NCBI GenBank assembly: GCA_021108275.1
Contig: JAIORD010000031.1
Span: 1 to 64,000 of the forward strand
DNA from: Methanococcoides sp.
Lineage (GTDB): Archaea; Halobacteriota; Methanosarcinia; Methanosarcinales; Methanosarcinaceae
Direction: 5' to 3'
Length of the DNA: 64,000 nt
Positions 1-64,000 of this stretch are shown here, piece after piece. Under the pieces are notes generated by a model. The model was not told where the DNA came from. It searched no databases and saw nothing but the letters and a program-made list of their open reading frames with translations. The position numbers and the translations under genes were made by a program. Numbering within the stretch: the first letter of the stretch is position 1; each line of letters starts with the position of its first letter.

Positions 1-16
1 AAAAGTAATAACGTTT

Positions 17-3000
17 TTATGAAAGCATTATTACACCTTTTGGCCTTATGTACACAACAGCATTATCAGAGACTGAATTGTTTCCATTGCTACCTATGGC
101 CTTGATGTTTGCAGAACCTGCCATCATACTCATCAGGTTTATTTGATCCGATCCACTGACAGTTATGCTCATTGGATTTTCAGTTTCATTGAACATGCCG
201 ATGCTTGAATATATCTGCATGTCGGCAATAGCCGGGTTCCCATCAGAATAAAAAGCATTCAGATTCAATACCGCATCTTCACCAATAAGCACAGTTGGAT
301 ATTCCGGAACAATTGAGATACTTCCAAGAGACACATAATCAACATCTGCCCCAAATCCGGAAATACCTGTTTCGCCTTCATAATTGATCTTGATATCAAT
401 GTTTGTTTCATTGACATCTGTATAGTTTATCGATGAGGTAGGCAATATCAAAGGAACCGAACCCGCACCCTGAACCTTGAGCTGGTACCATACACCCCAT
501 TTCTGCCCGGGGATCATGGATGGAAGGTTCCAAAGTAATTCCGACCTGGTTCCCTCAGTACTTATAGTTGGTTCTAGATTTCCCTGTGATGGAGCCATTG
601 GAATAGGGAAGTTAGTCACATTTCCAAACGTGGAATTAGTACTATTTGGTATATAAGTTGCTGTAGCTATGGACAATTCATTTATGTAATTATTAGGTAT
701 GTGTATTGAAAGCGTGGGACCTGATGCTGTGAAATTTGTGAGCTCCGACGCAATGCCTACAAAAATATCTTCCAATACTGTAGAATTCGGCGCAAAGTAA
801 TATTCACCACCAGTTATATTTGCGACCTCATAAAGGATAGGATCAACCTCATCTTCATTTTTCCCAAGACCAACAGTGTGTATTATCGTATTGTGTTCTT
901 TTGCACGAAGTGCTTCTTCTATCAACGAATGGTGTCCTGCGTTATCCATACCATCGCTCATAAGGACAACTGTTGAATTGCCTGAAATCGCTGAAAGCTC
1001 ATTGTTGGCTTCGTAAAGACCTTCATCAATTGCAGTCAACCCATCAGCGGTAATCGTATCTATTGAATTTCCAAGATGATCAAACGAATTAGATGACAAT
1101 GAAGAAGTGACTGTAGCCCTCCATTCCTTCCAATTTAACTCTGTAGTCGAATACGAAGTATCTTTCCACGGATAGACTATGTCTGATACCTCATAGTAAT
1201 GTGAAGACGACGTTTCCACTTCATAAGGAACATCCCATGAACTACCATCCCATTTCTGAATATTAATATCTGAATTTCCATCTGAAGTTATCAGGGATAT
1301 CTCATCAGAATCAGGGTTTGGTTCTAAGTTAACCCATCTGGCGTAACCCGAACCTGCAAGACTGGCTGTAGATCCTTCTGTACCCCAGGCTGACCCATTC
1401 CATATTAGATATTTAGGAGTGTTCGTGCTATCCCCCCAAACTATCAATGCATCTCCGCTGTTCCTTTCAAAGGTCACATCGAAAATACGTTTGGAATATT
1501 CATAGCAGTTATTGGTTACTTTCTCCCATGAGTCCCATGAACTGCCATTCCAGATATTAACGAAAATTTCACAATCAAGGTTTTCCATACCCAGGATAAT
1601 ATTATCAGAATTAGTATCTGAATCCATTTTTATCCAGTAAACCCTATGATCTGAGTTAAAATTATAAAGATCCTGCTCAGTACCCCAGGCAGAGCCATCC
1701 CATATACGTGAATGTACCCAACCATCCACATCTGACCACACAACAATCGCAATTCCGCTCTGTTGTTCATACGCAACATCAAAACATTGATAGCTGGTAG
1801 CACGCCCATCATTTGTTATAGTAACAGGATTGACCCAGGAGGATCCATCCCAAACCTGTGCACGTATATCACGTTCATCATCAAGGGTAACAAGTACCAT
1901 TTCATCAGAAGATGGATGTGAAGCAACTTCTACCCACCGGACATCTCCTGCCCCAGAGTTTGCCGCATTAGTTGATGAAGCTGGAGACCATGATCCATCC
2001 CATACCCTATATTGAGCGACTCCGTCGTTAATATTCATGTCCATATAGACTGCAAGAGCATCACCAGATACAGATTCATAGCCAATATCAAAGCCTCTGG
2101 TAGCATATGAATCCATACGAGATGAAAACTGTTGCACTCCACTCCATGTGGAACCATCCCATACCTGTACATTAAAATCATAGCTATCATAGCTATCATC
2201 GCCTGTTCCTAGAATTATTTCCTCTTTAACAGGAGATTCTTCCAGTATCAATTGACGTATTGAACCACCAACGTAATTTGAAGATCGCTCAACTGACCAT
2301 TGGCCACCTTCCAACACACGTTCTCTTGGTACACCAGTACTGCCACTATCATAATAAACGGACATTGATCCACGAAGTTGTTTGCTTGTTGCGTTGACCG
2401 TGAAGGAGGTATCATTTTCAGTGCCTGCTGATTTGTTCACGATAATGTGATAATCATTTCCTGTGAATAGAGATGTGTTCACAGCCTTAGGATTAGATAT
2501 GCTGCTTGAAGAAGCTAGAAGTTCAGTTCCTTCGTACAATGATATATCAAGAGTAGAACTATCATTCCATGAAAGCTCGAAATTATAAACAGCATCATGT
2601 CCCGGTGTGAAATAACTGACCCATTCACTACCGTTGTACAAGTAACTAGATTGGGTATCTGAAGTTACTATGTTATTGTTACTGTAAAGAACAAGTCCGG
2701 AGAGGTCACCACGGGTGTCGTCAAAACTTGATATGAAGGCTTTTGAAGCAATCTGTGTTGCACTCTTCTTGTCAATATAAGAATCTAAATCAAAGGAATC
2801 AGATGGTGAGGGAGAAGAAACCCTGACAATCCAATTGCCGGTTTCAACAACCTCGGCATCATCATCCGGATAGACATAAGACAAAGGCATCAGCCATATG
2901 GATTCTGATATGCCATCATTTGTGGAATTGGGATAATACCCCGTTGTATCCGCCCCTATCCCATAGGTTTTTCCTGTAGGACTTATAAGCGAAAGAGCAA

Positions 3001-5905
3001 GGTCTTGGGATGCGTTAGTCCAATCAAGCTTGACTTTCAGATCATTTAAGCTTTTATTTATCAAAAATGTGTCTTCATAATAATAGTAAAAAGTATCGAA
3101 ATTGACAGTATATGGAGTTGAAGATGTTGGGATTACTTCATCAGGAAATGATGCAATCAGTGCACCATTACCTATGATTCGTACATTTTGGATGGCGTTT
3201 AGATAATTTGATGGATCATAGAAAACAACATTATTAGAACCACTGGTAACCCAGGAGGTTATATTATATTTAAAAGTCCTCCAGCGATAGTTCCCGGAAA
3301 AACCAATGTCTGCAGCAGAATTGCCATTAACTGTGAATTTGCATTCACCCCCACTGTCCATATCCCAAGCATCAAAAACCAACCAGTATGGAGCACCTGA
3401 GTCCTGTGTGAATACCGCTGAATTATGTACATCGTACCCATAAGGTGTGAAGCCTTCCTCACTATATTTAATTGCTGTTACATCATAATCTGAGACTTCC
3501 TGCGCAATTGAGTTATAAATAGCTTCAAGTTCAGAACTTGTAGGTGCATTATAATAAGTACCACCCGTTTCACGGGCAATATAGCGCAAAGCGGGTTCAT
3601 CAATATAGCTGGCGTCCCCAAGCCCGATAGTATAAATGATAATTCCATTGGATTTTGCAACATTTGCTGCATCAACACCATCCACATCAGAGCCTGTATT
3701 GCTCACACCATCGGTCAAAAGTATAACTATCTTTTTTGCAGAGGGACGACCATTCATCAGCATTTCATTAGCGTCTGCAAGAGCTAATCCAATTGCTGTA
3801 CCGCCATCAGCCTTGTTATTATCTATAATATACTTTACGTGGTCCTCGTTGTCAGACGAATTTAGCAGAGTCAAGGACAAATCCTTTGTACTGCTGCTTG
3901 AAAATGAAACTACACCTACCTGACTGTTAGAAACAAGATTGTCAAGGAACGTCTTTGCAGCAGCTAATGCATCAGTAAGTGGTTGCTCCGGCGCATTCGG
4001 TGCAGGTTCAACATCGTTCATACTACCCGAACGGTCAAGAACAAGAACAACATCCAGTGGAGTTCCTGCATATGAATCAGGGTCCATACTTCCCGAACGA
4101 TCGATCACAAGCATTGATGTTGCAGCCGATCTGCTAATAGGTAACTCCCCTTCTACCGAAATGATCGTTGTGACGTTCACAATATCGCCAGAGTTTACGA
4201 CATATGGTTCTGCATCGATATAGGTACTGATGAAAGGCTGATCCCTGATCTCTATTGACAAACTATCATTTATGGCACCACTAGTTGCGATTAGGGTACA
4301 ATTATCTGCGATGTTCGAACTTGTGAAGAGTGTATTCACACGTCCATGTTGATCAGTTGTAGCGTTTATTATGTTGGTTCCGTTGTATCCATCCATTGAA
4401 AGATTACCCAGGGAAGGGGCTGTGTTGTTGAGAGTTATGTTCACACCCTGGAGAGGATGACCCCATGCATCGAATGCTATAACTATGACACTCGAATTAT
4501 GGTTTCCTGAAAGGTTCTGTAATAGTACTATATTTGGATTTGAATAAAAATTGAAACTTGATAGAGGTCCTTCTGAAAACGAAAGCTCTTTTGATGAATT
4601 GATATTTGTGGAACCCGTCTCGTCCTTATAGGTTGCCGTGACCGTTATATTTTCGACATAGGGAGTGGGACCAACTACAGTAGTCCCTACCCCATAGTTA
4701 TTCAATGGAACCAACGTAGACCCTGAATTTGATTCGAAAATGACTTGATCCTTTATCCGGAAACTTTCTGGAAGTAAAGGATTTAAGAACTGGTCTATGA
4801 CCTGTGCAGAAAGTCGGTAATAGTCTTCATTGTTTGCATAGCAGGATGAAGGTGTTGATGAAAGAGTGAGGCTATTTGCAATGTCCGGAATGCCGGTTAT
4901 GCTGAGCCTGAGGAACAGAGATGTGTTTAATGCATCTACATTTACTATATTTTCTCCGGCACGTTTGTCCGTTCTGAGAGATACAGTCGCTTTACCATCC
5001 ACAGGAGTGACCTTTACTGAAGAGGAGACCCATGAGGAGTTATATGTTATCGGGCTGTTGTATATGGTATCTGCAGGAGATGTCACATTGAACGTTAAAG
5101 TAGACCCTTCGATCGGATTTTCGTAACGATCATGTAAACTTACAACGATATCAGAAGTTGTATTGACAATATATTCATCATCATAAAGTGCTTCCATTGA
5201 GTAAGGAGTAGATGGTGCATAAACTACAGAGGTATTATTAATAATCCCCAATGTTTCTGATCCTATTGAGAGGGTTCCTGCGAGAGTGGAAGTTATTCGC
5301 AACAAAAGGGCAGTACCTTCGACCGATTGTACAGAGGTCATGTTGTTATGGTCAATGGATATTTCGAACATATTGCCCATCCCTTCAGATAAGGCAATGT
5401 TCTCGTTATGTGGTTCAGAGAGTACGTCCTCCATTGTAAGATAGATGTTGATAGTTGGGGTATTGTTGATGTTGCCATATTGATCACGAGCAGTTACATT
5501 CACATCGACCTCATCCCCTGCTACCGGATCAGTGTTGTTGATGTCGAAAATAATATCTGTTACCGGAGCAGGCAAAAATGAGACAATGGTTGTGTTCGTT
5601 TCAGTGCCCGAACTGGCATTTGCCACCAAGTTGCCGGAAACTGTAGAATTGATGATAACAATGGCAAAACCAGAATCGTTCGTTGTGGAAGAAAAGGAAC
5701 TAAGGCTTCCAAAGTTGGTTGAAAAATTAACCGATGTATTGTTAAGAGGTAGCGTCCCATTCATGAGACGAGCAGTTAATGATACGGACACCCCTACCTG
5801 TGCCGAAGTATCACTGGCTGAAAGCTCCAGTGTTACGGCCATTGCAGGAGTTGTGAATAAAAATAATAGAAATAGAATGCTCGCTAACTTTGCTGATGTT
5901 CTCAT
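17..5905 (-). CDS. Giant secreted surface protein with von Willebrand A domains and WDGS repeats
   Basis: A 1962-residue protein with an N-terminal signal peptide (hydrophobic stretch in residues 5-23 ending TPAMA). Residues 25 to about 590 are Ig-like, invasin-type beta-sandwich repeats rich in Asn/Ser/Thr and N-glycosylation sequons. A DRSGSM MIDAS motif lies near residue 602 and a second near 623, followed by a complete von Willebrand A domain (GGTAIG, LLTDGVSNTG). Residues about 1245-1565 hold seven W-[DN]-G-S motifs, which suggests a beta-propeller. Near 1625 comes the back half of another von Willebrand A domain (ADGLTAIDEG, LMSDGMDN) that lacks its own DxSxS. The end (GVIMLS) has no PGF-CTERM or membrane anchor. 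A GGTAG sits just upstream of the ATG. Probably cell-surface adhesion or S-layer association; this role is inferred from domains only. Confidence 0.85.
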   Translation of the reverse strand: MRTSAKLASILFLLFLFTTPAMAVTLELSASDTSAQVGVSVSLTARLMNGTLPLNNTSVNFSTNFGSLSSFSSTTNDSGFAIVIINSTVSGNLVANASSGTETNTTIVSFLPAPVTDIIFDINNTDPVAGDEVDVNVTARDQYGNINNTPTINIYLTMEDVLSEPHNENIALSEGMGNMFEISIDHNNMTSVQSVEGTALLLRITSTLAGTLSIGSETLGIINNTSVVYAPSTPYSMEALYDDEYIVNTTSDIVVSLHDRYENPIEGSTLTFNVTSPADTIYNSPITYNSSWVSSSVKVTPVDGKATVSLRTDKRAGENIVNVDALNTSLFLRLSITGIPDIANSLTLSSTPSSCYANNEDYYRLSAQVIDQFLNPLLPESFRIKDQVIFESNSGSTLVPLNNYGVGTTVVGPTPYVENITVTATYKDETGSTNINSSKELSFSEGPLSSFNFYSNPNIVLLQNLSGNHNSSVIVIAFDAWGHPLQGVNITLNNTAPSLGNLSMDGYNGTNIINATTDQHGRVNTLFTSSNIADNCTLIATSGAINDSLSIEIRDQPFISTYIDAEPYVVNSGDIVNVTTIISVEGELPISRSAATSMLVIDRSGSMDPDSYAGTPLDVVLVLDRSGSMNDVEPAPNAPEQPLTDALAAAKTFLDNLVSNSQVGVVSFSSSSTKDLSLTLLNSSDNEDHVKYIIDNNKADGGTAIGLALADANEMLMNGRPSAKKIVILLTDGVSNTGSDVDGVDAANVAKSNGIIIYTIGLGDASYIDEPALRYIARETGGTYYNAPTSSELEAIYNSIAQEVSDYDVTAIKYSEEGFTPYGYDVHNSAVFTQDSGAPYWLVFDAWDMDSGGECKFTVNGNSAADIGFSGNYRWRTFKYNITSWVTSGSNNVVFYDPSNYLNAIQNVRIIGNGALIASFPDEVIPTSSTPYTVNFDTFYYYYEDTFLINKSLNDLKVKLDWTNASQDLALSLISPTGKTYGIGADTTGYYPNSTNDGISESIWLMPLSYVYPDDDAEVVETGNWIVRVSSPSPSDSFDLDSYIDKKSATQIASKAFISSFDDTRGDLSGLVLYSNNNIVTSDTQSSYLYNGSEWVSYFTPGHDAVYNFELSWNDSSTLDISLYEGTELLASSSSISNPKAVNTSLFTGNDYHIIVNKSAGTENDTSFTVNATSKQLRGSMSVYYDSGSTGVPRERVLEGGQWSVERSSNYVGGSIRQLILEESPVKEEIILGTGDDSYDSYDFNVQVWDGSTWSGVQQFSSRMDSYATRGFDIGYESVSGDALAVYMDMNINDGVAQYRVWDGSWSPASSTNAANSGAGDVRWVEVASHPSSDEMVLVTLDDERDIRAQVWDGSSWVNPVTITNDGRATSYQCFDVAYEQQSGIAIVVWSDVDGWVHSRIWDGSAWGTEQDLYNFNSDHRVYWIKMDSDTNSDNIILGMENLDCEIFVNIWNGSSWDSWEKVTNNCYEYSKRIFDVTFERNSGDALIVWGDSTNTPKYLIWNGSAWGTEGSTASLAGSGYARWVNLEPNPDSDEISLITSDGNSDINIQKWDGSSWDVPYEVETSSSHYYEVSDIVYPWKDTSYSTTELNWKEWRATVTSSLSSNSFDHLGNSIDTITADGLTAIDEGLYEANNELSAISGNSTVVLMSDGMDNAGHHSLIEEALRAKEHNTIIHTVGLGKNEDEVDPILYEVANITGGEYYFAPNSTVLEDIFVGIASELTNFTASGPTLSIHIPNNYINELSIATATYIPNSTNSTFGNVTNFPIPMAPSQGNLEPTISTEGTRSELLWNLPSMIPGQKWGVWYQLKVQGAGSVPLILPTSSINYTDVNETNIDIKINYEGETGISGFGADVDYVSLGSISIVPEYPTVLIGEDAVLNLNAFYSDGNPAIADMQIYSSIGMFNETENPMSITVSGSDQINLMSMMAGSANIKAIGSNGNNSVSDNAVVYIRPKGVIMLS

Positions 5906-6166
5906 GTTATCTACCCTGAATTATGCACCAATATAAATATGCATATCAAAAGTATATAAATATGATGAATAAAAATAAGTGAATTTAAAACAACCATATT
6001 GCAGATCGATCAACCGTTGCAATTTTTAGATCATTTATGTGCATGATCTCATTATTTTGCGGTTTTATTTATATAATAGTTTGATAATTGGAAAAAACTT
6101 AATTCCGATGCCGTATTCAATATAGATGTGTACCAAAATCATTTTATATGTGTAGGGGTTGTTAAA

Positions 6167-6442
6167 ATGGGTGTTACTAAAATGATTAATTCAATTCTTG
6201 AAATGATAAAGACTGTTCCAGAGGGACAGGAACTGTCAGGTTATATCTATTTGCTTGACGGTGCATCATCCTCTATCATTTGGTATGATAACATTACAGA
6301 TTGCAGCCAAGTGGAAGAAGACGATGTTACTTGGTTGATCTTCAAATATGAAAATCCGGACTATGGATCATCGATCCTCATAGTTCAGAAGTCGAATGTA
6401 TCAAAACTTGACCTTTCGTACGTTACAAAGACACCATACTGA
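6167..6442 (+). CDS. Small hypothetical protein (91 aa)
   Basis: I do not recognise the family. The frame is open upstream to a GTG at 6128, but the ATG at 6167 follows AGGGG at 6154-6158 and gives a compact 91-residue acidic soluble protein, so I chose it. It contains one central segment that looks like alternating beta strands (SGYIYLLDG, VTWLIFKYEN, SSILIVQK). No signal peptide or membrane segment is visible. The gene stands alone between the giant surface protein (divergent) and a TnpB relic, and is followed by a hairpin that could be its terminator. Confidence 0.6.
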   Translation: MGVTKMINSILEMIKTVPEGQELSGYIYLLDGASSSIIWYDNITDCSQVEEDDVTWLIFKYENPDYGSSILIVQKSNVSKLDLSYVTKTPY

Positions 6443-6800
6443 TCTATTAGTATGGGACAAAAGATAATTGAAAATATTCATTACACCATTCTACACCAGA
6501 ATGGTGAATAATATCTTATTTTTATAATCGATTAGACAGGACCTTACTAGCTGTCGCTGTGTCTGAATAATAACAGTTATTCTTGATTGAATTATAAAGG
6601 CACAAGATAATAAGTCCAAATAAATATAGGTGTTCTTAGTTGTGATCATAGAATAAAACCAAACTAATTACATCTGAAATAATCTATAAAATCACATTAT
6701 CTAGCAGAACTAGTTAGAAAAATAAAATTGACAAAATCATTTATGAAAAAAGTGAAAGTGTGTGCATTATGCACACATCCAGATTCTTTTAAACTTCGGG
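6443..6800. other. Intergenic, AT-rich, no gene
   Basis: Apart from the hairpin at 6484-6506 I see no coding frame with a ribosome-binding site and no RNA fold. The stretch is strongly AT-rich and runs into the TnpB relic. Confidence 0.5.
6484..6506 (+). terminator. Hairpin after the small hypothetical gene
   Basis: CACCATTCT at 6484-6492 and AGAATGGTG at 6498-6506 form a perfect 9-bp stem with a 5-nt loop, 42 bases after the stop codon of the preceding gene. A T-rich run (ttattttta) follows. It is a plausible transcription terminator. Its symmetry means it could also serve the opposite strand. Confidence 0.45.
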
Positions 6801-7312
6801 TCATTTGACACAACCGTCTATCAGCCGCCTCCATGCAACATCCATTATGTTTTTGCAAGCTGGTTGTTTTGAACCATGCCCTTGAGATTCAAATCTTCAA
6901 AAACGACAATATTATAATTATCAACAAGGCTTCTGCTAACCTTAGGTGCAAAATTATTGCGTTTGTAGGAAGTTCTTTCGTGGATTTTCAGAGCAACTTA
7001 TAGGGATTTCAACCATTCATTAGAACCTTTATCAAACCGTGACATCTTCCGTTGGGATTTTGCAAGACCCTTCCCCTCTTGCTTTACTCATCTTGGATTA
7101 GGGATAGATGAACCATTTGATATTGTAGCGAACTTTTCAATTCCTACATCCATCCCGCCAGCATTGTCATCCACATGTGGTTCTGGTATCCAGTCACATT
7201 CTGCAGAAAAACAGATATACCATTTTCCAGTGGGATAACGTCTGATGGTTGCAGTTTTGATATTGCCCTTAAACATTGGGAATCCGGGATTTCTACAGAG
7301 CCATAATAGGCT
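6801..7312 (-). pseudogene. Decayed TnpB (IS200/IS605 OrfB) fragment
   Basis: Read on the minus strand in pieces, this is a TnpB. The segment from 7276 holds FKGNIKTATIRRYPTGKWY and the first catalytic motif GGMDVGIEKFATISNG. After a TGA stop and a frameshift it continues as LAKSQRKMSRFDKGSNEW, then past a TAA as NIVVFEDLNLKGM (second catalytic motif). A one-base deletion in an A-run leads to DVAWRRLIDGCVK and a stop at 6801. The zinc ribbon and third catalytic Asp are missing, as is the N-terminus. Several independent lesions show long-term decay. Its motifs differ from the intact TnpB at 44388, so it is a different TnpB lineage. Confidence 0.85.
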
Positions 7313-7509
7313 TAATTGATATTTATTGTAAAATTAGGGAATCTGAGAAGATAGTGATAACATGGAATGCATGCCTTTGCTATATTTTCAACCTGTCGAG
7401 AAATAGTAAGTACATGATATTTCCACAAAGATGCAGATGGAAAATAATATGAAAAATCACAGGACAAAAAAGAATTCAAAAAAAGAAGTTAAAAGTAATG
7501 CCAATGGCA

Positions 7510-8793
7510 TTACTTTGCGAGATTGTAGTTCTGGTTGACGATCTTCACAGCACAGAAGTCACCGCACATTGTGCATGCATCTTCATCTGCTGAAGCTCTC
7601 TCGGTTCTGATCTTTCTTGCGAGTTCTGGGTCGAGTGCAAGACTGAACATCTTCTTCCAGTCAAGGTCTCTGCGTGCCCTGCCCATTGCAAGGTCCTGAT
7701 CTCTCTTTCCGAGTTTGACCATGTCACCGACGTGTGCTGCGATCTTGGATGTCTGGACACCCTCAACAACATCATCGATGTTTGGAAGTGCAAGGTGCTC
7801 TGCAGGAGTTACGTAGCAGAGGAAGTCACAACCGTGTGATGCGGATGTTGCTGCACCGATAGCTGTTACGATGTGGTCTCTTCCTGGAGAGATATCTGTT
7901 ACAAGTGGACCGAGCATGTAGAATGGCTTGTGTCCACTCATGGACTTCATGAGTTTAACGTTCATCTCTACTTCATCGAGTGGTACGTGACCTGGGCCTT
8001 CTACAATTACCTGAAGGTCATACTTGTCGTGTGCTTTCTGTGCACATTCTGAGTTGATGATGAGCTCCTGTACCTGTGCCCTGTCGGTAGCATCGTGGAT
8101 TGCACCTGCGCGCATCCCGTTACCTGTGGAGAGAACAACTTCGTGCTCTTTAAGGATCTCACAGAGGTAGTCGAAGTCAGCGTAAAGTGGGTTTTCCTTC
8201 TCGTTGTGGAGCATCCATGTGGTCATGAAAGCACCGCCACGTGAACAGATACCACCATAGCGACCGTGTGCTTTGAGCCTGTCGAGAACGATATTGTTGA
8301 TACCGGTGTGGATAGCCATGAAGTTGGTACCGAGCTTTGCCTGCTGTTCAGTTGCGTTCCAGAGGTCATCTTCTGTCATGTGGATGATTGAACCGTCTCT
8401 CTTTGCAGCGCCAATGAAAGCCTGGTAGAGTGGAACTGATCCTACAGAAAGTGAAATTGCATCACAAACTTTCTTCCTGATGCCGAGGAAATCTCCACCG
8501 GTTCCGAGTTCCATAAGTGTGTCTGCACCAGCAGCTTCAGCAGCCTTTGCTTTCTGTACTTCCATGTCCTCATCGACAATATCTGAGGAAGCACCGATTG
8601 ATGCATTTACTTTTGTTCTCAGACCTTCACCAATACCACAGAGTGTGACATCCCTGTATGGAGAGGTTGGGATTACGATCCTACCTGCAGCGATTCCACG
8701 CATAATGTATTCAGGATCTAAACCTTCATTCTTTGCGACTTCTTTCATTACGTCCGTAATTTTACCAGCTTTGGCCTCAGTTACAATTGACAT
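7510..8793 (-). CDS. thiC: Phosphomethylpyrimidine synthase ThiC
   Basis: A 427-residue radical-SAM enzyme that converts aminoimidazole ribotide to HMP phosphate, the pyrimidine branch of thiamine synthesis. The C-terminus carries the ThiC cluster motif CTMCGDFC (C-x2-C-x4-C). Central blocks typical of ThiC are visible: MELGTGGD, the substrate-binding CSRGGAF, and EGPGHVPLDEV. The length matches the short archaeal/bacterial form without the N-terminal extension. GAGG lies upstream of the ATG. It appears monocistronic, with a long upstream region holding a candidate operator. No TPP riboswitch consensus was seen there. Confidence 0.95.
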   Translation of the reverse strand: MSIVTEAKAGKITDVMKEVAKNEGLDPEYIMRGIAAGRIVIPTSPYRDVTLCGIGEGLRTKVNASIGASSDIVDEDMEVQKAKAAEAAGADTLMELGTGGDFLGIRKKVCDAISLSVGSVPLYQAFIGAAKRDGSIIHMTEDDLWNATEQQAKLGTNFMAIHTGINNIVLDRLKAHGRYGGICSRGGAFMTTWMLHNEKENPLYADFDYLCEILKEHEVVLSTGNGMRAGAIHDATDRAQVQELIINSECAQKAHDKYDLQVIVEGPGHVPLDEVEMNVKLMKSMSGHKPFYMLGPLVTDISPGRDHIVTAIGAATSASHGCDFLCYVTPAEHLALPNIDDVVEGVQTSKIAAHVGDMVKLGKRDQDLAMGRARRDLDWKKMFSLALDPELARKIRTERASADEDACTMCGDFCAVKIVNQNYNLAK

Positions 8794-9241
8794 GATTAAA
8801 CCTCGTGATTAGTTATCCCAAAAAAGAAGGTATTTTATTTAAGTATTGTCACAAAATGAACTTGAGAGCCAATCAAGTAAAGTTGAATATCAGATGATTC
8901 ATCTCAATTGTACTAAGGCACCTAGGTCCAAATATCAAAATATTTCAAAAATAAAAGCGTCTTTACATACCGTTTGAAGTAAACGATATTAACTACAGTA
9001 ATATTAGTACAATTGCATAAAACCCCACGAACTCAAGTTTTCTTGAATATATATAAAGTAAGATTACTTGATTTTGGTAAAAATTTCATATAGACAACAT
9101 ATTGGAGATTTTAGCACATCCGACCGGACATTGCCAAAGCATGATAGGGATAATAGGAGAAGAACAAAAAAACAATAGAAGTATGATCAAAGGATAATAG
9201 ATCATAGTATTATAGTAACATAAAAAATAAGTGAATCAATT
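8794..9241. promoter_or_regulatory. Intergenic region upstream of thiC with an inverted repeat
   Basis: No gene seen in these 448 bases. On the minus strand a TATA-like CTTAAATA lies near 8833-8840, about 40 bases before thiC, which fits a short leader. Farther upstream, CGTTT at 8971-8975 and AAACG at 8981-8985 form a 5+5 perfect inverted repeat with a 5-base spacer. That is a possible regulator site, for example for an archaeal thiamine regulator. The assignment is an inference. Confidence 0.35.
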
Positions 9242-10168
9242 TCACTCATCTCTTTTTCTGAGCATGCGCATTGTTTCCCTGTGGAGAGAAACTATAAGAT
9301 CGCTCAACATTCCGAAAATGAACATCTGAATTCCAGAAAGTATAAGCAATGCCGTTAAAATGGTCATCGGAATGCGAGTTACCCCGTTCATCCACTCGTT
9401 TACCACATAAAGACCAACAGCAATACCTGAAAGTGTTAATCCGGTACCTAATATTCCAAAGTAGAACATCGGATTATGCAATCTTGCCATTCTGATTATG
9501 GTCTTACCGATCTTCAACCCATCTCTTAACGGATTGAGCTTTGTATCCGCCGAGGAATGCCTTGCCACATAAGTGATAGGAACAACCTCGACCCTCATCT
9601 CGTGCTTAACACTCTCGACCGTTATCTCGGTCTCGATCTCAAATCCCATTTCGGTCAGAGAAAGGTTCTTTATCACATGTCGTGTGAACCCGCGATATCC
9701 CGTCAGTATATCCTCCAGAAAGATACCGTATGCAAACCCGAAAAGCTTGTTGAGTACCCGATTCCCTGCAAGATTCAATCTTGTAAAAGCACCGGGTTCA
9801 AAATTGGCCATCCTGTTCCCGAGGGTCTGATCAGCGCGGCCATCGAGTATAGGCTGGAGCACAGCATGAACATCACTGGCAAGATAAGTTCCGTCACCAT
9901 CTATCATGACGGTGTAAGGCTCTTCGATCAGCTGAAATGCTTCCTGAACAGCCTGCCCTTTACCCTTACCTTCCTGAACGATCACCTTTGCACCGTTCTC
10001 TTCAGCAAGCTGTCGAGTATTGTCGGAACTATGACCATCTATAACAAGAATGTTCTCAAAACCTTCCGATCGGAAATCCTTGATAAGCTGTACAATGGTA
10101 GCTTCCTCATTCAATGTGGGAATGAGGATGCAAACATCTTTTTTGTCCAGGGAGGGAGGAATATTCAT
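9242..10168 (-). CDS. AglJ-like family 2 glycosyltransferase with C-terminal membrane anchor
   Basis: A 308-residue GT-A glycosyltransferase. It starts with the nucleotide-sugar fold (CILIPTLNEE, LVIDGHSSDNT), then MIDGDGTY, the DxD metal-binding motif, and LTGYRGF of the acceptor region. Two membrane helices near residues 235-255 and 265-290 anchor it. The order and length match AglJ, the archaeal enzyme that loads the first sugar onto dolichyl phosphate in S-layer N-glycosylation. Dolichyl-phosphate mannose synthases are the main alternative. The start codon follows directly on the TAA of tbp, so the two are probably co-transcribed. Confidence 0.75.
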   Translation of the reverse strand: MNIPPSLDKKDVCILIPTLNEEATIVQLIKDFRSEGFENILVIDGHSSDNTRQLAEENGAKVIVQEGKGKGQAVQEAFQLIEEPYTVMIDGDGTYLASDVHAVLQPILDGRADQTLGNRMANFEPGAFTRLNLAGNRVLNKLFGFAYGIFLEDILTGYRGFTRHVIKNLSLTEMGFEIETEITVESVKHEMRVEVVPITYVARHSSADTKLNPLRDGLKIGKTIIRMARLHNPMFYFGILGTGLTLSGIAVGLYVVNEWMNGVTRIPMTILTALLILSGIQMFIFGMLSDLIVSLHRETMRMLRKRDE

Positions 10169-10720
10169 TTACAGAAGTCCCATGTTGTCAAGCTGCTGCC
10201 TTACAACCTCAACTCCTTGCTCACAGTTCTCAGGTGATTTTCCACCTGTGACCACAAGTTTACCGGAACTGAAAATGAGTACTACGACTTTCGGATCCGC
10301 GATCCTGTAAACAAGTCCGGGGAACTGTTCAGGTTCATACTCGATATTCTCGAGACCGAGTCCTATAGCAATTGCGTTGAGATTGAGGGTAGCCTTAAGG
10401 TCAGCTGAAGCAACAATGTTCTGTACAGTGATCTCAGGGTCTACAATAGTCTCCATGCCGATACCGTTGAGCTTCTTTGCCATATTGCCAATGACTATGT
10501 GTACGTCAGCAACGTTCTTAGCACCGGTACATACGACCTTACCGGATGTGAATACAAGGAATGCAGCCTTTGGGTCAGTAACACGATAAACAAGCCCAGG
10601 GAATTTCTGCTTGTTGTATTCCGCACCCTCGAATTCCGCTTCGATCTTTATGAGGTCGAACTCTTCAGCAAGTTTAGTTGATGCGACCACGTTTTCTATT
10701 TTGATATTATGTTCTGACAT
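10169..10720 (-). CDS. tbp: TATA-box binding protein
   Basis: A 183-residue archaeal TBP, the normal length. It consists of two direct repeats of about 90 residues, each with the saddle signature FPGLVYR (near residues 40 and 131) followed by a [16 protein letters not shown] strand and a GGK/GAK turn. It recognises TATA elements and recruits TFB and RNA polymerase. The upstream region has two strong TATA-like elements. The glycosyltransferase gene begins immediately after its stop. Confidence 0.97.
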
Positions 10721-10826
10721 GTTCTTTGACCTTCAGTATTATAAGGATAGGTATATTCGCAAATACAGTATATATACTTATACCCTTTCCTTTATATATC
10801 CATTTAAAAACTATATCAATGAAAAG
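10721..10826 (-). promoter_or_regulatory. tbp promoter with two TATA-like elements
   Basis: On the minus strand GGATATATAAAGG lies at about 10789-10801. Downstream of it is the perfect 12-bp palindrome AGTATATATACT at 10767-10778. The palindrome is placed to set a start near 10747 with a leader of about 27 bases. Two TATA elements before the TBP gene would allow autoregulation or two start sites; that is inferred. Confidence 0.5.
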
Positions 10827-11930
10827 TCAGTCTTCGAGCTTCTTCAATCCATCGATGATAGCATCATATTTTTTGCACACCCTCTCAATGAGATCGCCCT
10901 CGACAGATGAATGAGTAGGGACCAGAATATCAGCCCCTTCGGTAACGTTCGTACCTTCGCTTGATGTACCATAGTCAGGTGCTATAACCACCCCTTCTGT
11001 TGAAATACCAAGGCGCAGATCACTAACGATCCGTGCGATCATATCTGTTGCTGGCCTGACCTTCTTACTGATCACAAGTGCCTTTGATACATACCTCTCC
11101 CTCAGTTCCGTAATGAGTTCGATGCTCTCTTTTACACGCTCTGGATCAGCCACGTTCTCAAGTAACTTTATGGCATCGATGAGATCCTCGAAAGTGGTAG
11201 ACCGCACCTCGAGTATCTCGCCGTCATAATTATCAGTTACTTTTTCAGTGTAACCTTTTGTGATTACAAGCTTATAAACATCAGCAAGCTCATCCAGTTC
11301 TTCTTCAGTAGGATCATAGGCATTGATCGTCCTGTAGTCCTTTATACCACAAAGGTCCACAAGGGATCTGTACATCGGAGTAAAACCAATGAACTTACGT
11401 CCCAGCCACCTATCAAGACCTTCCTTACCGCTTTGCTGGCGTGAGAGTTCAACGATCTTTTTCTTGATCGATTCCGGTTCATTCCGATCAAGACCGAAAT
11501 AATCTGCAAATAGCGGAGTCGTTTGAAGAAGTTTGGTCCTCCCATGAGGCACTGCTTCAATGAAACCCCTGTCCTTAAGTTCCCGAATATGATCATAAAC
11601 GGAATTGCCCCTCATATCAACGAGCTCCGACTGGACAACGGGTTGATGATAAGCAACCATGGAAAGCGTACGAAGTATAGGCGCTTTCAATTCCTTTGGT
11701 GCGATGGGACTTATAACATCAGTATATTTTGGTTTGACCTGCATGACATAACGTCCGCCAAGGTCAATTATTTCCATTCCGGACTCGCGTGTCGAATACT
11801 CTTCCATCAGTGACCGGATCACAGGTGCGACATTCTTTGCAGACCTATTGATGAGCTTCGCAAGCGTCTGTGTGTCAACAGCTTCCCCTGCTGCAAAAAG
11901 TACGGCTTCTATGATCTCTCTCTCGCTCAT
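10827..11930 (-). CDS. scpB: ScpB condensin subunit with long C-terminal extension
   Basis: The first ~185 residues are a standard ScpB: tandem winged helices starting IIEAVLFAAGE, with MVAYHQPV and GRTKLLQTTPLFADYFGL. ScpB binds ScpA as a dimer in the SMC-ScpAB complex that compacts and segregates chromosomes. Here the protein is 367 residues, about 180 longer than typical bacterial ScpB. The extension (from about residue 190) has helical segments and a loop-rich section and I cannot match it to a known domain. It lies 16 bases after scpA in the block smc-scpA-scpB. Confidence 0.9.
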   Translation of the reverse strand: MSEREIIEAVLFAAGEAVDTQTLAKLINRSAKNVAPVIRSLMEEYSTRESGMEIIDLGGRYVMQVKPKYTDVISPIAPKELKAPILRTLSMVAYHQPVVQSELVDMRGNSVYDHIRELKDRGFIEAVPHGRTKLLQTTPLFADYFGLDRNEPESIKKKIVELSRQQSGKEGLDRWLGRKFIGFTPMYRSLVDLCGIKDYRTINAYDPTEEELDELADVYKLVITKGYTEKVTDNYDGEILEVRSTTFEDLIDAIKLLENVADPERVKESIELITELRERYVSKALVISKKVRPATDMIARIVSDLRLGISTEGVVIAPDYGTSSEGTNVTEGADILVPTHSSVEGDLIERVCKKYDAIIDGLKKLED

Positions 11931-11946
11931 TTATTTCCTCTTCAAA

Positions 11947-12789
11947 TCATTCAATGACAACTGGGGGGTGCACAAATAATTCCCCGAAAAGTTCTTCCTG
12001 TGCCAACAACACCTTTTTCTCAGAAGCAAGGAACAGCAGTGAGATATACGTCATCAATCTTTCCGAGCGGCTTCCGGACCAGTCTACAAGGTCCGAGAAC
12101 ATAACTTCATCCCTAGTTTTAAACAACTCTTCCAGAGAAGTATAAAGAGTGTCCACCCTGCCGCGTATATCCTCCTCATGCGCTATCCCGAGCACATCAT
12201 CTGTAGTGACCCTGTCAAACACTTCAATGCGACGACGCAGGCGGCGGTCTTTCCTTCTGGTCTCGACCTTTTCCGCCTTCTTAAGCTCATTGATAAGCTC
12301 TTGAAGAGTGACCGGCCGGGTTGCAGTACGGCGTATAGGAAGCTTTGGCACTGGATATTCCTCGATGTCATAAAAATCCATGTCATCGTCAAGGAGATCA
12401 TCATCCAATTCCACCTCTTCCTGAACAAGACCTGTTGATTTCATCCTGAGAAGAATAGATGCATATAGAAGGGTCCTTCCCGAGATCCTCAGGTCCATTA
12501 TCTTAAGATCTTCTATGTATGCCAGAAACTTATCCGTAACTTCGACAATATCAATATCCCAGGGATTAATATCCCCGTTCTTCGCAAGGGTGACGAATAT
12601 CTCCACAGGTTCACAGAGAACATCATCGGATATCTCTATCTGCGATTCATCGACACCGAGGGAGCGAAGGGTCTCAAGAAACTCGGGGTCAATGGAACTA
12701 CTGGATATTTTGACGATCTCCTCGATGCCAGCGCCTACTTCATCCATACTTGCATCGATCCCTTCAGGCTCCTCTGGAATATCGTTCAA
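11947..12789 (-). CDS. scpA: ScpA kleisin subunit
   Basis: A 280-residue kleisin that bridges the heads of SMC. After an acidic N-terminus it shows the ScpA core EPVEIFVTLAKNGDINPWD and VTDKFLAYIEDL (typical of residues 20-60 in bacterial homologues, here about 65-95), then LRISGRTLLYASILLRMKS. The C-terminus is a winged helix (DLVDWSGSRSERLMTYISLL) that binds the SMC cap. Its start overlaps the smc stop by 4 bases, so translation is coupled. Confidence 0.93.
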   Translation of the reverse strand: MNDIPEEPEGIDASMDEVGAGIEEIVKISSSSIDPEFLETLRSLGVDESQIEISDDVLCEPVEIFVTLAKNGDINPWDIDIVEVTDKFLAYIEDLKIMDLRISGRTLLYASILLRMKSTGLVQEEVELDDDLLDDDMDFYDIEEYPVPKLPIRRTATRPVTLQELINELKKAEKVETRRKDRRLRRRIEVFDRVTTDDVLGIAHEEDIRGRVDTLYTSLEELFKTRDEVMFSDLVDWSGSRSERLMTYISLLFLASEKKVLLAQEELFGELFVHPPVVIE

Positions 12790-15700
12790 CGTAATTTCAC
12801 ACCCGTAATGCTCGTGATGTTGTTCTCCTGCATGGCCACACCGATAGTACGCTCAGCCGCCTCTATCATCGGCTTACGCAGGGACACAACGATAAACTGT
12901 GCCTTACCCTTTGCCTTTTTAACACGCTGCGCCACACGGTCAGCGTTCGCACCATCAAGGAACATATCGATCTCATCGAATGCGTAGAAAGGTGCAGGGC
13001 GATACTGCTGGATAGCAAAGACAAATGCCAGTGCAGTAAGACTCTTCTCCCCACCGGACATCGCTTCCAGGCGCTGCAGGGTCTTCTCCTTTGGCTGTGC
13101 CCGAAGGGTCAGTCCACCATTGAAGGGTTCGTCACTATCATCAAGCACAAGTTCGCCGGAACCATCAGAAAGTTCGTGGAAGATCTCCTTGAAAGGCTCG
13201 TTGATACCATGGAAAGTTTCCATGAAAGCATCTTTCTTGAGCGTCTCATACTGATCGATACGAGAAAGGATCTGTTCCCGTTCATTAAAGAGAATGGCCC
13301 TTCTGGTCTTAAGGTCCACGACCCTTCCATCGACCTCATCATATTCATCGATGGCTCTCATGTTAACAGGCTCGAGACGTTCCATGGCCTTCTCGATGGA
13401 GGCGATCCTTGTGCTAACTGTATCATAATTAGGAACATCCTCGACCTCTTCGATACCACGCCTCACAAGTTCTTCCTTCAGGTCCTTTGTCTGGTCCACA
13501 AGAGCATTGCGAGTAGCTTCCAGTACCATCATCGCCTTGTCCGCATCATCGAGTTTTGATCGAACGGAAGCAAAGTCCTTCTCGGCAAGATTGTATTCGG
13601 TCTGCTTCAAAGCACGCTCCTGCTGCATGTCCCTGAGCTCTTCGGTCAGTTCCTTCTCACGCCTTTGCTTTTCCTCGAGATTGAACTCAAGTTCAGCTAT
13701 CTTGGCCTTGAACTCAGCAACACGTTCCCTATGCGTGGATTTTTTCTCTTCCATCTCTTTTATAAGCTGACGATCATCTTCGATCTTCTTGGAAGCATAT
13801 TCGTGATCAAGGTTCAGAGCATTGATATCCGCCTCGATATCACGTATACGCCCATCCAGCCTACGCAATTCCTCATCGACACGATCAGCCTGTTTGTTAA
13901 GCTCAGGAACTTCAGAATCAGACAGTTTCTCATCAAGGACAGCGATCTCAGCTTCAAGCTCTTTGGAACGCCCTTCCACTTCCACCTTCCTTGAAGCTAC
14001 CTGTTCCATCTCTTCACGAAGCTTGGCCCTCTCCCCTTCGATCTGCTCAAGCTCATTGTTCTTAGCTTCAATAAGCTGCGTAAGACGTTCAGCCCTGCCG
14101 CCGATCTCTTCAAAGATCATTTCCTTCTTAGATATCTCTTTTTCAAATTCGTGGATCTCACGCTTGAGATCAGCAATATGCCCCTCGACAGCATCCAGTT
14201 TCTTGATCGCCGTATTGCGCCTTGATTCAAATTCGGTAAGCTGCTCTGCTATCTTGAACAATTTATCCTTCTCAGCAGCCGCAAAGGAGAGTCCGGAATT
14301 TCGCCCCATCGAGCCACCGGTCATAGCACCGCTTTTCTCAATGACCTCTCCTTCGAGAGTTACCATACGAAGGCCGCCAATGAGACGGCGTGCGTTCTCA
14401 AGCGTATCCACGATAAGCGTATCTCTAAAGACATACCAGAATGCCGCTTCGAACTTATACTCAAAACCGATAAGATCGATAGCATAGCCTACCACACCCT
14501 TCCTGTCAGAAAGGTCCTTGTACGGCCTCCTTGATTCCATCTTGCTCAGCGGAAGGAAGGTTGCACGGCCTCCGCGCTGCTGTTTAAGGAAATTGATGGC
14601 CCTTGATGCATCCTCATCGGTCTCAACGACCACTGCCTGCATACGTCCCCCGGCAGCAACGCTGAGAGCATTTGCATATTTCTGATCGACACTTCCAAGC
14701 TCTGCTATGGTCCCATATATTCCGGGAAGACCATGATGCTTCTTCTCGGCAATTATCATGTCAACGGCTTTTGAATAATTACTGGTATCCTCCGCAGCAC
14801 GCACGCGCGCCTCAAGCAACGCATAGTCCTGCTGATGTTTGCGTAATGTGACATCAAGATCAGTAACAACGCTCTTTATCTGGAAACGGTTACTTTCAAG
14901 ATCATCAAGATCGCGGGTATGGGAATTGATCTGCTCCGTAAGCTTCTCTATATCATACTGTGCAGACTTCGTATCACTGTCAGAGGACTCGGATTTGCCC
15001 TTGGCATCGGTGATCTCGTTCTCGATATCCCTTACCTCAGCAGACTTCCTCCTCAACGAATCCAGCAAACGGTCTTCCTGACGCATGAGTTCACTTTTAT
15101 CGTTCTTCACGACCTCAAGTTCGGACTTGAACACTGAAAGCTCATCACGCGTCTGTGCGAACTTCTCATCCACATCAGAGATCCTGCTTTGCAGGATCAT
15201 TCTCTCGGTCTTCCTTTCAGATATCTCAGAGAGAATACTGTCCTTACGAAGGGATTCTTCAGAAAGCTTAGAATCAACATCATTTATCTTGTTCTTTGTT
15301 CCCTCGATATCAAGGAACGCTTTCTTGCGTCTGGAATCAATATCTTCGATCTCATTGTCTGCAAGCTCGATACTATTGACACATCGGGATACTTCTCCCT
15401 TTATTTCCACGATGTCCCTTTTGACCTGTATCTGCTCGTCCTCACCCATCCTCTGGATCTCAGATGTGAACTCAGTGAGCTCCTTCTCGATCCCTGCCAG
15501 CTTCTCCTTCCTCTCCTCGATCGATAGTTGCAGCTTTTCCTGCACTTCTTTCTTGGAAGAAATATCCTTGTCTACATTCTCAAGTTCAACTTTTGCATCC
15601 TTGAGCTTGGAAAGAAGTACGAAACCCTCGAACTTCATCTTCTCCTGCTTGAGCGCCTGATACTTGACCGCCTGATCACGTTCCACCTTGAGCTTCTCGA

Positions 15701-16310
15701 GCTGTTTTTCCACTTCCTCGATCAGTATATCCGCCCTTTCAACGCGTTCCCTGACGATCTCAAGTTCATTGAGCGCCCTGTCCCTCTTGTTATCGAACTC
15801 AGCAACACCGGCAATCTCATCGATTATCTTACGCCGCTCGTTCGGGGTCATTGTAATGATGCGGGTAACGTCCCCCTGCATGACAACATTGTAACCTTCC
15901 GGAGTTACTCTTGCCTTTGAAAGATGATTATGGACCTCAGTAAGGCTCACAGCCTTACCGTTAAAATAGAAGTAGCTATAATAACCATTATCAGTCTCCC
16001 TGATCTTTCGACTTATGGTAACCTCATCAGCATCCACTGGCATCTCGCGGTCAGTATTATCGAATTTAATAGTAACCTGTGCAAAATCCGGCCTTTTTGC
16101 CTTGTCGCCATTGTATATCAGATCAGTAAGTTTTTCAGCCCTTAATGTTCGTGAGCTCGAAAGACCAAGAACAAAAAGGATACCATCGATGATATTTGAT
16201 TTCCCGCTTCCGTTCGGACCGGAAATGGTAGTAAAATCATCAAAGAACGGTATCTTAACTTTTTTGCCAAAAGATTTGAAATTTATAAATTCAAGTTCCT
16301 TAATATACAC
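12786..16310 (-). CDS. smc: Chromosome segregation ATPase SMC
   Basis: A 1174-residue SMC. The Walker A motif GPNGSGKSNIIDG is near residue 31. A long coiled coil leads to the hinge (about 510-660, with GLPGIYGTIAEL and a Gly-rich GGSMGR) and back to the C-terminal head with signature MSGGEKSLTALAF (about 1085) and Walker B FYAFDEIDMFLDGAN (about 1110). It forms the ATP-gated ring with ScpA and ScpB, encoded just downstream. The gene in front (16330-17106) is 19 bases away and likely belongs to the same operon. Confidence 0.97.
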   Translation of the reverse strand: MYIKELEFINFKSFGKKVKIPFFDDFTTISGPNGSGKSNIIDGILFVLGLSSSRTLRAEKLTDLIYNGDKAKRPDFAQVTIKFDNTDREMPVDADEVTISRKIRETDNGYYSYFYFNGKAVSLTEVHNHLSKARVTPEGYNVVMQGDVTRIITMTPNERRKIIDEIAGVAEFDNKRDRALNELEIVRERVERADILIEEVEKQLEKLKVERDQAVKYQALKQEKMKFEGFVLLSKLKDAKVELENVDKDISSKKEVQEKLQLSIEERKEKLAGIEKELTEFTSEIQRMGEDEQIQVKRDIVEIKGEVSRCVNSIELADNEIEDIDSRRKKAFLDIEGTKNKINDVDSKLSEESLRKDSILSEISERKTERMILQSRISDVDEKFAQTRDELSVFKSELEVVKNDKSELMRQEDRLLDSLRRKSAEVRDIENEITDAKGKSESSDSDTKSAQYDIEKLTEQINSHTRDLDDLESNRFQIKSVVTDLDVTLRKHQQDYALLEARVRAAEDTSNYSKAVDMIIAEKKHHGLPGIYGTIAELGSVDQKYANALSVAAGGRMQAVVVETDEDASRAINFLKQQRGGRATFLPLSKMESRRPYKDLSDRKGVVGYAIDLIGFEYKFEAAFWYVFRDTLIVDTLENARRLIGGLRMVTLEGEVIEKSGAMTGGSMGRNSGLSFAAAEKDKLFKIAEQLTEFESRRNTAIKKLDAVEGHIADLKREIHEFEKEISKKEMIFEEIGGRAERLTQLIEAKNNELEQIEGERAKLREEMEQVASRKVEVEGRSKELEAEIAVLDEKLSDSEVPELNKQADRVDEELRRLDGRIRDIEADINALNLDHEYASKKIEDDRQLIKEMEEKKSTHRERVAEFKAKIAELEFNLEEKQRREKELTEELRDMQQERALKQTEYNLAEKDFASVRSKLDDADKAMMVLEATRNALVDQTKDLKEELVRRGIEEVEDVPNYDTVSTRIASIEKAMERLEPVNMRAIDEYDEVDGRVVDLKTRRAILFNEREQILSRIDQYETLKKDAFMETFHGINEPFKEIFHELSDGSGELVLDDSDEPFNGGLTLRAQPKEKTLQRLEAMSGGEKSLTALAFVFAIQQYRPAPFYAFDEIDMFLDGANADRVAQRVKKAKGKAQFIVVSLRKPMIEAAERTIGVAMQENNITSITGVKLR

Positions 16311-16329
16311 AACATTCCTCGGTAATAGA

Positions 16330-17106
16330 TTATAAAGATCTTCTGCGAGTCGTTGTGATCACCGTATCTTCACCATCACGATCTTCCACAGTCTCAAGTT
16401 CGGTCTCAGAACGCCTGCGCAATGGCTTCCCTTCTTCAGCGACAATATATTCACAGTCATCGTTCTTTGGGGTCGGAGGAGCACTTCTTTCAAATGGGGA
16501 CCTCATATCATTTGCAACAATGTATTCAGAAGGAATACTATCCTGCTGACTCTGCACTGGCTCTTCTGCCTTTATTTCACGGATTTTCATATTGATTTCG
16601 CCAGAATTAATAAGGTTGCCCCAGTTCGAACCTGATGATGTCTGTGACACAGGCGATCTTGCTTCCTGAGCCTTTAGATCAGGAACTGGCACCTCAACTG
16701 CGGGCTTTGGAACTGACCTCTGACCAAAAAGAGAGTCAGTAAGACGAACTTTTGATCCAGGAACCGCTTCCACAGGTTTTTGTGCCGAAACATCAAAGGC
16801 CAGATCAGTGATAGACTTTGCAAATCCGAGGTCTGATCTTGGAGGATCTTTCCTAAGGGATCTCAACTGAGACTTCTGGTCGAGAAGTTCATCCATCATT
16901 CCACTTATATTGCTTGAAAGTTCCTTTACTTCCTGCTCGATCCTGTTGAGCCGATTGTTGATATCAAGGTCGTTCTTTAGGTCATTACGAAGTTCCCTCA
17001 TGATAGAATCACGAAGAGTAGTGTTCATAACCTCCATATCGCCTTCCTTTTCAACTAGCTTCCGCTCAAGCCTCTCTATTACAAAGTCTCTGTTCTCGGC
17101 GCTCAT
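16330..17106 (-). CDS. SMC-linked coiled-coil protein of unknown function
   Basis: About 258 residues. An in-frame TTG lies farther upstream at 17140-17142, but the ATG at 17104-17106 has GAGGGA seven bases before it and is the better start. Residues 1-90 predict as a coiled coil (FVIERLERKLVEKEGDMEVM, INNRLNRIEQEVKELSSNIS). The rest is low-complexity, Pro/Ser-rich and likely disordered, ending in an RRR-containing basic tail. The motif EYIVA occurs twice (SEYIVAND, CEYIVAEE), which may be a repeated partner-binding peptide. Its position directly before smc suggests a role with the condensin complex; no function is known to me. Confidence 0.7.
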   Translation of the reverse strand: MSAENRDFVIERLERKLVEKEGDMEVMNTTLRDSIMRELRNDLKNDLDINNRLNRIEQEVKELSSNISGMMDELLDQKSQLRSLRKDPPRSDLGFAKSITDLAFDVSAQKPVEAVPGSKVRLTDSLFGQRSVPKPAVEVPVPDLKAQEARSPVSQTSSGSNWGNLINSGEINMKIREIKAEEPVQSQQDSIPSEYIVANDMRSPFERSAPPTPKNDDCEYIVAEEGKPLRRRSETELETVEDRDGEDTVITTTRRRSL

Positions 17107-17210
17107 TAGATCCCTCGCAAATCGTCCATCCCTTATGATCAAACCATGATAATGGCTTTAATAGGCTAAAAACTATAATATAACTTATGGTTGCATTTTT
17201 TCGAAAAATG

Positions 17211-19877
17211 TCATTTGCCGGATATTGAAGAGCTATTTGTGATAGGATCTTTCTCAACGACAAAAACATGGTCTGCTGAATCGATCAATGACTCATCGTG
17301 GGACACGATCAATATCTGACCAACCCCGATATTCCTCATCATATCGATAAGTTTGATCAACTGATGGACATGACCACGGTCAAGGAAAACAGTAGGCTCA
17401 TCAAGAATCAGTGGCGGCAGCTCTGTAGTGCCTGTACTTCCCGGTGCGTGTGCCAGCAAACGGTATATGGCACACCGAAGGACAAGATTGAATATTGCCC
17501 GCTCCCCCCCGCTCAATAACTTAGGTTCAAGAGGTGTGCCATCCTTCTCGTATATCGTCAGATTGTATTCCGGATCAAGGCTGATATGAGAGTAGGCATT
17601 GTTGGTGTACATAAAAGAGAATATCTCGTTCAGTAACCTGTCAAGAGCGTCAATGTTCTTTGCACGAAGCTCCACACGAAGACGCAGATACATCATTTCA
17701 AGTTCCTCTGCATCCCGATAGACTGCTACAAGGAAATCCTTCTTGTTCACCAACATCTTCTGCTTTATCTTAAGCTCGGTCAGTCTCTGGAGATCCCCTT
17801 CGACCCGCCCGATCTCCTTGTGGAGTTCACCCTTACGCCTATCCCGCATCTCCACCTCAGAAACGATCCCGTTATATGCACTTTCATACTGAGATCTATC
17901 TGCCTGGAGCTTTTTCAGATCAACATCCCCCAATGCCTCATCAAGTTTAAGGATGCGTTGCTTACGTTCATTTATCTGTGACTCGAACAGTTCTATCTTT
18001 TCCAGTCCGTTTTTCACCCCGTCCTAAAGACGGTTGATGTTATTTTGTATATTCCGGACCTTCAGAATATTGGAGCGTATCTGCCTTGCCGCCTCCAGTT
18101 TATGCAATAACTTCCCATGAAGTTCCTGTGCAGCGGACTCCTCACTTTTAAGAGACTCCATCCCACTTTTCAGCTCAGCTATCGAACGCTTGCATTCATC
18201 GATCTGTTTTTCAATATCTATTACCTTATCATTTTCTTCCTTGATGGAACTTAAATGCTCCTCTATGCCCTTCTCAATGGAAGTGATCTCGTTCTTCTTA
18301 AGCAATAACTGCTTTTCAGCCTCAACTATCGCTTTAATGATATCACGTACATTCCGGATAAGTTCCACTTTCACCTTAATTTTGTCCTGGTCTGCCCTTA
18401 TCAGCTCCAGTTCATTGATAAGCTCAGTTTTCCGACCTTCATCCCCAGCGGTCTCTTCGCATACTTTTGAACCCTGAAGGTCCTGCCCACAGGTAGGACA
18501 AAGACCCTTGCTAAGAAGGTCTTTGCTCTTCTGTATCTTTTTCCCAAGTTCCACAACTGTAGCGGAGATCTCTTTTTCCTTACCGTGAAGCTTCGTTTGT
18601 TTTTCATTCACGAAACCGGAAATATCATCAATTTGATCCAGCTTATCTTCCACAAATCCAAGTTCTTTTGCGTCACCGTACTTATTTTGGATGAACGATC
18701 CGATCTGTTCGATATCTTCCAGATACTTTTTGAGATCGTTTTTTACAGATACGACCTTCTCTTCCCGGGTTCGTATGCTACCAACCGAATTTTTCAGTTG
18801 TTTGTTCAGATTCAGGAGGAAATTGTTTTGAGCTTCCTCATTGTTCAATGAGAGCTCTCTTTTTTTGACAGCAAAATTAAGTCCATCCCGCGCAGAAACT
18901 TCCTGCTTTTCGAGATCAGTAACACATCCCTCGATATCAGAACCATCTGCGACCTCCATCACTGCTAAAAGGGAGACATTGGAACTATTAAGGGCCAAAA
19001 TATCCTTGTTCCCTGAGTCCACCTGAGCCCTGGAACTCTCGATATTGGAATGCTCCTTTGAGATATTGATCTTGAAATCCTTTATCTCAGAATCGGCCTT
19101 TTTCTTCTGTTCCAAGGTCTCAGAATACTTCCCGATACGGTCACCGATAGATTCGATCAGCTCTTTTGCCCGTTCTTTTTTTGACCCGAGGTCCAGAATC
19201 GCTTTTTCAATCCCTTTCACTTCGGTCCTGAGGCCGTTGAGAACCTGATAAGGTTTTGAACCTTCAAGGACCTCAATGTCAGCAATATTATCCTTAAGGC
19301 GTGCATCGGCTTCCCTCTGGTGCCTTCCAACACCGACCCTTGCACTGCTTGCACGTTCCCTGTATTCTTCGAGCTTGCCTATCTGAAGAAGGTCATCGAT
19401 CATTCGCTGCCGGTCTTTTGTCTTGGCGTTGATGAGTACATCAATTTCCCCCTGCCTGATGTACACACAGTTAGTGTAGGCTTCCTCATCCATTTTCAGA
19501 AGTGCCTTTACAGCTTCATATGTCTGATTTGCCTGGTCCACCATCACTTCATCATTGACCTTGAAAACAGACCTGTTGTTCGATGCCTTCCCGGACCTTG
19601 CATCGACCTTGTACCCCTGCTCGATACTGTAATCATTTCCCTGATTCTCAAAATCCACAACAATTGATGCTTTTGTAGCCCCTTTTCGAATAATATCCGA
19701 AATTACGAAATCCTTTGAAAGAGCACGACTTCCGAAAAGCCCTGTAAAACAAGCTTCCAGCAAACTGGATTTACCACTGCCGTTCACACCGGATACAACA
19801 GTAACCCCATCATCGAAGCTGATATCAAGGTCAATGTAACTCCTGATATTCTCAACACGTACTCTTTTAAGTTTCAC
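17211..19877 (-). CDS. rad50: Rad50 DNA repair ATPase interrupted by an in-frame TAG
   Basis: Two frames, 18024-19877 and 17211-18017, are parts of one Rad50 in the same reading frame, separated by TAG (18024-18026) plus GAC GGG. The first 617 residues hold Walker A NGSGKSSLLEACF (near 31), the ascending coil, the zinc hook CPTCG (near 460) and most of the return coil. The last part (268 residues from a GTG at 18015-18017) holds the return coil end, signature LLSGGERAIFNLVLRC and Walker B LPPLILDEPTVFLDRG. Read through, the protein is 888 residues, a normal Rad50. In this family UAG can encode pyrrolysine. The alternative is re-initiation at the GTG, helped by AGGA, giving two polypeptides. 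The first ATG overlaps the mre11 stop. Confidence 0.85.
18024..18026 (-). other. In-frame UAG codon within rad50
   Basis: The minus-strand context reads ...AAC CGT CTT TAG GAC GGG GTG AAA AAC... The frame is continuous on both sides and the flanking residues (NINRL and DGVKNGLEK) fit a coiled coil. One base change from AAG (Lys) or CAG (Gln) would account for it. In Methanosarcinaceae UAG can be read as pyrrolysine, so this may be a translated codon, not a break. Confidence 0.6.
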
Positions 19878-21325
19878 AGATAATCCCCCAGATTGTACTG
19901 ACGTGGTTTTGCATGCACATTCTCCTTATCCACGGACTTCTTTTCAGGGTCTTCCGGGGTTTCATCATCAGAGTCTTTCGACGTTTCGTCATCAGAAACA
20001 CTTTCAATAGTGCTTGCTGTGATCATATTGGTATCTTGAACTTCCGGGATATATTTGGAAATATTATCAGGAGCGTAATTTTCAGCCGGTTCAGCTATTG
20101 TTTCGCCATGGCTATCTTCCACATCGATTTCGGCCTTTCCGTACTCACCCACTACCTGAGAGCTGTCCCGAAGACCGATATTCAAAACAGGAACTGAAAA
20201 ATCGATCGTGGATAGCAAAACACCCATTTTAGACTCTGTTTCAAGATCTACCTTTGTTTTCGGAACTGAGCTGTCCCTTACCACCTCATCGATGAGGATA
20301 CCACCACTGGTAAGCGTCATATTCTTTATTTCCCTTTTGACAGCTTCGTCAGGATCCGAGAAAGAGACTTCGACATCCATATCTTCAGAGACTCCCTCGC
20401 CATGCCGCATATCCCGTATACGCGTCACAAGGGCTTCCTGTTTTGCAAGGAGGTCCTCGATCTCATTATAAGATATGGATACATCGGAATTGCCGGAGAT
20501 ATCCAGGAAGACGACCTTCCCGGCAACATCGTAGCCTTTGATAGTATTAATGATAAGTTCGTAAGCGGCATCTTTTTCCCTGAGCTCCACAGGAATGAAA
20601 AGAAAATCCCTTGTGACTATATTACGCCGACTGATATCGAGACCATCATCGTTGATAGTAATGATGTTATAGGTTCGTGGATCGCTCTCTGATGCACTAT
20701 TGCGTTCAGTACTTCCACAATATGTAGCCCATGTACTGCCTACCTTTGTTTTTTCATGCTTGTGGTAATCACCAAGAAGGATGGCGTGAAGATCGAACGG
20801 AAGGGAGCTTATCACATCCTCACAGTCCCATTCTCCAAATGGGAACGGTGCCATTAGCTGATGCATGACGAGAATGTTCCACTCCCCGCAATTCTCAGCA
20901 GTGAAATCAGAATAATCATAAAGGGGTATCTTAGATCGTGGAACATTATCGATACCGTAAATAGCAACACCGTCTATCAGAAATGGCTTAGTGCCAAGTC
21001 TTGATGCAATGTCCATGCTCTCGAAAAGGTCCAGCCATTGAGTGTGCTGTTTGCTTTCGTGATTACCTACGATGGAGAGAAAAGGAATTTTCTGTTGTTT
21101 TAATTTTGAAAGGACCTTGATAGTATCAAGAATATCCTCCAGTGTAGGGTTCCTTGAATCGAAAAGATCGCCTGCATGGACAACAGCATCCACTTTCATA
21201 TCAATGGCATCATCGATCACACTGGAAAAGGCATCGATGAAATCCTGCCTGCGTACCTCACTATGATATTGACGATAACCAATATGAGTGTCACCAGTGT
21301 GCAGTATTCTGATCTCCCTCTCCAT
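19874..21325 (-). CDS. mre11: Mre11 double-strand-break repair nuclease
   Basis: A 483-residue Mn-dependent nuclease that works with Rad50 to process DNA ends. The phosphodiesterase motifs appear in order: HTGDTHIGY (metal-binding D and H), HAGDLFDSRNP, VGNHESK, VMHQL and LGDYHKHE. Residues about 250-400 form the capping and Rad50-binding part. The tail (about 400-470) is acidic and repetitive (DDETSKDSDDETPEDPEK) and likely disordered, ending in PRQYNLGDYL. It overlaps the rad50 start by 4 bases, so the two are coupled. Confidence 0.96.
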   Translation of the reverse strand: MEREIRILHTGDTHIGYRQYHSEVRRQDFIDAFSSVIDDAIDMKVDAVVHAGDLFDSRNPTLEDILDTIKVLSKLKQQKIPFLSIVGNHESKQHTQWLDLFESMDIASRLGTKPFLIDGVAIYGIDNVPRSKIPLYDYSDFTAENCGEWNILVMHQLMAPFPFGEWDCEDVISSLPFDLHAILLGDYHKHEKTKVGSTWATYCGSTERNSASESDPRTYNIITINDDGLDISRRNIVTRDFLFIPVELREKDAAYELIINTIKGYDVAGKVVFLDISGNSDVSISYNEIEDLLAKQEALVTRIRDMRHGEGVSEDMDVEVSFSDPDEAVKREIKNMTLTSGGILIDEVVRDSSVPKTKVDLETESKMGVLLSTIDFSVPVLNIGLRDSSQVVGEYGKAEIDVEDSHGETIAEPAENYAPDNISKYIPEVQDTNMITASTIESVSDDETSKDSDDETPEDPEKKSVDKENVHAKPRQYNLGDYL

Positions 21326-21464
21326 GCCTCATTGTATGCTCTTTTGTATCTTAAGGTTGCTGTTTTGGTACCATTGCGCCCTTTTGATTATTATTTACCA
21401 GGAGTTAAATTTAAAATGTAGTATACACCTATTAAAACAATAGAAAGCGGGGAATGTGGCCTTT

Positions 21465-21728
21465 GCACAGCTTTTGGCTGGCTGCAGCTTTTACTTGAAA
21501 GGGGATATAATGGGAGATAAGATCGAATATGGGGGAGTGGAAATGCAGCCTGACATAGGGATGTTGCATGATATGAATGTGGGAAATGTGACTGAGGCAC
21601 AGCTTTTGGCTGGCCACAGCTGTTACTTGAAAGGTGATATAATGGGATATACAATTGAATTCGGGGGAGTGGAAAGACAGCCCAACATACGGATGTTACA
21701 TGATATGAAAGAGGTCGTTTATGACCAC
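21465..21728 (+). repeat. 132-bp tandem duplication over the isomerase start
   Basis: Two imperfect direct copies, 21465-21596 and 21597-21728, have a period of exactly 132 bases (44 codons). Each starts gcacagcttttggctggc, then carries its own Shine-Dalgarno (AAAGGGGAT, AAAGGTGAT), an ATG (21510 and 21642) and the first ~29 codons of the isomerase. Because 132 is a multiple of three, the upstream copy reads in frame into the downstream one. Confidence 0.85.
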
Positions 21729-22373
21729 GAATGGTTCGGATCAGTGGATGATATTGAACTATACTATATGTTCAGGCATCTTTCATTGTCTGAAAAGGAC
21801 TTGAAAATAATAAACAAGGCCCATCTTCGTTATGATATCACAGTGATCCCTCCGAATATGCTCGGATGTGAGTTCATCAAGACCGCCGGCCATTATCATC
21901 CAAATGTACCGGGACAGGAGATATCCTACCCTGAGGTATACCAGGTGCTTGAAGGCGAAGCGACATATATTCTGCAAAAACATGTGGGAGATGACGTTGT
22001 GGATACGGTCGTCATCAAAGCAAAAAAAGGCGATATTGCGCTTATCCCCCCTGATTACGGGCATGTGACGGTCAACGCGTCCGATGAGATCCTTAAAATG
22101 GCAAACTGGGTCTGCTGTGATTTTTCTTCCAGTTATGCACCTTTCAGAGATATGGAAGGAGGGGCTTATTATCTGTTAGAGTCCGGATTCAGGAAGAACC
22201 ACCGTTATGAGAAACTTCCTGAAATAAGGTACATAACTCCGACAGATATTCCTGAGTTTGGCCTTTTCTGTGGAGAGGACATGTACGACCTTGTGAATGA
22301 TACTGAAAAACTTGAATTCCTTAAAAGTCCACAGAATTTTGCAGGCGTGTTTGAAAGTATTATCAATGTCTGA
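21642..22373 (+). CDS. Cupin-type glucose-6-phosphate isomerase
   Basis: Archaeal GPI of the cupin family, interconverting glucose-6-phosphate and fructose-6-phosphate. Seen: the usual start (IEFGGVERQPNIRMLHDMKEVVYD), the metal site GHYHPN with a later E and H in the two cupin motifs (EVYQVLEGEATYILQ, IPPDYGHVTVNASD). From the ATG at 21642 the protein is 243 residues with AAGGTGAT in front. The frame stays open to 21456 because of the 132-bp tandem duplication, so a form starting at 21510 (287 residues, with a duplicated N-terminus) is also possible. I prefer 21642 since it gives the normal N-terminus. Confidence 0.85.
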   Translation: MGYTIEFGGVERQPNIRMLHDMKEVVYDHEWFGSVDDIELYYMFRHLSLSEKDLKIINKAHLRYDITVIPPNMLGCEFIKTAGHYHPNVPGQEISYPEVYQVLEGEATYILQKHVGDDVVDTVVIKAKKGDIALIPPDYGHVTVNASDEILKMANWVCCDFSSSYAPFRDMEGGAYYLLESGFRKNHRYEKLPEIRYITPTDIPEFGLFCGEDMYDLVNDTEKLEFLKSPQNFAGVFESIINV

Positions 22374-22459
22374 TAATACAACTTTCTTTTTTTCATTGTA
22401 GCCCAGACACAAAACTCTAATACAGTAATTTCCTTACTTTAGAGAAACGAGAGCTACCT

Positions 22460-23218
22460 ATGATCAAACAACCCAATCGCGTACAATTCACTTCCTCCCG
22501 CATTGAAGACCTTATGTACAGGACCACTTTTGATCCGGTAAATATGACTGGCGAACTGATAGTGAACCTGTCCCTTGTAAAGGAAGAAGATCTCGAAGCC
22601 GTTCTGGAGGTATATAACCTTGTCATCAGAAGCGGATTATCGGTCAGCCCTTTTTTGAAAATAATAAAAAGTGGAGAGACCATCGGCGATCTGAAGATAG
22701 CACAAGGGGATGTTGGAATTGCTACTGTTTGCAGCATAACCATCGATGGAGTTCTTTTGAAGGGCGGCGTTATGATAAATCCTCGCTTTGGAGGAGTGGT
22801 ACAGATAAAGAACGGGCAACCAGTCCGTTTTACTGATGTGGTCACTTATGCCAGTACCACCATTGACCCTCTCGAGGTCCTAATGTCCCAGGACATAACA
22901 TCGGTCACGAAGATGCTGAGAACAGGTTCCGGCAAGATCCTTGCAAATCTCAGGGAAGCCCCCCTGGTGGCAAGGGATGATATCGACCATATCCTTTCAG
23001 ACCTCATGGAAGCTGGTCTTAGCGGAATAATGGAAGTGGGAGAACCAAATACGCGCGTTCTGGATGTTCCTGTTGAACGTGACCATTTAGGCGTTGTTGT
23101 TATTGGAGGGACCAACCCCATGGCAATGGCGAAGGAACAAGGCTTTGAGGTCCGCACCAGTGCAATGTCAGCGCTCATTGGCATTGACAGTATGAAGCAC
23201 ATCGAAGACCTTATCTAA
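22460..23218 (+). CDS. NrpR-domain (DUF128) regulator without HTH
   Basis: A 252-residue protein made of one NrpR/DUF128 domain. Conserved stretches include [44 protein letters not shown] and [11 protein letters not shown]. NrpR represses nitrogen-fixation and assimilation genes and senses 2-oxoglutarate through this domain. In Methanosarcina the repressor is split in two, and the NrpRII protein lacks the winged helix, as here. It therefore probably acts as a partner of a DNA-binding NrpRI encoded elsewhere. The gene is alone, convergent with the RecJ-like gene. Confidence 0.75.
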
Positions 23219-23221
23219 TCC

Positions 23222-24607
23222 TTATCTTTTTAGCTGCTTGCCAATAACGGCATCAAGTTTCATTATAAACTCTTCTTTTGCACTTTCAGGTATCGTAGCT
23301 CCGGCTGCAATGTCATGCCCGCCCCCTGCACCATCAAATTCTGCAGCGGTCATTGACATGGCTTCAGAGAGATTAAGCCCCCTGCGGATTAGGTCCTGCG
23401 TACCGCGCGCTGACACTTTTACACCATCCTTTGCGTCTGCAAATGCGATTATGGGCAGATTGCGATTACCTATAACAGATGTGCTCATGCCTGCAATAAT
23501 GCCCACGATGGTCTCGAGTATGCTCGAACCCGCATCAAAATACTGAAGATTGTCGAGCTGGGTCACGCCTTGCTCTTTGACGAACATAAGTCCATTGACA
23601 AGGTTCTTCCTGTGCTCACTCAAAAGCTTCTTTGCGGATTCGTATGCTTCACCCCTGTCACCCATGCACACTGCCAGTCCGATATCAGCGTGACCATATC
23701 GTGCGGTTGCATTCAGCAAGGTGGAATATTCGGAAGCATCCCTCATCTCAGTGCCTTCTTTTTCATTGGTGAGCAGATACACTTCCCCTATCAAACGCTC
23801 GATCTTGTAGGGAGGAAGCCCTGCCCGGAGACAGTACTGGACAAGAGCTGATACGATCTTCTGTTTATCCATCTGCTCAATGTCGATCCAGCGCCTCCAC
23901 CGCTCATCCCCGCCAAATTGCATCCCAAGGTCATGAAGAAATCCTATACAGGCATCTTCATTACCGGTGAGTCCGGGCAGATATGGGTCTGACGCATACT
24001 GAAGCAGTTTGAAGACCGGACGGGTCTGTTTCCCAAAAAGCATGATGTCCTTTTCAAAACTGAGAACACCTGCCTGGGCACCCTCTTCGAGAATATATCG
24101 ATTTAGACCGGTAAGATGGCCTTTTTTAAGATGCTGAAGGTCCCCTACTGCGCCCACTATAGCAAGGTCTGCAAGATCTTTATTGTCCCCGAGGGCATTT
24201 GCCAGGATATAGGTCATCCCAGAACCGCTAAGCTCGTATGAGCCATTGAATCCATAAAGATGAGGATTGAGGTGATGTTCCATTTCGCCCCTTGGTTGAT
24301 GGTGATCAGCGATAACTGCATTTATTCCGTGAGCATTGAGAGAGTCGATCATTCCGCTTCCAAGGTCAGTAAAAATGACAAGTTCAGGGTTCAAATTCGC
24401 TATTGATTCAATCTCAACCTCGTCGAGCTGTTTTACAAAATGGATGGAATGTTCGATCCCTGCTCTCCCCAGTGCTTTGCATATTATCCCTGCAGAGGTC
24501 AACCCATCCGCATCTATATGTGAGACCACATATACAGAACCTTGATCTTTAATTATGGATGAACACTCCATAGCTTTTGATCTGATCTCCTGAATTCTTT
24601 CCAACAT
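23222..24607 (-). CDS. Archaeal RecJ-like DHH-family exonuclease
   Basis: A 461-residue DHH/DHHA1 protein. The metal motifs are SHIDADGLTSAG (residues ~31-42), FTDLGSGM, ADHHQPRG (the DHH) and GAVGDLQ. The C-terminal DHHA1 domain has GGGHDIAAGATIP. Archaeal proteins of this type (RecJ homologues, GAN-like) degrade single-stranded DNA or RNA 5'-3' or 3'-5' and some bind the replisome. The exact polarity and partner cannot be read from sequence. It lies 20 bases downstream of the nuclease gene 24628-25128, so the two may share a transcript. Confidence 0.88.
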   Translation of the reverse strand: MLERIQEIRSKAMECSSIIKDQGSVYVVSHIDADGLTSAGIICKALGRAGIEHSIHFVKQLDEVEIESIANLNPELVIFTDLGSGMIDSLNAHGINAVIADHHQPRGEMEHHLNPHLYGFNGSYELSGSGMTYILANALGDNKDLADLAIVGAVGDLQHLKKGHLTGLNRYILEEGAQAGVLSFEKDIMLFGKQTRPVFKLLQYASDPYLPGLTGNEDACIGFLHDLGMQFGGDERWRRWIDIEQMDKQKIVSALVQYCLRAGLPPYKIERLIGEVYLLTNEKEGTEMRDASEYSTLLNATARYGHADIGLAVCMGDRGEAYESAKKLLSEHRKNLVNGLMFVKEQGVTQLDNLQYFDAGSSILETIVGIIAGMSTSVIGNRNLPIIAFADAKDGVKVSARGTQDLIRRGLNLSEAMSMTAAEFDGAGGGHDIAAGATIPESAKEEFIMKLDAVIGKQLKR

Positions 24608-24627
24608 TTATATGCCACCTTTTACCA

Positions 24628-25128
24628 TTACTCAAGAATTCTTATGCCGCCTCTCCATTTTGCAGGTTCGATAAGATAATGTCCTTTTTTCCGATCCATC
24701 TCAGGATAGGTTTGTATCTCTTCAACAGTGTATTTCAACGATGTTTCATCGTGGTACCGTTCCCTCAGCTCATCCCAGGGGATTATGTGTGCTTTTCTGG
24801 ATTTTCCAGCACCCATCCTTAATTCTACCGCGAGATAGCCGGTACGCCCCGACCTTCTCAGAAAGTCAGATATGCGGTCTATCTGATGAGCACCCTTTTT
24901 ATCAACTGTGAAATGCTGGGTAAAATAAAGTGCGTTTGCACCTTTTTCCACAGAAATGCTCTTGCATTCTATGCCCAGGTAGTAATCCGGGTTAAGGGAA
25001 TCCACCAGTACATCCAGGAACTGCGGCGTGAATCGGTGCTGTTTGAGCCTATGTGCGATCCCCCTTACATCAGCATTTTCAAAAAAAGCATTGAAAGATA
25101 GTACAAGTTCCCTCTCGAATTCTGTCAT
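24628..25128 (-). CDS. Hjc-like PD-(D/E)XK nuclease
   Basis: A 166-residue protein with the PD-(D/E)XK pattern: a Glu in FERELV, the Asp of FLDVLVD, and GIECKSI for the E-x-K. QIDRISDFLRRSGRTGYLAVELR matches the region after the active site of archaeal Holliday junction resolvases (QI..L..F....G). The protein is longer than Hjc (about 130) and the FLDVLVD block is unusual, so a related nuclease is possible. It sits immediately upstream of the RecJ-like gene, a setting that supports a DNA repair role. Confidence 0.65.
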   Translation of the reverse strand: MTEFERELVLSFNAFFENADVRGIAHRLKQHRFTPQFLDVLVDSLNPDYYLGIECKSISVEKGANALYFTQHFTVDKKGAHQIDRISDFLRRSGRTGYLAVELRMGAGKSRKAHIIPWDELRERYHDETSLKYTVEEIQTYPEMDRKKGHYLIEPAKWRGGIRILE

Positions 25129-25229
25129 GTGTTTACCATTGAATTTTGTGTTTAGATATTGTTGTCCTCTCTTATATTCCTTCTTCCACCGGCGTTACAT
25201 TGATGTATCAGGCTTATAATGTAGGTACA

Positions 25230-25409
25230 ATGAACAAAAAGACAATGGAAATCTTGCTGGCTATTGGTTCGGTCGTTGTATTCGTAGTGCTTCTTATAAT
25301 GGTTCACGCAACGGGTATGGAGCCACAAGGATATGGTTTTTTAGGAGCTTTAGTGCTATTCGTACTGACAGTATCCCTTGCAGGCATTAAATTGACAAAT
25401 ATAGAGTAA
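25230..25409 (+). CDS. Small two-helix membrane protein (59 aa)
   Basis: The ATG at 25230 follows TAGGTAC and gives 59 residues. The frame is open to 25146, but that stretch lacks a ribosome-binding site and overlaps the promoter of the nuclease gene. Two hydrophobic segments are seen: ILLAIGSVVVFVVLLIMV and GFLGALVLFVLTVSLAGI. It ends with KLTNIE. Function unknown. Confidence 0.6.
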   Translation: MNKKTMEILLAIGSVVVFVVLLIMVHATGMEPQGYGFLGALVLFVLTVSLAGIKLTNIE

Positions 25410-25655
25410 GACATTTCAAAATAGCTGATCACGCAGTTGTTTCAATAGTAGCCATCCCAACTATTGAATAGGACCAGGTCTTATTTTAGATATAGAACAG
25501 GCACTCGCCACCGTTCGAGGTCACGTGAACTGGCACTTCAGATATTTGATGAATTATCAGTAAAAATAATAAATGTAAAAAGTGTGGGGAGAGGTCGGTA
25601 TAAATACCGACCTTCTTCTTAGGGTTTCGTTTTTTCGTTTTTCAAGTGCAGTAAA

Positions 25656-26051
25656 TTACTGCTTCATCAGGAATTCAATGAAATCCGGGCTAAGCCTGGT
25701 TTCTCTGACCATCTTCTCATTGATCTCTTCTTCAGAGATACCTTCGTCGCGGTACTCCTTTATTCGATCATAGACGCCCTGAGAGACTTCGGAATATTCG
25801 TTGATATCCTTTCTGTGGCCCCATACATCGCCTTCGAGAAGGTTTATGTCCTGCATTTCAAGATACATCTTTGCAGATTTGGATATTGTCTTCTTGTATG
25901 AACTTGGAATGTGAAGTGCTTTGACACTTGGGCATTTTTTAACAAGTTCGAAGATATCCGTGTTTGATGGTCTGAATGCAAGGTGGACGATCTCTTCGTT
26001 TTCGCTTAACGTCTTAATCTCTTCTTTTGAACTTACGACTCTAATCTTCAT
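25656..26051 (-). CDS. DUF1699-like protein
   Basis: About 131 residues from the ATG at 26049-26051, which has GGAAGGG in front; an upstream in-frame start at 26099 has none. The protein is soluble and charged, with a Rossmann-like first half (MKIRVVSSKEE, IVHLAFRPSN, VKALHIPSSYKK) and a helical C-terminus rich in Glu. The sequence resembles the DUF1699 family that is nearly restricted to Methanosarcinaceae. The family name is from memory. Function unknown. It is monocistronic with an AT-rich upstream region. Confidence 0.65.
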   Translation of the reverse strand: MKIRVVSSKEEIKTLSENEEIVHLAFRPSNTDIFELVKKCPSVKALHIPSSYKKTISKSAKMYLEMQDINLLEGDVWGHRKDINEYSEVSQGVYDRIKEYRDEGISEEEINEKMVRETRLSPDFIEFLMKQ

Positions 26052-26308
26052 TATTTGACCCTTCCTGTTTTTCGATTGTGCCGTGATTATTTTAAGCATT
26101 ATGTAAAAATTTGCATATACAACACATCTATTTGTATATACACAACCTCTTCTATATAAATATTATCAGTGGTGTTTGTAAAAAATTACCACATGGAAAT
26201 AAGATATATATTTTAGGGAATTCGGCAGTTTTAAGATATATTGTACCATTAATGCCAGCATAAGTTCAGAAGGTGCATATATGACAGAACGTTTCAGGAG
26301 ACCAGACC

Positions 26309-26965
26309 ATGAAAAGCACAACAATTGGTAATGTATCAATAGAATGGCTAGGCCATGCCGGATTCATATTGCGCGGGCAGAAAACAGTGATATACATTGA
26401 CCCATATGCAGTTCCAGCTGAGATAGGCCCTGAAGATGAAGCTGACATCATACTTCTGACACACGAACATTTCGACCATTGTGACCCAGCTTCCATACGG
26501 GCGGTCCGCGGAAGCATGACAACGACATTGATCCCGGAAAAGATGTCATTAGAGTTCAAAGGCGATGCACGCAGGATCATCGAAGGAGATGAACTCACAG
26601 GAGATCTGGCAATAAAAGGAGTGAATATAGAGGTAGTGCCTTCCTACAATCTGAATAAACCAAACCATCTCCGAGGAGAAGGCGTAGGCTATATAGTCGA
26701 ACTTGAAGGCATAAGGATATATCATGCCGGAGATTCAGACCTGATCCCCGAAATGGCCGAGATACATACAGATGTGGCCCTTCTGCCCATAAGTGCAGAT
26801 TTCACTATGAGTGAAGAAGAGGCAGCAGAAGCGGCCATAACCATAGGACCAAAGGTTGCAATTCCCATGCATTATGGCCTTGTTGAAGGTACTGATGCAA
26901 ACCCACAGAAGTTCAAAGAGCTCATCAATGCAAAGGATCCTAACATCGAAGTTATAATTCTTTAA
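26309..26965 (+). CDS. Metallo-beta-lactamase fold hydrolase (UPF0173-like)
   Basis: A 218-residue MBL-fold protein. It has the metal motif THEHFDHCDP (HxHxDH), then YHAGDSDLIPEM with the bridging Asp, and IPMHYGLVEGT with the last His. The start IEWLGHAGFILRGQKTVIYI is typical of the UPF0173/UlaG-like branch, which lacks the glyoxalase or CPSF extensions. Its substrate is unknown. It lies 29 bases before the RNase P component gene, so the two may be co-transcribed. Confidence 0.85.
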   Translation: MKSTTIGNVSIEWLGHAGFILRGQKTVIYIDPYAVPAEIGPEDEADIILLTHEHFDHCDPASIRAVRGSMTTTLIPEKMSLEFKGDARRIIEGDELTGDLAIKGVNIEVVPSYNLNKPNHLRGEGVGYIVELEGIRIYHAGDSDLIPEMAEIHTDVALLPISADFTMSEEEAAEAAITIGPKVAIPMHYGLVEGTDANPQKFKELINAKDPNIEVIIL

Positions 26966-26994
26966 AATGATCATGCGTATACACAATAGGTAAT

Positions 26995-27321
26995 ATGTAC
27001 ATGTCCCGAATGAAAAAGAAGCAAAAAAATATTATAAAAGATGTGGCAACTGAGAGGATCGAGCGCCTGTTCAAACTGGCAGCCGAGGAATACAGTTCCA
27101 ACCCTGAAAGAAGCGACAGATATGTACAGCTGGCAAGACGTATCGGCATGAAATATCGATTGCGATTCCCAGCTTCCCTTAAACGTAAGATGTGCAGAGG
27201 ATGTAGCTCATACCTTGTTCCCGGAAGTAGCTCAAGAGTAAGACTTCATGGAAGGTATATGACCATAACATGCCTTAAGTGCGGGCAAGAAGTGAGGATA
27301 CCATACCATCTAAAAGAATAA
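26995..27321 (+). CDS. rnp4: Ribonuclease P protein component 4 (Rpp21/Rpr2)
   Basis: A 108-residue basic protein of the RNase P holoenzyme, which trims the 5' ends of tRNA precursors. An N-terminal pair of helices (ATERIERLFKLAAEEYSSN, RSDRYVQLARRIGMKYR) is followed by a zinc ribbon with CRGC and CLKC pairs. The length and order match archaeal Rpp21. The ATG at 26995 is close to AGGTAAT; starts at 27001 and 27010 are possible. Confidence 0.9.
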   Translation: MYMSRMKKKQKNIIKDVATERIERLFKLAAEEYSSNPERSDRYVQLARRIGMKYRLRFPASLKRKMCRGCSSYLVPGSSSRVRLHGRYMTITCLKCGQEVRIPYHLKE

Positions 27322-27326
27322 GCTGT

Positions 27327-27566
27327 TCAGTTCCCGGCAACCAGGTTCAGCAGTTTAACAATAAGATATACTCCAACGAGCATCCCAATTCCCATTATTG
27401 CGAAGATAAGGATGTTCCTGAGTACTTCTTTCTTTTCAGAACCTGCACGTATTCCGAATGCACCACAAGTACCACCTGAACAACCGCCACAACCATCAGA
27501 CGTATGGCCCTTTTTATTCACAGGCACTTCATTGAGCACAGGGATTATCAGTTTACCATCGACCAT
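27327..27566 (-). CDS. Small Cys-rich single-pass membrane protein
   Basis: 79 residues. The N-terminal half contains the motif GCGGCSGGTCG, three cysteines within nine residues, followed by a basic segment and a C-terminal membrane helix (NILIFAIMGIGMLVGVYLIV). The gene converges on rnp4, five bases apart. The Cys cluster could bind a metal or a partner protein. I do not recognise the family. Confidence 0.6.
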   Translation of the reverse strand: MVDGKLIIPVLNEVPVNKKGHTSDGCGGCSGGTCGAFGIRAGSEKKEVLRNILIFAIMGIGMLVGVYLIVKLLNLVAGN

Positions 27567-27634
27567 TATATCAGCCTACCATTCCGTGTTAGATCATAAT
27601 TAAAAAAAGCATAGTCAACAAAGATATAAAAGGA

Positions 27635-27719
27635 CGACGAGAGGGGGATTCGAACCCCCGAGGTGCCGGGCACCACAGGATTAGCAATCCTGCGCCATAC
27701 CGGGCTTGGCTATCTCGTC
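27635..27719 (-). tRNA. tRNA-Ser (anticodon GCT)
   Basis: The cloverleaf is clear on the minus strand. The acceptor stem pairs GACGAGA with TCTCGTC, the anticodon arm is CAGGA-TTGCTAA-TCCTG with GCT at 34-36, a long variable arm (TGGTGCCCGGCACC) is class II as expected for serine, and the T arm is GGGGG-TTCGAAT-CCCCC. No CCA is encoded. It reads AGC/AGU serine codons. It lies 77 bases downstream of the SRP RNA on the same strand, so both probably come from one transcript. Confidence 0.97.
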
Positions 27720-27796
27720 ATTAAGAGTTATTTTCACGCCAATGCGATTCCATAAAGGCAATAGCATTATTTAAGGCTTTTTGTAAGAAGTGCAAA

Positions 27797-28113
27797 GTGG
27801 CGGGCATACCGCGAGTTGCTGAACATCACAGACCCAAATGATCTGTGACCTCTCCTCCACCCCGCAGCCCTCCAAGCGACAAATGTCAATGGTAGGTCTG
27901 CTCCCTTCCGGGCCTCGACTGGTTCCCACTGCAAAGATAGGTGAACCAATTCTCCAATTGGTCCTCCTACCAACATCATCCAAGCAGGACGGGGCTTCTA
28001 CGTTGAGATCACAGGTTTGGATATGATCAAAACAACTTCTTTTGGCTTCGTCTCCCGCATATCGGCGATTTCGGGTTACAGGTAACGCCGGCCTACCCAG
28101 ACTAGCCCGCCAC
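27797..28113 (-). ncRNA. ffs: Signal recognition particle (7S) RNA
   Basis: About 317 nt. The ends pair (GTGGCGGGC at 28105-28113 against GCCCGCCAC at 27797-27805), as in archaeal SRP RNA helix 1. Near the 5' end is the small-domain region with GTAACCC, and in the middle the helix 8 loop GGCCCGGAAGGGAGCAG (GGAA tetraloop and asymmetric loop) that binds SRP54. Several apparent open frames across this stretch are spurious. The boundaries are estimated from the terminal pairing and could differ by a few bases. A tRNA-Ser gene follows. Confidence 0.93.
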
Positions 28114-28228
28114 GCATAGATATGCTTTACAGGTAATAAAAGTATTCCTATCACGGCATGCAACAATGGAAGAACAACTGTACGAATATAGTTATACGAT
28201 GTAGTAGTAAACTGTATATGGTGAGAAA

Positions 28229-28468
28229 ATGGAAGAATTAATGGGTTTTGTTACCGGAAACAAGAACAGACAGAAATTATTGGCCTTACTCGAATCCAGA
28301 GGACAGTTGGAAGGAGCACGCATCGCTAAGAACATGCATATTGCAAAAATATCTGCGGATAAGATACTCGAAGAACTCACCGCAAAAGAGCTTATCGTTG
28401 AGGAAAGTGGAGTTTACAAACTCACAGAAATTGGCACAACGGTCGCAAGGACCGTACTATCAATATAA
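28229..28468 (+). CDS. Small winged-helix DNA-binding protein
   Basis: 79 residues forming a single winged helix-turn-helix. The helices are NRQKLLALLESRGQL and EGARIAKNMHI, the recognition helix is ISADKILEELTAKEL and the wing IVEESGVYKLTEIG. It resembles short archaeal ArsR/HTH transcription factors. A TATA-like AGTTATACG lies upstream near 28190. It converges with the KaiC-like gene. The target is unknown. Confidence 0.75.
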   Translation: MEELMGFVTGNKNRQKLLALLESRGQLEGARIAKNMHIAKISADKILEELTAKELIVEESGVYKLTEIGTTVARTVLSI

Positions 28469-28522
28469 AAATGAAAGTAGTATTTATGCTGCTTTTATAT
28501 CCTTTTTTTACAATCCTGCCGT

Positions 28523-29902
28523 TCAAGGCAACACATCACACTGAAGCTTGATGCCAGTATCAGAGATCGTGTATTCCCGCATGATCAGACCATGGCGAGA
28601 ACCTTTGGATTTCAGTATCCTCAGATACCTTTTGAACTCATTGGAACAGAGTATCTGCGTAAGGGTTATCACAGTGTCCATGATAAATGATGCATCATTG
28701 CTCATGATCCTGCCCGTCTGCGGTTCCAGTTCTGTTGTAAAAACTGAGGATACGCCCATACTGTTGAGATAATTTGTAAGGCTAAGCAGGTATCCGCGAA
28801 GTTTGATATCATCAGGGAAGGTGATCTCCAGATTGACAAGGCCGTCCAGGACAATGCGCGTAATACCAAGTTCATCTATGAGTTCCTTTAGTCTTATTGC
28901 ATGTTCCGCAGGATGAATTTCCTCAGGATTGGAATGAATGAACCGTAATTGCCCGGAATCGACATACTTTTGCATATCCCAGCTGAACTTTGCCGCTTCC
29001 CTGATGATCTGTTCCGGCCTTTCACCGTAGGATATGATCACCCCATTTTCGCCATTGATGAGACCCTCCATCATGAAATTCCATGCGAAGATCGACTTAC
29101 CCGAGCCAGGCTCACCTGCAATGAGTATACTGCTCCCTGCAATTATGCCCCCGTAGAGCATAAGATCGAGATTGTCCATTCCAGACCTTATCTTTATTTC
29201 AGCTGCCCCATCAACTTTAGAACTTACCAGGCGGGGATAGACGACGAACCCTTCAGAACTTACATCATAACTGTAATCCCTGGCAGTGCTTATCCCCCTC
29301 TTTTGGAGATCGAGTCCCAGCATCTTAATAACTCTCATTTTATGTGCAGTATGATAACCGGAATTCTCTTTTGACAGGTAAATGATACCATCAGTAAGAT
29401 GACTTACCACAGACCCATGTATCTGTTCTTCCAGAAGTTCACCTGTCAGCAGCACAAGAGCGTTCGATTCCTTGAGCATGGAGTCAAGCGTATAGAAAAA
29501 GCGCCTTCTTTCCTGTTCAACAAAACCAAATCCCATAGGAGTTATAGGATCAATGACGATGCGATCAGGATTTTCTGAGGTGATAACATTCCCCATTTCG
29601 ATCAACGTGCTCAGTGGGTCCTTTTCAGCAGCCTGTCTGCTCAAAGGATGGATACTGACATTCTCGAAGAGGAACGGGAAAACAGACTGCAATTTCTCTA
29701 ATCTTTCAGATGTCTCTGTTGTAAGCGGTACGTACAGCACTTTCTCCCCGTTCTTTGCGGCATTTGAAAGCATTTGAAGTGCCATTGTGGTCTTACCGAC
29801 CCCGGCTGTACCGGCAACAAGGATAGTCGAGGGGGTTCTAAAACCACCAAGTATCTCATCAAGTCCCTCAATACAACACGGCAAATTCTGAAGTTCGGAC
29901 AT
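28523..29902 (-). CDS. KaiC-like tandem RecA ATPase
   Basis: A 459-residue protein with two RecA/KaiC domains. Domain 1 (residues 1-235) has Walker A GTAGVGKTTM and Walker B IVIDPITP. Domain 2 (236-459) has GEPGSGKSIF near 264 and TRIVLDGL. Such archaeal proteins act as ATP-dependent switches, often in signalling with archaellum or sensor kinases, but a specific role cannot be read here. No circadian partner (KaiA/KaiB) lies in the window. Confidence 0.85.
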   Translation of the reverse strand: MSELQNLPCCIEGLDEILGGFRTPSTILVAGTAGVGKTTMALQMLSNAAKNGEKVLYVPLTTETSERLEKLQSVFPFLFENVSIHPLSRQAAEKDPLSTLIEMGNVITSENPDRIVIDPITPMGFGFVEQERRRFFYTLDSMLKESNALVLLTGELLEEQIHGSVVSHLTDGIIYLSKENSGYHTAHKMRVIKMLGLDLQKRGISTARDYSYDVSSEGFVVYPRLVSSKVDGAAEIKIRSGMDNLDLMLYGGIIAGSSILIAGEPGSGKSIFAWNFMMEGLINGENGVIISYGERPEQIIREAAKFSWDMQKYVDSGQLRFIHSNPEEIHPAEHAIRLKELIDELGITRIVLDGLVNLEITFPDDIKLRGYLLSLTNYLNSMGVSSVFTTELEPQTGRIMSNDASFIMDTVITLTQILCSNEFKRYLRILKSKGSRHGLIMREYTISDTGIKLQCDVLP

Positions 29903-30004
29903 TATAATTTTCTATATGCATAAGGATTACTTATACTTTCTCGAGTTCAGCACACCCGTGTCACCACCAATACTGCCAGTAACACGATATATTGCAAAAA
30001 CTTC

Positions 30005-30274
30005 TCACTGATCGGACCCATTGAATGGCCCTGTTACAAGCTTTCCGCTCCTTTCCATCAGAACCTCGACCTTCTTCTCAGAATCCTCGATCTTCTGATT
30101 ACAAAGCAGCGCCAGTTTCATACCTTCCTCAAAGGTCTCAATACTTTCATCAAGTGTAAGCTGCCCTCTTTCAAGCTGATCCACGAGACGTTCTAACTCC
30201 TCCAGAGAGGCTTCGAAGGTCTGTTCTTTTTCTGTCGCCTCTTTTTCAGACTTGGTCTTCTTTGTAGTTCCCAT
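30005..30274 (-). CDS. xseB: Exodeoxyribonuclease VII small subunit
   Basis: 89 residues from the ATG at 30272-30274, which has AAGGGTGAT in front; an in-frame upstream extension overlaps xseA and was rejected. The core FEASLEELERLVDQLERGQL and LDESIETFEEGMKLALLC is the coiled-coil XseB pattern. The first 18 residues are Lys/Glu rich. It pairs with XseA, which ends 5 bases earlier. The partner complex degrades single-stranded DNA from both ends. Confidence 0.92.
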   Translation of the reverse strand: MGTTKKTKSEKEATEKEQTFEASLEELERLVDQLERGQLTLDESIETFEEGMKLALLCNQKIEDSEKKVEVLMERSGKLVTGPFNGSDQ

Positions 30275-30278
30275 ATTA

Positions 30279-31502
30279 TCACCCTTCGTAATGCAGGTAT
30301 TTCTTCCTGTCATGGATTATATTTTCAACCTTACACTCAAATATCCCGTCATTGACAATAACATCCAGTTGCGCTTTCTCCTTCAGCTCGCTGACACTTG
30401 AGATAGATACCTTCTTTTCAGGATCTAAAGCTATACTATACCCTCTTATGATCGTGTTCAGGGGACTTACCGCATTGAGCCTGGACGAATGGAATTTAAG
30501 TTCGAACGCTTTATTCTCTATTGTCTTCCCCATGGAAGAGGCAAGTTTCATTGTAAGCTCATCCAGATACTGTGAATCCTGCATCAGCATATCCATTATA
30601 TGTTGTGGCTCCAGTTTCTTCCGGGCATTTTCCAGCCGACCTTTACCTTCTGAAATAACATGCCCCACCTTATTCTCCAATCGGGAGGACAATGTTGCAA
30701 GATGCCTTTTTACCCCTTTCTGATCCGGCACTACAAGTTCTGCCGCAGCAGAGGGGGTCGGAGCACGCATGTCAGCAGTAAAATCAGCAATGGTAAAATC
30801 CGTTTCATGGCCCACAGCAGAAACTATCGGTTTTTCGGAATTGAAGATAGCCCTTGCGACCACCTCTTCATTGAAAGCCCACAGATCTTCAAGGGAACCG
30901 CCACCCCTTCCCACAATGATAACGTCAACATCTGTCTGGTTAAGCAGTTCAATTGACCTGACAATACTTTCCGCAGACCTCTCACCCTGAACAATGGTAG
31001 GGCTTAATAGGATATTGACCGGATACCTGCGCCCGATAACATTCAGGATATCGTGTATCGCAGCTCCCGTAGGAGAAGTTACAACTCCGACCCTCAGAGG
31101 ATATTCAGGTATTGGTATTTTGTGAACATCACTGAAGATACCTTCTTTTTCAAGCTTGTTCTTGAGCTGCTCATAAGCCTTGTATAGCTCGCCCACACCA
31201 TCGGGACGAATGTCCTGAACATAAAGCTGATACTGCCCGCGTACCACATACACATCAACTGAACCGAATACCAAAACCTTCATGGATGATTCCAGCTCGA
31301 ACCGAAGATTCCGGTTCACAGACTTGAAGCTGACACAGCTTATCTGACTTTTTCCATCCTTGACAGTAAAATAATAATGCCCTGAACTATGCTTTGTAAG
31401 ATTGGAGATCTCCCCCTGCACCCAGATCTGATTAAGTTTAGGATTGTTAGTCAGAGTGTTCTTGATGAGGTTGTTCAGTTCTGTAACAGTATATGCAGGC
31501 AT
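30279..31502 (-). CDS. xseA: Exodeoxyribonuclease VII large subunit
   Basis: 407 residues. An N-terminal OB fold (IWVQGEISNLTKHSSGHYYF) binds DNA. The catalytic domain has VGVVTSPTGAAIHDIL, VIIVGRGGGSLEDLWAFN, SAVGHETDFTIADF and DMRAPTPSAAAE, all diagnostic of XseA. A coiled coil follows. Exonuclease VII is bacterial by origin, and its presence in methanogens of this family is thought to be an old transfer. The length matches bacterial proteins (about 450) slightly shortened at the C-terminus. Confidence 0.95.
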   Translation of the reverse strand: MPAYTVTELNNLIKNTLTNNPKLNQIWVQGEISNLTKHSSGHYYFTVKDGKSQISCVSFKSVNRNLRFELESSMKVLVFGSVDVYVVRGQYQLYVQDIRPDGVGELYKAYEQLKNKLEKEGIFSDVHKIPIPEYPLRVGVVTSPTGAAIHDILNVIGRRYPVNILLSPTIVQGERSAESIVRSIELLNQTDVDVIIVGRGGGSLEDLWAFNEEVVARAIFNSEKPIVSAVGHETDFTIADFTADMRAPTPSAAAELVVPDQKGVKRHLATLSSRLENKVGHVISEGKGRLENARKKLEPQHIMDMLMQDSQYLDELTMKLASSMGKTIENKAFELKFHSSRLNAVSPLNTIIRGYSIALDPEKKVSISSVSELKEKAQLDVIVNDGIFECKVENIIHDRKKYLHYEG

Positions 31503-31679
31503 TGTTCAAGTCTCCATCATGACGTACGATTATGTCTTTTTCCTATTAGTATATAGAGCGAGTGGGTTGAAAGTAATTTAAGTATGGATACGTAAGTAAA
31601 TTACATCATAGAGATAAAGTCCCAGCTTGTAAGAATGCAACGACATCTTTTATTAGGCATGAAAGGATAAATCATTTTA

Positions 31680-32174
31680 ATGTCTGCTACAAATGGATCA
31701 ACTTTTCTATCCAGGCTGGATAAAACGGGAACTGACATTCTCAAATGCATGCATTGTGGCGTTTGTACCGGCAGTTGTCCGTCTGGAAGGCATACGAGCC
31801 TGAATGTAAGGAATTTGCTCAGGAAGGCTCGAAAAGGCGAATCTGTGCTTTCTGATGAGACCCTTTGGACATGTACAACATGTTATAATTGTCAGGAACG
31901 TTGCCCGAGGGGAATTGATATTGTTGATGCTATTTTTGAGATACGTGCGATAGCAGTACATGAAGGAATCATACTTAAAGAACATCGCACCGTGGGTAAA
32001 TTGCTGGTCGAGCATGGGCATGCGGTGCCCATAAATGCTGAGAACAAAGCAAAGAGAGAAGCACTTGGGATGGATGCTTTGCCACCCACAGTACACAGTT
32101 TCCCGGATGCATTGAGTGAAGTAAAGAAGTTGCTTGCCAACTGTAAATTCGATGAGTTGATGTCAAATGAGTGA
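31680..32174 (+). CDS. hdrC: Heterodisulfide reductase subunit C
   Basis: 164 residues carrying two [4Fe-4S] ferredoxin-type sites, CMHCGVCTGSCPSG and CTTCYNCQERCPRG, each C-x2-C-x2-C-x3-C-P. HdrC passes electrons to HdrB in reduction of the CoM-S-S-CoB heterodisulfide, the last step of methanogenesis. No membrane segment is present, so this is the cytoplasmic type rather than membrane HdrDE. HdrB follows at once. No hdrA lies nearby, so it is encoded elsewhere. Confidence 0.93.
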   Translation: MSATNGSTFLSRLDKTGTDILKCMHCGVCTGSCPSGRHTSLNVRNLLRKARKGESVLSDETLWTCTTCYNCQERCPRGIDIVDAIFEIRAIAVHEGIILKEHRTVGKLLVEHGHAVPINAENKAKREALGMDALPPTVHSFPDALSEVKKLLANCKFDELMSNE

Positions 32175-32196
32175 ATCTGCAAGGAAGGAACACGAA

Positions 32197-33087
32197 ATGA
32201 ACAAATTGTCGCTGTTTCTCGGATGTGTGATCCCTAATCGATACCCAGGTATTGAAAAAAGCACAAAGCTATGCCTTGAGAAATTGGATATAGATTGTGT
32301 CGATCTTGAAGGGGCTTCATGTTGCCCGGCACCGGGAATTCTTCGGTCGTTCGATAAGACCACATGGCTTGCCCTGTCCAGCAGGAATATTACATTGACC
32401 GAAGATCTTGGACGTGACATGCTTACTATCTGTAATGGATGTTATGGGTCCCTTGCCGATGCAAATAATGAATTGAAAGCTGACGAGGACCTTAAGGAAA
32501 GTGTTAATTCCCACCTTGCAGCCGTAGACAGAGAATTTAAAGGTACACAGGATATCCGCCATATTACGGAGTTCTTATATCAGGAAATAGAGCCCGAGAA
32601 TATACGTGAGCTTGTCACAAACCCCCTGGAGATCAGGGTAGCTGTCCATTATGGCTGCCACCTGCTGAAGCCTTCAAAGGGACGAGCAGGCATGAATGTG
32701 GAAAGGCCTTCATTCTTTGATGAGCTTGTCGAGGCCACAGGGGCAGTAAGTGTGGATTATCCAGATAAGATGGAATGTTGTGGTGCTGGCGGAGGGGTCA
32801 GGTCTGCCTTGAGCGATGAAGCCCTTGCTCTCACAGAACATAAATTGTCAATGATAGAAGCAGCAGGGGTTGATTGTATTGTCAATGCATGCCCGTTCTG
32901 CCATATGCAGCTTGATGTGGGACAGACCGACCTTAATGAAAGAGATGGCACAGAGCATTCAATACCGGTGCTACATTACACACAATTGTTAGGGCTTGCT
33001 TTTGGATATACCGTAGAGGAACTGGGCATTGACCTCAATTCTACATTGAACAAAGCTTTTTTTGAGATGATCGAGGATCTACCTTAA
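32197..33087 (+). CDS. hdrB: Heterodisulfide reductase subunit B
   Basis: About 297 residues with two CCG domains that hold the non-cubane [4Fe-4S] clusters of the active site. Seen: SLFLGCVIPNRYPG, GASCCPAPG, HYGCHLLKPS, MECCGAGGGVRS and ACPFCHMQL. The ATG at 32197 has AAGGAAGGA in front and gives the usual MxKxxLFLGC start. An earlier in-frame ATG at 32167, overlapping the hdrC stop, would add ten charged residues. It works with HdrC upstream. Confidence 0.93.
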   Translation: MNKLSLFLGCVIPNRYPGIEKSTKLCLEKLDIDCVDLEGASCCPAPGILRSFDKTTWLALSSRNITLTEDLGRDMLTICNGCYGSLADANNELKADEDLKESVNSHLAAVDREFKGTQDIRHITEFLYQEIEPENIRELVTNPLEIRVAVHYGCHLLKPSKGRAGMNVERPSFFDELVEATGAVSVDYPDKMECCGAGGGVRSALSDEALALTEHKLSMIEAAGVDCIVNACPFCHMQLDVGQTDLNERDGTEHSIPVLHYTQLLGLAFGYTVEELGIDLNSTLNKAFFEMIEDLP

Positions 33088-33104
33088 TTCTCACTTTTTT
33101 ACAT

Positions 33105-33130
33105 GCATGCTGCTCTTGAACAAAGCATGC
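33105..33130 (+). terminator. Hairpin after hdrB
   Basis: GCATGCT (33105-33111) and AGCATGC (33124-33130) form a perfect 7-bp stem with a 12-base loop, 18 bases after the hdrB stop, followed by GGGGTTTT. It is a likely terminator of hdrCB. Confidence 0.4.
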
Positions 33131-33138
33131 GGGGTTTT

Positions 33139-33370
33139 AAAAAATGAGAAGCTTCTTGTTTAGATCAGCTTGTTGAGTGAGTTGTTCCCATCCATGATAT
33201 CAAGACCGAGTGTCTGTAGGCTAATGAATATTGAGACTTCCGTTTCGAATTTTATTTTTCTGCCATGTCAATTATCTCCCAAATAACAATAGGCCAAGTA
33301 ACAGTATAATTGCAAGACATATTATGATGGCAAAAATGAGTGCAGGATAATTTTTTTGATTCATAAAGCG
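33139..33370 (-). pseudogene. Relic of a duplicated mtr segment (mtrA end, mtrF start, mtrH end)
   Basis: This stretch repeats parts of the adjacent operon with about 80% identity by eye. 33139-33222 matches the 3' end of mtrH, including its stop, and still reads LQTLGLDIMDGNNSLNKLI on the minus strand. It also shows a deletion joining two mtrH segments at a shared accgag. 33255-33345 matches the junction of mtrA and mtrF, with the last residues of MtrA and the ATG GCA GAA start of mtrF, which then hits a stop. Everything between (mtrG and most of mtrF and mtrH) is gone. It is a decayed partial tandem copy of the operon. Confidence 0.85.
33272..33364 (-). CDS. 30-residue membrane peptide homologous to the MtrA anchor
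   Basis: Within the mtr relic, the ATG at 33362-33364 opens a 30-codon frame ending in LGLLLFGR, the same last eight residues as MtrA. The peptide starts MNQKNYPALIF and is a single hydrophobic helix. A TATA-like run (TTTATTTATAC) lies about 20-30 bases upstream, which suits a leaderless transcript. It may be expressed as a free copy of the MtrA anchor, or be a chance survival. No ribosome-binding site is visible. Confidence 0.35.
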   Translation of the reverse strand: MNQKNYPALIFAIIICLAIILLLGLLLFGR

Positions 33371-33549
33371 TAATTTGAACCCACCGTATAAATAAAATGC
33401 CACTTCCGTCACTATTTTTCTAAAGAAGATCATTTATGCAGGAATATTACTTTTGGAGTTTTACAACTTTATGAACCAGAAGAGGAAACCAAAATACTGA
33501 TCAGGAAATTAGAAATAAGTTAAAAAAAAGAAAATGAAAAGCTGGTTGT

Positions 33550-34506
33550 TTAGACCAGCTTGTTGATTGGGTGGTTCTCATCCATAATCTCAAGACCGAG
33601 TTCTTTTGCGGTCTCTGCAAGGATGATATCTACCATTGCGGTTGCAGGGTAGACTGTGTCAGTGTTCTCGATAGGACCGAACAGCTGGAAGTTAGAACCG
33701 AGTGTCTGTGGGACAAGGTTCGTTCCGATATCTGCTGGCATGTAAACTGCCTTGCGCTGTTCCTTTGTTTCGAAGCCCTTCTTGTAGTCCTTCATCCAGT
33801 CCCATGCAGAAGCAAGGTTGTGGTATCCGCCACCTACAGGGAGACCGAAGTGACCCTTTACAGCGATTACTGCTCTCATGGATGCACCAGCACCTGCTCC
33901 GAGTGGAGTTGCAGCTACATCGACGAGTGGTTTTGTGATGCCACAGTCCTTTGCGATGTCGAGCATACCCATGGTCTGACCTGGACCACCGGTCTCAAGA
34001 ACCTCAAGCTTTCCTTTTACGGTTGGGTCTGTTGCGTTGAACGCAAGGACGATTGAAGCATTGATATCACTCTTTCTGATAGCTTCGACCTCATCGTCGT
34101 GGATACTACCGTTGATAGAGTTGTAGATAGCCCTGTCAGCTACACCGATCTCTGTCACGTATTCTGCTGCTGCAGCACGTACTTCGCCTGCGGATGAGTC
34201 GATAAGGAAAGGTGTCTTGTCATCTTCTGCAACGAACCAATCGATGTATTTCTTGATAGCCTGTGGTGTTTCACCGACGATCTGGTTAACGCATGGATTA
34301 CCTGTTACATCGGTCATCTCAAGCATGTGGTTCCAGAGATTGTCTGCTGCTTCCTTGTCGAAAACTCCCTCATCTTCATCGGTCACGATCTTGTGTCTGT
34401 TGTAGAACATTGAACCGATCAGAATTGTTGGGTACTGCCCGGGCTGACCGCCGAACTTGACGCCGCCAACCTCGAATACTTCCTGTTTCTTGTCAAATTT
34501 AAACAT
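33550..34506 (-). CDS. mtrH: Methyltransferase subunit MtrH
   Basis: 318 residues, the soluble subunit that moves the methyl group from methyl-tetrahydrosarcinapterin to the cobamide held by MtrA. Seen: a TIM-barrel-type pterin methyltransferase sequence (FGGQPGQYPTILIGSMFYNRHKIV, PFLIDSSAGEVR, ATPLGAGAGASMRA, GLPVGGGYHNLASAWDW). It is the last gene of mtrEDCBAFGH, after a short gap of 14 bases from mtrG. Most of a decayed copy of its 3' end lies just downstream. Confidence 0.96.
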   Translation of the reverse strand: MFKFDKKQEVFEVGGVKFGGQPGQYPTILIGSMFYNRHKIVTDEDEGVFDKEAADNLWNHMLEMTDVTGNPCVNQIVGETPQAIKKYIDWFVAEDDKTPFLIDSSAGEVRAAAAEYVTEIGVADRAIYNSINGSIHDDEVEAIRKSDINASIVLAFNATDPTVKGKLEVLETGGPGQTMGMLDIAKDCGITKPLVDVAATPLGAGAGASMRAVIAVKGHFGLPVGGGYHNLASAWDWMKDYKKGFETKEQRKAVYMPADIGTNLVPQTLGSNFQLFGPIENTDTVYPATAMVDIILAETAKELGLEIMDENHPINKLV

Positions 34507-34520
34507 GTTATTACCTCTTA

Positions 34521-34748
34521 TCAGATGAGTATAGGAGAGAGTGAAATGTAGATCAAGAATATCAATATACCAGCTACTGCTCCGTACAGTATACCCATAT
34601 CCCTACCTAATTTCTTTCCGATCCTCTGTGCGATCTCACTGTTTACGAATTCGATCTTCTCGTCGATCAAATTGAGCTTCTCAAGAACCTCATTGAAATC
34701 TGCAGGGTCTGTTACAACACTTGGTGTTGTGTTCTTTGCGTCGCTCAT
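34521..34748 (-). CDS. mtrG: Methyltransferase subunit MtrG
   Basis: 75 residues: an amphipathic N-terminal region ([21 protein letters not shown]) and one C-terminal membrane helix ([17 protein letters not shown]). MtrG is a small anchor subunit of the Na+-pumping methyltransferase. Its ATG overlaps the mtrF stop by 4 bases. Confidence 0.93.
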
Positions 34749-34984
34749 ATTATACCACCTAACTGCCAGATGATCAATGGGAGTATCAGTACCATCAGAA
34801 CTGCGAATCCAAACCCGACAATGAAGCCGGTTGCAGCTGTGGCATTAACTCCGGAGTCGAGCTTCTGGTTCCTTGCGATAAGCTGAGCCCTGTATCGAAT
34901 TCTATCGACAACGTTTTCAATGGCACCCATCTGTGGGCTGATTACCATTGGGACTCCCTGTCCAGATTCTATTTCTTCTGCCAT
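34745..34984 (-). CDS. mtrF: Methyltransferase subunit MtrF
   Basis: 79 residues with an N-terminal soluble part ([30 protein letters not shown]) and one C-terminal helix ([22 protein letters not shown]). The start lies 5 bases after the mtrA stop. MtrF is an accessory membrane subunit of the complex. Confidence 0.93.
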
Positions 34985-34989
34985 GTCAA

Positions 34990-35715
34990 TTACCTCCCGA
35001 ATAACAATAGGCCAAGTAGTGACAGCGTAATTGCAAGACCGATCATGATACCTTCGACCTTACCTGCGTGTACGCCTGCGTGGTACTTGTTCCAGTTACC
35101 GGCAATGACCATTTCTCTGTCAATATCAAGGATCCTGTTCCTGATAGTTGCGATCTCAGCTGCCATTGGCTTAAGTCCGCCAGCCTCTTCCTCACCTTCG
35201 CCGTCAGCTTCGCCGACTTCGAGGACCATAGGATCAACATCAAGTGCTCCAGGGTCTTTTGCTACACATTCTTTGATCTTTGCAACGATCTGTCCCATAT
35301 CTTCGGTACCGATCATGTCGATCATTTCAACCTGCTGCTGAAGTCTTTCGACCGCTTCATCAGTGAGGTTCTCAACATAAGGAATAGCACCTGTTGCACC
35401 CACAATACGGTTATCACTTACACCGTTCTTGTGGACCATCATGAACGCTTCACCGGTAATGTGTCCTTTGACTTCGGAACCGGTAATGATCACGAATCTG
35501 ATGTTAGGGTTTCCAATGATCTGTGCAACGACCTTCTCAAGACCGAGGTTCTCTGTTTTACATGGACCTGTAATTGCAGCCCCTGCTTCAAGTTGTGGGC
35601 CGCCGGATATGTGTGATCCACAGGTGATAACAGCAACGCAGTTCTTTACGTCCCCTACCTCGTATTCACCTTTTAGGGTTGGCCAGTCTACTGCTGGTTC
35701 TCTCTTATCTACCAT
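34990..35715 (-). CDS. mtrA: Corrinoid subunit MtrA
   Basis: 241 residues. The soluble domain carries the cobamide (5-hydroxybenzimidazolylcobamide or similar) that takes the methyl group from MtrH and passes it to coenzyme M. Typical stretches are [36 protein letters not shown] and [15 protein letters not shown]. The C-terminus is a single membrane helix, ending LLGLLLFGR. It follows mtrB with one base between. The same C-terminal helix is duplicated in the relic at 33272. Confidence 0.96.
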
Positions 35716-35716
35716 A

Positions 35717-36040
35717 TTATAGACCTCCGATCAAACTGAGGATGTATAGTGTCAATGCTATCATACCTGAGAAGACAAGACCGACTATAACACCATAGAA
35801 AGTGTTACCGTAGAAACCTGCTTTTAATGCTGTGTCTTCCCTTCCGGGGAAGGCGTTCAAAAGCTTCATGTCAGGTGAAAGTGAATTGACCAGATCATCA
35901 GCGATCTTATCAAGTTCATTGACCTGTTCCATGATAGGGTCCATTGAGTAACAGATGATGTCCTCACGTTCTGCTGCCAGAACTGATGTAAGTGGGTCCA
36001 ATACAAGATGTGCTTCTGGTGCTACGTGTACCATGCTCAT
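35717..36040 (-). CDS. mtrB: Methyltransferase subunit MtrB
   Basis: 107 residues: a soluble N-terminal helix bundle (EVNEL-type stretch [18 protein letters not shown]) and a C-terminal membrane helix ([24 protein letters not shown]). A small membrane subunit of the complex. Its start overlaps the mtrC stop by 4 bases. Confidence 0.93.
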
Positions 36041-36846
36041 TCTAATTCCTCCTCAGTAGGCAGAAGACCGGTTCCAAGAACCTTATATGCGTCTCTGTTA
36101 ACGAGTTTGACATACTTACTGAATGCAATGTACCATATGACAACACCGATCAGTATAGTTGGAACAGCGGATGCCCCATCTGCGACGGTTGCTACGATAC
36201 CTGCAACGACCATTGCGATCGCACCTTTCTCAACACCGGTCATCAATGTCCTGTCCTGCGTTTCATCAGGACCAAGGTTCGCATTGAATGGATGGAGAAT
36301 TGCCATACCACCAGCGATGAAGATCACTGCGATATATCCGGTTGCAACAACGGTTTCCAGTACTGCATCGAACATGAAGGTACCTGTCATTGCGACACTA
36401 AGGCCGATGATGGTAAGTGCACCTGCGCCAGCGATCTCTGTCATGGACTGTTCCATAATAGGAATGCCCATTCCAAGGACCTTGTTAGCGAGTACACCAA
36501 TGACAAGTCCGATAATTGCTGCTGTAATAAATGCTACGATAGGTCCGGCAATGCCTCCTACTGCAAGTCCGAACATGGATGCAACAACACCCATACCAAG
36601 TGCCATCATACCAATGGATGGAACACCGGTACCAAGACCGTAACTTGCTACACGCCTGACAGCTGCACCTCCCCAAACGATCGCACAGATAGCGCCAAGT
36701 GCACCAATGAATGCGAATGCGGGTGATGCAACGGAAAGGAAATGACCTCCGTATGCTCCTGCGAGACCTCCGAGAGTTCCCAGAGCGATCAACTTATTCT
36801 GTGGAATGCCACCTGTGGCTTCTCCACCAGCTCCTCCTGCGGACAT
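36037..36846 (-). CDS. mtrC: Methyltransferase subunit MtrC
   Basis: 269 residues and about seven to eight hydrophobic membrane helices, rich in Gly and Ala ([22 protein letters not shown] first). MtrC, D and E form the membrane core thought to carry Na+ during the exergonic methyl transfer to coenzyme M. It begins one base after the mtrD stop. Confidence 0.95.
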
Positions 36847-36847
36847 A

Positions 36848-37567
36848 TTAGAGACCTCCGATAGTGATTATACCAACGAAAGCACACATCAATGTTGCCA
36901 CAAAGGATGCAAGAACTGCCTTTGGCCATTTCTTGAACTTAGGGTCGTGGAAACCTTCGATGGTTCCTCCAATGTTGTATGAAGGAATAACAGCGTTCAC
37001 GAAAAAGATTCCTACAGCGAAGATACTTGCAAGTGCTACAAGGTTACTCTGGGTGAGACCAGTGCTCGTGCTCATGAGAGCGAAGTAGATAATCGAACCG
37101 CCAATGCCACCAAGAGCACCGCCGATAACACCACTTACGTATGAGACGGTTGGAAGTCCGTGTCCCTCAGTACCCTGTGAAACGTAGATGTCCTGCCTGT
37201 CCTTTGTGATAGGGTCATAGTCTACTTTTGCGGATGCTGGTGGTACACCAACACCATATACGTAAACCCATGTCCCCACGATCATTGTTACAGATATCAT
37301 GATCATTGCACCGACTCCACCGGATGCAACAACAAGTAGGGGACTATCAGATACTGCCATGACCGCTCCTGCGGTCACAAGTCCTGTGAGACCTGCTCCA
37401 GCAGCCAGCTGTACAGTACCGGTACCAATACCGGTTGCCTGTGCCATAGCTGCAGGTGCTCCACCTACAGGCACGAAGTGAACACTCCATGAAATAAGCA
37501 TACCGCCAATGGTCACCATTGCGATGTATAAAATGTTCTCTGCGATAATTCCTGCTACATCTATCAT
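36848..37567 (-). CDS. mtrD: Methyltransferase subunit MtrD
   Basis: 239 residues with about six membrane helices, Gly/Ala rich (AAMAQATGIGTGTVQLAAGAGLTG). It is homologous to MtrC and MtrE and forms part of the Na+-translocating core. The start overlaps the mtrE stop by 4 bases. Confidence 0.95.
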   Translation of the reverse strand: MIDVAGIIAENILYIAMVTIGGMLISWSVHFVPVGGAPAAMAQATGIGTGTVQLAAGAGLTGLVTAGAVMAVSDSPLLVVASGGVGAMIMISVTMIVGTWVYVYGVGVPPASAKVDYDPITKDRQDIYVSQGTEGHGLPTVSYVSGVIGGALGGIGGSIIYFALMSTSTGLTQSNLVALASIFAVGIFFVNAVIPSYNIGGTIEGFHDPKFKKWPKAVLASFVATLMCAFVGIITIGGL

Positions 37568-38469
37568 GCAGCGACCTCCTCTTCTTCCTTGTAAGGACCA
37601 AATGCCTTACGTGCTGCTACTTCGATCTTTCTGTTCCAGATGATCATAAGTAACACCAAAATTACCCCTGCTGCAACTGAAAGCCATCCCATTGTGAGAC
37701 TGGTAGCAGGGTTAAAAACAGCTGTTACCCAACCGCTTAAGAAAACGGTCATACCGAATGCAAGACCGGTTACTGGGCCTCCGAACTTTGCACAGAACCA
37801 TGAATTGTCGATACCATTACGAAGACCAGATTCTGCTTTCCTTACAATGTTACCGGAATTTGCAGCATTGAGACCTGATCCGAACTCAACGTTCTGGAAT
37901 TCACGCTCTGCACCATAATGAACATCACCAGTGGATGAACCGATAGCTCCGACAGTGATTCCCCAAATGAACGCAAGAAGCGTAAGTGGGAAAGGATGTG
38001 CAAGAACGGCCACCATGATGTATGATACAACAAGGATACAGAATGTTGTAATGAATGCATATCCCATCATCACTGGCGTATGTGATCTGAGAATATCAAG
38101 GTAGATTGGTTGTCTGAAACGTTTCTGACTTGCGGTACGGCCCATGTAAGCCGTAATACAATATGTTCCGTGTACTGCGGTAGCAACAAGTGCACCAATA
38201 GCGATAGCAAAGATCACAGACAGACTTGCGGTCATCAATACAGATGCCACGGTTCCGCCAATAGCACAGATCAATGCATTCGATGGTGGTTCACCAGAAA
38301 TTGCTTTGTTGTAGATCCTATGTGGATACATCATTTGGGGAGCTAGCTGTACTTGTGAATTTGGGTTACTCTGAGATCCGACATCAGATTCGAGATCCTC
38401 AGTTGTGCCAGCAATAGTTGCGGCAGCGCCCATAAGTGCTAGAACACCCATGCCCATGAGTGGTTCCAT
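37564..38469 (-). CDS. mtrE: Methyltransferase subunit MtrE
   Basis: 301 residues, the first gene of the mtrEDCBAFGH operon. Six or more membrane helices with a large cytoplasmic loop carrying the conserved GDVHYGAEREFQNVEFGSGL. MtrE is the subunit thought to hold the Na+ site. GGAGG (GAAGGAGGAAAATAAATG) lies directly before the start. Confidence 0.96.
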   Translation of the reverse strand: MEPLMGMGVLALMGAAATIAGTTEDLESDVGSQSNPNSQVQLAPQMMYPHRIYNKAISGEPPSNALICAIGGTVASVLMTASLSVIFAIAIGALVATAVHGTYCITAYMGRTASQKRFRQPIYLDILRSHTPVMMGYAFITTFCILVVSYIMVAVLAHPFPLTLLAFIWGITVGAIGSSTGDVHYGAEREFQNVEFGSGLNAANSGNIVRKAESGLRNGIDNSWFCAKFGGPVTGLAFGMTVFLSGWVTAVFNPATSLTMGWLSVAAGVILVLLMIIWNRKIEVAARKAFGPYKEEEEVAA

Positions 38470-38655
38470 TTATTTTCCTCCTTCGTAGTTCTAAATCAAT
38501 AATATAAGTGCGAATAATATACACTATCTTCGATATTTTAGCCACATATTACGTAAATATGGCATAGACTAACGTAAGATGGTCAGCATTATCTAAAATC
38601 ATTCATAAACCTTTCGGAACTTTTCTGGAAAAAAAGGGTTCTGCAAGAATTATTC
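38470..38655 (-). promoter_or_regulatory. mtr operon promoter region
   Basis: 186 bases between the mtr operon and the gene at 38656. On the minus strand a TATA-like CTTATATTATTG sits about 30-45 bases before mtrE. Farther upstream TTACGT occurs twice, and ATATTACGTAAATAT (38546-38560) is a near-palindrome. These are candidate control sites only. Confidence 0.4.
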
Positions 38656-39042
38656 TCATTCTCGCCTGTCGAACCTTAAGATATAAATATCAGGACGTGG
38701 CTGCTTGCCGCTCCCTCTGCCAAAATCCATGTAACAATTGCTACAAAGCATACGTGCATTTATCGATGCAATTTCAGAAGTTCCAGGAATAAGGCGGACA
38801 AAAAGGAAAGAAGGGTCGATCTCAAGGGATGTGACCGTTTCAGTAAAGTATTTGAGGATATGCTCTTCGAAGACCTCCAGATCATCCAGTTGGAGCCCAC
38901 GCGTGTTTATTGTGATACCACCACATCCACAGGGAAGGGCAAAGGCATCCATTTCGATCAGAAAGACAGGTATACCCAAAAGTTCCCGAAGTTTGTTCTC
39001 CAATGCTCCATGTGCTTTCAGCATATCTTGTATAATAGTCAT
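38656..39042 (-). CDS. Hypothetical protein with CGCG and CSNC motifs, downstream of the U32 gene
   Basis: 128 residues. CGCGG near residue 38 and CSNC near 100, with Asn/Arg between, could form a metal site. It is translated from an ATG overlapping the stop of the U32-family gene by 4 bases, so it is coupled to that gene. The N-terminus (HGALENKLRELLGIPVFLIEM) is helical. I do not recognise the family. Because its upstream partner is frameshifted, its expression may be affected. Confidence 0.65.
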   Translation of the reverse strand: MTIIQDMLKAHGALENKLRELLGIPVFLIEMDAFALPCGCGGITINTRGLQLDDLEVFEEHILKYFTETVTSLEIDPSFLFVRLIPGTSEIASINARMLCSNCYMDFGRGSGKQPRPDIYILRFDRRE

Positions 39043-40012
39043 GTTCTATCTCCTGATGATCCCAATGGTATCATACGACGTCCGTCCTCATCCTGAGAAT
39101 ATACCCGAATGATCTTCTCAGCAAGGCGCTTACAATATCCACACTTGTGGCAGACCTTATCGCATCTTTTCCATTGCTCTATGGCCCCGTTCAGCTCATT
39201 GTTAGGGATAAAGAAATGGTCCTTCAGGTCCTTTATACTATCCAACAGGTCAATAAGATTGCCTTCATAGCTCTCGTTAGCGTAAGCATCTACGGCACTA
39301 AGGATCCAGTTGATGAACTGCGTCCTGCCACCAATCTTGAATGTGTCCGTGATATGGCGATATTCCTTAAGGTCCTCCGGCCTGATCCAGGGCGATTTTA
39401 TGAGCTGTTGCGAATCATTGATCCTCAAGGACAGGCACTTGAAGTAGTAATAATCATCAAGCACATTCGGCTTTGGCCCCGGACCATTGGCATGTGAGAA
39501 GAAATTGAAGTGAGCATACCTGAAGGGGCACTGATACAAACAGGCCTCGTTTACAAGCAGCTTCAGATCGCATGATACTGCGTCCCGTATCGCTTCCAGT
39601 TTATCGAATTGCCTATTCACTGCAGGATCGATGACTATCGTAGTTGCTCCAAGTTGTTCATAGAACTCGGCCTTCTGCGGAGAATCCACAAAAGAGAGTA
39701 CCGAGACCACCACATCCATATCATAATCCTTTGCGAGCATTTCCACAAAAAGGGGATCTGCAACAGTGATCGAATCTATCCCGATGCCGTTCAACTTATC
39801 GAAATACCAATCGATGGTTCGGTAACCTTCCGGCGTAAGTTGCTGTCCGCCCATGCAGGAGCTGTTAAGGACGATCTCCATCTTCACGCCCCTATCATGT
39901 GCGTACTCCGTCTGTATAGCGATCTCCTCAAGCTTCGGCGCACTCAGGTTGGTCCTGAAAGCAGGTCTTCAAGTCCTTCAAGATGACCTACATGTGGTAC
40001 ATACAGCTTCAT
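39039..40012 (-). pseudogene. U32-family peptidase-like gene with frameshift near its 5' end
   Basis: The main frame (39039-39887, 282 residues if started at the ATG) has the U32 hallmarks: NSSCMGGQQLTPEGY, NEACLYQCPFRYAHFNF and a C-terminal CHKCGYCKRL. It is missing its true start. The same frame is open upstream as PAFRTNLSAPKLEEIA, which is the usual residues ~20-35 of such proteins, but hits a stop before any ATG. The first residues, MKLYVPHVGHLEGLEDLL, lie in another frame from the ATG at 40010-40012. A shift of one base near 39965 joins them. This is a real frameshift, a programmed one or a sequencing error. Confidence 0.7.
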
Positions 40013-40104
40013 TGAAACCATCTATCAGGTAAATTTAGATAAGGATTTTGGTTTGTTGCACCAGACCAAAATAGTTATTAGAGGCTATTTTAGTTCTAAT
40101 CAAT

Positions 40105-40914
40105 ATGATAATAGGTGCATCTTCCTTTGCAGGCGGTCTTAAAGAGCTGGACCAGCATGTCAGATCCGTCGAGTTATATATGCCAAAACTTGGAGTGTAT
40201 GAAGGAAACTACCTTCAGAAAGACAGGTTAGAACAGATCCTCGACGAACTGTCCACATGCGATCTTGATACATCCATGCATGCACATTATTTTGCAGACG
40301 TTCCAACATATCCAAAGGCCCTTGTAGTTGATACTGCATCCATGGGACCCATTCACTTCAAGCTGATGGAAGAATGCATAGCCCTTGCAGGAAAGCTCGA
40401 AACAAAAGCAGTAGTCATCCATCCCGGCAGAGTTGGCGATGACAGACAAAGGTCCCTTGACAGAATGACAGACAATCTGAAAAGACTTGCAGCTTTTGCG
40501 TCAGAGAACAATGTCATGTTAGGACTCGAGAACAAAGAGGCAACCGACCCCGGCAATCTCTGTTGTGAAGCTGAGGAACTGCTCAAAGTGGTCAATGAAG
40601 TGGATTCTTCGAACCTTGGGGTGACATTTGACATCGGTCATGCGAACCTGACCTGCGGCGGAGACCGCGAGAAACTGAACGAGTTCATAAGGACAGTATC
40701 AGAACAAGTGATACATGTGCATCTGCATGACAATTACGGAAAATGGACCTCCAATTACGATGGAGATGAGCACATGGCACCCGGAACCGGCACGATCGAT
40801 TATTCAGTGCTTAATTCACTTAAAGGTTACAAAGGGATCTTCAATCTGGAAGTTTTTTCCATCGAAGATGTCCTTGCGGGAAAAGAGATGATCAGAGAAC
40901 ATATCAGCCTTTGA
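40105..40914 (+). CDS. Xylose isomerase-like TIM-barrel protein
   Basis: 269 residues of the AP-endonuclease-2/sugar isomerase superfamily. Metal-site residues are visible in AVVIHPGRVG, LGLENKEAT, VTFDIGHANL, IHVHLHDNYG and FNLEVFS. It starts MIIGASSFAGGL. Such proteins in methanogens are sugar phosphate isomerases/epimerases or cofactor enzymes; substrate unknown. It diverges from the U32 gene. Confidence 0.85.
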   Translation: MIIGASSFAGGLKELDQHVRSVELYMPKLGVYEGNYLQKDRLEQILDELSTCDLDTSMHAHYFADVPTYPKALVVDTASMGPIHFKLMEECIALAGKLETKAVVIHPGRVGDDRQRSLDRMTDNLKRLAAFASENNVMLGLENKEATDPGNLCCEAEELLKVVNEVDSSNLGVTFDIGHANLTCGGDREKLNEFIRTVSEQVIHVHLHDNYGKWTSNYDGDEHMAPGTGTIDYSVLNSLKGYKGIFNLEVFSIEDVLAGKEMIREHISL

Positions 40915-40927
40915 CCAACATTTTTAA

Positions 40928-41338
40928 TTATAACCGAAATTCCGGCGGAACGACCAGAACAAGTATTGGTGACATCTGAAGGACCTTCAGTGTCACAGAA
41001 CCCATTATCTGTTTAATTCCAGTGTGACCACGAGTTCCTATAACGATCCTGTCGACATTGTGCTTCTTTGCGGTCTTTACGATCATTTCTGCGGCATGGC
41101 CATCAACTATCTCCGATATGATGTTCTGCTCATTACACCCTCTTTTGAGAAGTTCTTCCCTTACGCTATTGATAACGTGCTCAGCGCCATTCTCACGCCA
41201 CGTTTTCCTCCCAAGCCCCTTGTCTTCGACCACATGAACGATTATGACCTCAGAATCGTGTTTGCTTGCGATCTGACCTGCAACCATTGCAGCGTTTTCC
41301 GAATATCCTGACCCGTCAGTGGGAAGTAATATTTTCAT
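40928..41338 (-). CDS. Universal stress protein (UspA family)
   Basis: 136 residues, single Usp domain. ILLPTDGSGYSENA is the N-terminal nucleotide-binding strand; the ATP-binding motif G-x2-G-x9-G-[ST] appears as GTRGHTGIKQIMGSVT. The protein ends ILVLVVPP. Role in stress response; partner unknown. It converges with the TIM-barrel gene, 14 bases apart. Confidence 0.92.
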   Translation of the reverse strand: MKILLPTDGSGYSENAAMVAGQIASKHDSEVIIVHVVEDKGLGRKTWRENGAEHVINSVREELLKRGCNEQNIISEIVDGHAAEMIVKTAKKHNVDRIVIGTRGHTGIKQIMGSVTLKVLQMSPILVLVVPPEFRL

Positions 41339-41496
41339 ATAATTTTTGGTTACTTTTTAAGTGTATTAAAGCTATTGGAGATCGACCTTTAGCAAATTTA
41401 TTCTAGATTTATTCAGAAATTGATCAAAAACGAAAAAGACAAAGACAAAAATAGAACATCATAATAAAAATGGAGGAAAGAGGAGCCTTTATCCCT

Positions 41497-42012
41497 TCAT
41501 CCCCTCTGGACTGTTTCGAGATGACCTGCCACAATATCATCCAGACCCATTACAACATTTCCATTAGAGATGGTATAAGGAATGTTCTCTTTCGGATATG
41601 CCACACATGATCCCTGTATGCCTTCTCCGTTATTAGCATCAAAGGTAGTTCTGCATGAATCGCAGACAAGCACATCCTTGTCAAGGGAAAAACCAATTGA
41701 GCCACATGGCGGACAAACGTTCGATCTGACTATTATGTCGTCACCTAGCTTATAGGCCATAACTGCGATCTCACCTGTTTCGGTATTTACCTTGAAATGA
41801 GTGTTCACGTTCTCCTCGATCGCCTGGACAGGGATCGTAACAATATTGCCCGATACTTCCGGATCTATCCACGTTGCTGCAATAGGTTTAACGGCAAATT
41901 CCACAACAGGTTCAACAGCAGCTTCTGCCTGTGTATCATTTTCAAGACATCCGGGTACGAACGCAACCGCGATCATTATCAACAGTATGGTCCCTATTAA
42001 TTTTGAATTCAT
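41497..42012 (-). CDS. DUF2318-like lipoprotein
   Basis: 171 residues with a lipoprotein signal: a hydrophobic stretch and a lipobox VPGC near residue 22. The mature part has CPPC and CDSC pairs (NVCPPCGSIGFSLDK, VLVCDSCRTTFD), then a SCVAYP. This matches DUF2318-type periplasmic Cys proteins linked to iron uptake. It lies 6 bases after a MacB-type ABC ATPase, the last gene of a three-gene unit with the permease. Probable role: ferrous iron or copper handling at the membrane, inferred from context. Confidence 0.75.
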   Translation of the reverse strand: MNSKLIGTILLIMIAVAFVPGCLENDTQAEAAVEPVVEFAVKPIAATWIDPEVSGNIVTIPVQAIEENVNTHFKVNTETGEIAVMAYKLGDDIIVRSNVCPPCGSIGFSLDKDVLVCDSCRTTFDANNGEGIQGSCVAYPKENIPYTISNGNVVMGLDDIVAGHLETVQRG

Positions 42013-42018
42013 TTTATA

Positions 42019-42681
42019 TCATTCCTTTATTTTTCCATCTTGTAAGTTGATGATCCTGTCCGACATTCTGGCAAGTTCGTGATTGTGCGTTATCATGACC
42101 ACTGTCATATCGTCCTTCAGGGAATTGAGAAGGGAGATTATCCTCTCCCCTGTTTCTTTATCCAGTGCTCCTGTGGGTTCATCCGCAAGCAGTATTTTAG
42201 GACTCATGACCAATGCCCTTGCGATAGCAACTCTTTGTTGTTCCCCCCCACTGAGCTCAGAGGGTTTATGGTCCAAACGGTGGGAAAGCTCCACTCTTTC
42301 AAGGGCATCAAGGGCTGCACTATGACCTTTATCCCCTGCAAAAACAAGAGGCAAGGCAACATTCTCGTATGCGGTAAGAGAGGGGATCAGATGGAATTGC
42401 TGGAACACGAAACCCACAGTCCTACGCCTATAATCGACCATCTCTTTCCGGGATATTGTAGTGATATCATCCCCGTCTATGAGAATGGACCCGCCTGTGG
42501 GTCTGTCCAGCATGCCTATCAAGTTCATCAGGGTAGTTTTACCGGACCCGGATTGCCCCATGATGGACACAAACTCCCCATTTTCAATGTCCATATCGAT
42601 GCCATGCAGCACCTCAACATCATTAGGTCCTATTTTGTAGCTCTTTTTCAATCCACTTGCATGGATCAGTCCGTTAGACAC
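42019..42681 (-). CDS. ABC transporter ATP-binding protein (MacB-type)
   Basis: 220 residues. All ABC motifs present: Walker A GQSGSGKTTLMN, Q-loop FVFQQFHLIP, signature LSGGEQQRVAIARAL, Walker B ILLADEPTGALD, and a switch His (MITHNHELA). It is the short MacB/LolD type that drives mechanotransmission rather than import. Its start overlaps the permease gene by 8 bases. Confidence 0.92.
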   Translation of the reverse strand: MSNGLIHASGLKKSYKIGPNDVEVLHGIDMDIENGEFVSIMGQSGSGKTTLMNLIGMLDRPTGGSILIDGDDITTISRKEMVDYRRRTVGFVFQQFHLIPSLTAYENVALPLVFAGDKGHSAALDALERVELSHRLDHKPSELSGGEQQRVAIARALVMSPKILLADEPTGALDKETGERIISLLNSLKDDMTVVMITHNHELARMSDRIINLQDGKIKE

Positions 42682-43843
42682 TCCTTAACACCTCCGCAGG
42701 ATCAATACTCAATGCCCGTTTTGCCGGGATTATGGATGCGACAATTCCCACCAGCACAGCCATACCGGAGACCAGAGGCAACAGTTCCCACATTGGGAAA
42801 GGTTCAGCAAAGCCCAGTAAAGGGGCAATTAGGTAAGATAGCAAAGTTCCGGTCCCAAATCCAATGCTGCCCCCGATCGTTCCGATCAATGCTCCTTCAA
42901 GGAACAACATTGATATGACCTGATGATCGCTTGCGCCAATTGCACGCATGATCCCGATCTCCCTTATCTTTTCGTTCACAGATGCAAGCATGGTAGAGGC
43001 AACTGTAAGGGTACTTACAAGCAGGGTTATGATAGAGATCGCCATTGCAGACGTTTGAGTATGCTTGATCATGGCCATCTCACTCTGAACGATCTGACTC
43101 ATTGCCCTGGCTTCCACGTCAGGCAGGGCGCCTTCTATCTGGAGGCTCATTTCGGACACAGGACAGTCATTACAAAGGGCACGGACATCAATGCTGCTGA
43201 CCTTCCCCTCTTTATCAAGAAGGGTCTGAGAAACAGAGAGGGGCATTATTATGTAGCCGTCTTCCTCCCCACCCGTGCTCTCAACAATACCGACCACTTC
43301 AAATTCCATGTCAACGCCATTCCCTTCAAGGGTAATGGCCGAGCCAACATCCAAACCCAGTGGTTTTGCTATGTCCGAACCAAGCATCACTTCCGTTCCA
43401 TTGGGGTCAGATAGCCATTCCCCATTTACTTTCCACCACGACCTGAGATTTTGTTCCTGCTCCACATCAACCCCCATTACTATGACATTTTCGTGTCCAA
43501 GTCCTACAACACCATACAAACGAGGTGCCACCACCCCCAGATTCGCACTGTTCTCGATATCATATATTCCGGGAATATCAGACTCCAATATGTAGTTATC
43601 ACCAGTGGATATCGACCCGAGGGATGTCGAACCTGCTATCAAGGGTATCGAATTTGTCTGCGGCCTTACGATGATATTAGCACCGAAATTGTTCGATTCT
43701 TCGTAAAGGCTTTCAGTTGCAGCAGAAAACGTTGTAACAACCGCAACCATAGCGGATGCTGCAACAATGATCCCCAGGACTGCGATCGCAAGTTTAGCTT
43801 TCCTGCGGAAAACATCTTTTAAAACAACAGAATATAAGCGCAT
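42674..43843 (-). CDS. MacB-type ABC permease
   Basis: 389 residues. The N-terminal helix (RKAKLAIAVLGIIVAASAMVAVV) is followed by a large extracellular domain (residues ~45-265) with CNDC, then three membrane helices with the FtsX/MacB motif VNEKIREIGIMRAIGAS. It ends PAKRALSIDPAEVLRS. Together with the ATPase and the DUF2318 lipoprotein it forms one unit, likely for metal-related export or surface chemistry. Confidence 0.9.
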   Translation of the reverse strand: MRLYSVVLKDVFRRKAKLAIAVLGIIVAASAMVAVVTTFSAATESLYEESNNFGANIIVRPQTNSIPLIAGSTSLGSISTGDNYILESDIPGIYDIENSANLGVVAPRLYGVVGLGHENVIVMGVDVEQEQNLRSWWKVNGEWLSDPNGTEVMLGSDIAKPLGLDVGSAITLEGNGVDMEFEVVGIVESTGGEEDGYIIMPLSVSQTLLDKEGKVSSIDVRALCNDCPVSEMSLQIEGALPDVEARAMSQIVQSEMAMIKHTQTSAMAISIITLLVSTLTVASTMLASVNEKIREIGIMRAIGASDHQVISMLFLEGALIGTIGGSIGFGTGTLLSYLIAPLLGFAEPFPMWELLPLVSGMAVLVGIVASIIPAKRALSIDPAEVLRSV

Positions 43844-44153
43844 AAAAATATATTGAGAAGATAGCTACATTAATGCAAGTTACGCGGTAAATATGGCCCC
43901 TAATTAAAGCTCTCACATTTGAGAGAATTATATGATCATGACGATCTTTTTGGATCGAGTCATTTCAACAACAGCACAGCTTTCACCCCTTTTCAGAAAT
44001 GAGTATTGGATTAATATATCCAACTTACTTCTGAAATAATATTATTACAAAAAATAATACATTTACTATTAAATATTTATTTAAAGTAGAAGAAGTATGA
44101 CCATCTGCAAATGATTAGTTCCTTAAAAGAAGGAACATCTGGCAGGTGGCAAC
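43844..44153. other. Intergenic region with promoter for the interrupted gene
   Basis: 310 bases. AT-rich around 44050-44095 (ctattaaatatttatttaaag), a good TATA region for the gene at 44154, which is preceded by AGGTGG. No other gene seen. Confidence 0.45.
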
Positions 44154-44387
44154 ATGAAAAACGATGTCTTTTCGCTCCAAAAGAATGCACAGGGCCTAAG
44201 AACGAAGCTAGCTGCATTCTCCCATAGTGTGCTCTTGAAAAGGCCAATAAGATTCATCACACAATCAGCAGGAGACCCCTTGAGTCAGCTGGGAGAGGAA
44301 TGCGTCACTTTATCAGCTCTTGTCATGTTCTTATACCTCGTTTACTTCTGTTTAGACGTTACGCATATTACCTATACCGCGTAATAT

Positions 44388-45506
44388 ATGAATGTGGATA
44401 GAACCATCAAATTGAAACTGGACATGTCTGACGAAGGCAAAGAAAATCTCAAGCAAACAGTTGTGCTTTTCAACCAAGTTTTCAACGAGGTTGCTGAATA
44501 TGGTTTCAACAACCATACTCATAGCAAGGTATCTATCCATCATGCTACTTACAAAGACATTCGGAAACGACACCCTGAACTGCCGTCTTCGTTGGTCCAG
44601 GGTGCAAGAGACGTTGCATGCGAAGCTCTCAAAGGCGTTAAATTGAAAAGGCTTCCATCGAGCCATCCACATTCGGCAATTCGTTACAACAAAAGAGTTA
44701 TCCGTATTGTTTTCGAACACGGTTTTGCTACTGTTGCATCCATCCACGGCCGAGTAGATATATCTTTCAATATACCTGAATACTACAAACAATACATTGG
44801 ATGGAAAATTAGGAGTTCAGCTCTTAATTATAATCACCTGCAGGATGTGTTCTATTTGCACGTAACACTTCGTGTCGAATCTCCTAAACCGGTTGGCAAT
44901 ACTGTTCTTGGTATCGACCGAGGGATTGTCAATGTCGCGGTTTGTTCTAATAATGTCTTTTTCAATACGAGCAGCATCAAAAATACAAGAGCTAAATATG
45001 CATATCTGAGGAAGGAACTCCAGTCCAAAGGCACCAAATCTGCTAAACGTCTTCTTAAGAAGATCAGCAGAAAGGAAAGACGGTTTGTGACGGATGTTAA
45101 CCATTGTATTGCCAAAGATATTGTCAATATGCCCTTTGATGTGATTGCTCTTGAAGACTTGACTAGCATTCGCGTTCAGAAACGCAGAGGTAAGAACTTT
45201 AACAGGAAACTCAACAATTGGAGTTTCTATCAACTTGAACAATTTATCCGCTACAAAGCCGAAGCTGTGGCTAAACAAGTTGTTTCGGTTGACCCCAGAT
45301 ATTCCAGTCAAAAATGTTCCAAATGTGGACACATTTACAAAGGGAATCGGGATGGAAGTTCTTACCGTTGTCGTAATTGTGGATTTCAGATACATGCTGA
45401 TCTCAATGCTGCTCGAAACATAGCTCAGGCAGGTATATCTTGTCTGAGTAAGCTGACTGTCAACCAGCGAAATGTAGGGTTGAAAGTTGCACAAGATGCA
45501 ACTTAA
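44388..45506 (+). CDS. tnpB: RNA-guided nuclease TnpB (intact)
   Basis: 372 residues, a full-length TnpB. The RuvC catalytic acids are seen in GIDRGIVNVAVC (Asp), VIALEDLTSIRVQKRRG (Glu) and CGFQIHADLNAARNIAQ (Asp). The zinc ribbon is CSKCGH and CRNCGF. The N-terminal part holds HPELPSSLVQGARDVACEALKG of the helical RNA-binding domain. TnpB cuts DNA next to a target-adjacent motif using a guide from its own 3' end. No lesions are seen, so it is probably active. No TnpA in the window; it would need one in trans to move. Confidence 0.92.
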   Translation: MNVDRTIKLKLDMSDEGKENLKQTVVLFNQVFNEVAEYGFNNHTHSKVSIHHATYKDIRKRHPELPSSLVQGARDVACEALKGVKLKRLPSSHPHSAIRYNKRVIRIVFEHGFATVASIHGRVDISFNIPEYYKQYIGWKIRSSALNYNHLQDVFYLHVTLRVESPKPVGNTVLGIDRGIVNVAVCSNNVFFNTSSIKNTRAKYAYLRKELQSKGTKSAKRLLKKISRKERRFVTDVNHCIAKDIVNMPFDVIALEDLTSIRVQKRRGKNFNRKLNNWSFYQLEQFIRYKAEAVAKQVVSVDPRYSSQKCSKCGHIYKGNRDGSSYRCRNCGFQIHADLNAARNIAQAGISCLSKLTVNQRNVGLKVAQDAT

Positions 45507-45549
45507 TGATTCACTTACAAACCCTTTCCTTCAGGCAGGGGTAGTTGAC
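45400..45549 (+). ncRNA. Predicted omega RNA (3' end of tnpB)
   Basis: In this family the guide RNA spans the 3' end of tnpB and the right end. Here the hairpin CCCTTTCC-TTCA-GGCAGGGG (45522-45541, one mismatch) followed by TAGTTGAC marks the end, and the guide would be the bases after 45549, beginning ACGCAATAATGATGTA. The 5' boundary given is arbitrary. The call follows from known omega RNA architecture plus the visible hairpin. Confidence 0.5.
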
Positions 45550-45637
45550 ACGCAATAATGATGTATATATACAGTTCTCTGTCATCGGCATCTTTGTGAT
45601 CTTGGGTGCAGTGTTCGCATCTGCATATTTTTTATAA

Positions 45638-45727
45638 ACCGAAAATAAACAAACTCCGGCATTCACCTTTCCCTCAGCACTGCTCGCAATAGCATTACTC
45701 GCAACATACAACAGAAACAGGAAATAA
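45638..45727 (+). pseudogene. Remnant of a PGF-CTERM-like surface protein C-terminus
   Basis: In the same frame just after the TAA of the split gene, 29 codons read TENKQTPAFTFPS, then a hydrophobic ALLAIALLATY and a basic NRNRK and stop. This is the pattern of an archaeal PGF-CTERM sorting signal (TPGF, hydrophobic helix, Arg/Lys tail), compare TPGFEAIFAIIGLLSIAY in the protein ending at 52177. It has no start or body. Either a nonsense mutation cut it off from the gene in front, or it is a separate fragment. Confidence 0.45.
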
Positions 45728-45787
45728 TGAATTCCCATTAGAATATTATAAATAAGTAAAGCAGAACTATGTATGAGGAGTCAAAAT

Positions 45788-46198
45788 ATGGATTGTCTGT
45801 TCTGCGATATAATAAAGGGAAAAATCCCATCCCACAAGATCTATGAAGACGAGGAGACCTATGCTTTCCTTGACATTAACCCCTGTTCCAGAGGGCATAC
45901 CGTAGTTGTCCCAAAAAAGCACTACGACAGCTTTACCGACATGCCAACGGAAGATGCCGGCTCACTTTTTGCCACCGTGAAGATGCTAACAGGGATGTTA
46001 GAGGATGCAATGTCAGCGGACGGCTCGAACGTCGGTCTCAATAACAAGGCTGCTGCCGGTCAGTTAGTGCCACATGTGCATGTCCACATCATTCCGAGAA
46101 TGGACGGGGATAATGGCGGTTCAATGCATTCGATAGTAGCTGTGAGTGGTGCAGGGAACGATCTGGAAGAGTTGGCTGAGAGTTTGAGGGTTGATTGA
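45788..46198 (+). CDS. HIT-family hydrolase
   Basis: 136 residues from the ATG at 45788, with AGGAGTC in front. The histidine triad HVHVHIIPR is near the end, and CLFCDIIKGKIPSHKIYEDE is the usual N-terminus with a zinc-binding CxxC. The family cleaves nucleotide phosphoramidates or dinucleotide polyphosphates. A TATA-like TTATAAATA lies near 45750. Confidence 0.93.
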   Translation: MDCLFCDIIKGKIPSHKIYEDEETYAFLDINPCSRGHTVVVPKKHYDSFTDMPTEDAGSLFATVKMLTGMLEDAMSADGSNVGLNNKAAAGQLVPHVHVHIIPRMDGDNGGSMHSIVAVSGAGNDLEELAESLRVD

Positions 46199-46419
46199 GG
46201 GAGTAATCCTCATTTTTTTGCTTTTCATTGGACTTATTTTGTTAATTCAAAGACAATTATCTTTCTACTATACTTGTTTCTGTCAAGGCCATCTCTTATT
46301 TGATGACCTCGATAATTCAATTCACCAGAATACTTCACAGAACCGTTTCCTAATTGTTGGAACAAATGCAGTGATTTGCCATTGTAGTACAAACCACCAA
46401 AAAGAATGAAATGTAGAAC

Positions 46420-46860
46420 ATGAAAAAAGAATACATCCGTGACGGCCGAGCTCCAATACCCAAGTCAGATGTTACCTCCAGGGTAATGAGTGCGAATGTA
46501 GGGAAGAACACTAAGCCTGAACTCATACTTCGAAAGGCATTAAGAGATATCAGCATTCCAGGCTATCGCTTACATTGGAAAAAAGCAGTTGGGCATCCAG
46601 ATATAGCTTATCCGGGTAAAAAGATAGCCATATTCGTCAACGGCTGCTACTGGCATAGATGTCCTTTCTGTGACCTCCCCCTCCCAAAGTCCAACATCGA
46701 GTTCTGGACGAACAAGTTCAAGAAGAATATTGAAAGGGATGCAGAGAAGAAACGGAAACTTGAAGAAGATGGATGGAAAGTGCTGGTGTTCTGGGAATGT
46801 CAGATAAAAGAAAATGTGCAGAATTGTGCTAAAAAAGTAAAAGAACTGTGGGATAAATGA
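46420..46860 (+). CDS. vsr: Very short patch repair endonuclease (Vsr)
   Basis: 146 residues. Vsr nicks T:G mismatches made when 5-methylcytosine deaminates, restoring methylated sites. Features: RMSANVGKNTKPELILRKAL at the start, HPDIAYPGKKIAIFVNGCYWHRC (catalytic Asp and zinc-binding His/Cys), and WKVLVFWECQIKEN at the end. It converges with a C5 methyltransferase gene (35 bases apart), its expected partner. Confidence 0.93.
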   Translation: MKKEYIRDGRAPIPKSDVTSRVMSANVGKNTKPELILRKALRDISIPGYRLHWKKAVGHPDIAYPGKKIAIFVNGCYWHRCPFCDLPLPKSNIEFWTNKFKKNIERDAEKKRKLEEDGWKVLVFWECQIKENVQNCAKKVKELWDK

Positions 46861-46894
46861 ACATATTTCCCACAATCAATTCAAAAATTCGCCT

Positions 46895-48526
46895 TTACTT
46901 CAACTGTTTCACAAAATGATCACATGCATACAAGCCCGCTACTATCCTAAGCGGCACTTTTTCCCGATTGATTGCTACGTTTCCCCCTGAATTATCCACC
47001 ATGGCATTCTCATCAGGGAAATGTGCATCGATGATATCTCGCATCTTCTGCAAAGCCATCTCTGGAGTTATATCCTCAGTTTGACAACTGGAAACATAGG
47101 CCTTCTGCAAATCCATGGAGGTCGTATCGATTTCATCGAAAGTGCTTTTCACATCATTGATAAGATCATCAAATTTTGGGACCTCGCTTACCAATCCTAT
47201 AAGATCACATTCTTCAGGGCTGCACATCGTGGCATTCTTCCCACTACCTTGATGCAATACACAAGACCATTTTATATTTCCACTCTTGAAATCTGAGTTC
47301 TTGTTCGTAAGTTCAACACGGAAGCCCCTTATCTTGATATAAGGGATATGGATTGCAAATTTAGCATCTAGCATCTTATCTTTCTGGTCCTTTAGTTCTA
47401 TTTTAGTGCCCGTAAGATCGAACGAAGGTTTAGTGGCTGGCAAAGGTATGAACTCCATAGGAGGTTCAATGTTCTCTTTTTCGAGTATGGCTTTAGCTAG
47501 AGCAGATGAAAGTTTAGCACATACCGCATTGCCCACTAAACGATATTTAGAAGATTCATTACCTGCTTGGAACTGGTATGTGATCGGGAATGACATCATT
47601 GAAGCGATTTCCCTTATCGTGGGCAGTCTATATCCAATGTGTTTTCCATTCTCATCTATCGCTTCAAATATCATTGATTCACGCGTAGATGCAGATCTGG
47701 TGGCCATAACCGTCCTACTTGGCCTATCAAGGTTTTCGGGGAATGACATCTTGCCCATGAAACCATGGTCCTCTTTCATCCTTTTCGCTTTCTTCCACTC
47801 GAAATCTGCTACACGAGTATCATAAAAATGATCGGTCAGTGAATTGGAAGCTATAGAAAAACCATAGTTTGGATCAGTTATAGTACCCCCATTATCTCCT
47901 TCAAGGGGGTTCCCCAAAGAGTGCATGACCTCTTTCATTGTCAGCCAATCATCTTTATCCTTGCAAGTAGGAACAGGTGCAGGAAATTCGCCACACATGA
48001 ACCTTTTTCTTGCCTGGGGTGCACCATAATCTGCTGCATTAAAGACGTTGCTGACCTCCATTTTAAGATCAGGGCCCTCCCCAGGAAGACCTAGTTCCTT
48101 CCAAGTATATTTATCTTTAATGTACTTGCCTGCATTGGGAACATTTTCCAATATCCAATATTTTAATACGCCGCCCTTTTTGTACTTCTTCCAAGCGACT
48201 ATACGAAGATACGATTCGATCAGCTTTATTCCCAATGTCTTGTCTGCCTTTCCAGCATTATTAGAACCAGAAAAAGAAACACACGGAGGACTTCCTATAA
48301 TTACATCAACGTCTGGGATGTGCTCATCTATCTTTTCAGGAGTGTCCAATTCCAAGATATCCATCTTTACAGTATTACAGTCAGGATGGTTCAAATGATG
48401 AGTATCGATCGCGGGTTGCCAGTGGTCAAGAGCAAACACAATATCCAGATCGTTCTGACGGAAACCTTCAGAGAAACCGCCACCCCCACAGAAGAAATCA
48501 GCAACCTTTAATTTCGTTTTTTCCAT
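46895..48526 (-). CDS. DNA (cytosine-5) methyltransferase
   Basis: 543 residues from the ATG at 48524-48526. A longer frame uses a TTG with no support. Motifs in order: I VADFFCGGGGFSEGF, IV GSPPCVSFSG (catalytic Cys), VI WILENVPNAGK, VIII QARKRFMCGEF, then the target recognition region and X VGNAVCAKLSSALA. About 170 extra residues follow motif X, with several Cys, unlike simple enzymes of ~400. A TATA box (AAGATATATTAA) sits about 25 bases before the ATG, so the transcript is probably leaderless. Neighbours are vsr and a Sau3AI-like nuclease, which suggests a GATC specificity. Confidence 0.92.
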   Translation of the reverse strand: MEKTKLKVADFFCGGGGFSEGFRQNDLDIVFALDHWQPAIDTHHLNHPDCNTVKMDILELDTPEKIDEHIPDVDVIIGSPPCVSFSGSNNAGKADKTLGIKLIESYLRIVAWKKYKKGGVLKYWILENVPNAGKYIKDKYTWKELGLPGEGPDLKMEVSNVFNAADYGAPQARKRFMCGEFPAPVPTCKDKDDWLTMKEVMHSLGNPLEGDNGGTITDPNYGFSIASNSLTDHFYDTRVADFEWKKAKRMKEDHGFMGKMSFPENLDRPSRTVMATRSASTRESMIFEAIDENGKHIGYRLPTIREIASMMSFPITYQFQAGNESSKYRLVGNAVCAKLSSALAKAILEKENIEPPMEFIPLPATKPSFDLTGTKIELKDQKDKMLDAKFAIHIPYIKIRGFRVELTNKNSDFKSGNIKWSCVLHQGSGKNATMCSPEECDLIGLVSEVPKFDDLINDVKSTFDEIDTTSMDLQKAYVSSCQTEDITPEMALQKMRDIIDAHFPDENAMVDNSGGNVAINREKVPLRIVAGLYACDHFVKQLK

Positions 48527-48635
48527 GGTAAGTAGAAAGACGATTATTCTTAATATATCTTTTGATCGAAAGGACAAAAACCCTACAAAAATAATTTAGC
48601 CCAACATGCTTAGTAATTATAGATAGAAACTAATT

Positions 48636-50030
48636 TTAATTGTAATTCGCAACCTGCTCATTTAGATATTTTGCATTTAGCCAAAATGATTTTTTAATTA
48701 ACTGTTGCCCATCTGGAGTTTCACAAGTATCCTCTTTATTCCTAGCATGTGGCCTTACATGACACACTTCACTATCAGATATCCTAGGAAGATCAGCAGC
48801 ACGACCTGAAATAATCCTACTAACGGTTTCTTTCCAAACTCTTTCTACCTTTTTCAGATCATCAGAAGGGATTGTCCAGAACATACCTTTTTTAAACCAT
48901 AGTATGCCAAATTCATCTTCTTGATAAATAACAAAGAAGAACTTTTTGTCAATAGTATTCAATAAAGTTGAATTATCCCATTTTTCTTCCACGATCTCTT
49001 TGTATTTGAAATATGGAAATGACATCGACTCTTTAGGAGTTGCATTCTGATTTAGTCTAATTATTTTGACATCAACGTTCCCTTTTTCAAATTCCTCGAT
49101 CTTGCTCTTTTTCAAACCTAGCATCCTTAGAGCCAAACTTGCATAATAGCCTTTGGCATCATTGTTCAGTTCACCCCCAACCAATTCATGGATTTCATCA
49201 ACTGTTTGCCCAGAATATATTGATAATCGATCTAAGATTATTTCTTCAAAGGACCTAGCACCTTTTAATTCGCTTATGTCCTTAATGAAAGGCTCTACAT
49301 CCAAAGTATTCTGAATTCCCTTAGTAGGCATTTCAGCTGCAATCGTTGAAGATATTATGTAATTAACATATTTCTGTTTGAGACAAAATGCTCGCTGTTT
49401 AGCTTTAATTGTAGAATGAGGTTGATCCCTTAAACTGCTTGCACTAGTAATCCCTTTGGTACAAGCACCCAAATAAAGTGAATCGCCCTCTGAAAGCTCA
49501 TGAGCGTGACCATCCCTTATCTTTGCAACTATTCGTTCCCAATCCTGCCTTATAATCTCAAGGTCAACACTACAATATTCCCACAATGTCACGAATTTAA
49601 TGAGATAATCAAGACGGTCTTTATCAGACTCAAAAAGATAAAATATCAAAAGAAGAAGTGAATTCTTATGTAAAAATGAACTGGTATTCCAGTCCTCTTT
49701 AACAACTTCCATATAGTTAATGATATTAAGGACAATTCTCTCTTTTGAACCCAGATGTCCATTTTTAAGTTTTTTGAGAGGAGTTACTTTAAGTTCAACA
49801 CCTGCTTCTTTGAAATCAGGGTTTTGATCAGAATTTAATTCATAAAGAAAGTAGTTTTTTTCTAGGTACTGACCCAAATGACCTTTATTACCACCATATC
49901 CAGTGGACTCTTCACTTATGACCCATGAACATGCATCCCTAAATTTACTACCCTCTAATTTTTTAGCATAAGAATAAATTGCTTCAGGATTCTGAGGGTC
50001 ATAGGGAAGTTTGTCAACTAGATAGCTCAT
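48636..50030 (-). CDS. Sau3AI/MutH-family type II restriction endonuclease
   Basis: 464 residues, near the size of Sau3AI. The N-terminal nuclease domain has the family signature KGHLGQYLEKNYF and the catalytic pattern DFKEAGVELKVTPLKKL (D-x4-E-x-K type). A second MutH-like domain seems to lie in the C-terminal half, where Sau3AI has its allosteric domain. Family members cut at GATC; specificity here is inferred. A TATA-like TTATATAA lies about 25 bases upstream of the ATG, so this gene too may be leaderless. It is 109 bases upstream of the methyltransferase, same strand. Confidence 0.85.
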   Translation of the reverse strand: MSYLVDKLPYDPQNPEAIYSYAKKLEGSKFRDACSWVISEESTGYGGNKGHLGQYLEKNYFLYELNSDQNPDFKEAGVELKVTPLKKLKNGHLGSKERIVLNIINYMEVVKEDWNTSSFLHKNSLLLLIFYLFESDKDRLDYLIKFVTLWEYCSVDLEIIRQDWERIVAKIRDGHAHELSEGDSLYLGACTKGITSASSLRDQPHSTIKAKQRAFCLKQKYVNYIISSTIAAEMPTKGIQNTLDVEPFIKDISELKGARSFEEIILDRLSIYSGQTVDEIHELVGGELNNDAKGYYASLALRMLGLKKSKIEEFEKGNVDVKIIRLNQNATPKESMSFPYFKYKEIVEEKWDNSTLLNTIDKKFFFVIYQEDEFGILWFKKGMFWTIPSDDLKKVERVWKETVSRIISGRAADLPRISDSEVCHVRPHARNKEDTCETPDGQQLIKKSFWLNAKYLNEQVANYN

Positions 50031-50215
50031 GCATAAAATAACGAGAAATGTTATATAAATAAATATGGAGAAAGTTAGAATCTAAAATAATGAATGAACA
50101 AAAAGAGATTAAATATTGAGAAATTCGATTTTAAAATAATGCAATAATCCCTCCCATCCTCCCCACACATACTATATAAATGAAAACAGAGTAATAAATA
50201 AGATAGGGGAATTTT

Positions 50216-52177
50216 ATGAAAGGAAAAATAATCTTATTTATGCTCATTTTCATAGTTATTTTGACCGGAATGACAGGTACAGGCCTTGCTTTATCCAATG
50301 CAGGTGGAGGAGACTGGAGTTACTCTGAAGAAATGACAATAAAAGAGAACTCTGGTAAGGATTTAACCAATTACCAGATACAGGTTCTGCTGGACCCTTC
50401 AAATTTCGATTTCTCAAAAGCAAAGACTGATGGGACAGACATCAGATTTTCCAGAAACGATCAGCAATTGTCTCATTGGATCGAAGAGTGGGATGCTGGA
50501 TCAGAGAGTGCTATAATATGGATCAAAGTTCCTTATATTCCCTCTAATGGAATGACCGATGTGACAATGCATTATGGAAATCCGGCTGCAATTGACATTA
50601 GCAGTGGGGATTCCACGTTCGATTTCTTCGATGATTTTGTAGGAACTCGATTGAGCTGGAGATCAGAAACAAATGGCGGAGGGGATATTGATATTGGCAA
50701 TGGGATCATCAGCCTGATAGCCCCGCAAAGACACCCCGCTGATTTTTCAAAAATAACTTCCAGGGATCAATTTGGGATCAATTCCATGTTCGTTGTCAAG
50801 AGAATGAAGGTTTCCACAGGGACCGTCCCAGGAGGTCCGGCACTGGAACAGGGATTTGTTGATCCGCAAGATGAAAGCGAAAATATGATAGTCCATCGTA
50901 CAGAACTCACCGATGAGAGCAAGGTCTCGTGGACTCTGACCAAGAAAGACGATAGGTTCAATTCAAGAGATCTGACAAACCTTGGTATTGCGGAGGAGAC
51001 ATGGTATACATCAGGTGTTGCATGGTATGAAGAGGATGATCTCAAAAAGGTTGCATGGTTCAAGAACGGGATAAGAGATACAAAGATGGATTATTTTTCT
51101 GACATTGAAGATGAAACTGTAATTGATCACATCCCGGATAATGAATTGAAATTATACCTGTATGCAAGTACGGCCAGTACCTTGAATAATACAGGATATA
51201 TGGCTGTGGATTATGCACTTGTACGCAAATATACACCACAGGAACCAACCTTATTCCTGCCTGGAGAGATCATTACGCAAGAGCCTGGGCCCCTGCCAGA
51301 AAGTGATACGCAGGTCACTCACCCTGTGAAAGACATCACTATAACTGCCTTTGATGGTGGAACAAAAGCGATCTTTATCTTTGAGCCTTATCCTGACAAC
51401 AGATCAACTTCCCTGATAAACGATCTAAAGGCCAGTGGCATAAATACAGTGTTCTTGAGAACGGATATCAACAATATCTGGAGCTCTGAAAGGTTCATAA
51501 AGTCCGCCCATGAAAATAACATAACGGTCCATGCAATGATCCTTGATGACAAGAAAGATTTCGTGGATGGGATCAACGAAAGTTCAATTGAGGTGATCGA
51601 GGAAGTCCTTGATTACAACACGAAATCACTTGCAGGATTTGATGGCATATACATAAGCCTGAAAAACTGCGATCCTGTTGAATTGGAACAGGTGTGTCAG
51701 GAAAATGCACAGCTTCTAAAAATTATCCATGAAAAAACAGCTGGAAAGATATTATTAGCTGCAGGAATTCCGGCAGTGTATGACAGGTCAAGTATAGAGG
51801 GCATTACACCCAATGTTGATCTCTTTGTTCTAATGACCTACGACATGGATGAGATCGAGCTGACAGCTGAAGAAATAGAGGATTCTGTTGCCTCAAAAAT
51901 GGGAGAGATCAGAGGAGCTGGAGAAAATGCTCTGATCACAGTTGTCGTGAGCGAAGGATCTGATGATGACACAGAAGTTGATGAACTGTTGAACAGTCTA
52001 TACGTCTACTACTCTGATGATCCAGCATTCCTGGGTATTTCTCTTTTAATGAATGCAGACCTGCAAGAAATTATAGAGGCTACAACCCCGGCCGAAGAAA
52101 AGAGAACACCAGGATTTGAAGCTATATTTGCGATCATTGGTTTGCTATCGATCGCATATAGACTAAGGAAGCAGTGA
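50216..52177 (+). CDS. Secreted DUF2341/TIM-barrel protein with PGF-CTERM anchor
   Basis: 653 residues. A signal peptide (residues ~1-26) is followed by a DUF2341 domain (DLTNYQIQVLLDPSNFDFSK, WIKVPYIPSNG, MHYGNPAA; 35-155) and a lectin-like beta region to about 350. From about 375 a TIM-barrel-like domain (AIFIFEPYPDN, INTVFLRTDINNIW, DGIYISLKN, VDLFVLMTYDMDE) resembles a glycoside hydrolase. The C-terminus is a PGF-CTERM signal (RTPGFEAIFAIIGLLSIAYR-type), so it is processed and lipid-anchored at the surface. Role: binding or cutting extracellular sugar polymers, inferred. Confidence 0.8.
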   Translation: MKGKIILFMLIFIVILTGMTGTGLALSNAGGGDWSYSEEMTIKENSGKDLTNYQIQVLLDPSNFDFSKAKTDGTDIRFSRNDQQLSHWIEEWDAGSESAIIWIKVPYIPSNGMTDVTMHYGNPAAIDISSGDSTFDFFDDFVGTRLSWRSETNGGGDIDIGNGIISLIAPQRHPADFSKITSRDQFGINSMFVVKRMKVSTGTVPGGPALEQGFVDPQDESENMIVHRTELTDESKVSWTLTKKDDRFNSRDLTNLGIAEETWYTSGVAWYEEDDLKKVAWFKNGIRDTKMDYFSDIEDETVIDHIPDNELKLYLYASTASTLNNTGYMAVDYALVRKYTPQEPTLFLPGEIITQEPGPLPESDTQVTHPVKDITITAFDGGTKAIFIFEPYPDNRSTSLINDLKASGINTVFLRTDINNIWSSERFIKSAHENNITVHAMILDDKKDFVDGINESSIEVIEEVLDYNTKSLAGFDGIYISLKNCDPVELEQVCQENAQLLKIIHEKTAGKILLAAGIPAVYDRSSIEGITPNVDLFVLMTYDMDEIELTAEEIEDSVASKMGEIRGAGENALITVVVSEGSDDDTEVDELLNSLYVYYSDDPAFLGISLLMNADLQEIIEATTPAEEKRTPGFEAIFAIIGLLSIAYRLRKQ

Positions 52178-52589
52178 GATCGTTGGCATACAGGAATAGC
52201 TAAAAATGTGAATTGGATGGATATTTGGAAAGCGATCTTCCAATTATCCATTCTAAGTTCTTTTTTTAATGATCTCTTTTTCTCTTATACAGGTAATTCT
52301 CGAACTCTATCACGAAGAATACCGAGCTTGAAACTGTTATTATCCAGAGCACTTCCTTTCTGGCGGGATTGGCGATAAGTCCGGTTATTATATTATCAAT
52401 TTCATCAAATACTTCTTGATCTTGAAAGCTAAATTCAGAATATATATGAATAACTGAGAAAATGCTTTCTTCGATATGGAAGAATTAAAAAACCTATTGT
52501 AAAACAATAAGACTGTATAAAATAAATGTAGTAGTCCCGCCCGGCTTATCTAACAAAACTATATAGTCCTAAGCATCCAATTAGGAAGT
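52178..52589. other. Intergenic region before the integrated element
   Basis: 412 bases. It holds one possible gene fragment on the minus strand (52266-52480), a small hairpin TATTGT-aaa-ACAATA at 52495-52509, and the promoter of the integrase (ACTATATAGTCC near 52560). The left boundary of the integrated element should lie here, but I could not find a repeated attachment core. Confidence 0.45.
52266..52480 (-). pseudogene. Possible membrane-protein fragment without a start
   Basis: An open frame of about 70 codons on the minus strand reads HIEESIFSVIHIYSEFSFQD, then EIDNIITGL, a hydrophobic segment VLWIITVSSSVFFVIEF and a basic end YLYKRKRDH. It has no ATG, GTG or TTG with a ribosome-binding site. 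It looks like the C-terminal end of a single-pass membrane protein left after a deletion. Confidence 0.35.
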
Positions 52590-53783
52590 ATGACTCGCGA
52601 CGTGGACGATATACATAGTTTTGATACTGGATACATCCAGGCAATGGAGAGGCTTAGAAAAGCAGAAATTGGGGAGAGAAACCGGGAACTTATGGAGCAG
52701 TTTGTTATTTCGTGTAGGCATGAAGGCCTTGCAAAGAGCACCATCACCGGCTACATAAATTATGGCACACGGATGATACAACAGTTCCAGGCCATAAATC
52801 TCCACAAGGATCTTGACCAAATTACGCAAATCGATTTTGACAAGCTTTTGCTGTATCTGGAAGATGAAAAGGAACTAGCAAAAAGCACTTTAAGGAACTA
52901 CAAGAAGCTAGTGAAGAAATTCTTCAGATGGTCTAATGCAGGTGATCCTCCAAAGTGGGTACAAAACATCAAACTAAAGGATGTAGCAAGTCCTGTACAG
53001 CCTCACGACATACTGTCCCGGGAAGAATTTGACAGGCTTTTAGCGGCCTGTAAGCATCCACGTGACAAGGCCTTAATTGCTGTCCTTGCTGACTCAGGGA
53101 TGCGTGTGGGAGCTCTAGCGTCCTGCCGGCTCAAACACGTCGAATTCAACAAATACGGAGCCATTCTTTATATATCACAGACATCAAGGAGCAAGAAGAC
53201 AACTGCAGCCAAAGGGATTCCACTTACTTGGTCAACCGGATACCTGAACCAATGGATCTCTGTACACCCTTTCCAAGATGATTTAGAAGCTCCTCTGTGG
53301 GTAACCCTTGACCGAAACCATGAGCCATTGAGCTACAAGACAATCCGTGTAACCCTCCTAAACATCGGGAAACGAGCAGGAATAAAGAAACCGGTAAATC
53401 CCCATATTTTCAGACATCTTGCTATCACTAACTGGATCCTTGACGGTCTCAATGAACAGGAGATCAAACACAGAGCTGGCTGGTCTCGTGGATCCACACA
53501 GATGTTCAAGATCTATGCGAACTTCACTGACAATGAGATCAATGAAAGGATCTTTGAGAAATACGGCCTCAAGACTGATGATAAGAGGCATGTGACCCTG
53601 AAGGCCTGCCCACGCTGTAGCAATGTACTAAGGCCTTCAGATAAGTTCTGCAGCCAGTGTTCGCTTGTTCTGGACCGTGAATCACTTGACAAGATCCAGG
53701 CATACGAGGAGAAGATTCCTGAACTGCTTCAGTTAGTGTTGAAGAGTGATCGTGGAAGGGACTTAATAAAACATCTCGCGTGA
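52590..53783 (+). CDS. Tyrosine recombinase/integrase with C-terminal zinc ribbon
   Basis: 397 residues. N-terminal SAM-like core-binding domain (SRHEGLAKST-type, KSTITGYINYGTRMIQQF). Catalytic residues: Arg in DSGMRVGALASCRLKH, His-x2-Arg in HIFRHLAITNW, then HRAGWSRGSTQMFKIYANF with the final Tyr. A C-terminal zinc ribbon (CPRCSNV and CSQCSLV) follows, typical of archaeal phage-like integrases. It probably integrated the element that follows. TATA-like ACTATATAGTCC lies 25-30 bases before the ATG. Confidence 0.92.
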   Translation: MTRDVDDIHSFDTGYIQAMERLRKAEIGERNRELMEQFVISCRHEGLAKSTITGYINYGTRMIQQFQAINLHKDLDQITQIDFDKLLLYLEDEKELAKSTLRNYKKLVKKFFRWSNAGDPPKWVQNIKLKDVASPVQPHDILSREEFDRLLAACKHPRDKALIAVLADSGMRVGALASCRLKHVEFNKYGAILYISQTSRSKKTTAAKGIPLTWSTGYLNQWISVHPFQDDLEAPLWVTLDRNHEPLSYKTIRVTLLNIGKRAGIKKPVNPHIFRHLAITNWILDGLNEQEIKHRAGWSRGSTQMFKIYANFTDNEINERIFEKYGLKTDDKRHVTLKACPRCSNVLRPSDKFCSQCSLVLDRESLDKIQAYEEKIPELLQLVLKSDRGRDLIKHLA

Positions 53784-53792
53784 GTTTACGTG

Positions 53793-54028
53793 GTGGCAAC
53801 ATTAGAATTGGTGCTTAATCAGCCTCGTCAAAGTGTGGAAGATCTGGCTGACATCAATATACTTCAATATTTGATAGGAAAGGTGAGTTCTCTAAGAGCA
53901 CTTTACATTATATGAAGCAGAATGCTAAAAGTGAGAAGCCATTTACTCTCAATACTCATGTTAGGAAAAGGTTGGAAAATAGGATCAATAAACAGTGGGA
54001 TGATATGAAATTTAGAAGAGGTGGATGA
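53793..54028 (+). pseudogene. Frameshifted small gene after the integrase
   Basis: A GTG at 53793 opens a frame reading VATLELVLNQPRQSVEDLAD and INILQYLIGK, which stops soon after. One base over, the same stretch continues as KGEFSKSTLHYMKQNAK and NTHVRKRLENRINKQWDDM and ends FRRGG at 54028. Joined by a -1 shift near 53875 they form about 77 residues. I do not recognise the family; it looks like a helical DNA-binding protein. It overlaps the next gene by 8 bases. Confidence 0.4.
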
Positions 54029-54443
54029 TTTGAGTATGAAGGAAGTTATGAGGGAACAATTGAGAGTTGCGTCTTTGAATCAGTTCTTTTTCATAGTTAC
54101 ATTGTTGGGTACGTTTTATTATGGGTTTTTACTAGGCTTTTTTTGGCTCACTTATGAGATGGTATTGTGGTATCCCTTTGCCATGGTTATGATGGGTTTG
54201 CTCACGATGCTGTGGATTTTTAGCAGATATAGGAAAGCTATGAATAGGGTGTTTGAGCATATTGAAAATGAGGAAGGATGGGATTTTATGAGCAAAGAAA
54301 AAGAGGTCAAAGATAGTGGACTTGGTTCTCCGAATGATTGTACGGAGATTTTAAAGCTGGCTGATGAAGGTGCTATTTTTGACTCAAAGGTTCCATTCGG
54401 CAGTCCTTTAAAAAAGATAGCAAGGAAGGGAGTGGTGCAATGA
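54021..54443 (+). CDS. Small membrane protein of the integrated element
   Basis: 140 residues from the GTG at 54021 (or about 135 from the ATG at 54036). Two membrane helices (FFFIVTLLGTFYYGFLLGFF, YPFAMVMMGLLTMLWIF) are followed by a charged cytoplasmic tail with EEGWDFMSKEKEVKD. Its stop overlaps the next ATG by 4 bases (ATGA). Unknown function; a membrane or envelope role is possible. Confidence 0.65.
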   Translation: MDDLSMKEVMREQLRVASLNQFFFIVTLLGTFYYGFLLGFFWLTYEMVLWYPFAMVMMGLLTMLWIFSRYRKAMNRVFEHIENEEGWDFMSKEKEVKDSGLGSPNDCTEILKLADEGAIFDSKVPFGSPLKKIARKGVVQ

Positions 54444-54607
54444 GAACAGACGATGAGGTACTGGCTGAAGTTTTTGCTAAGGCTGGCATTTCAAAAGAAG
54501 AAGAAGCTAAAATAAGAGCAGAAGCTGAAGAGGCAGACATAGCCACTGTGCTCAAAGAAGATGCAGAGGCTTTGATGAAGCTAATGGACCAAGATGAGGT
54601 GGTATAA
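54440..54607 (+). CDS. Small acidic protein (55 aa)
   Basis: Short gene that is easily missed. The ATG overlaps the previous stop by 4 bases. Its 55 residues are highly acidic and helical (KAGISKEEEAKIRAEAEEAD, EALMKLMDQDEVV). It is too short for identification. Coupling and compact spacing mark it as a real gene of the element. Confidence 0.6.
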   Translation: MRTDDEVLAEVFAKAGISKEEEAKIRAEAEEADIATVLKEDAEALMKLMDQDEVV

Positions 54608-54609
54608 TC

Positions 54610-54741
54610 ATGGAAGAAAAAGATTGGCGTTATGATGGCATGACCATTGAAAAGCTGGCTCCAGATGTTGAAGGCAACCTGTATGTTGCAGGCTTTGCCA
54701 GCAATGACCAGCGGGATGAAGATGGTGGTTTTTCCCTTTGA
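54610..54741 (+). pseudogene. Truncated gene (43 codons) cut by an integrase remnant
   Basis: The ATG at 54610 has GAGGTGG nearby and reads MEEKDWRYDGMTIEKLAP and GNLYVAGFASNDQRD, then leaves the gene at about 54735 where the sequence becomes a reversed integrase fragment. It stops at 54741. This is a 5' piece of a larger gene of the element, broken by a rearrangement. Confidence 0.55.
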
Positions 54742-55011
54742 AGAAATATCGGAGTACAGATTCAAGTTGTGGGGGTATTGGGTGGATATATCTTTCAAGC
54801 TGCAATCGTTTAGCCTTTCTCTGAGCTTCTGAGGGCAAATGTACAGTCCTTCTCTCCGTCATAATCCATTCGGGTTTATACAACCTCTGGACCTCAACGT
54901 ATCGCATACCTGACCAGAAGCAGACCTCGAAGATGTCTATAAGATAATCCTTTTCTATATTTGCAACTAATCAATCATAATCAAAGGAGTCTAATATCCT
55001 CACTCCTTTTA
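54735..55011 (-). pseudogene. Reversed tyrosine integrase remnant
   Basis: On the minus strand the frame reads DYLIDIFEVCFWSGMRYVEV (the first catalytic Arg of tyrosine recombinases), then QRLYKPEWIMTERRTVHLPS and IHPIPPQLESVLRYFFKGK, where it ends abruptly at the neighbouring gene. A TGA lies upstream in SFDYD*LVANIEK. Both ends are missing. It is a different integrase from the one at 52590 and shows a second integrative element once stood here. Confidence 0.7.
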
Positions 55012-55075
55012 CAAAAATAGGTTCCATATTCACATTGATATTTTGATAAAACTTAAACTTTTATGGGTGATTTTT

Positions 55076-55104
55076 TGGAGATCCGGACGGTCCGGAAGTC
55101 TCCA
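55076..55104. repeat. Strong GC-rich hairpin
   Basis: TGGAGA (55076-55081) pairs with TCTCCA (55099-55104), and inside it CCGGA (55083-55087) pairs with TCCGG (55091-55095), giving a stem of 11 pairs with small bulges. It is far more GC-rich than the surroundings. It may be a terminator of the upstream genes or a replication structure. Confidence 0.45.
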
Positions 55105-55135
55105 GGAATAATAAAAGTTTCAATTATACATTGAA

Positions 55136-55459
55136 TTGGCTAGGCATTTATGTCATGACCCTGAAAATCGCCACAGAACGTTCTCAGAGCAGTTTTACAC
55201 ATCAGACTTTGTTGATAGTGCCCTGCACGATTTGAAGCATATTGGCGAATCTCAACCATCAAAGAGCAGACTTAAGGTTAAAAGGATGGAGTCTGTCACA
55301 TTGGATCATAAGAGGGAATTTCAAGGAATTAGTCCTTGCTATGGTAAACCGACTTCTGTAAGTCCTAGAGATATACACAAATTTGTTAATCTCTGCATCC
55401 GTTGCATTGCTTTGGCATTTAATCCTATCTTTTTCACTGCTGATTTTTGCAGTATTTGA
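55136..55459 (+). CDS. Doubtful ORF (107 codons) in the element
   Basis: A TTG-started frame with no ribosome-binding site. It reads ARHLCHDPENRHRTF first, then KSRLKVKRMESVTLDHK, and ends in a hydrophobic stretch LCIRCIALAFNPIFF. I cannot identify it. It may be a fragment of a decayed gene. Low confidence. Confidence 0.2.
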   Translation: MARHLCHDPENRHRTFSEQFYTSDFVDSALHDLKHIGESQPSKSRLKVKRMESVTLDHKREFQGISPCYGKPTSVSPRDIHKFVNLCIRCIALAFNPIFFTADFCSI

Positions 55460-55510
55460 GTCCAATTATTGTTGACATGTGTTACGTCTGTTCTCGATTT
55501 TTCTAAAAGT

Positions 55511-55572
55511 CCATTAATCTAAAAACCCATTAATCTAAAAACCCATTAATCTAAAAACCCATTAATCTAAAG
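55511..55572. repeat. 16-bp iterons (four copies)
   Basis: CCATTAATCTAAAAAC repeats head to tail with a period of 16 bases: three full copies plus a fourth that ends CCATTAATCTAAAG. Tandem iterons of this size often bind a replication initiator and mark plasmid origins. They lie upstream of the RHH gene and the replication genes. Confidence 0.8.
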
Positions 55573-55723
55573 AAAAAAGGGGCGGAGCAATGCGTTTTAG
55601 GCGCAAATGGTATAAGCTTGCAGGGTCTACTACATGTAGGTGTAATAAACACCAGTGACATTGGTAATTCGACTTTCATTTATATGTAGAGAGATAGCCA
55701 GTCACTATCAAAAGGAGGAAAAC

Positions 55724-55855
55724 ATGTCCGGATGGAAAAATATATTGCTAAAACCGGAGACGCATGAACGTCTCAAGAAAGAATCCTTGACCACAGGCAC
55801 AAAAATGTGGGCTTTGGTGGACAAGTACGTACCAGAATTGGAGAAACAGAACTAA
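55724..55855 (+). CDS. Ribbon-helix-helix protein (43 aa)
   Basis: The ATG at 55724 has a near-perfect Shine-Dalgarno (AAGGAGGAAAAC). 43 residues: a beta strand (NILLKP), helix 1 (ETHERLKKESL), a TGT turn and helix 2 (KMWALVDKYVPELEKQ), which is the RHH fold. Such proteins control copy number or partition in plasmids. Its site next to iterons supports this role. TATA-like TTTATATG lies near 55680. Confidence 0.7.
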   Translation: MSGWKNILLKPETHERLKKESLTTGTKMWALVDKYVPELEKQN

Positions 55856-56175
55856 AATCATAATTTGAAAGCCACAGGGATACTGTAATATCCCCCGGCC
55901 CAAACTCAAGACATCTCTGCCTTGTTCCAACAATTTACAGGTGTATTTCACCCGTATAATAAAGGTATGATTGTATCATATATAGTGTTAATCATCTATA
56001 GAGATATTTCTGAGTTCATGGGCCGTATATAGTGGTTTTCAGGAGAAAATCATGTTATTTGATCTAACATATGAGGGGTACCCTCACAAAGATATATCTA
56101 TGTTCTTACATATACGAACAATGTATAAATACCACACGGTAAACTTCCTTCCTTTCTCAATCAGGTGGTGTTACA
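55856..56175. other. Intergenic region of the element
   Basis: 320 bases. It holds a doubtful small ORF (56052-56189), two short direct repeats of TATATAGTG (near 55980 and 56029) and the TATA box GTATAAATACC at 56131-56141 before the next gene. Nothing else is seen. Confidence 0.4.
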
Positions 56176-56189
56176 GTGACAGACGTTGA
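56052..56189 (+). CDS. Doubtful small ORF (45 aa)
   Basis: An ATG with AGGAGA eight bases before it starts MLFDLTYEGYPHKDISMF and continues 45 residues, overlapping the start of the next gene. The ribosome-binding site is good but the frame contains the TATA box of the next gene, so it may be chance. Confidence 0.25.
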   Translation: MLFDLTYEGYPHKDISMFLHIRTMYKYHTVNFLPFSIRWCYSDRR

Positions 56190-56331
56190 AGTTCTTCAGC
56201 AGCATCCACTGGTCAAGGACTTTGCAGCTGCACACAATGATCCTGAGCTCTATCAGATCATTGAAAAAACTAATCCCACACTCAAGATGCTTGTAGATGT
56301 GGCCAGTGAAATTATGGAGGCCGAGCGATGA
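56176..56331 (+). CDS. Small hypothetical protein (51 aa)
   Basis: GTG start at 56176 with AGGTGG seven bases before it. It reads TDVEVLQQHPLVKDFAAAHN and ends VASEIMEAER, an acidic helical protein. Its stop overlaps the next ATG by 4 bases. It is the first gene of a coupled run of small genes leading to the replication genes. Confidence 0.6.
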   Translation: MTDVEVLQQHPLVKDFAAAHNDPELYQIIEKTNPTLKMLVDVASEIMEAER

Positions 56332-56522
56332 ACAAATGTGAGATTGAACAGTTAAGCCATTATTTGAGGGAGTATTTTGAAGCGGGTTTGGAAGATGTGG
56401 TAAGCTGGGAGGGGATGCTTGCATGGTGTATTGAGGAAGGTCTCATATCATCTGTTCCCACAGTGCAGGATTACATCTTTGCGCTTGTTGTACTCATACG
56501 TGCTGAGAATAGCCGGAAGTGA
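56328..56522 (+). CDS. Small hypothetical protein (64 aa)
   Basis: 64 residues, acidic and helical (QLSHYLREYFEAGLEDVVSW, VQDYIFALVVLIRAENSRK). The ATG overlaps the upstream stop by 4 bases and its own stop overlaps the next start (GTGA). Not recognised. Confidence 0.55.
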   Translation: MNKCEIEQLSHYLREYFEAGLEDVVSWEGMLAWCIEEGLISSVPTVQDYIFALVVLIRAENSRK

Positions 56523-57187
56523 AGTTGGTGGACCACAAGAACCCGTTTGATGGGGGAGGCAAGCAGACCACTATAGCGGACGTTACGGACCGGATTGACC
56601 GTGTTATCAAAACATCCTCCTTGAAAAAGGGGGATACTGGCAAGTCCCACATATACATAGATGGCCATGACTTGACCCTAACTTCCGCACAGATCCAAAA
56701 GGGATCGGGGTGGTTTACAACTCTCTATTATGATGCATTTGGAAAGATGCTTTCTATTGATAAGAAAGATTGGCCAGTTTTTGCAGAGTACATTGCTGAT
56801 ATTGCTGAACAGGGAGATCTTGATGAAACAAATGCTGTAATGGCTGCAGACATGCTTCTTGAACAGTTGTGTAAAGGGTCAGATATTACCGAAGACAAGA
56901 GTGTTTTGCTAGATGGTGAAAATTGCTCTTTTTTTGTTAAGCATCGGCCACACGAGGAATTGTTCTATGTTGTTCCGGCAAGTGCTGTAGGCGCCATGTT
57001 AAAGGACGAGATCTGTGTTCAAGCGACGCTTGAGGATGTTAGCCAGGCAATGACCGCCAGAGGTTACAAAAGAGAAAAAACTCAAGGTGTGAAGGTCCAT
57101 GGTCAAAATGTCTGGTGTTGGTGGTTCATTCCTGAGAAAATTCACAACCAGAATCCATCAATTGAGGAGGAAGACTATGAGGACTGA
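56519..57187 (+). CDS. Hypothetical replication-linked protein (222 aa)
   Basis: 222 residues, GTG start coupled to the previous gene by GTGA. A beta-rich middle (HIYIDGHDLTLTSAQI, FFVKHRPHEELFYVV) is followed by a C-terminal wHTH-like segment (EDVSQAMTARGYKREKTQGV with a KVHGQNVWCWWF end). That pattern resembles the winged helix found in plasmid and virus replication proteins. The gene directly precedes the GGTAAGAC repeat cluster, helicase and primase. Replication role is inferred from context. Confidence 0.6.
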   Translation: MKLVDHKNPFDGGGKQTTIADVTDRIDRVIKTSSLKKGDTGKSHIYIDGHDLTLTSAQIQKGSGWFTTLYYDAFGKMLSIDKKDWPVFAEYIADIAEQGDLDETNAVMAADMLLEQLCKGSDITEDKSVLLDGENCSFFVKHRPHEELFYVVPASAVGAMLKDEICVQATLEDVSQAMTARGYKREKTQGVKVHGQNVWCWWFIPEKIHNQNPSIEEEDYED

Positions 57188-57193
57188 CTTTAT

Positions 57194-57314
57194 GGTAAGA
57201 CTATATAGGAATATATTTTTACTTAAAAGGGGGTCTTACCCCTCTTACCTTCTTACCTATATATTACTCGATAGCGTTTTTTCGGTAAGACCCATTGGCA
57301 AGGTGCCTCTTACC
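57194..57314. repeat. Cluster of six GGTAAGAC-type motifs in both orientations
   Basis: GGTAAGAC at 57194-57201 and 57284-57292, and its inverse (GGTCTTACC or CTCTTACC) at 57232-57240, 57242-57249, 57250-57257 and 57307-57314. All lie in the 150 bases before the helicase start. They could be an operator or an initiator-binding site. Confidence 0.7.
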
Positions 57315-57334
57315 TATCCTACCCGGAGGAACAT

Positions 57335-58855
57335 ATGACTAAAACAAGCATATTGGGAGCTCCAGGGTGTGGAAAAACAACCAGGCTGATAAAAGAATTC
57401 GTAAAACGACCAAAAAGTACGTTGTTGACCACATTTAGACGGGATGCCGCGGACGATATTCGCGGAAAGATGGTAACATCCACACAAATAGATTTTAAGA
57501 TATTGGAGTCGAACATCAAGACAATACATGGGGAATGTTACACGCTTTTGGGTGGCCAAGCACATGCAAAAGTAGTAGATTCTGCAGATCTCAAACAATT
57601 CAGTTCTGAGGCCGGATATAAGCTCAAAGCACTAAATTATAACAATCCTGGGAGTGACCTGATTGATTGTCATACATGGTTAGCGAATACAGACACCCCT
57701 CTAAAGATGGTGCGGAAGTATCCAAATTTCAGGAAACTGAAAATTAGTCCGAGTAATGCCATCAATCATCTCAAACATTATGACGAATGGAAAAAAGAAA
57801 ACGGATTAATTGACTTTTCCGACATGTTAAAGGAGGTCCTGGAGCAACAGTTAGTTCCGGAACAAAATATTCTGATGGTGGATGAGTTCCAGGACCTAAC
57901 TTACCTGCAGAACAAAATCTTCAACATGTGGGCCGAGGAAATGGATCATGTAACAATTGCGGGTGATCCATTGCAGAGCATATACGGATTTTGGGGAGGA
58001 TCTCCGGAGTATTTTGACCAATTTCAAGGTGAACTTGAGGTTTTGCCAGAGTCTCATAGGCTTACTCCTGAGATCTGGAACTATGCAGTAGAGTTGGCAC
58101 ATTCTCATGGAATGCAAACGCCTGATATTGAAACATCTCATCGACACGGAATAATCAAACAGCTTCGTGAACGCGATTATTTCGCACATGTCGAGTTGTG
58201 GGAAGGGGTACCAAGCAATACAGCATTTCACTTGGTGAGGTCAAACTATCAGGCCTATGCTATAGCTCTCAGGATGGCCGAGAATGGGATTTTGTGGAAT
58301 GGCCTTTATGAGTGGTCCAAGACAGAGTTATCTGCCTTAAATGCCATTCTATTAGCTAGAAATGCGCAACGTTTAGAAAAGGAACATATCGAGGCTTTAG
58401 TTGATAATTATCCTGCAAAATACTTCAATTTTGAAGGAACTAAACAAGCACTGAAAGCAACCATAGACAAAACACGCACGTCTGACTATCAGCATAAATT
58501 TATGACACCCCAATTGTATCAGATCCTGAAGTCACCAGATCCGGCTGCATATATGTACAATCCTGGGAAGCTGAAAGCGGCAAAGATCAACAATACATTA
58601 GTTCGATACAGCCGACCATTAAGCAGAGATGACATCTACACCACTTTGACAACAATACATGGGAGCAAGGGATTAGAAGCAGAGAAGGTATTTTTGCATA
58701 CGGGAATCACGCAGACCATCCAGAAATCTAAGAGGATCGATCCTGCAGCTGAAGCGAGGGTCTTTTATGTGGGAATTTCCAGGGCAAGAAATGAACTATA
58801 TGTTGTGAAAGACAAAGGTCCAAACAATTATAGACTGCCGGCGGTGGTTGCATGA
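57335..58855 (+). CDS. UvrD/Rep-type SF1 helicase
   Basis: 506 residues. Walker A GAPGCGKTTRL near residue 8, motif II LMVDEFQDLTYLQ, motif III GDPLQSIYGFWGG, motif V ITTIHGSKGLEAE-type (TTIHGSKGLEAEKVF) and motif VI RVFYVGISRARNELYVV are all clear. The protein is shorter than UvrD (~720) and lacks large insertions. It likely unwinds DNA during replication of the element. AGGA precedes the ATG. Its stop overlaps the primase start (ATGA). Confidence 0.9.
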   Translation: MTKTSILGAPGCGKTTRLIKEFVKRPKSTLLTTFRRDAADDIRGKMVTSTQIDFKILESNIKTIHGECYTLLGGQAHAKVVDSADLKQFSSEAGYKLKALNYNNPGSDLIDCHTWLANTDTPLKMVRKYPNFRKLKISPSNAINHLKHYDEWKKENGLIDFSDMLKEVLEQQLVPEQNILMVDEFQDLTYLQNKIFNMWAEEMDHVTIAGDPLQSIYGFWGGSPEYFDQFQGELEVLPESHRLTPEIWNYAVELAHSHGMQTPDIETSHRHGIIKQLRERDYFAHVELWEGVPSNTAFHLVRSNYQAYAIALRMAENGILWNGLYEWSKTELSALNAILLARNAQRLEKEHIEALVDNYPAKYFNFEGTKQALKATIDKTRTSDYQHKFMTPQLYQILKSPDPAAYMYNPGKLKAAKINNTLVRYSRPLSRDDIYTTLTTIHGSKGLEAEKVFLHTGITQTIQKSKRIDPAAEARVFYVGISRARNELYVVKDKGPNNYRLPAVVA

Positions 58856-60285
58856 CCGTACTCACGATCAAAGAGATTGTCAAAAAACAACATAACTGGC
58901 TAAAGATGCTACAGGGAGAGTATAGAAACACTCCTATCCTTATCAAAGCAAAAGAAGGAGCTGTGGAGGACGGTGATGATCCAGACCTGTATCGTTGGCT
59001 TCCATTTTATGACATCTGGCACAAGATCCGGAATCCAATTTACACCCGCGGGATATTGCCCAACGAGATCTTTATCGATCCAGACATTGAGAACTGGCAA
59101 ACCATGAGGTCCGGGATTGTCAAGCTTCTCGAATACTGTGATGAAGCTAAGATTCCTATCACAGAATGTGCATATAGTGGAGGAAAGGGGATACACGTAA
59201 GCATATTCATAGCACCTTTCAGTCTACATCCTGAGCTTGAGCAAAAGATAAGGGTTACCGGAATCGATTATATGCAAATAATCCGGGAGACGCTCTTTAA
59301 GGATATCTTCAAAGATGCAGGCATTTCTCCGGAAAGCATAGGGGTAGACCTTAAGAAGATTCATTTCTCAAAAGACCGAATGGGTTCGATGGTACGTTGT
59401 TTTGGAGCTCTCCGGAAGGATGGTCGTTACAAGACACAGATTGATTCTGACAAGATTCCGGAATATCCACCACTGGCCAAAGACCTAGTCTTGAGAATTC
59501 CTGACGAAATCCCAATGTGGAAAATAGAAGACACAGAGTTCCACCGTCATGTGTTGAAGGTCCTTAATCAGGAATGCTTGAAAGCAGAACAGAGAGTAGA
59601 GCGACCAAGCACAAGAATGGATGCAGATTTAGGCGAATATCCCTGTGTTCAAAGAATTCTTAACCTGGCCTCCCAAATCCCGGCGGGCCAGCGATACTAT
59701 GCCGCTCAAGCAATTGTATTAAGGGGGAGTGATTCAGGTGTTTCACAGGCAGAATCCAAGAAGTACGTTACTGAATTCATTAATCGGTGTAGCGGTCTAA
59801 CAGCAAACGAGAAGCAAGTTAGAATAGAGCAGTCTGTCGGGATGTGGGGTGCTTATCACTTCTCTTGTAGTACCCTCAAATCCGTGTTTGGTGATGGCGT
59901 ATGTGTTCCCCGGGAATGCCCACTAATTCAAAAATTGAATGAGAATAAGACGTTACCAGAAGAGGATATATCAAAGACTCCTGTTACTGCTGACAAATGG
60001 CCTCAATGTATCCATCGTATCCTCAATGAAGAAAATCCTACCGATCCTATGCTACAGACCTTGGGGGCGTTCCTTGGACAGATGGGAATTCTTCAAGATG
60101 AAGCAGAAATGCTCTACGGTATGACAGGTGGAGATATCACTATTTTCCAGGGATCATATCGGAAATTAAGAACTGCGAGTTGTGAGAAGGTGCGACAAAT
60201 GGGAGTTTGCCAAAAGGATCCGTGGTGTGTGAATGTGCCCAGTCCTCGATATCGAGCAGACAGGCAGGCAAACGCAGAGAGATAG
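58852..60285 (+). CDS. PriS-like primase with two C-terminal PriL-like Fe-S modules
   Basis: 477 residues. The N-terminal half is an archaeo-eukaryotic primase: IFIDPDIENW (metal-binding D-x-D), SGGKGIHVSIFI (S-G-G-K-G-x-H) and a later GVDLKKIHFSKDRMGSMVRCF. The C-terminal half shows two repeats of a four-Cys pattern. The first is YPCVQRIL, HFSCSTLK, GVCVPRECPL; the second is PQCIHRIL, TASCEKVRQMGVC, DPWCVNVPSPRYR. Both resemble the Fe-S domain of PriL. The gene stops at a TAG (60283-60285). The frame stays open for 21 more codons to a TGA at 60349-60351 that overlaps the next ATG, so UAG may be read as pyrrolysine. Confidence 0.8.
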   Translation: MTVLTIKEIVKKQHNWLKMLQGEYRNTPILIKAKEGAVEDGDDPDLYRWLPFYDIWHKIRNPIYTRGILPNEIFIDPDIENWQTMRSGIVKLLEYCDEAKIPITECAYSGGKGIHVSIFIAPFSLHPELEQKIRVTGIDYMQIIRETLFKDIFKDAGISPESIGVDLKKIHFSKDRMGSMVRCFGALRKDGRYKTQIDSDKIPEYPPLAKDLVLRIPDEIPMWKIEDTEFHRHVLKVLNQECLKAEQRVERPSTRMDADLGEYPCVQRILNLASQIPAGQRYYAAQAIVLRGSDSGVSQAESKKYVTEFINRCSGLTANEKQVRIEQSVGMWGAYHFSCSTLKSVFGDGVCVPRECPLIQKLNENKTLPEEDISKTPVTADKWPQCIHRILNEENPTDPMLQTLGAFLGQMGILQDEAEMLYGMTGGDITIFQGSYRKLRTASCEKVRQMGVCQKDPWCVNVPSPRYRADRQANAER

Positions 60286-60347
60286 AAATCAAGGCTGACA
60301 GATAACCGCCACCAACCTCGGAAAACCACCTGCATGGGAGGTCTAAA

Positions 60348-60401
60348 ATGACAAAAGAAACCAACATTGCTCACGGCTGTTTAAAAAAAGTCAAACCTTG
60401 A
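60348..60401 (+). pseudogene. Truncated last gene of the element (17 codons)
   Basis: The ATG at 60348 has GGGAGGT six bases before it, one of the best ribosome-binding sites in the window. Only 17 codons (MTKETNIAHGCLKKVKP) follow before a TGA. The gene is probably cut at the end of the element or by a rearrangement. Its ATG overlaps the TGA that ends the primase frame if the primase TAG is read through. Confidence 0.5.
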
Positions 60402-60645
60402 TGGTATATCATTTAGCTGGTAAGCGCAAAGAGATTGATTTTTAGAACCATAATATGTGACAAAGCGACAGGGTAAGCGATATATAATGAGACAAATGAG
60501 GAAATTAAATAAGTATGTGGTATTTCTGAGAAAAGTTAGTATGAATAAAAAGACATCTGCAGAAAGTAGGAATAAATGGACATAGCTTGGTATTTACTTT
60601 CACCTACACCCATCTTCAACTCTATGTTACTATCCTTAATCCTCC
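60402..60645. other. Intergenic region, right flank of the element
   Basis: 244 bases. GGTAAGCG occurs twice (near 60420 and 60470). No gene or hairpin identified. The right end of the integrated element should lie here. Confidence 0.4.
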
Positions 60646-63600
60646 TTATTGCGTCCAAGAATTTGAAAGCGTTTCAGCTTGTTTTAACACTAATTCGATA
60701 GCTTCCGGAGCCATATCCGGTGGATATTTGTAACGTTGTAATGTACGGCGAACAAGAATGCGTAATTTGGCCCTTACACTGTCACGTACCTGCCAATCCA
60801 CTGTAGTAGATTTGCGTAGCTTTTCAGTGATCTCTACAGCGATCTTTTTGAGGGTTTCATCCCCTAACTCACGGACAGCACTTTCATTGTCTGCCAATGC
60901 ATCATAAAATGCTATTTCATCAGGGTTCAGACCAAGAGCTTCATCGTGTTCCAGCCCTTTCCGATAGTCTTTTGCGATCTGGATAAGCTCTTCAATGACC
61001 TGAGCGGTCTCAATGGCACGATTGTTGTATTTGCGTAGGGTTTCCTGCAAACGTTCACTGTATTTTTTTTCCTGAACAACATTGTTGGACGATCTTGACC
61101 TTATCTGATCTTTTAGCAGCTTTTCTAATAATTCGACTGCTAAGTTACGATATTTCATGTGCCTTATATCTTCCAGAAATTCATCCGATAATAGGCTAAT
61201 TTCTGGTTTTTCTAAACCTGCAAGTTCGAATATATCAATGACACCGTCTGCAATTATAGAATTGTCAAGTATCTGTTTAAGGATAGAGTTCTTCTCTTCC
61301 TGTGTCCGTTTTTTATCAACGGATGTGAATTTACCAATGGCTGCCTTGATGGCTGCAAAAAAGGCGATCTCGGCATGGAGGGGTTCAACTTCATCTAAAG
61401 TACTACACAATGAATATGCTTTGGTGATGGCGAGTACTGTGTCCAGATAACGTTTTTTACCGTCATCAAGTCCTAAGATATGGTTCGCTGCGGGTACAAG
61501 CAGTTTGTAGGCATTGATCTCAAAGCCGCTGTAATCGAAGCCATGGAAAAGCCCACGAACAATATCCATTTTTTCCAGTACTATGGAATAGGCTTCTTCA
61601 GCATTTCTTGTGGGTTCACCTCTGCCTTTGGCTTCGGTGTAGTTATTGAGTGCTTGTTTTAGTTCGTTTGCGATCCCGATGTAATCTACTACCAGCCCCC
61701 CGGGCTTGTTACCAAATACCCGATTAACTCTTGCAGTGGCTTGTATCAGATTATGATCTCTCATGGGTTTGTCGATGTACATGGTATGACAGCAGGGTAC
61801 ATCAAAACCTGTGAGCCACATGTCACGTACTATGACCAATTTTAGCGGGTCTTCACTGTCTTTGAAACGGTATTCAATATCTTTTTTGACCTGTTTGCTG
61901 TAAATGTGTGGCTGGAGTTCTTTTTTATCGGATGCTAAGCCGGTCATTACGACCTTTATCACACCTTTTTTCGGATCGGTATTGTGCCACTGCGGACGTA
62001 ATGCCACTATTTCATCATAGAGGTCCACACAGATCCTACGGCTCATGCCTACGATCATTGCTTTGCCTTCCATTGCCTCATTACGCTTTTCAAAATGTTG
62101 GACAAGATCGGCGGCGATCTGTTGAATACGTGGTTTAGAACCTACGAGTTTTTCCAGACGACTCCATTCGCTTTTGGTCTTTTCACGATTGGAGATATCT
62201 TCTTCGTCTTCGACTATTTCCTCGACCTTTGAAGATAGTTCTTCAATTTGTGCATTGTTCAGGTCAAGCTTGGCTAAGCGGGATTCATAATAAATGGGTA
62301 CTGTTGCGCCATCATCCACGGCATCCTGAATATCATAAATCGAGACTTCCCTGCCAAATACATCATAGGTGTCTTTGTCCTGCGATGATATGGGTGTGCC
62401 TGTAAATCCGATGAATGAAGCATTTGGTAAAGCATCACGCAGATATCTGGAATATCCGAATACCGTTTTGCTGCCTATTACTTTGCCGTCATAATCTTTT
62501 ATGTCAACCAGGCGACCTTTGCTACCATATTGGCTGCGGTGGGCCTCATCTGAGATTACCACGATGTTGTGACGGGAGTTCAGGATCGGATGTGTGGTTT
62601 CATCCCCAATGGGTGAGAATTTCTGTATGGTGGTAAAGATTATCCCGCCGGATTCCCTTTCAGAAAGCATCAGGCGTAGTTCTTCCCGATCTTGAGCTTG
62701 CACCGGCGTTTGTTTGAACAGTTCTTGCAGATTGGAGAAGGTCTTGAACAGTTGCCCGTCCAGATCGGTACGGTCGGTCACTACCAGTATGGTAGGATTG
62801 TTCATTTCCGGCTGCTGCAAGAGTTTACCTGCATAACAGCACATTAGGATGCTCTTACCGGACCCCTGAGTATGCCAGACAACCCCGGCCTTTTTGCTGC
62901 CGGGTACTACTTCTTTCCCATAGGTTGCACGATCATCATAAGTAATATGCTCATCCGGCAGCCGTGAGGCTATCAGTGTCGCATTCACCGCTGCACGTAC
63001 AGCATGGAATTGATGATAGCCGGCGATTTTCTTAACAATGCTTCCGCCATCGTTCTCAAAGAGTATGAAATAGCGAAGGTAATCAAGCAGCAATTCCCTA
63101 TCAAAGAATCCCCGCACAACTGCCTCCAGTTGCCATTCCAATAACGGTTTATCATTCTCACCCGAAATTGTACGCCAGGGTGCAAACCTTTCCTTATTAG
63201 CTGTTAGTGACCCAATGCGTGCATTGAACCCATCACTTATTATCAGGGCTTCATTGAACACAAAAAGATCACTGATCTCATCTTTGTAGGTCTGCAACTG
63301 AGTGTAAGCATCCCAAATATCAACATCCTCATCATTCGGAGTCTTAAGCTCCAACACAGCAATAGGCAACCCATTGATAAAACAAACAACATCCGGCCTT
63401 CGAGGCTGCTTTACCCCCTGAATCGTAAATTGATTGACCGCCAGAAACCGATTGTTCTCCCCTTTCTCAAAATCGATCAAGAACGCCCGATCCGAAACCA
63501 CTTCTCCCTCGTTCTCGCCACCTTCTCCAATTTTCCGATACTCAACCGGCACCCCTTCCAACAAAAACCGATGAAAGCCCCAATTATTAGTGGTCAGGTC

Positions 63601-63831
63601 TAACCTTTCAGGTTTTAAAACAACTGCCAAAGCCTGCTCAATAGCACTTTCCGGCAAGTCCCCATTGATACGCACCAATGCTTCCCGTAAATACCGCTTT
63701 AGAACTACCTCATGGTAATCACTGCGCTCAGGATTAGCTGAATCTGGAGCAATGTCAGGCCCATAGAGAACATCCCAGTCCTTTTCCCTAAACCAGTCAA
63801 GGCAGAGTTGTTCGAGTTCGTCTTCGTTCAT
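60646..63831 (-). CDS. hsdR: Type I restriction enzyme R subunit
   Basis: About 1061 residues from the ATG at 63829-63831, which is placed nine bases after AAAAGGA; an ATG at 63838-63840 sits directly on that site and is less likely. The nuclease motif is [14 protein letters not shown] with a following QLQTYK, the Walker A motif [12 protein letters not shown] near 327, and the DEAH box [11 protein letters not shown] near 430, followed by the second RecA domain. Restriction subunit of a type I system. The end of hsdS lies upstream on the same strand. Confidence 0.95.
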
Positions 63832-63901
63832 CGGTAGCATTCCTTTTTAGTTCTAGAGGTTCACTTTCAGCACTTTCAACGTTTTTTAATTTTAATGGGA
63901 A

Positions 63902-64000
63902 TTATGCATCAACTTCGTCAAGTTTAATGTTCTCAACTGATAGCTCCCCGGATAGGAGTTTGGGGAGGAGAAAATCTCGTAATTCTTTTAATATTTTTGA
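63902..64000 (-). CDS. hsdS: Type I restriction specificity subunit, C-terminal end (partial)
   Basis: The last 32 codons of a protein that runs out of the window. It reads ILKELRDFLLPKLLSGELSV and ends LDEVDA. The LRDxLLPKLLSGEL motif closes HsdS proteins after their second central helix. It is followed by hsdR. The modification subunit hsdM must be farther upstream, outside the window. Confidence 0.85.
   Translation of the reverse strand, partial: SKILKELRDFLLPKLLSGELSVENIKLDEVDA

What the first reader, a model, noticed from the sequence alone, without database searches (positions are those of the whole stretch)
44154..45637. Lone TnpB in a small membrane gene, with a reconstructable empty site, target motif and guide
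Seen: cutting out 44363-45549 leaves 297 bases with one open frame of 98 residues and two membrane helices. The left junction is TTAC, a known target tetramer of the IS200/IS605 family (IS608). The right end is a hairpin followed by TAGTTGAC. Inference: the TnpB target motif is TTAC and the guide begins ACGCAATAATGATGTA. This is the sequence that would match the empty donor site. TnpB would then cut the empty site and favour copying of the element, as proposed for other TnpB proteins. The insertion looks recent because the broken gene can be restored base for base.
Basis: partly seen in the sequence, partly recalled or inferred. Interest (0 to 1): 0.75.

Follow-up and report, generated by a model that had tools for sequence, protein, structure and literature searches.

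The report
Lone TnpB insertion with misread boundary

Summary
The element is real: an intact lone TnpB (372 aa, 44388-45506) of the IS200/IS605 superfamily in a Methanococcoides genome. The right end (hairpin, then TAGTTGAC to 45549) and the guide start (ACGCAATAATGATGTA, 45550) hold up. The left end does not. The element is 44258-45549 (1,292 bp), and its target motif (the TnpB TAM) is TTCAT at 44253-44257. Removing 44258-45549 gives a gap-free match to five uninterrupted orthologues. Nine other insertions have relatives with an exact empty NYCAT|guide site. The "98-residue two-helix membrane gene" is a chimera: 35 of its residues, including one helix, are element DNA. The real host is the 5' end of a ~1,377-aa surface-type protein gene (DUF7286) that has lost its middle here. 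Restoring a reading frame proves little: 62 of 208 possible cuts do so. Noteworthy: TTCAT is the complement of ATGAA. Across the clade 14 of 33 insertions sit just upstream of a start codon (background ~7%), and some left ends carry an antisense Shine-Dalgarno sequence. An ordinary new member, with one testable twist.

The parts
44154..44257 (+). Host gene, 5' part: start codon and first ~34 codons of the orthologue of a ~1,377-aa protein (C-terminal DUF7286 in the orthologue)
   Evidence: gap-free alignment with five uninterrupted orthologues once 44258-45549 is removed; Pfam of the G004 orthologue
44253..44257 (+). Target motif / TnpB TAM, TTCAT (host DNA, kept at the left junction)
   Evidence: homology between the window copy and the G002 copy starts exactly at 44253; empty sites of other copies read NYCAT|guide
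44258..45549 (+). Complete element, 1,292 bp, lone-TnpB IS200/IS605-superfamily insertion
44258..44387 (+). Left end (LE) plus tnpB leader; remnant of the subterminal LE hairpin, clear in relatives, degenerate here
   Evidence: aligned left ends of relatives; DNA folding: relatives z -2.1 and -4.3, window +1.3
44388..45506 (+). tnpB, 372 aa; RuvC D177/E256/D338 and zinc ribbon C310, C313, C328, C331 present
   Evidence: Pfam PF07282, PF01385; NCBIfam NF040570 175.6 bits, cut-off 100; residue positions; dN/dS 0.13-0.19
45521..45542 (+). Right-end hairpin, the terminal stem of the predicted guide RNA (reRNA/omega RNA) scaffold
   Evidence: 9-bp stem in 16 relatives, 7 pairs with compensatory changes; 45400-45549 folds at z -3.4 as RNA
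45545..45549 (+). Right cleavage sequence TTGAC, last bases of the element
   Evidence: TTGAC or a variant in all right ends; exact empty sites
45550..45569 (+). Predicted guide (ACGCAATAATGATGTATATA), host DNA
   Evidence: first base after the right end; pairs with the empty site TTCAT|ACGCAATAATG by analogy with ISDra2 (PMC8612924)
45550..45637 (+). Host gene continued: signal-anchor helix (FSVIGIFVILGAVFASAYFL), ended by a stop where orthologues read on for ~1,300 codons
45638..45727 (+). 3' end of the next gene downstream (C-terminal hydrophobic tail), brought next to the host gene's start by a deletion of over 4 kb
   Evidence: match to the 3' region in G004 and G006 about 4.5 kb downstream

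Best explanation
A lone-TnpB (IS1341-type) IS200/IS605 element of 1,292 bp (44258-45549) inserted 3' of TTCAT without target duplication, into the start of a surface-protein gene that now lacks its middle. The TnpB messenger's 3' end would be processed into a guide RNA whose scaffold ends at TAGTTGAC (45549) and whose guide is the flanking host sequence ACGCAATAATGATGTA... TnpB would use TTCAT as TAM and cut the empty donor joint TTCAT|ACGCAATAATG, so that repair from a copy holding the element restores it. Shown: boundaries, motif, intact catalytic residues, purifying selection on tnpB, conserved right-end hairpin, empty sites. Inferred from tested relatives: guide RNA, cleavage, retention. 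Movement would need a Y1 transposase (TnpA) acting in trans; none of the usual kind was found in this assembly.
For: The G002 copy (91% protein identity, unrelated site) is collinear with 44253-45547 and has TTAT at the proposed TTAC. Excision after TTCAT aligns without gaps to five orthologues; excision after TTAC leaves 35 extra codons. Nine other copies have relatives whose empty site reads NYCAT|guide: three in Methanococcoides, six in Methanoperedens. 30 related TnpBs form one fully supported group with NYCAT (21 TTCAT) against a TTTAT sister group. dN/dS 0.13-0.19. Right-end stem covaries. Mechanism: ISDra2 (PMC8612924); solo tnpB elements of Sulfolobus islandicus have TTTAT at the same place (PMC10640517).
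Against: No biochemical or RNA evidence here. The window copy's LE hairpin is degenerate, so it may no longer be mobile. No relative keeps the exact window target with up to 3 mismatches, so its own empty site is read through diverged orthologues, not an identical allele.
Confidence: 0.9

Rival explanations
1. One reading: element 44363-45549, IS608-like TTAC target, inserted in a 98-codon two-helix membrane gene.
For: TTAC is present and an open frame of 98 codons results.
Against: 105 bp left of the TTAC belong to the element in G002, where the tetramer is TTAT; orthologues lack those 35 codons; 62 of 208 cuts restore a frame; no related copy has TTAC at its left end.
Confidence: 0.01
2. The TnpB is a domesticated, immobile gene (for example a guide-RNA-directed regulator) and not an active homing element.
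For: No usual TnpA beside any copy or in the complete genome G002; degenerate LE hairpin here; strong purifying selection.
Against: Copies lie at different sites in each genome with exact empty sites in relatives, so the lineage moves; RuvC residues D/E/D are intact, unlike nuclease-dead domesticated TnpBs (established knowledge of that family).
Confidence: 0.08
3. On the start-codon habit of the clade: placement is only survivorship (insertions elsewhere are lost by selection) and the antisense Shine-Dalgarno in some left ends is incidental.
For: TTCAT is the complement of ATGAA, so start codons are a ready supply of harmless sites; the left ends with GGAGG come from few lineages.
Against: Sixfold excess at start codons, and left ends with a Shine-Dalgarno-like sequence are at start codons 9 of 13 times against 5 of 20 (p 0.015, not corrected for kinship).
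Confidence: 0.7

Closest known systems
ISDra2 of Deinococcus radiodurans (IS200/IS605, TnpA+TnpB; PMC8612924)
   Same: TnpB family, insertion 3' of a pentanucleotide without duplication, motif doubles as TAM, guide is the right flank, right end followed directly by guide
   Different: no tnpA in this element; TAM TTCAT instead of TTGAT; shorter protein (372 aa)
Solo tnpB elements of Sulfolobus islandicus (IS1341-like; PMC10640517)
   Same: archaeal, tnpB alone, conserved left and right ends, A+T-rich pentanucleotide at the left end
   Different: TTTAT there, TTCAT here; a TTTAT sister clade exists in the same class of archaea
IS608 of Helicobacter pylori
   Same: same superfamily
   Different: TTAC target tested here and not met; no tnpA

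Membership tests
IS200/IS605 superfamily, lone-TnpB (IS1341) group | TnpB protein (OrfB_IS605 + Cas12f1-like TNB / zinc ribbon) | tested here: met
   PF01385 46.7 bits (cut-off 30.5), PF07282 85.6 (26.3); NF040570 175.6 (100)
IS200/IS605 superfamily, lone-TnpB (IS1341) group | RuvC D-E-D residues | tested here: met
   GID 177, LED 256, HAD 338
IS200/IS605 superfamily, lone-TnpB (IS1341) group | insertion 3' of a conserved short motif, no target duplication | tested here: met
   gap-free empty sites, NYCAT
IS200/IS605 superfamily, lone-TnpB (IS1341) group | no tnpA in the element | tested here: met
   no Y1 transposase near any related copy by tblastn of the fetched loci
IS200/IS605 superfamily, lone-TnpB (IS1341) group | subterminal hairpin at the left end | tested here: inconclusive
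   clear in relatives, degenerate in the window copy
RNA-guided TnpB nuclease | guide RNA overlapping the 3' end of tnpB, ending at the right end | tested here: inconclusive
   covarying terminal stem and strong RNA fold; no transcript data
RNA-guided TnpB nuclease | TAM-dependent cleavage of guide-matched DNA | not testable with these tools
   needs biochemistry
IS608-type element | TTAC target motif at the left end | tested here: not met

The most novel reading that the evidence does not exclude
A clade of lone-TnpB elements in methanogenic and methanotrophic archaea has a target motif, TTCAT, that is the reverse complement of the start codon context ATGAA. It therefore tends to settle immediately upstream of start codons, and some of its lineages have evolved a left end whose antisense strand carries a well-spaced Shine-Dalgarno sequence (GGAGG or GGAG, 4-7 bases before the ATG). 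Insertion would then replace the ribosome-binding site it displaces and keep the host gene translated, which makes the insertion tolerable.
Probability: 0.2. Interest if true: 0.6.

Novelty: new member of a known kind. Interest (0 to 1): 0.33.

Why it matters
It corrects a boundary, a TAM and a host gene that would have misdirected any bench test: a TTAC target or a 98-aa gene would have failed. It shows how little a restored reading frame proves. It also defines, from ten insertions with empty sites in relatives, a TTCAT-type TnpB clade of archaea that I did not find described in the searched library. The link between TAM, start codons and a built-in ribosome-binding site gives a simple testable idea of how such elements stay harmless.

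Tried and rejected
Left junction at TTAC 44362, or at the second TTAC 44371: rejected. Membrane-gene reading: rejected, no Pfam or NCBIfam match to the 76-aa frame and 35 codons are element. Boundary in Methanoperedens after TCCTCC rather than after CAT: rejected by six empty sites. A helper transposase in the own genome: only a 271-aa Y1 protein that looks RAYT-like (my reading of its sequence and size) and a fragment were found; the complete IS605 in G001 carries a different TnpB. Search for an intact copy of the window's own target in the genus: none with up to 3 mismatches. Literature: no paper in the library ties TTCAT to a TnpB TAM; my memory that some bacterial TnpBs may use TTCAT could not be checked (one search was uninformative).

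Full report
What is there. The window lies in a Methanococcoides genome (Methanococcoides alaskense records match at 83-86%; window = G000:C12). ORF 44388-45506 is a full TnpB by Pfam and NCBIfam, with the RuvC residues and zinc-ribbon cysteines in place. It is related by sequence to solved TnpB and Cas12f structures. A second copy, 85% identical in protein, lies 28 kb further along the same contig.

The left boundary. Comparing the region with genomes of the same genus, the G002 copy is collinear with 44253-45547 at 90.6% identity although it sits at an unrelated site. The shared stretch starts exactly with TTCAT. Removing 44258-45549 gives MKND...LKRPIRFI|RNNDVYIQFSVIGIFVILGAVFASAYFL, which aligns without a gap to five uninterrupted orthologues (MKNE...LKKVSLLA|RNTDAYIPFSVIGIFVILGAVLTSAYF...). 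Frame restoration alone is weak evidence: 62 of 208 cuts do it, including another TTAC.

Independent empty sites. For three other Methanococcoides copies the joined flanks read straight through in relatives: TTCAT|GCCATCCCCAG (four close relatives, including this genome's own contig 10), TTCAT|ATATATTAGCG (G001, identical over 45 bases) and TCCAT|TTAAACATCC (G007). For six Methanoperedens copies the same holds with TTCAT, GTCAT and ATCAT. Together with the window's orthologues that is ten insertions. Hence left ends begin directly after NYCAT and right ends stop at TTGAC or a variant.

The clade. 33 left ends from Methanosarcinaceae, Methanoperedens, Methanomicrobiales and others all follow NYCAT. 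In a tree the 30 full-length ones form one fully supported side and six TTTAT elements the other. TTTAT is also what Sulfolobus islandicus solo tnpB elements show (PMC10640517). tnpB is under purifying selection (dN/dS 0.13-0.19). The right-end stem covaries at 7 of 9 pairs, and the 3' 150 bases fold better than shuffles (z -3.4). The left-end hairpin is strong in relatives but degenerate in the window copy.

The host gene. The orthologue is a ~1,377-aa protein with an N-terminal signal anchor and DUF7286. In the window a stop follows the anchor, and the 3' end of the next gene, about 4.5 kb downstream in G004 and G006, follows directly. So a deletion has removed most of both genes. Whether the deletion or the insertion came first cannot be told. 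Near relatives have also lost or rearranged this locus.

Start codons. TTCAT is the reverse complement of ATGAA. By one fixed criterion (reading frame of at least 60 codons starting at that ATG and at most 30 open codons before it; the second test could not be applied to L092), 14 of 33 insertions lie immediately upstream of a gene start. The background is 7.7% of NYCAT sites in Methanococcoides and 6.8% in the flanks of the same loci (p about 1e-8, kinship not corrected). Survivorship is the simplest cause. In Methanoperedens and in one Methanococcoides lineage the element's first bases, read on the other strand, are GGAGG or GGAG 4-7 bases before the host ATG, and the empty sites show that these bases are element DNA. 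Elements with such a sequence are at start codons 9 of 13 times, others 5 of 20 (p 0.015). The window copy is not one of them: it lies inside a frame and has no such sequence.

Mechanism. Following ISDra2 (PMC8612924), excision leaves TTCAT|ACGCAATAATG..., which the TnpB-guide complex would cut next to its TAM, favouring repair from the copy that holds the element. A gene-drive effect of this kind has been reported for IS200/605 elements in plasmids (PMC11870625). This is inferred here, not shown. The Y1 transposase that once moved these elements is not next to any copy and was not found in the complete genome G002.

Verdict. The element and guide stand; the TAM, left end, host gene and recency claim do not. 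A new member of a known kind, with a modestly interesting start-codon habit in its clade.

Noticed in passing
L065 (G002:C1:838370-840056) against L137, L138, L140: In G002 an element sits exactly between two NYCAT sites that relatives keep ~743 bp apart: a host segment, apparently a gene starting at the second site, has been lost precisely from one target motif to the other. Possibly aberrant excision at an upstream target motif.
   Followed up: partly
window 44075-44100 and L056 near 9500 (G001): At the homologous place in G001 another IS605-like right end (hairpin, TAGTTCAC) abuts AGTAGAAGAAG, where the window has TTTAA|AGTAGAAGAAG: a likely empty site of a second element type with a TTTAA motif.
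   Followed up: no
G000:C10:60455-60855 (L114): This genome carries the empty site (TTCATGCCATCCCCAG) that matches the guide of the G002 element, a natural cross-strain target upstream of a gene for an endonuclease-IV-like protein (name from my reading of its start).
   Followed up: partly
window 46420-46860 and 46895-48577: Vsr-type mismatch endonuclease next to a C5-cytosine methylase, oriented towards each other, a short way downstream of the element.
   Followed up: no
L059:9185-9297 (G008) and L061:6304-6343 (G007): Left-end sequences of this element family without a close tnpB match in those genomes: remnants or small non-autonomous copies.
   Followed up: no
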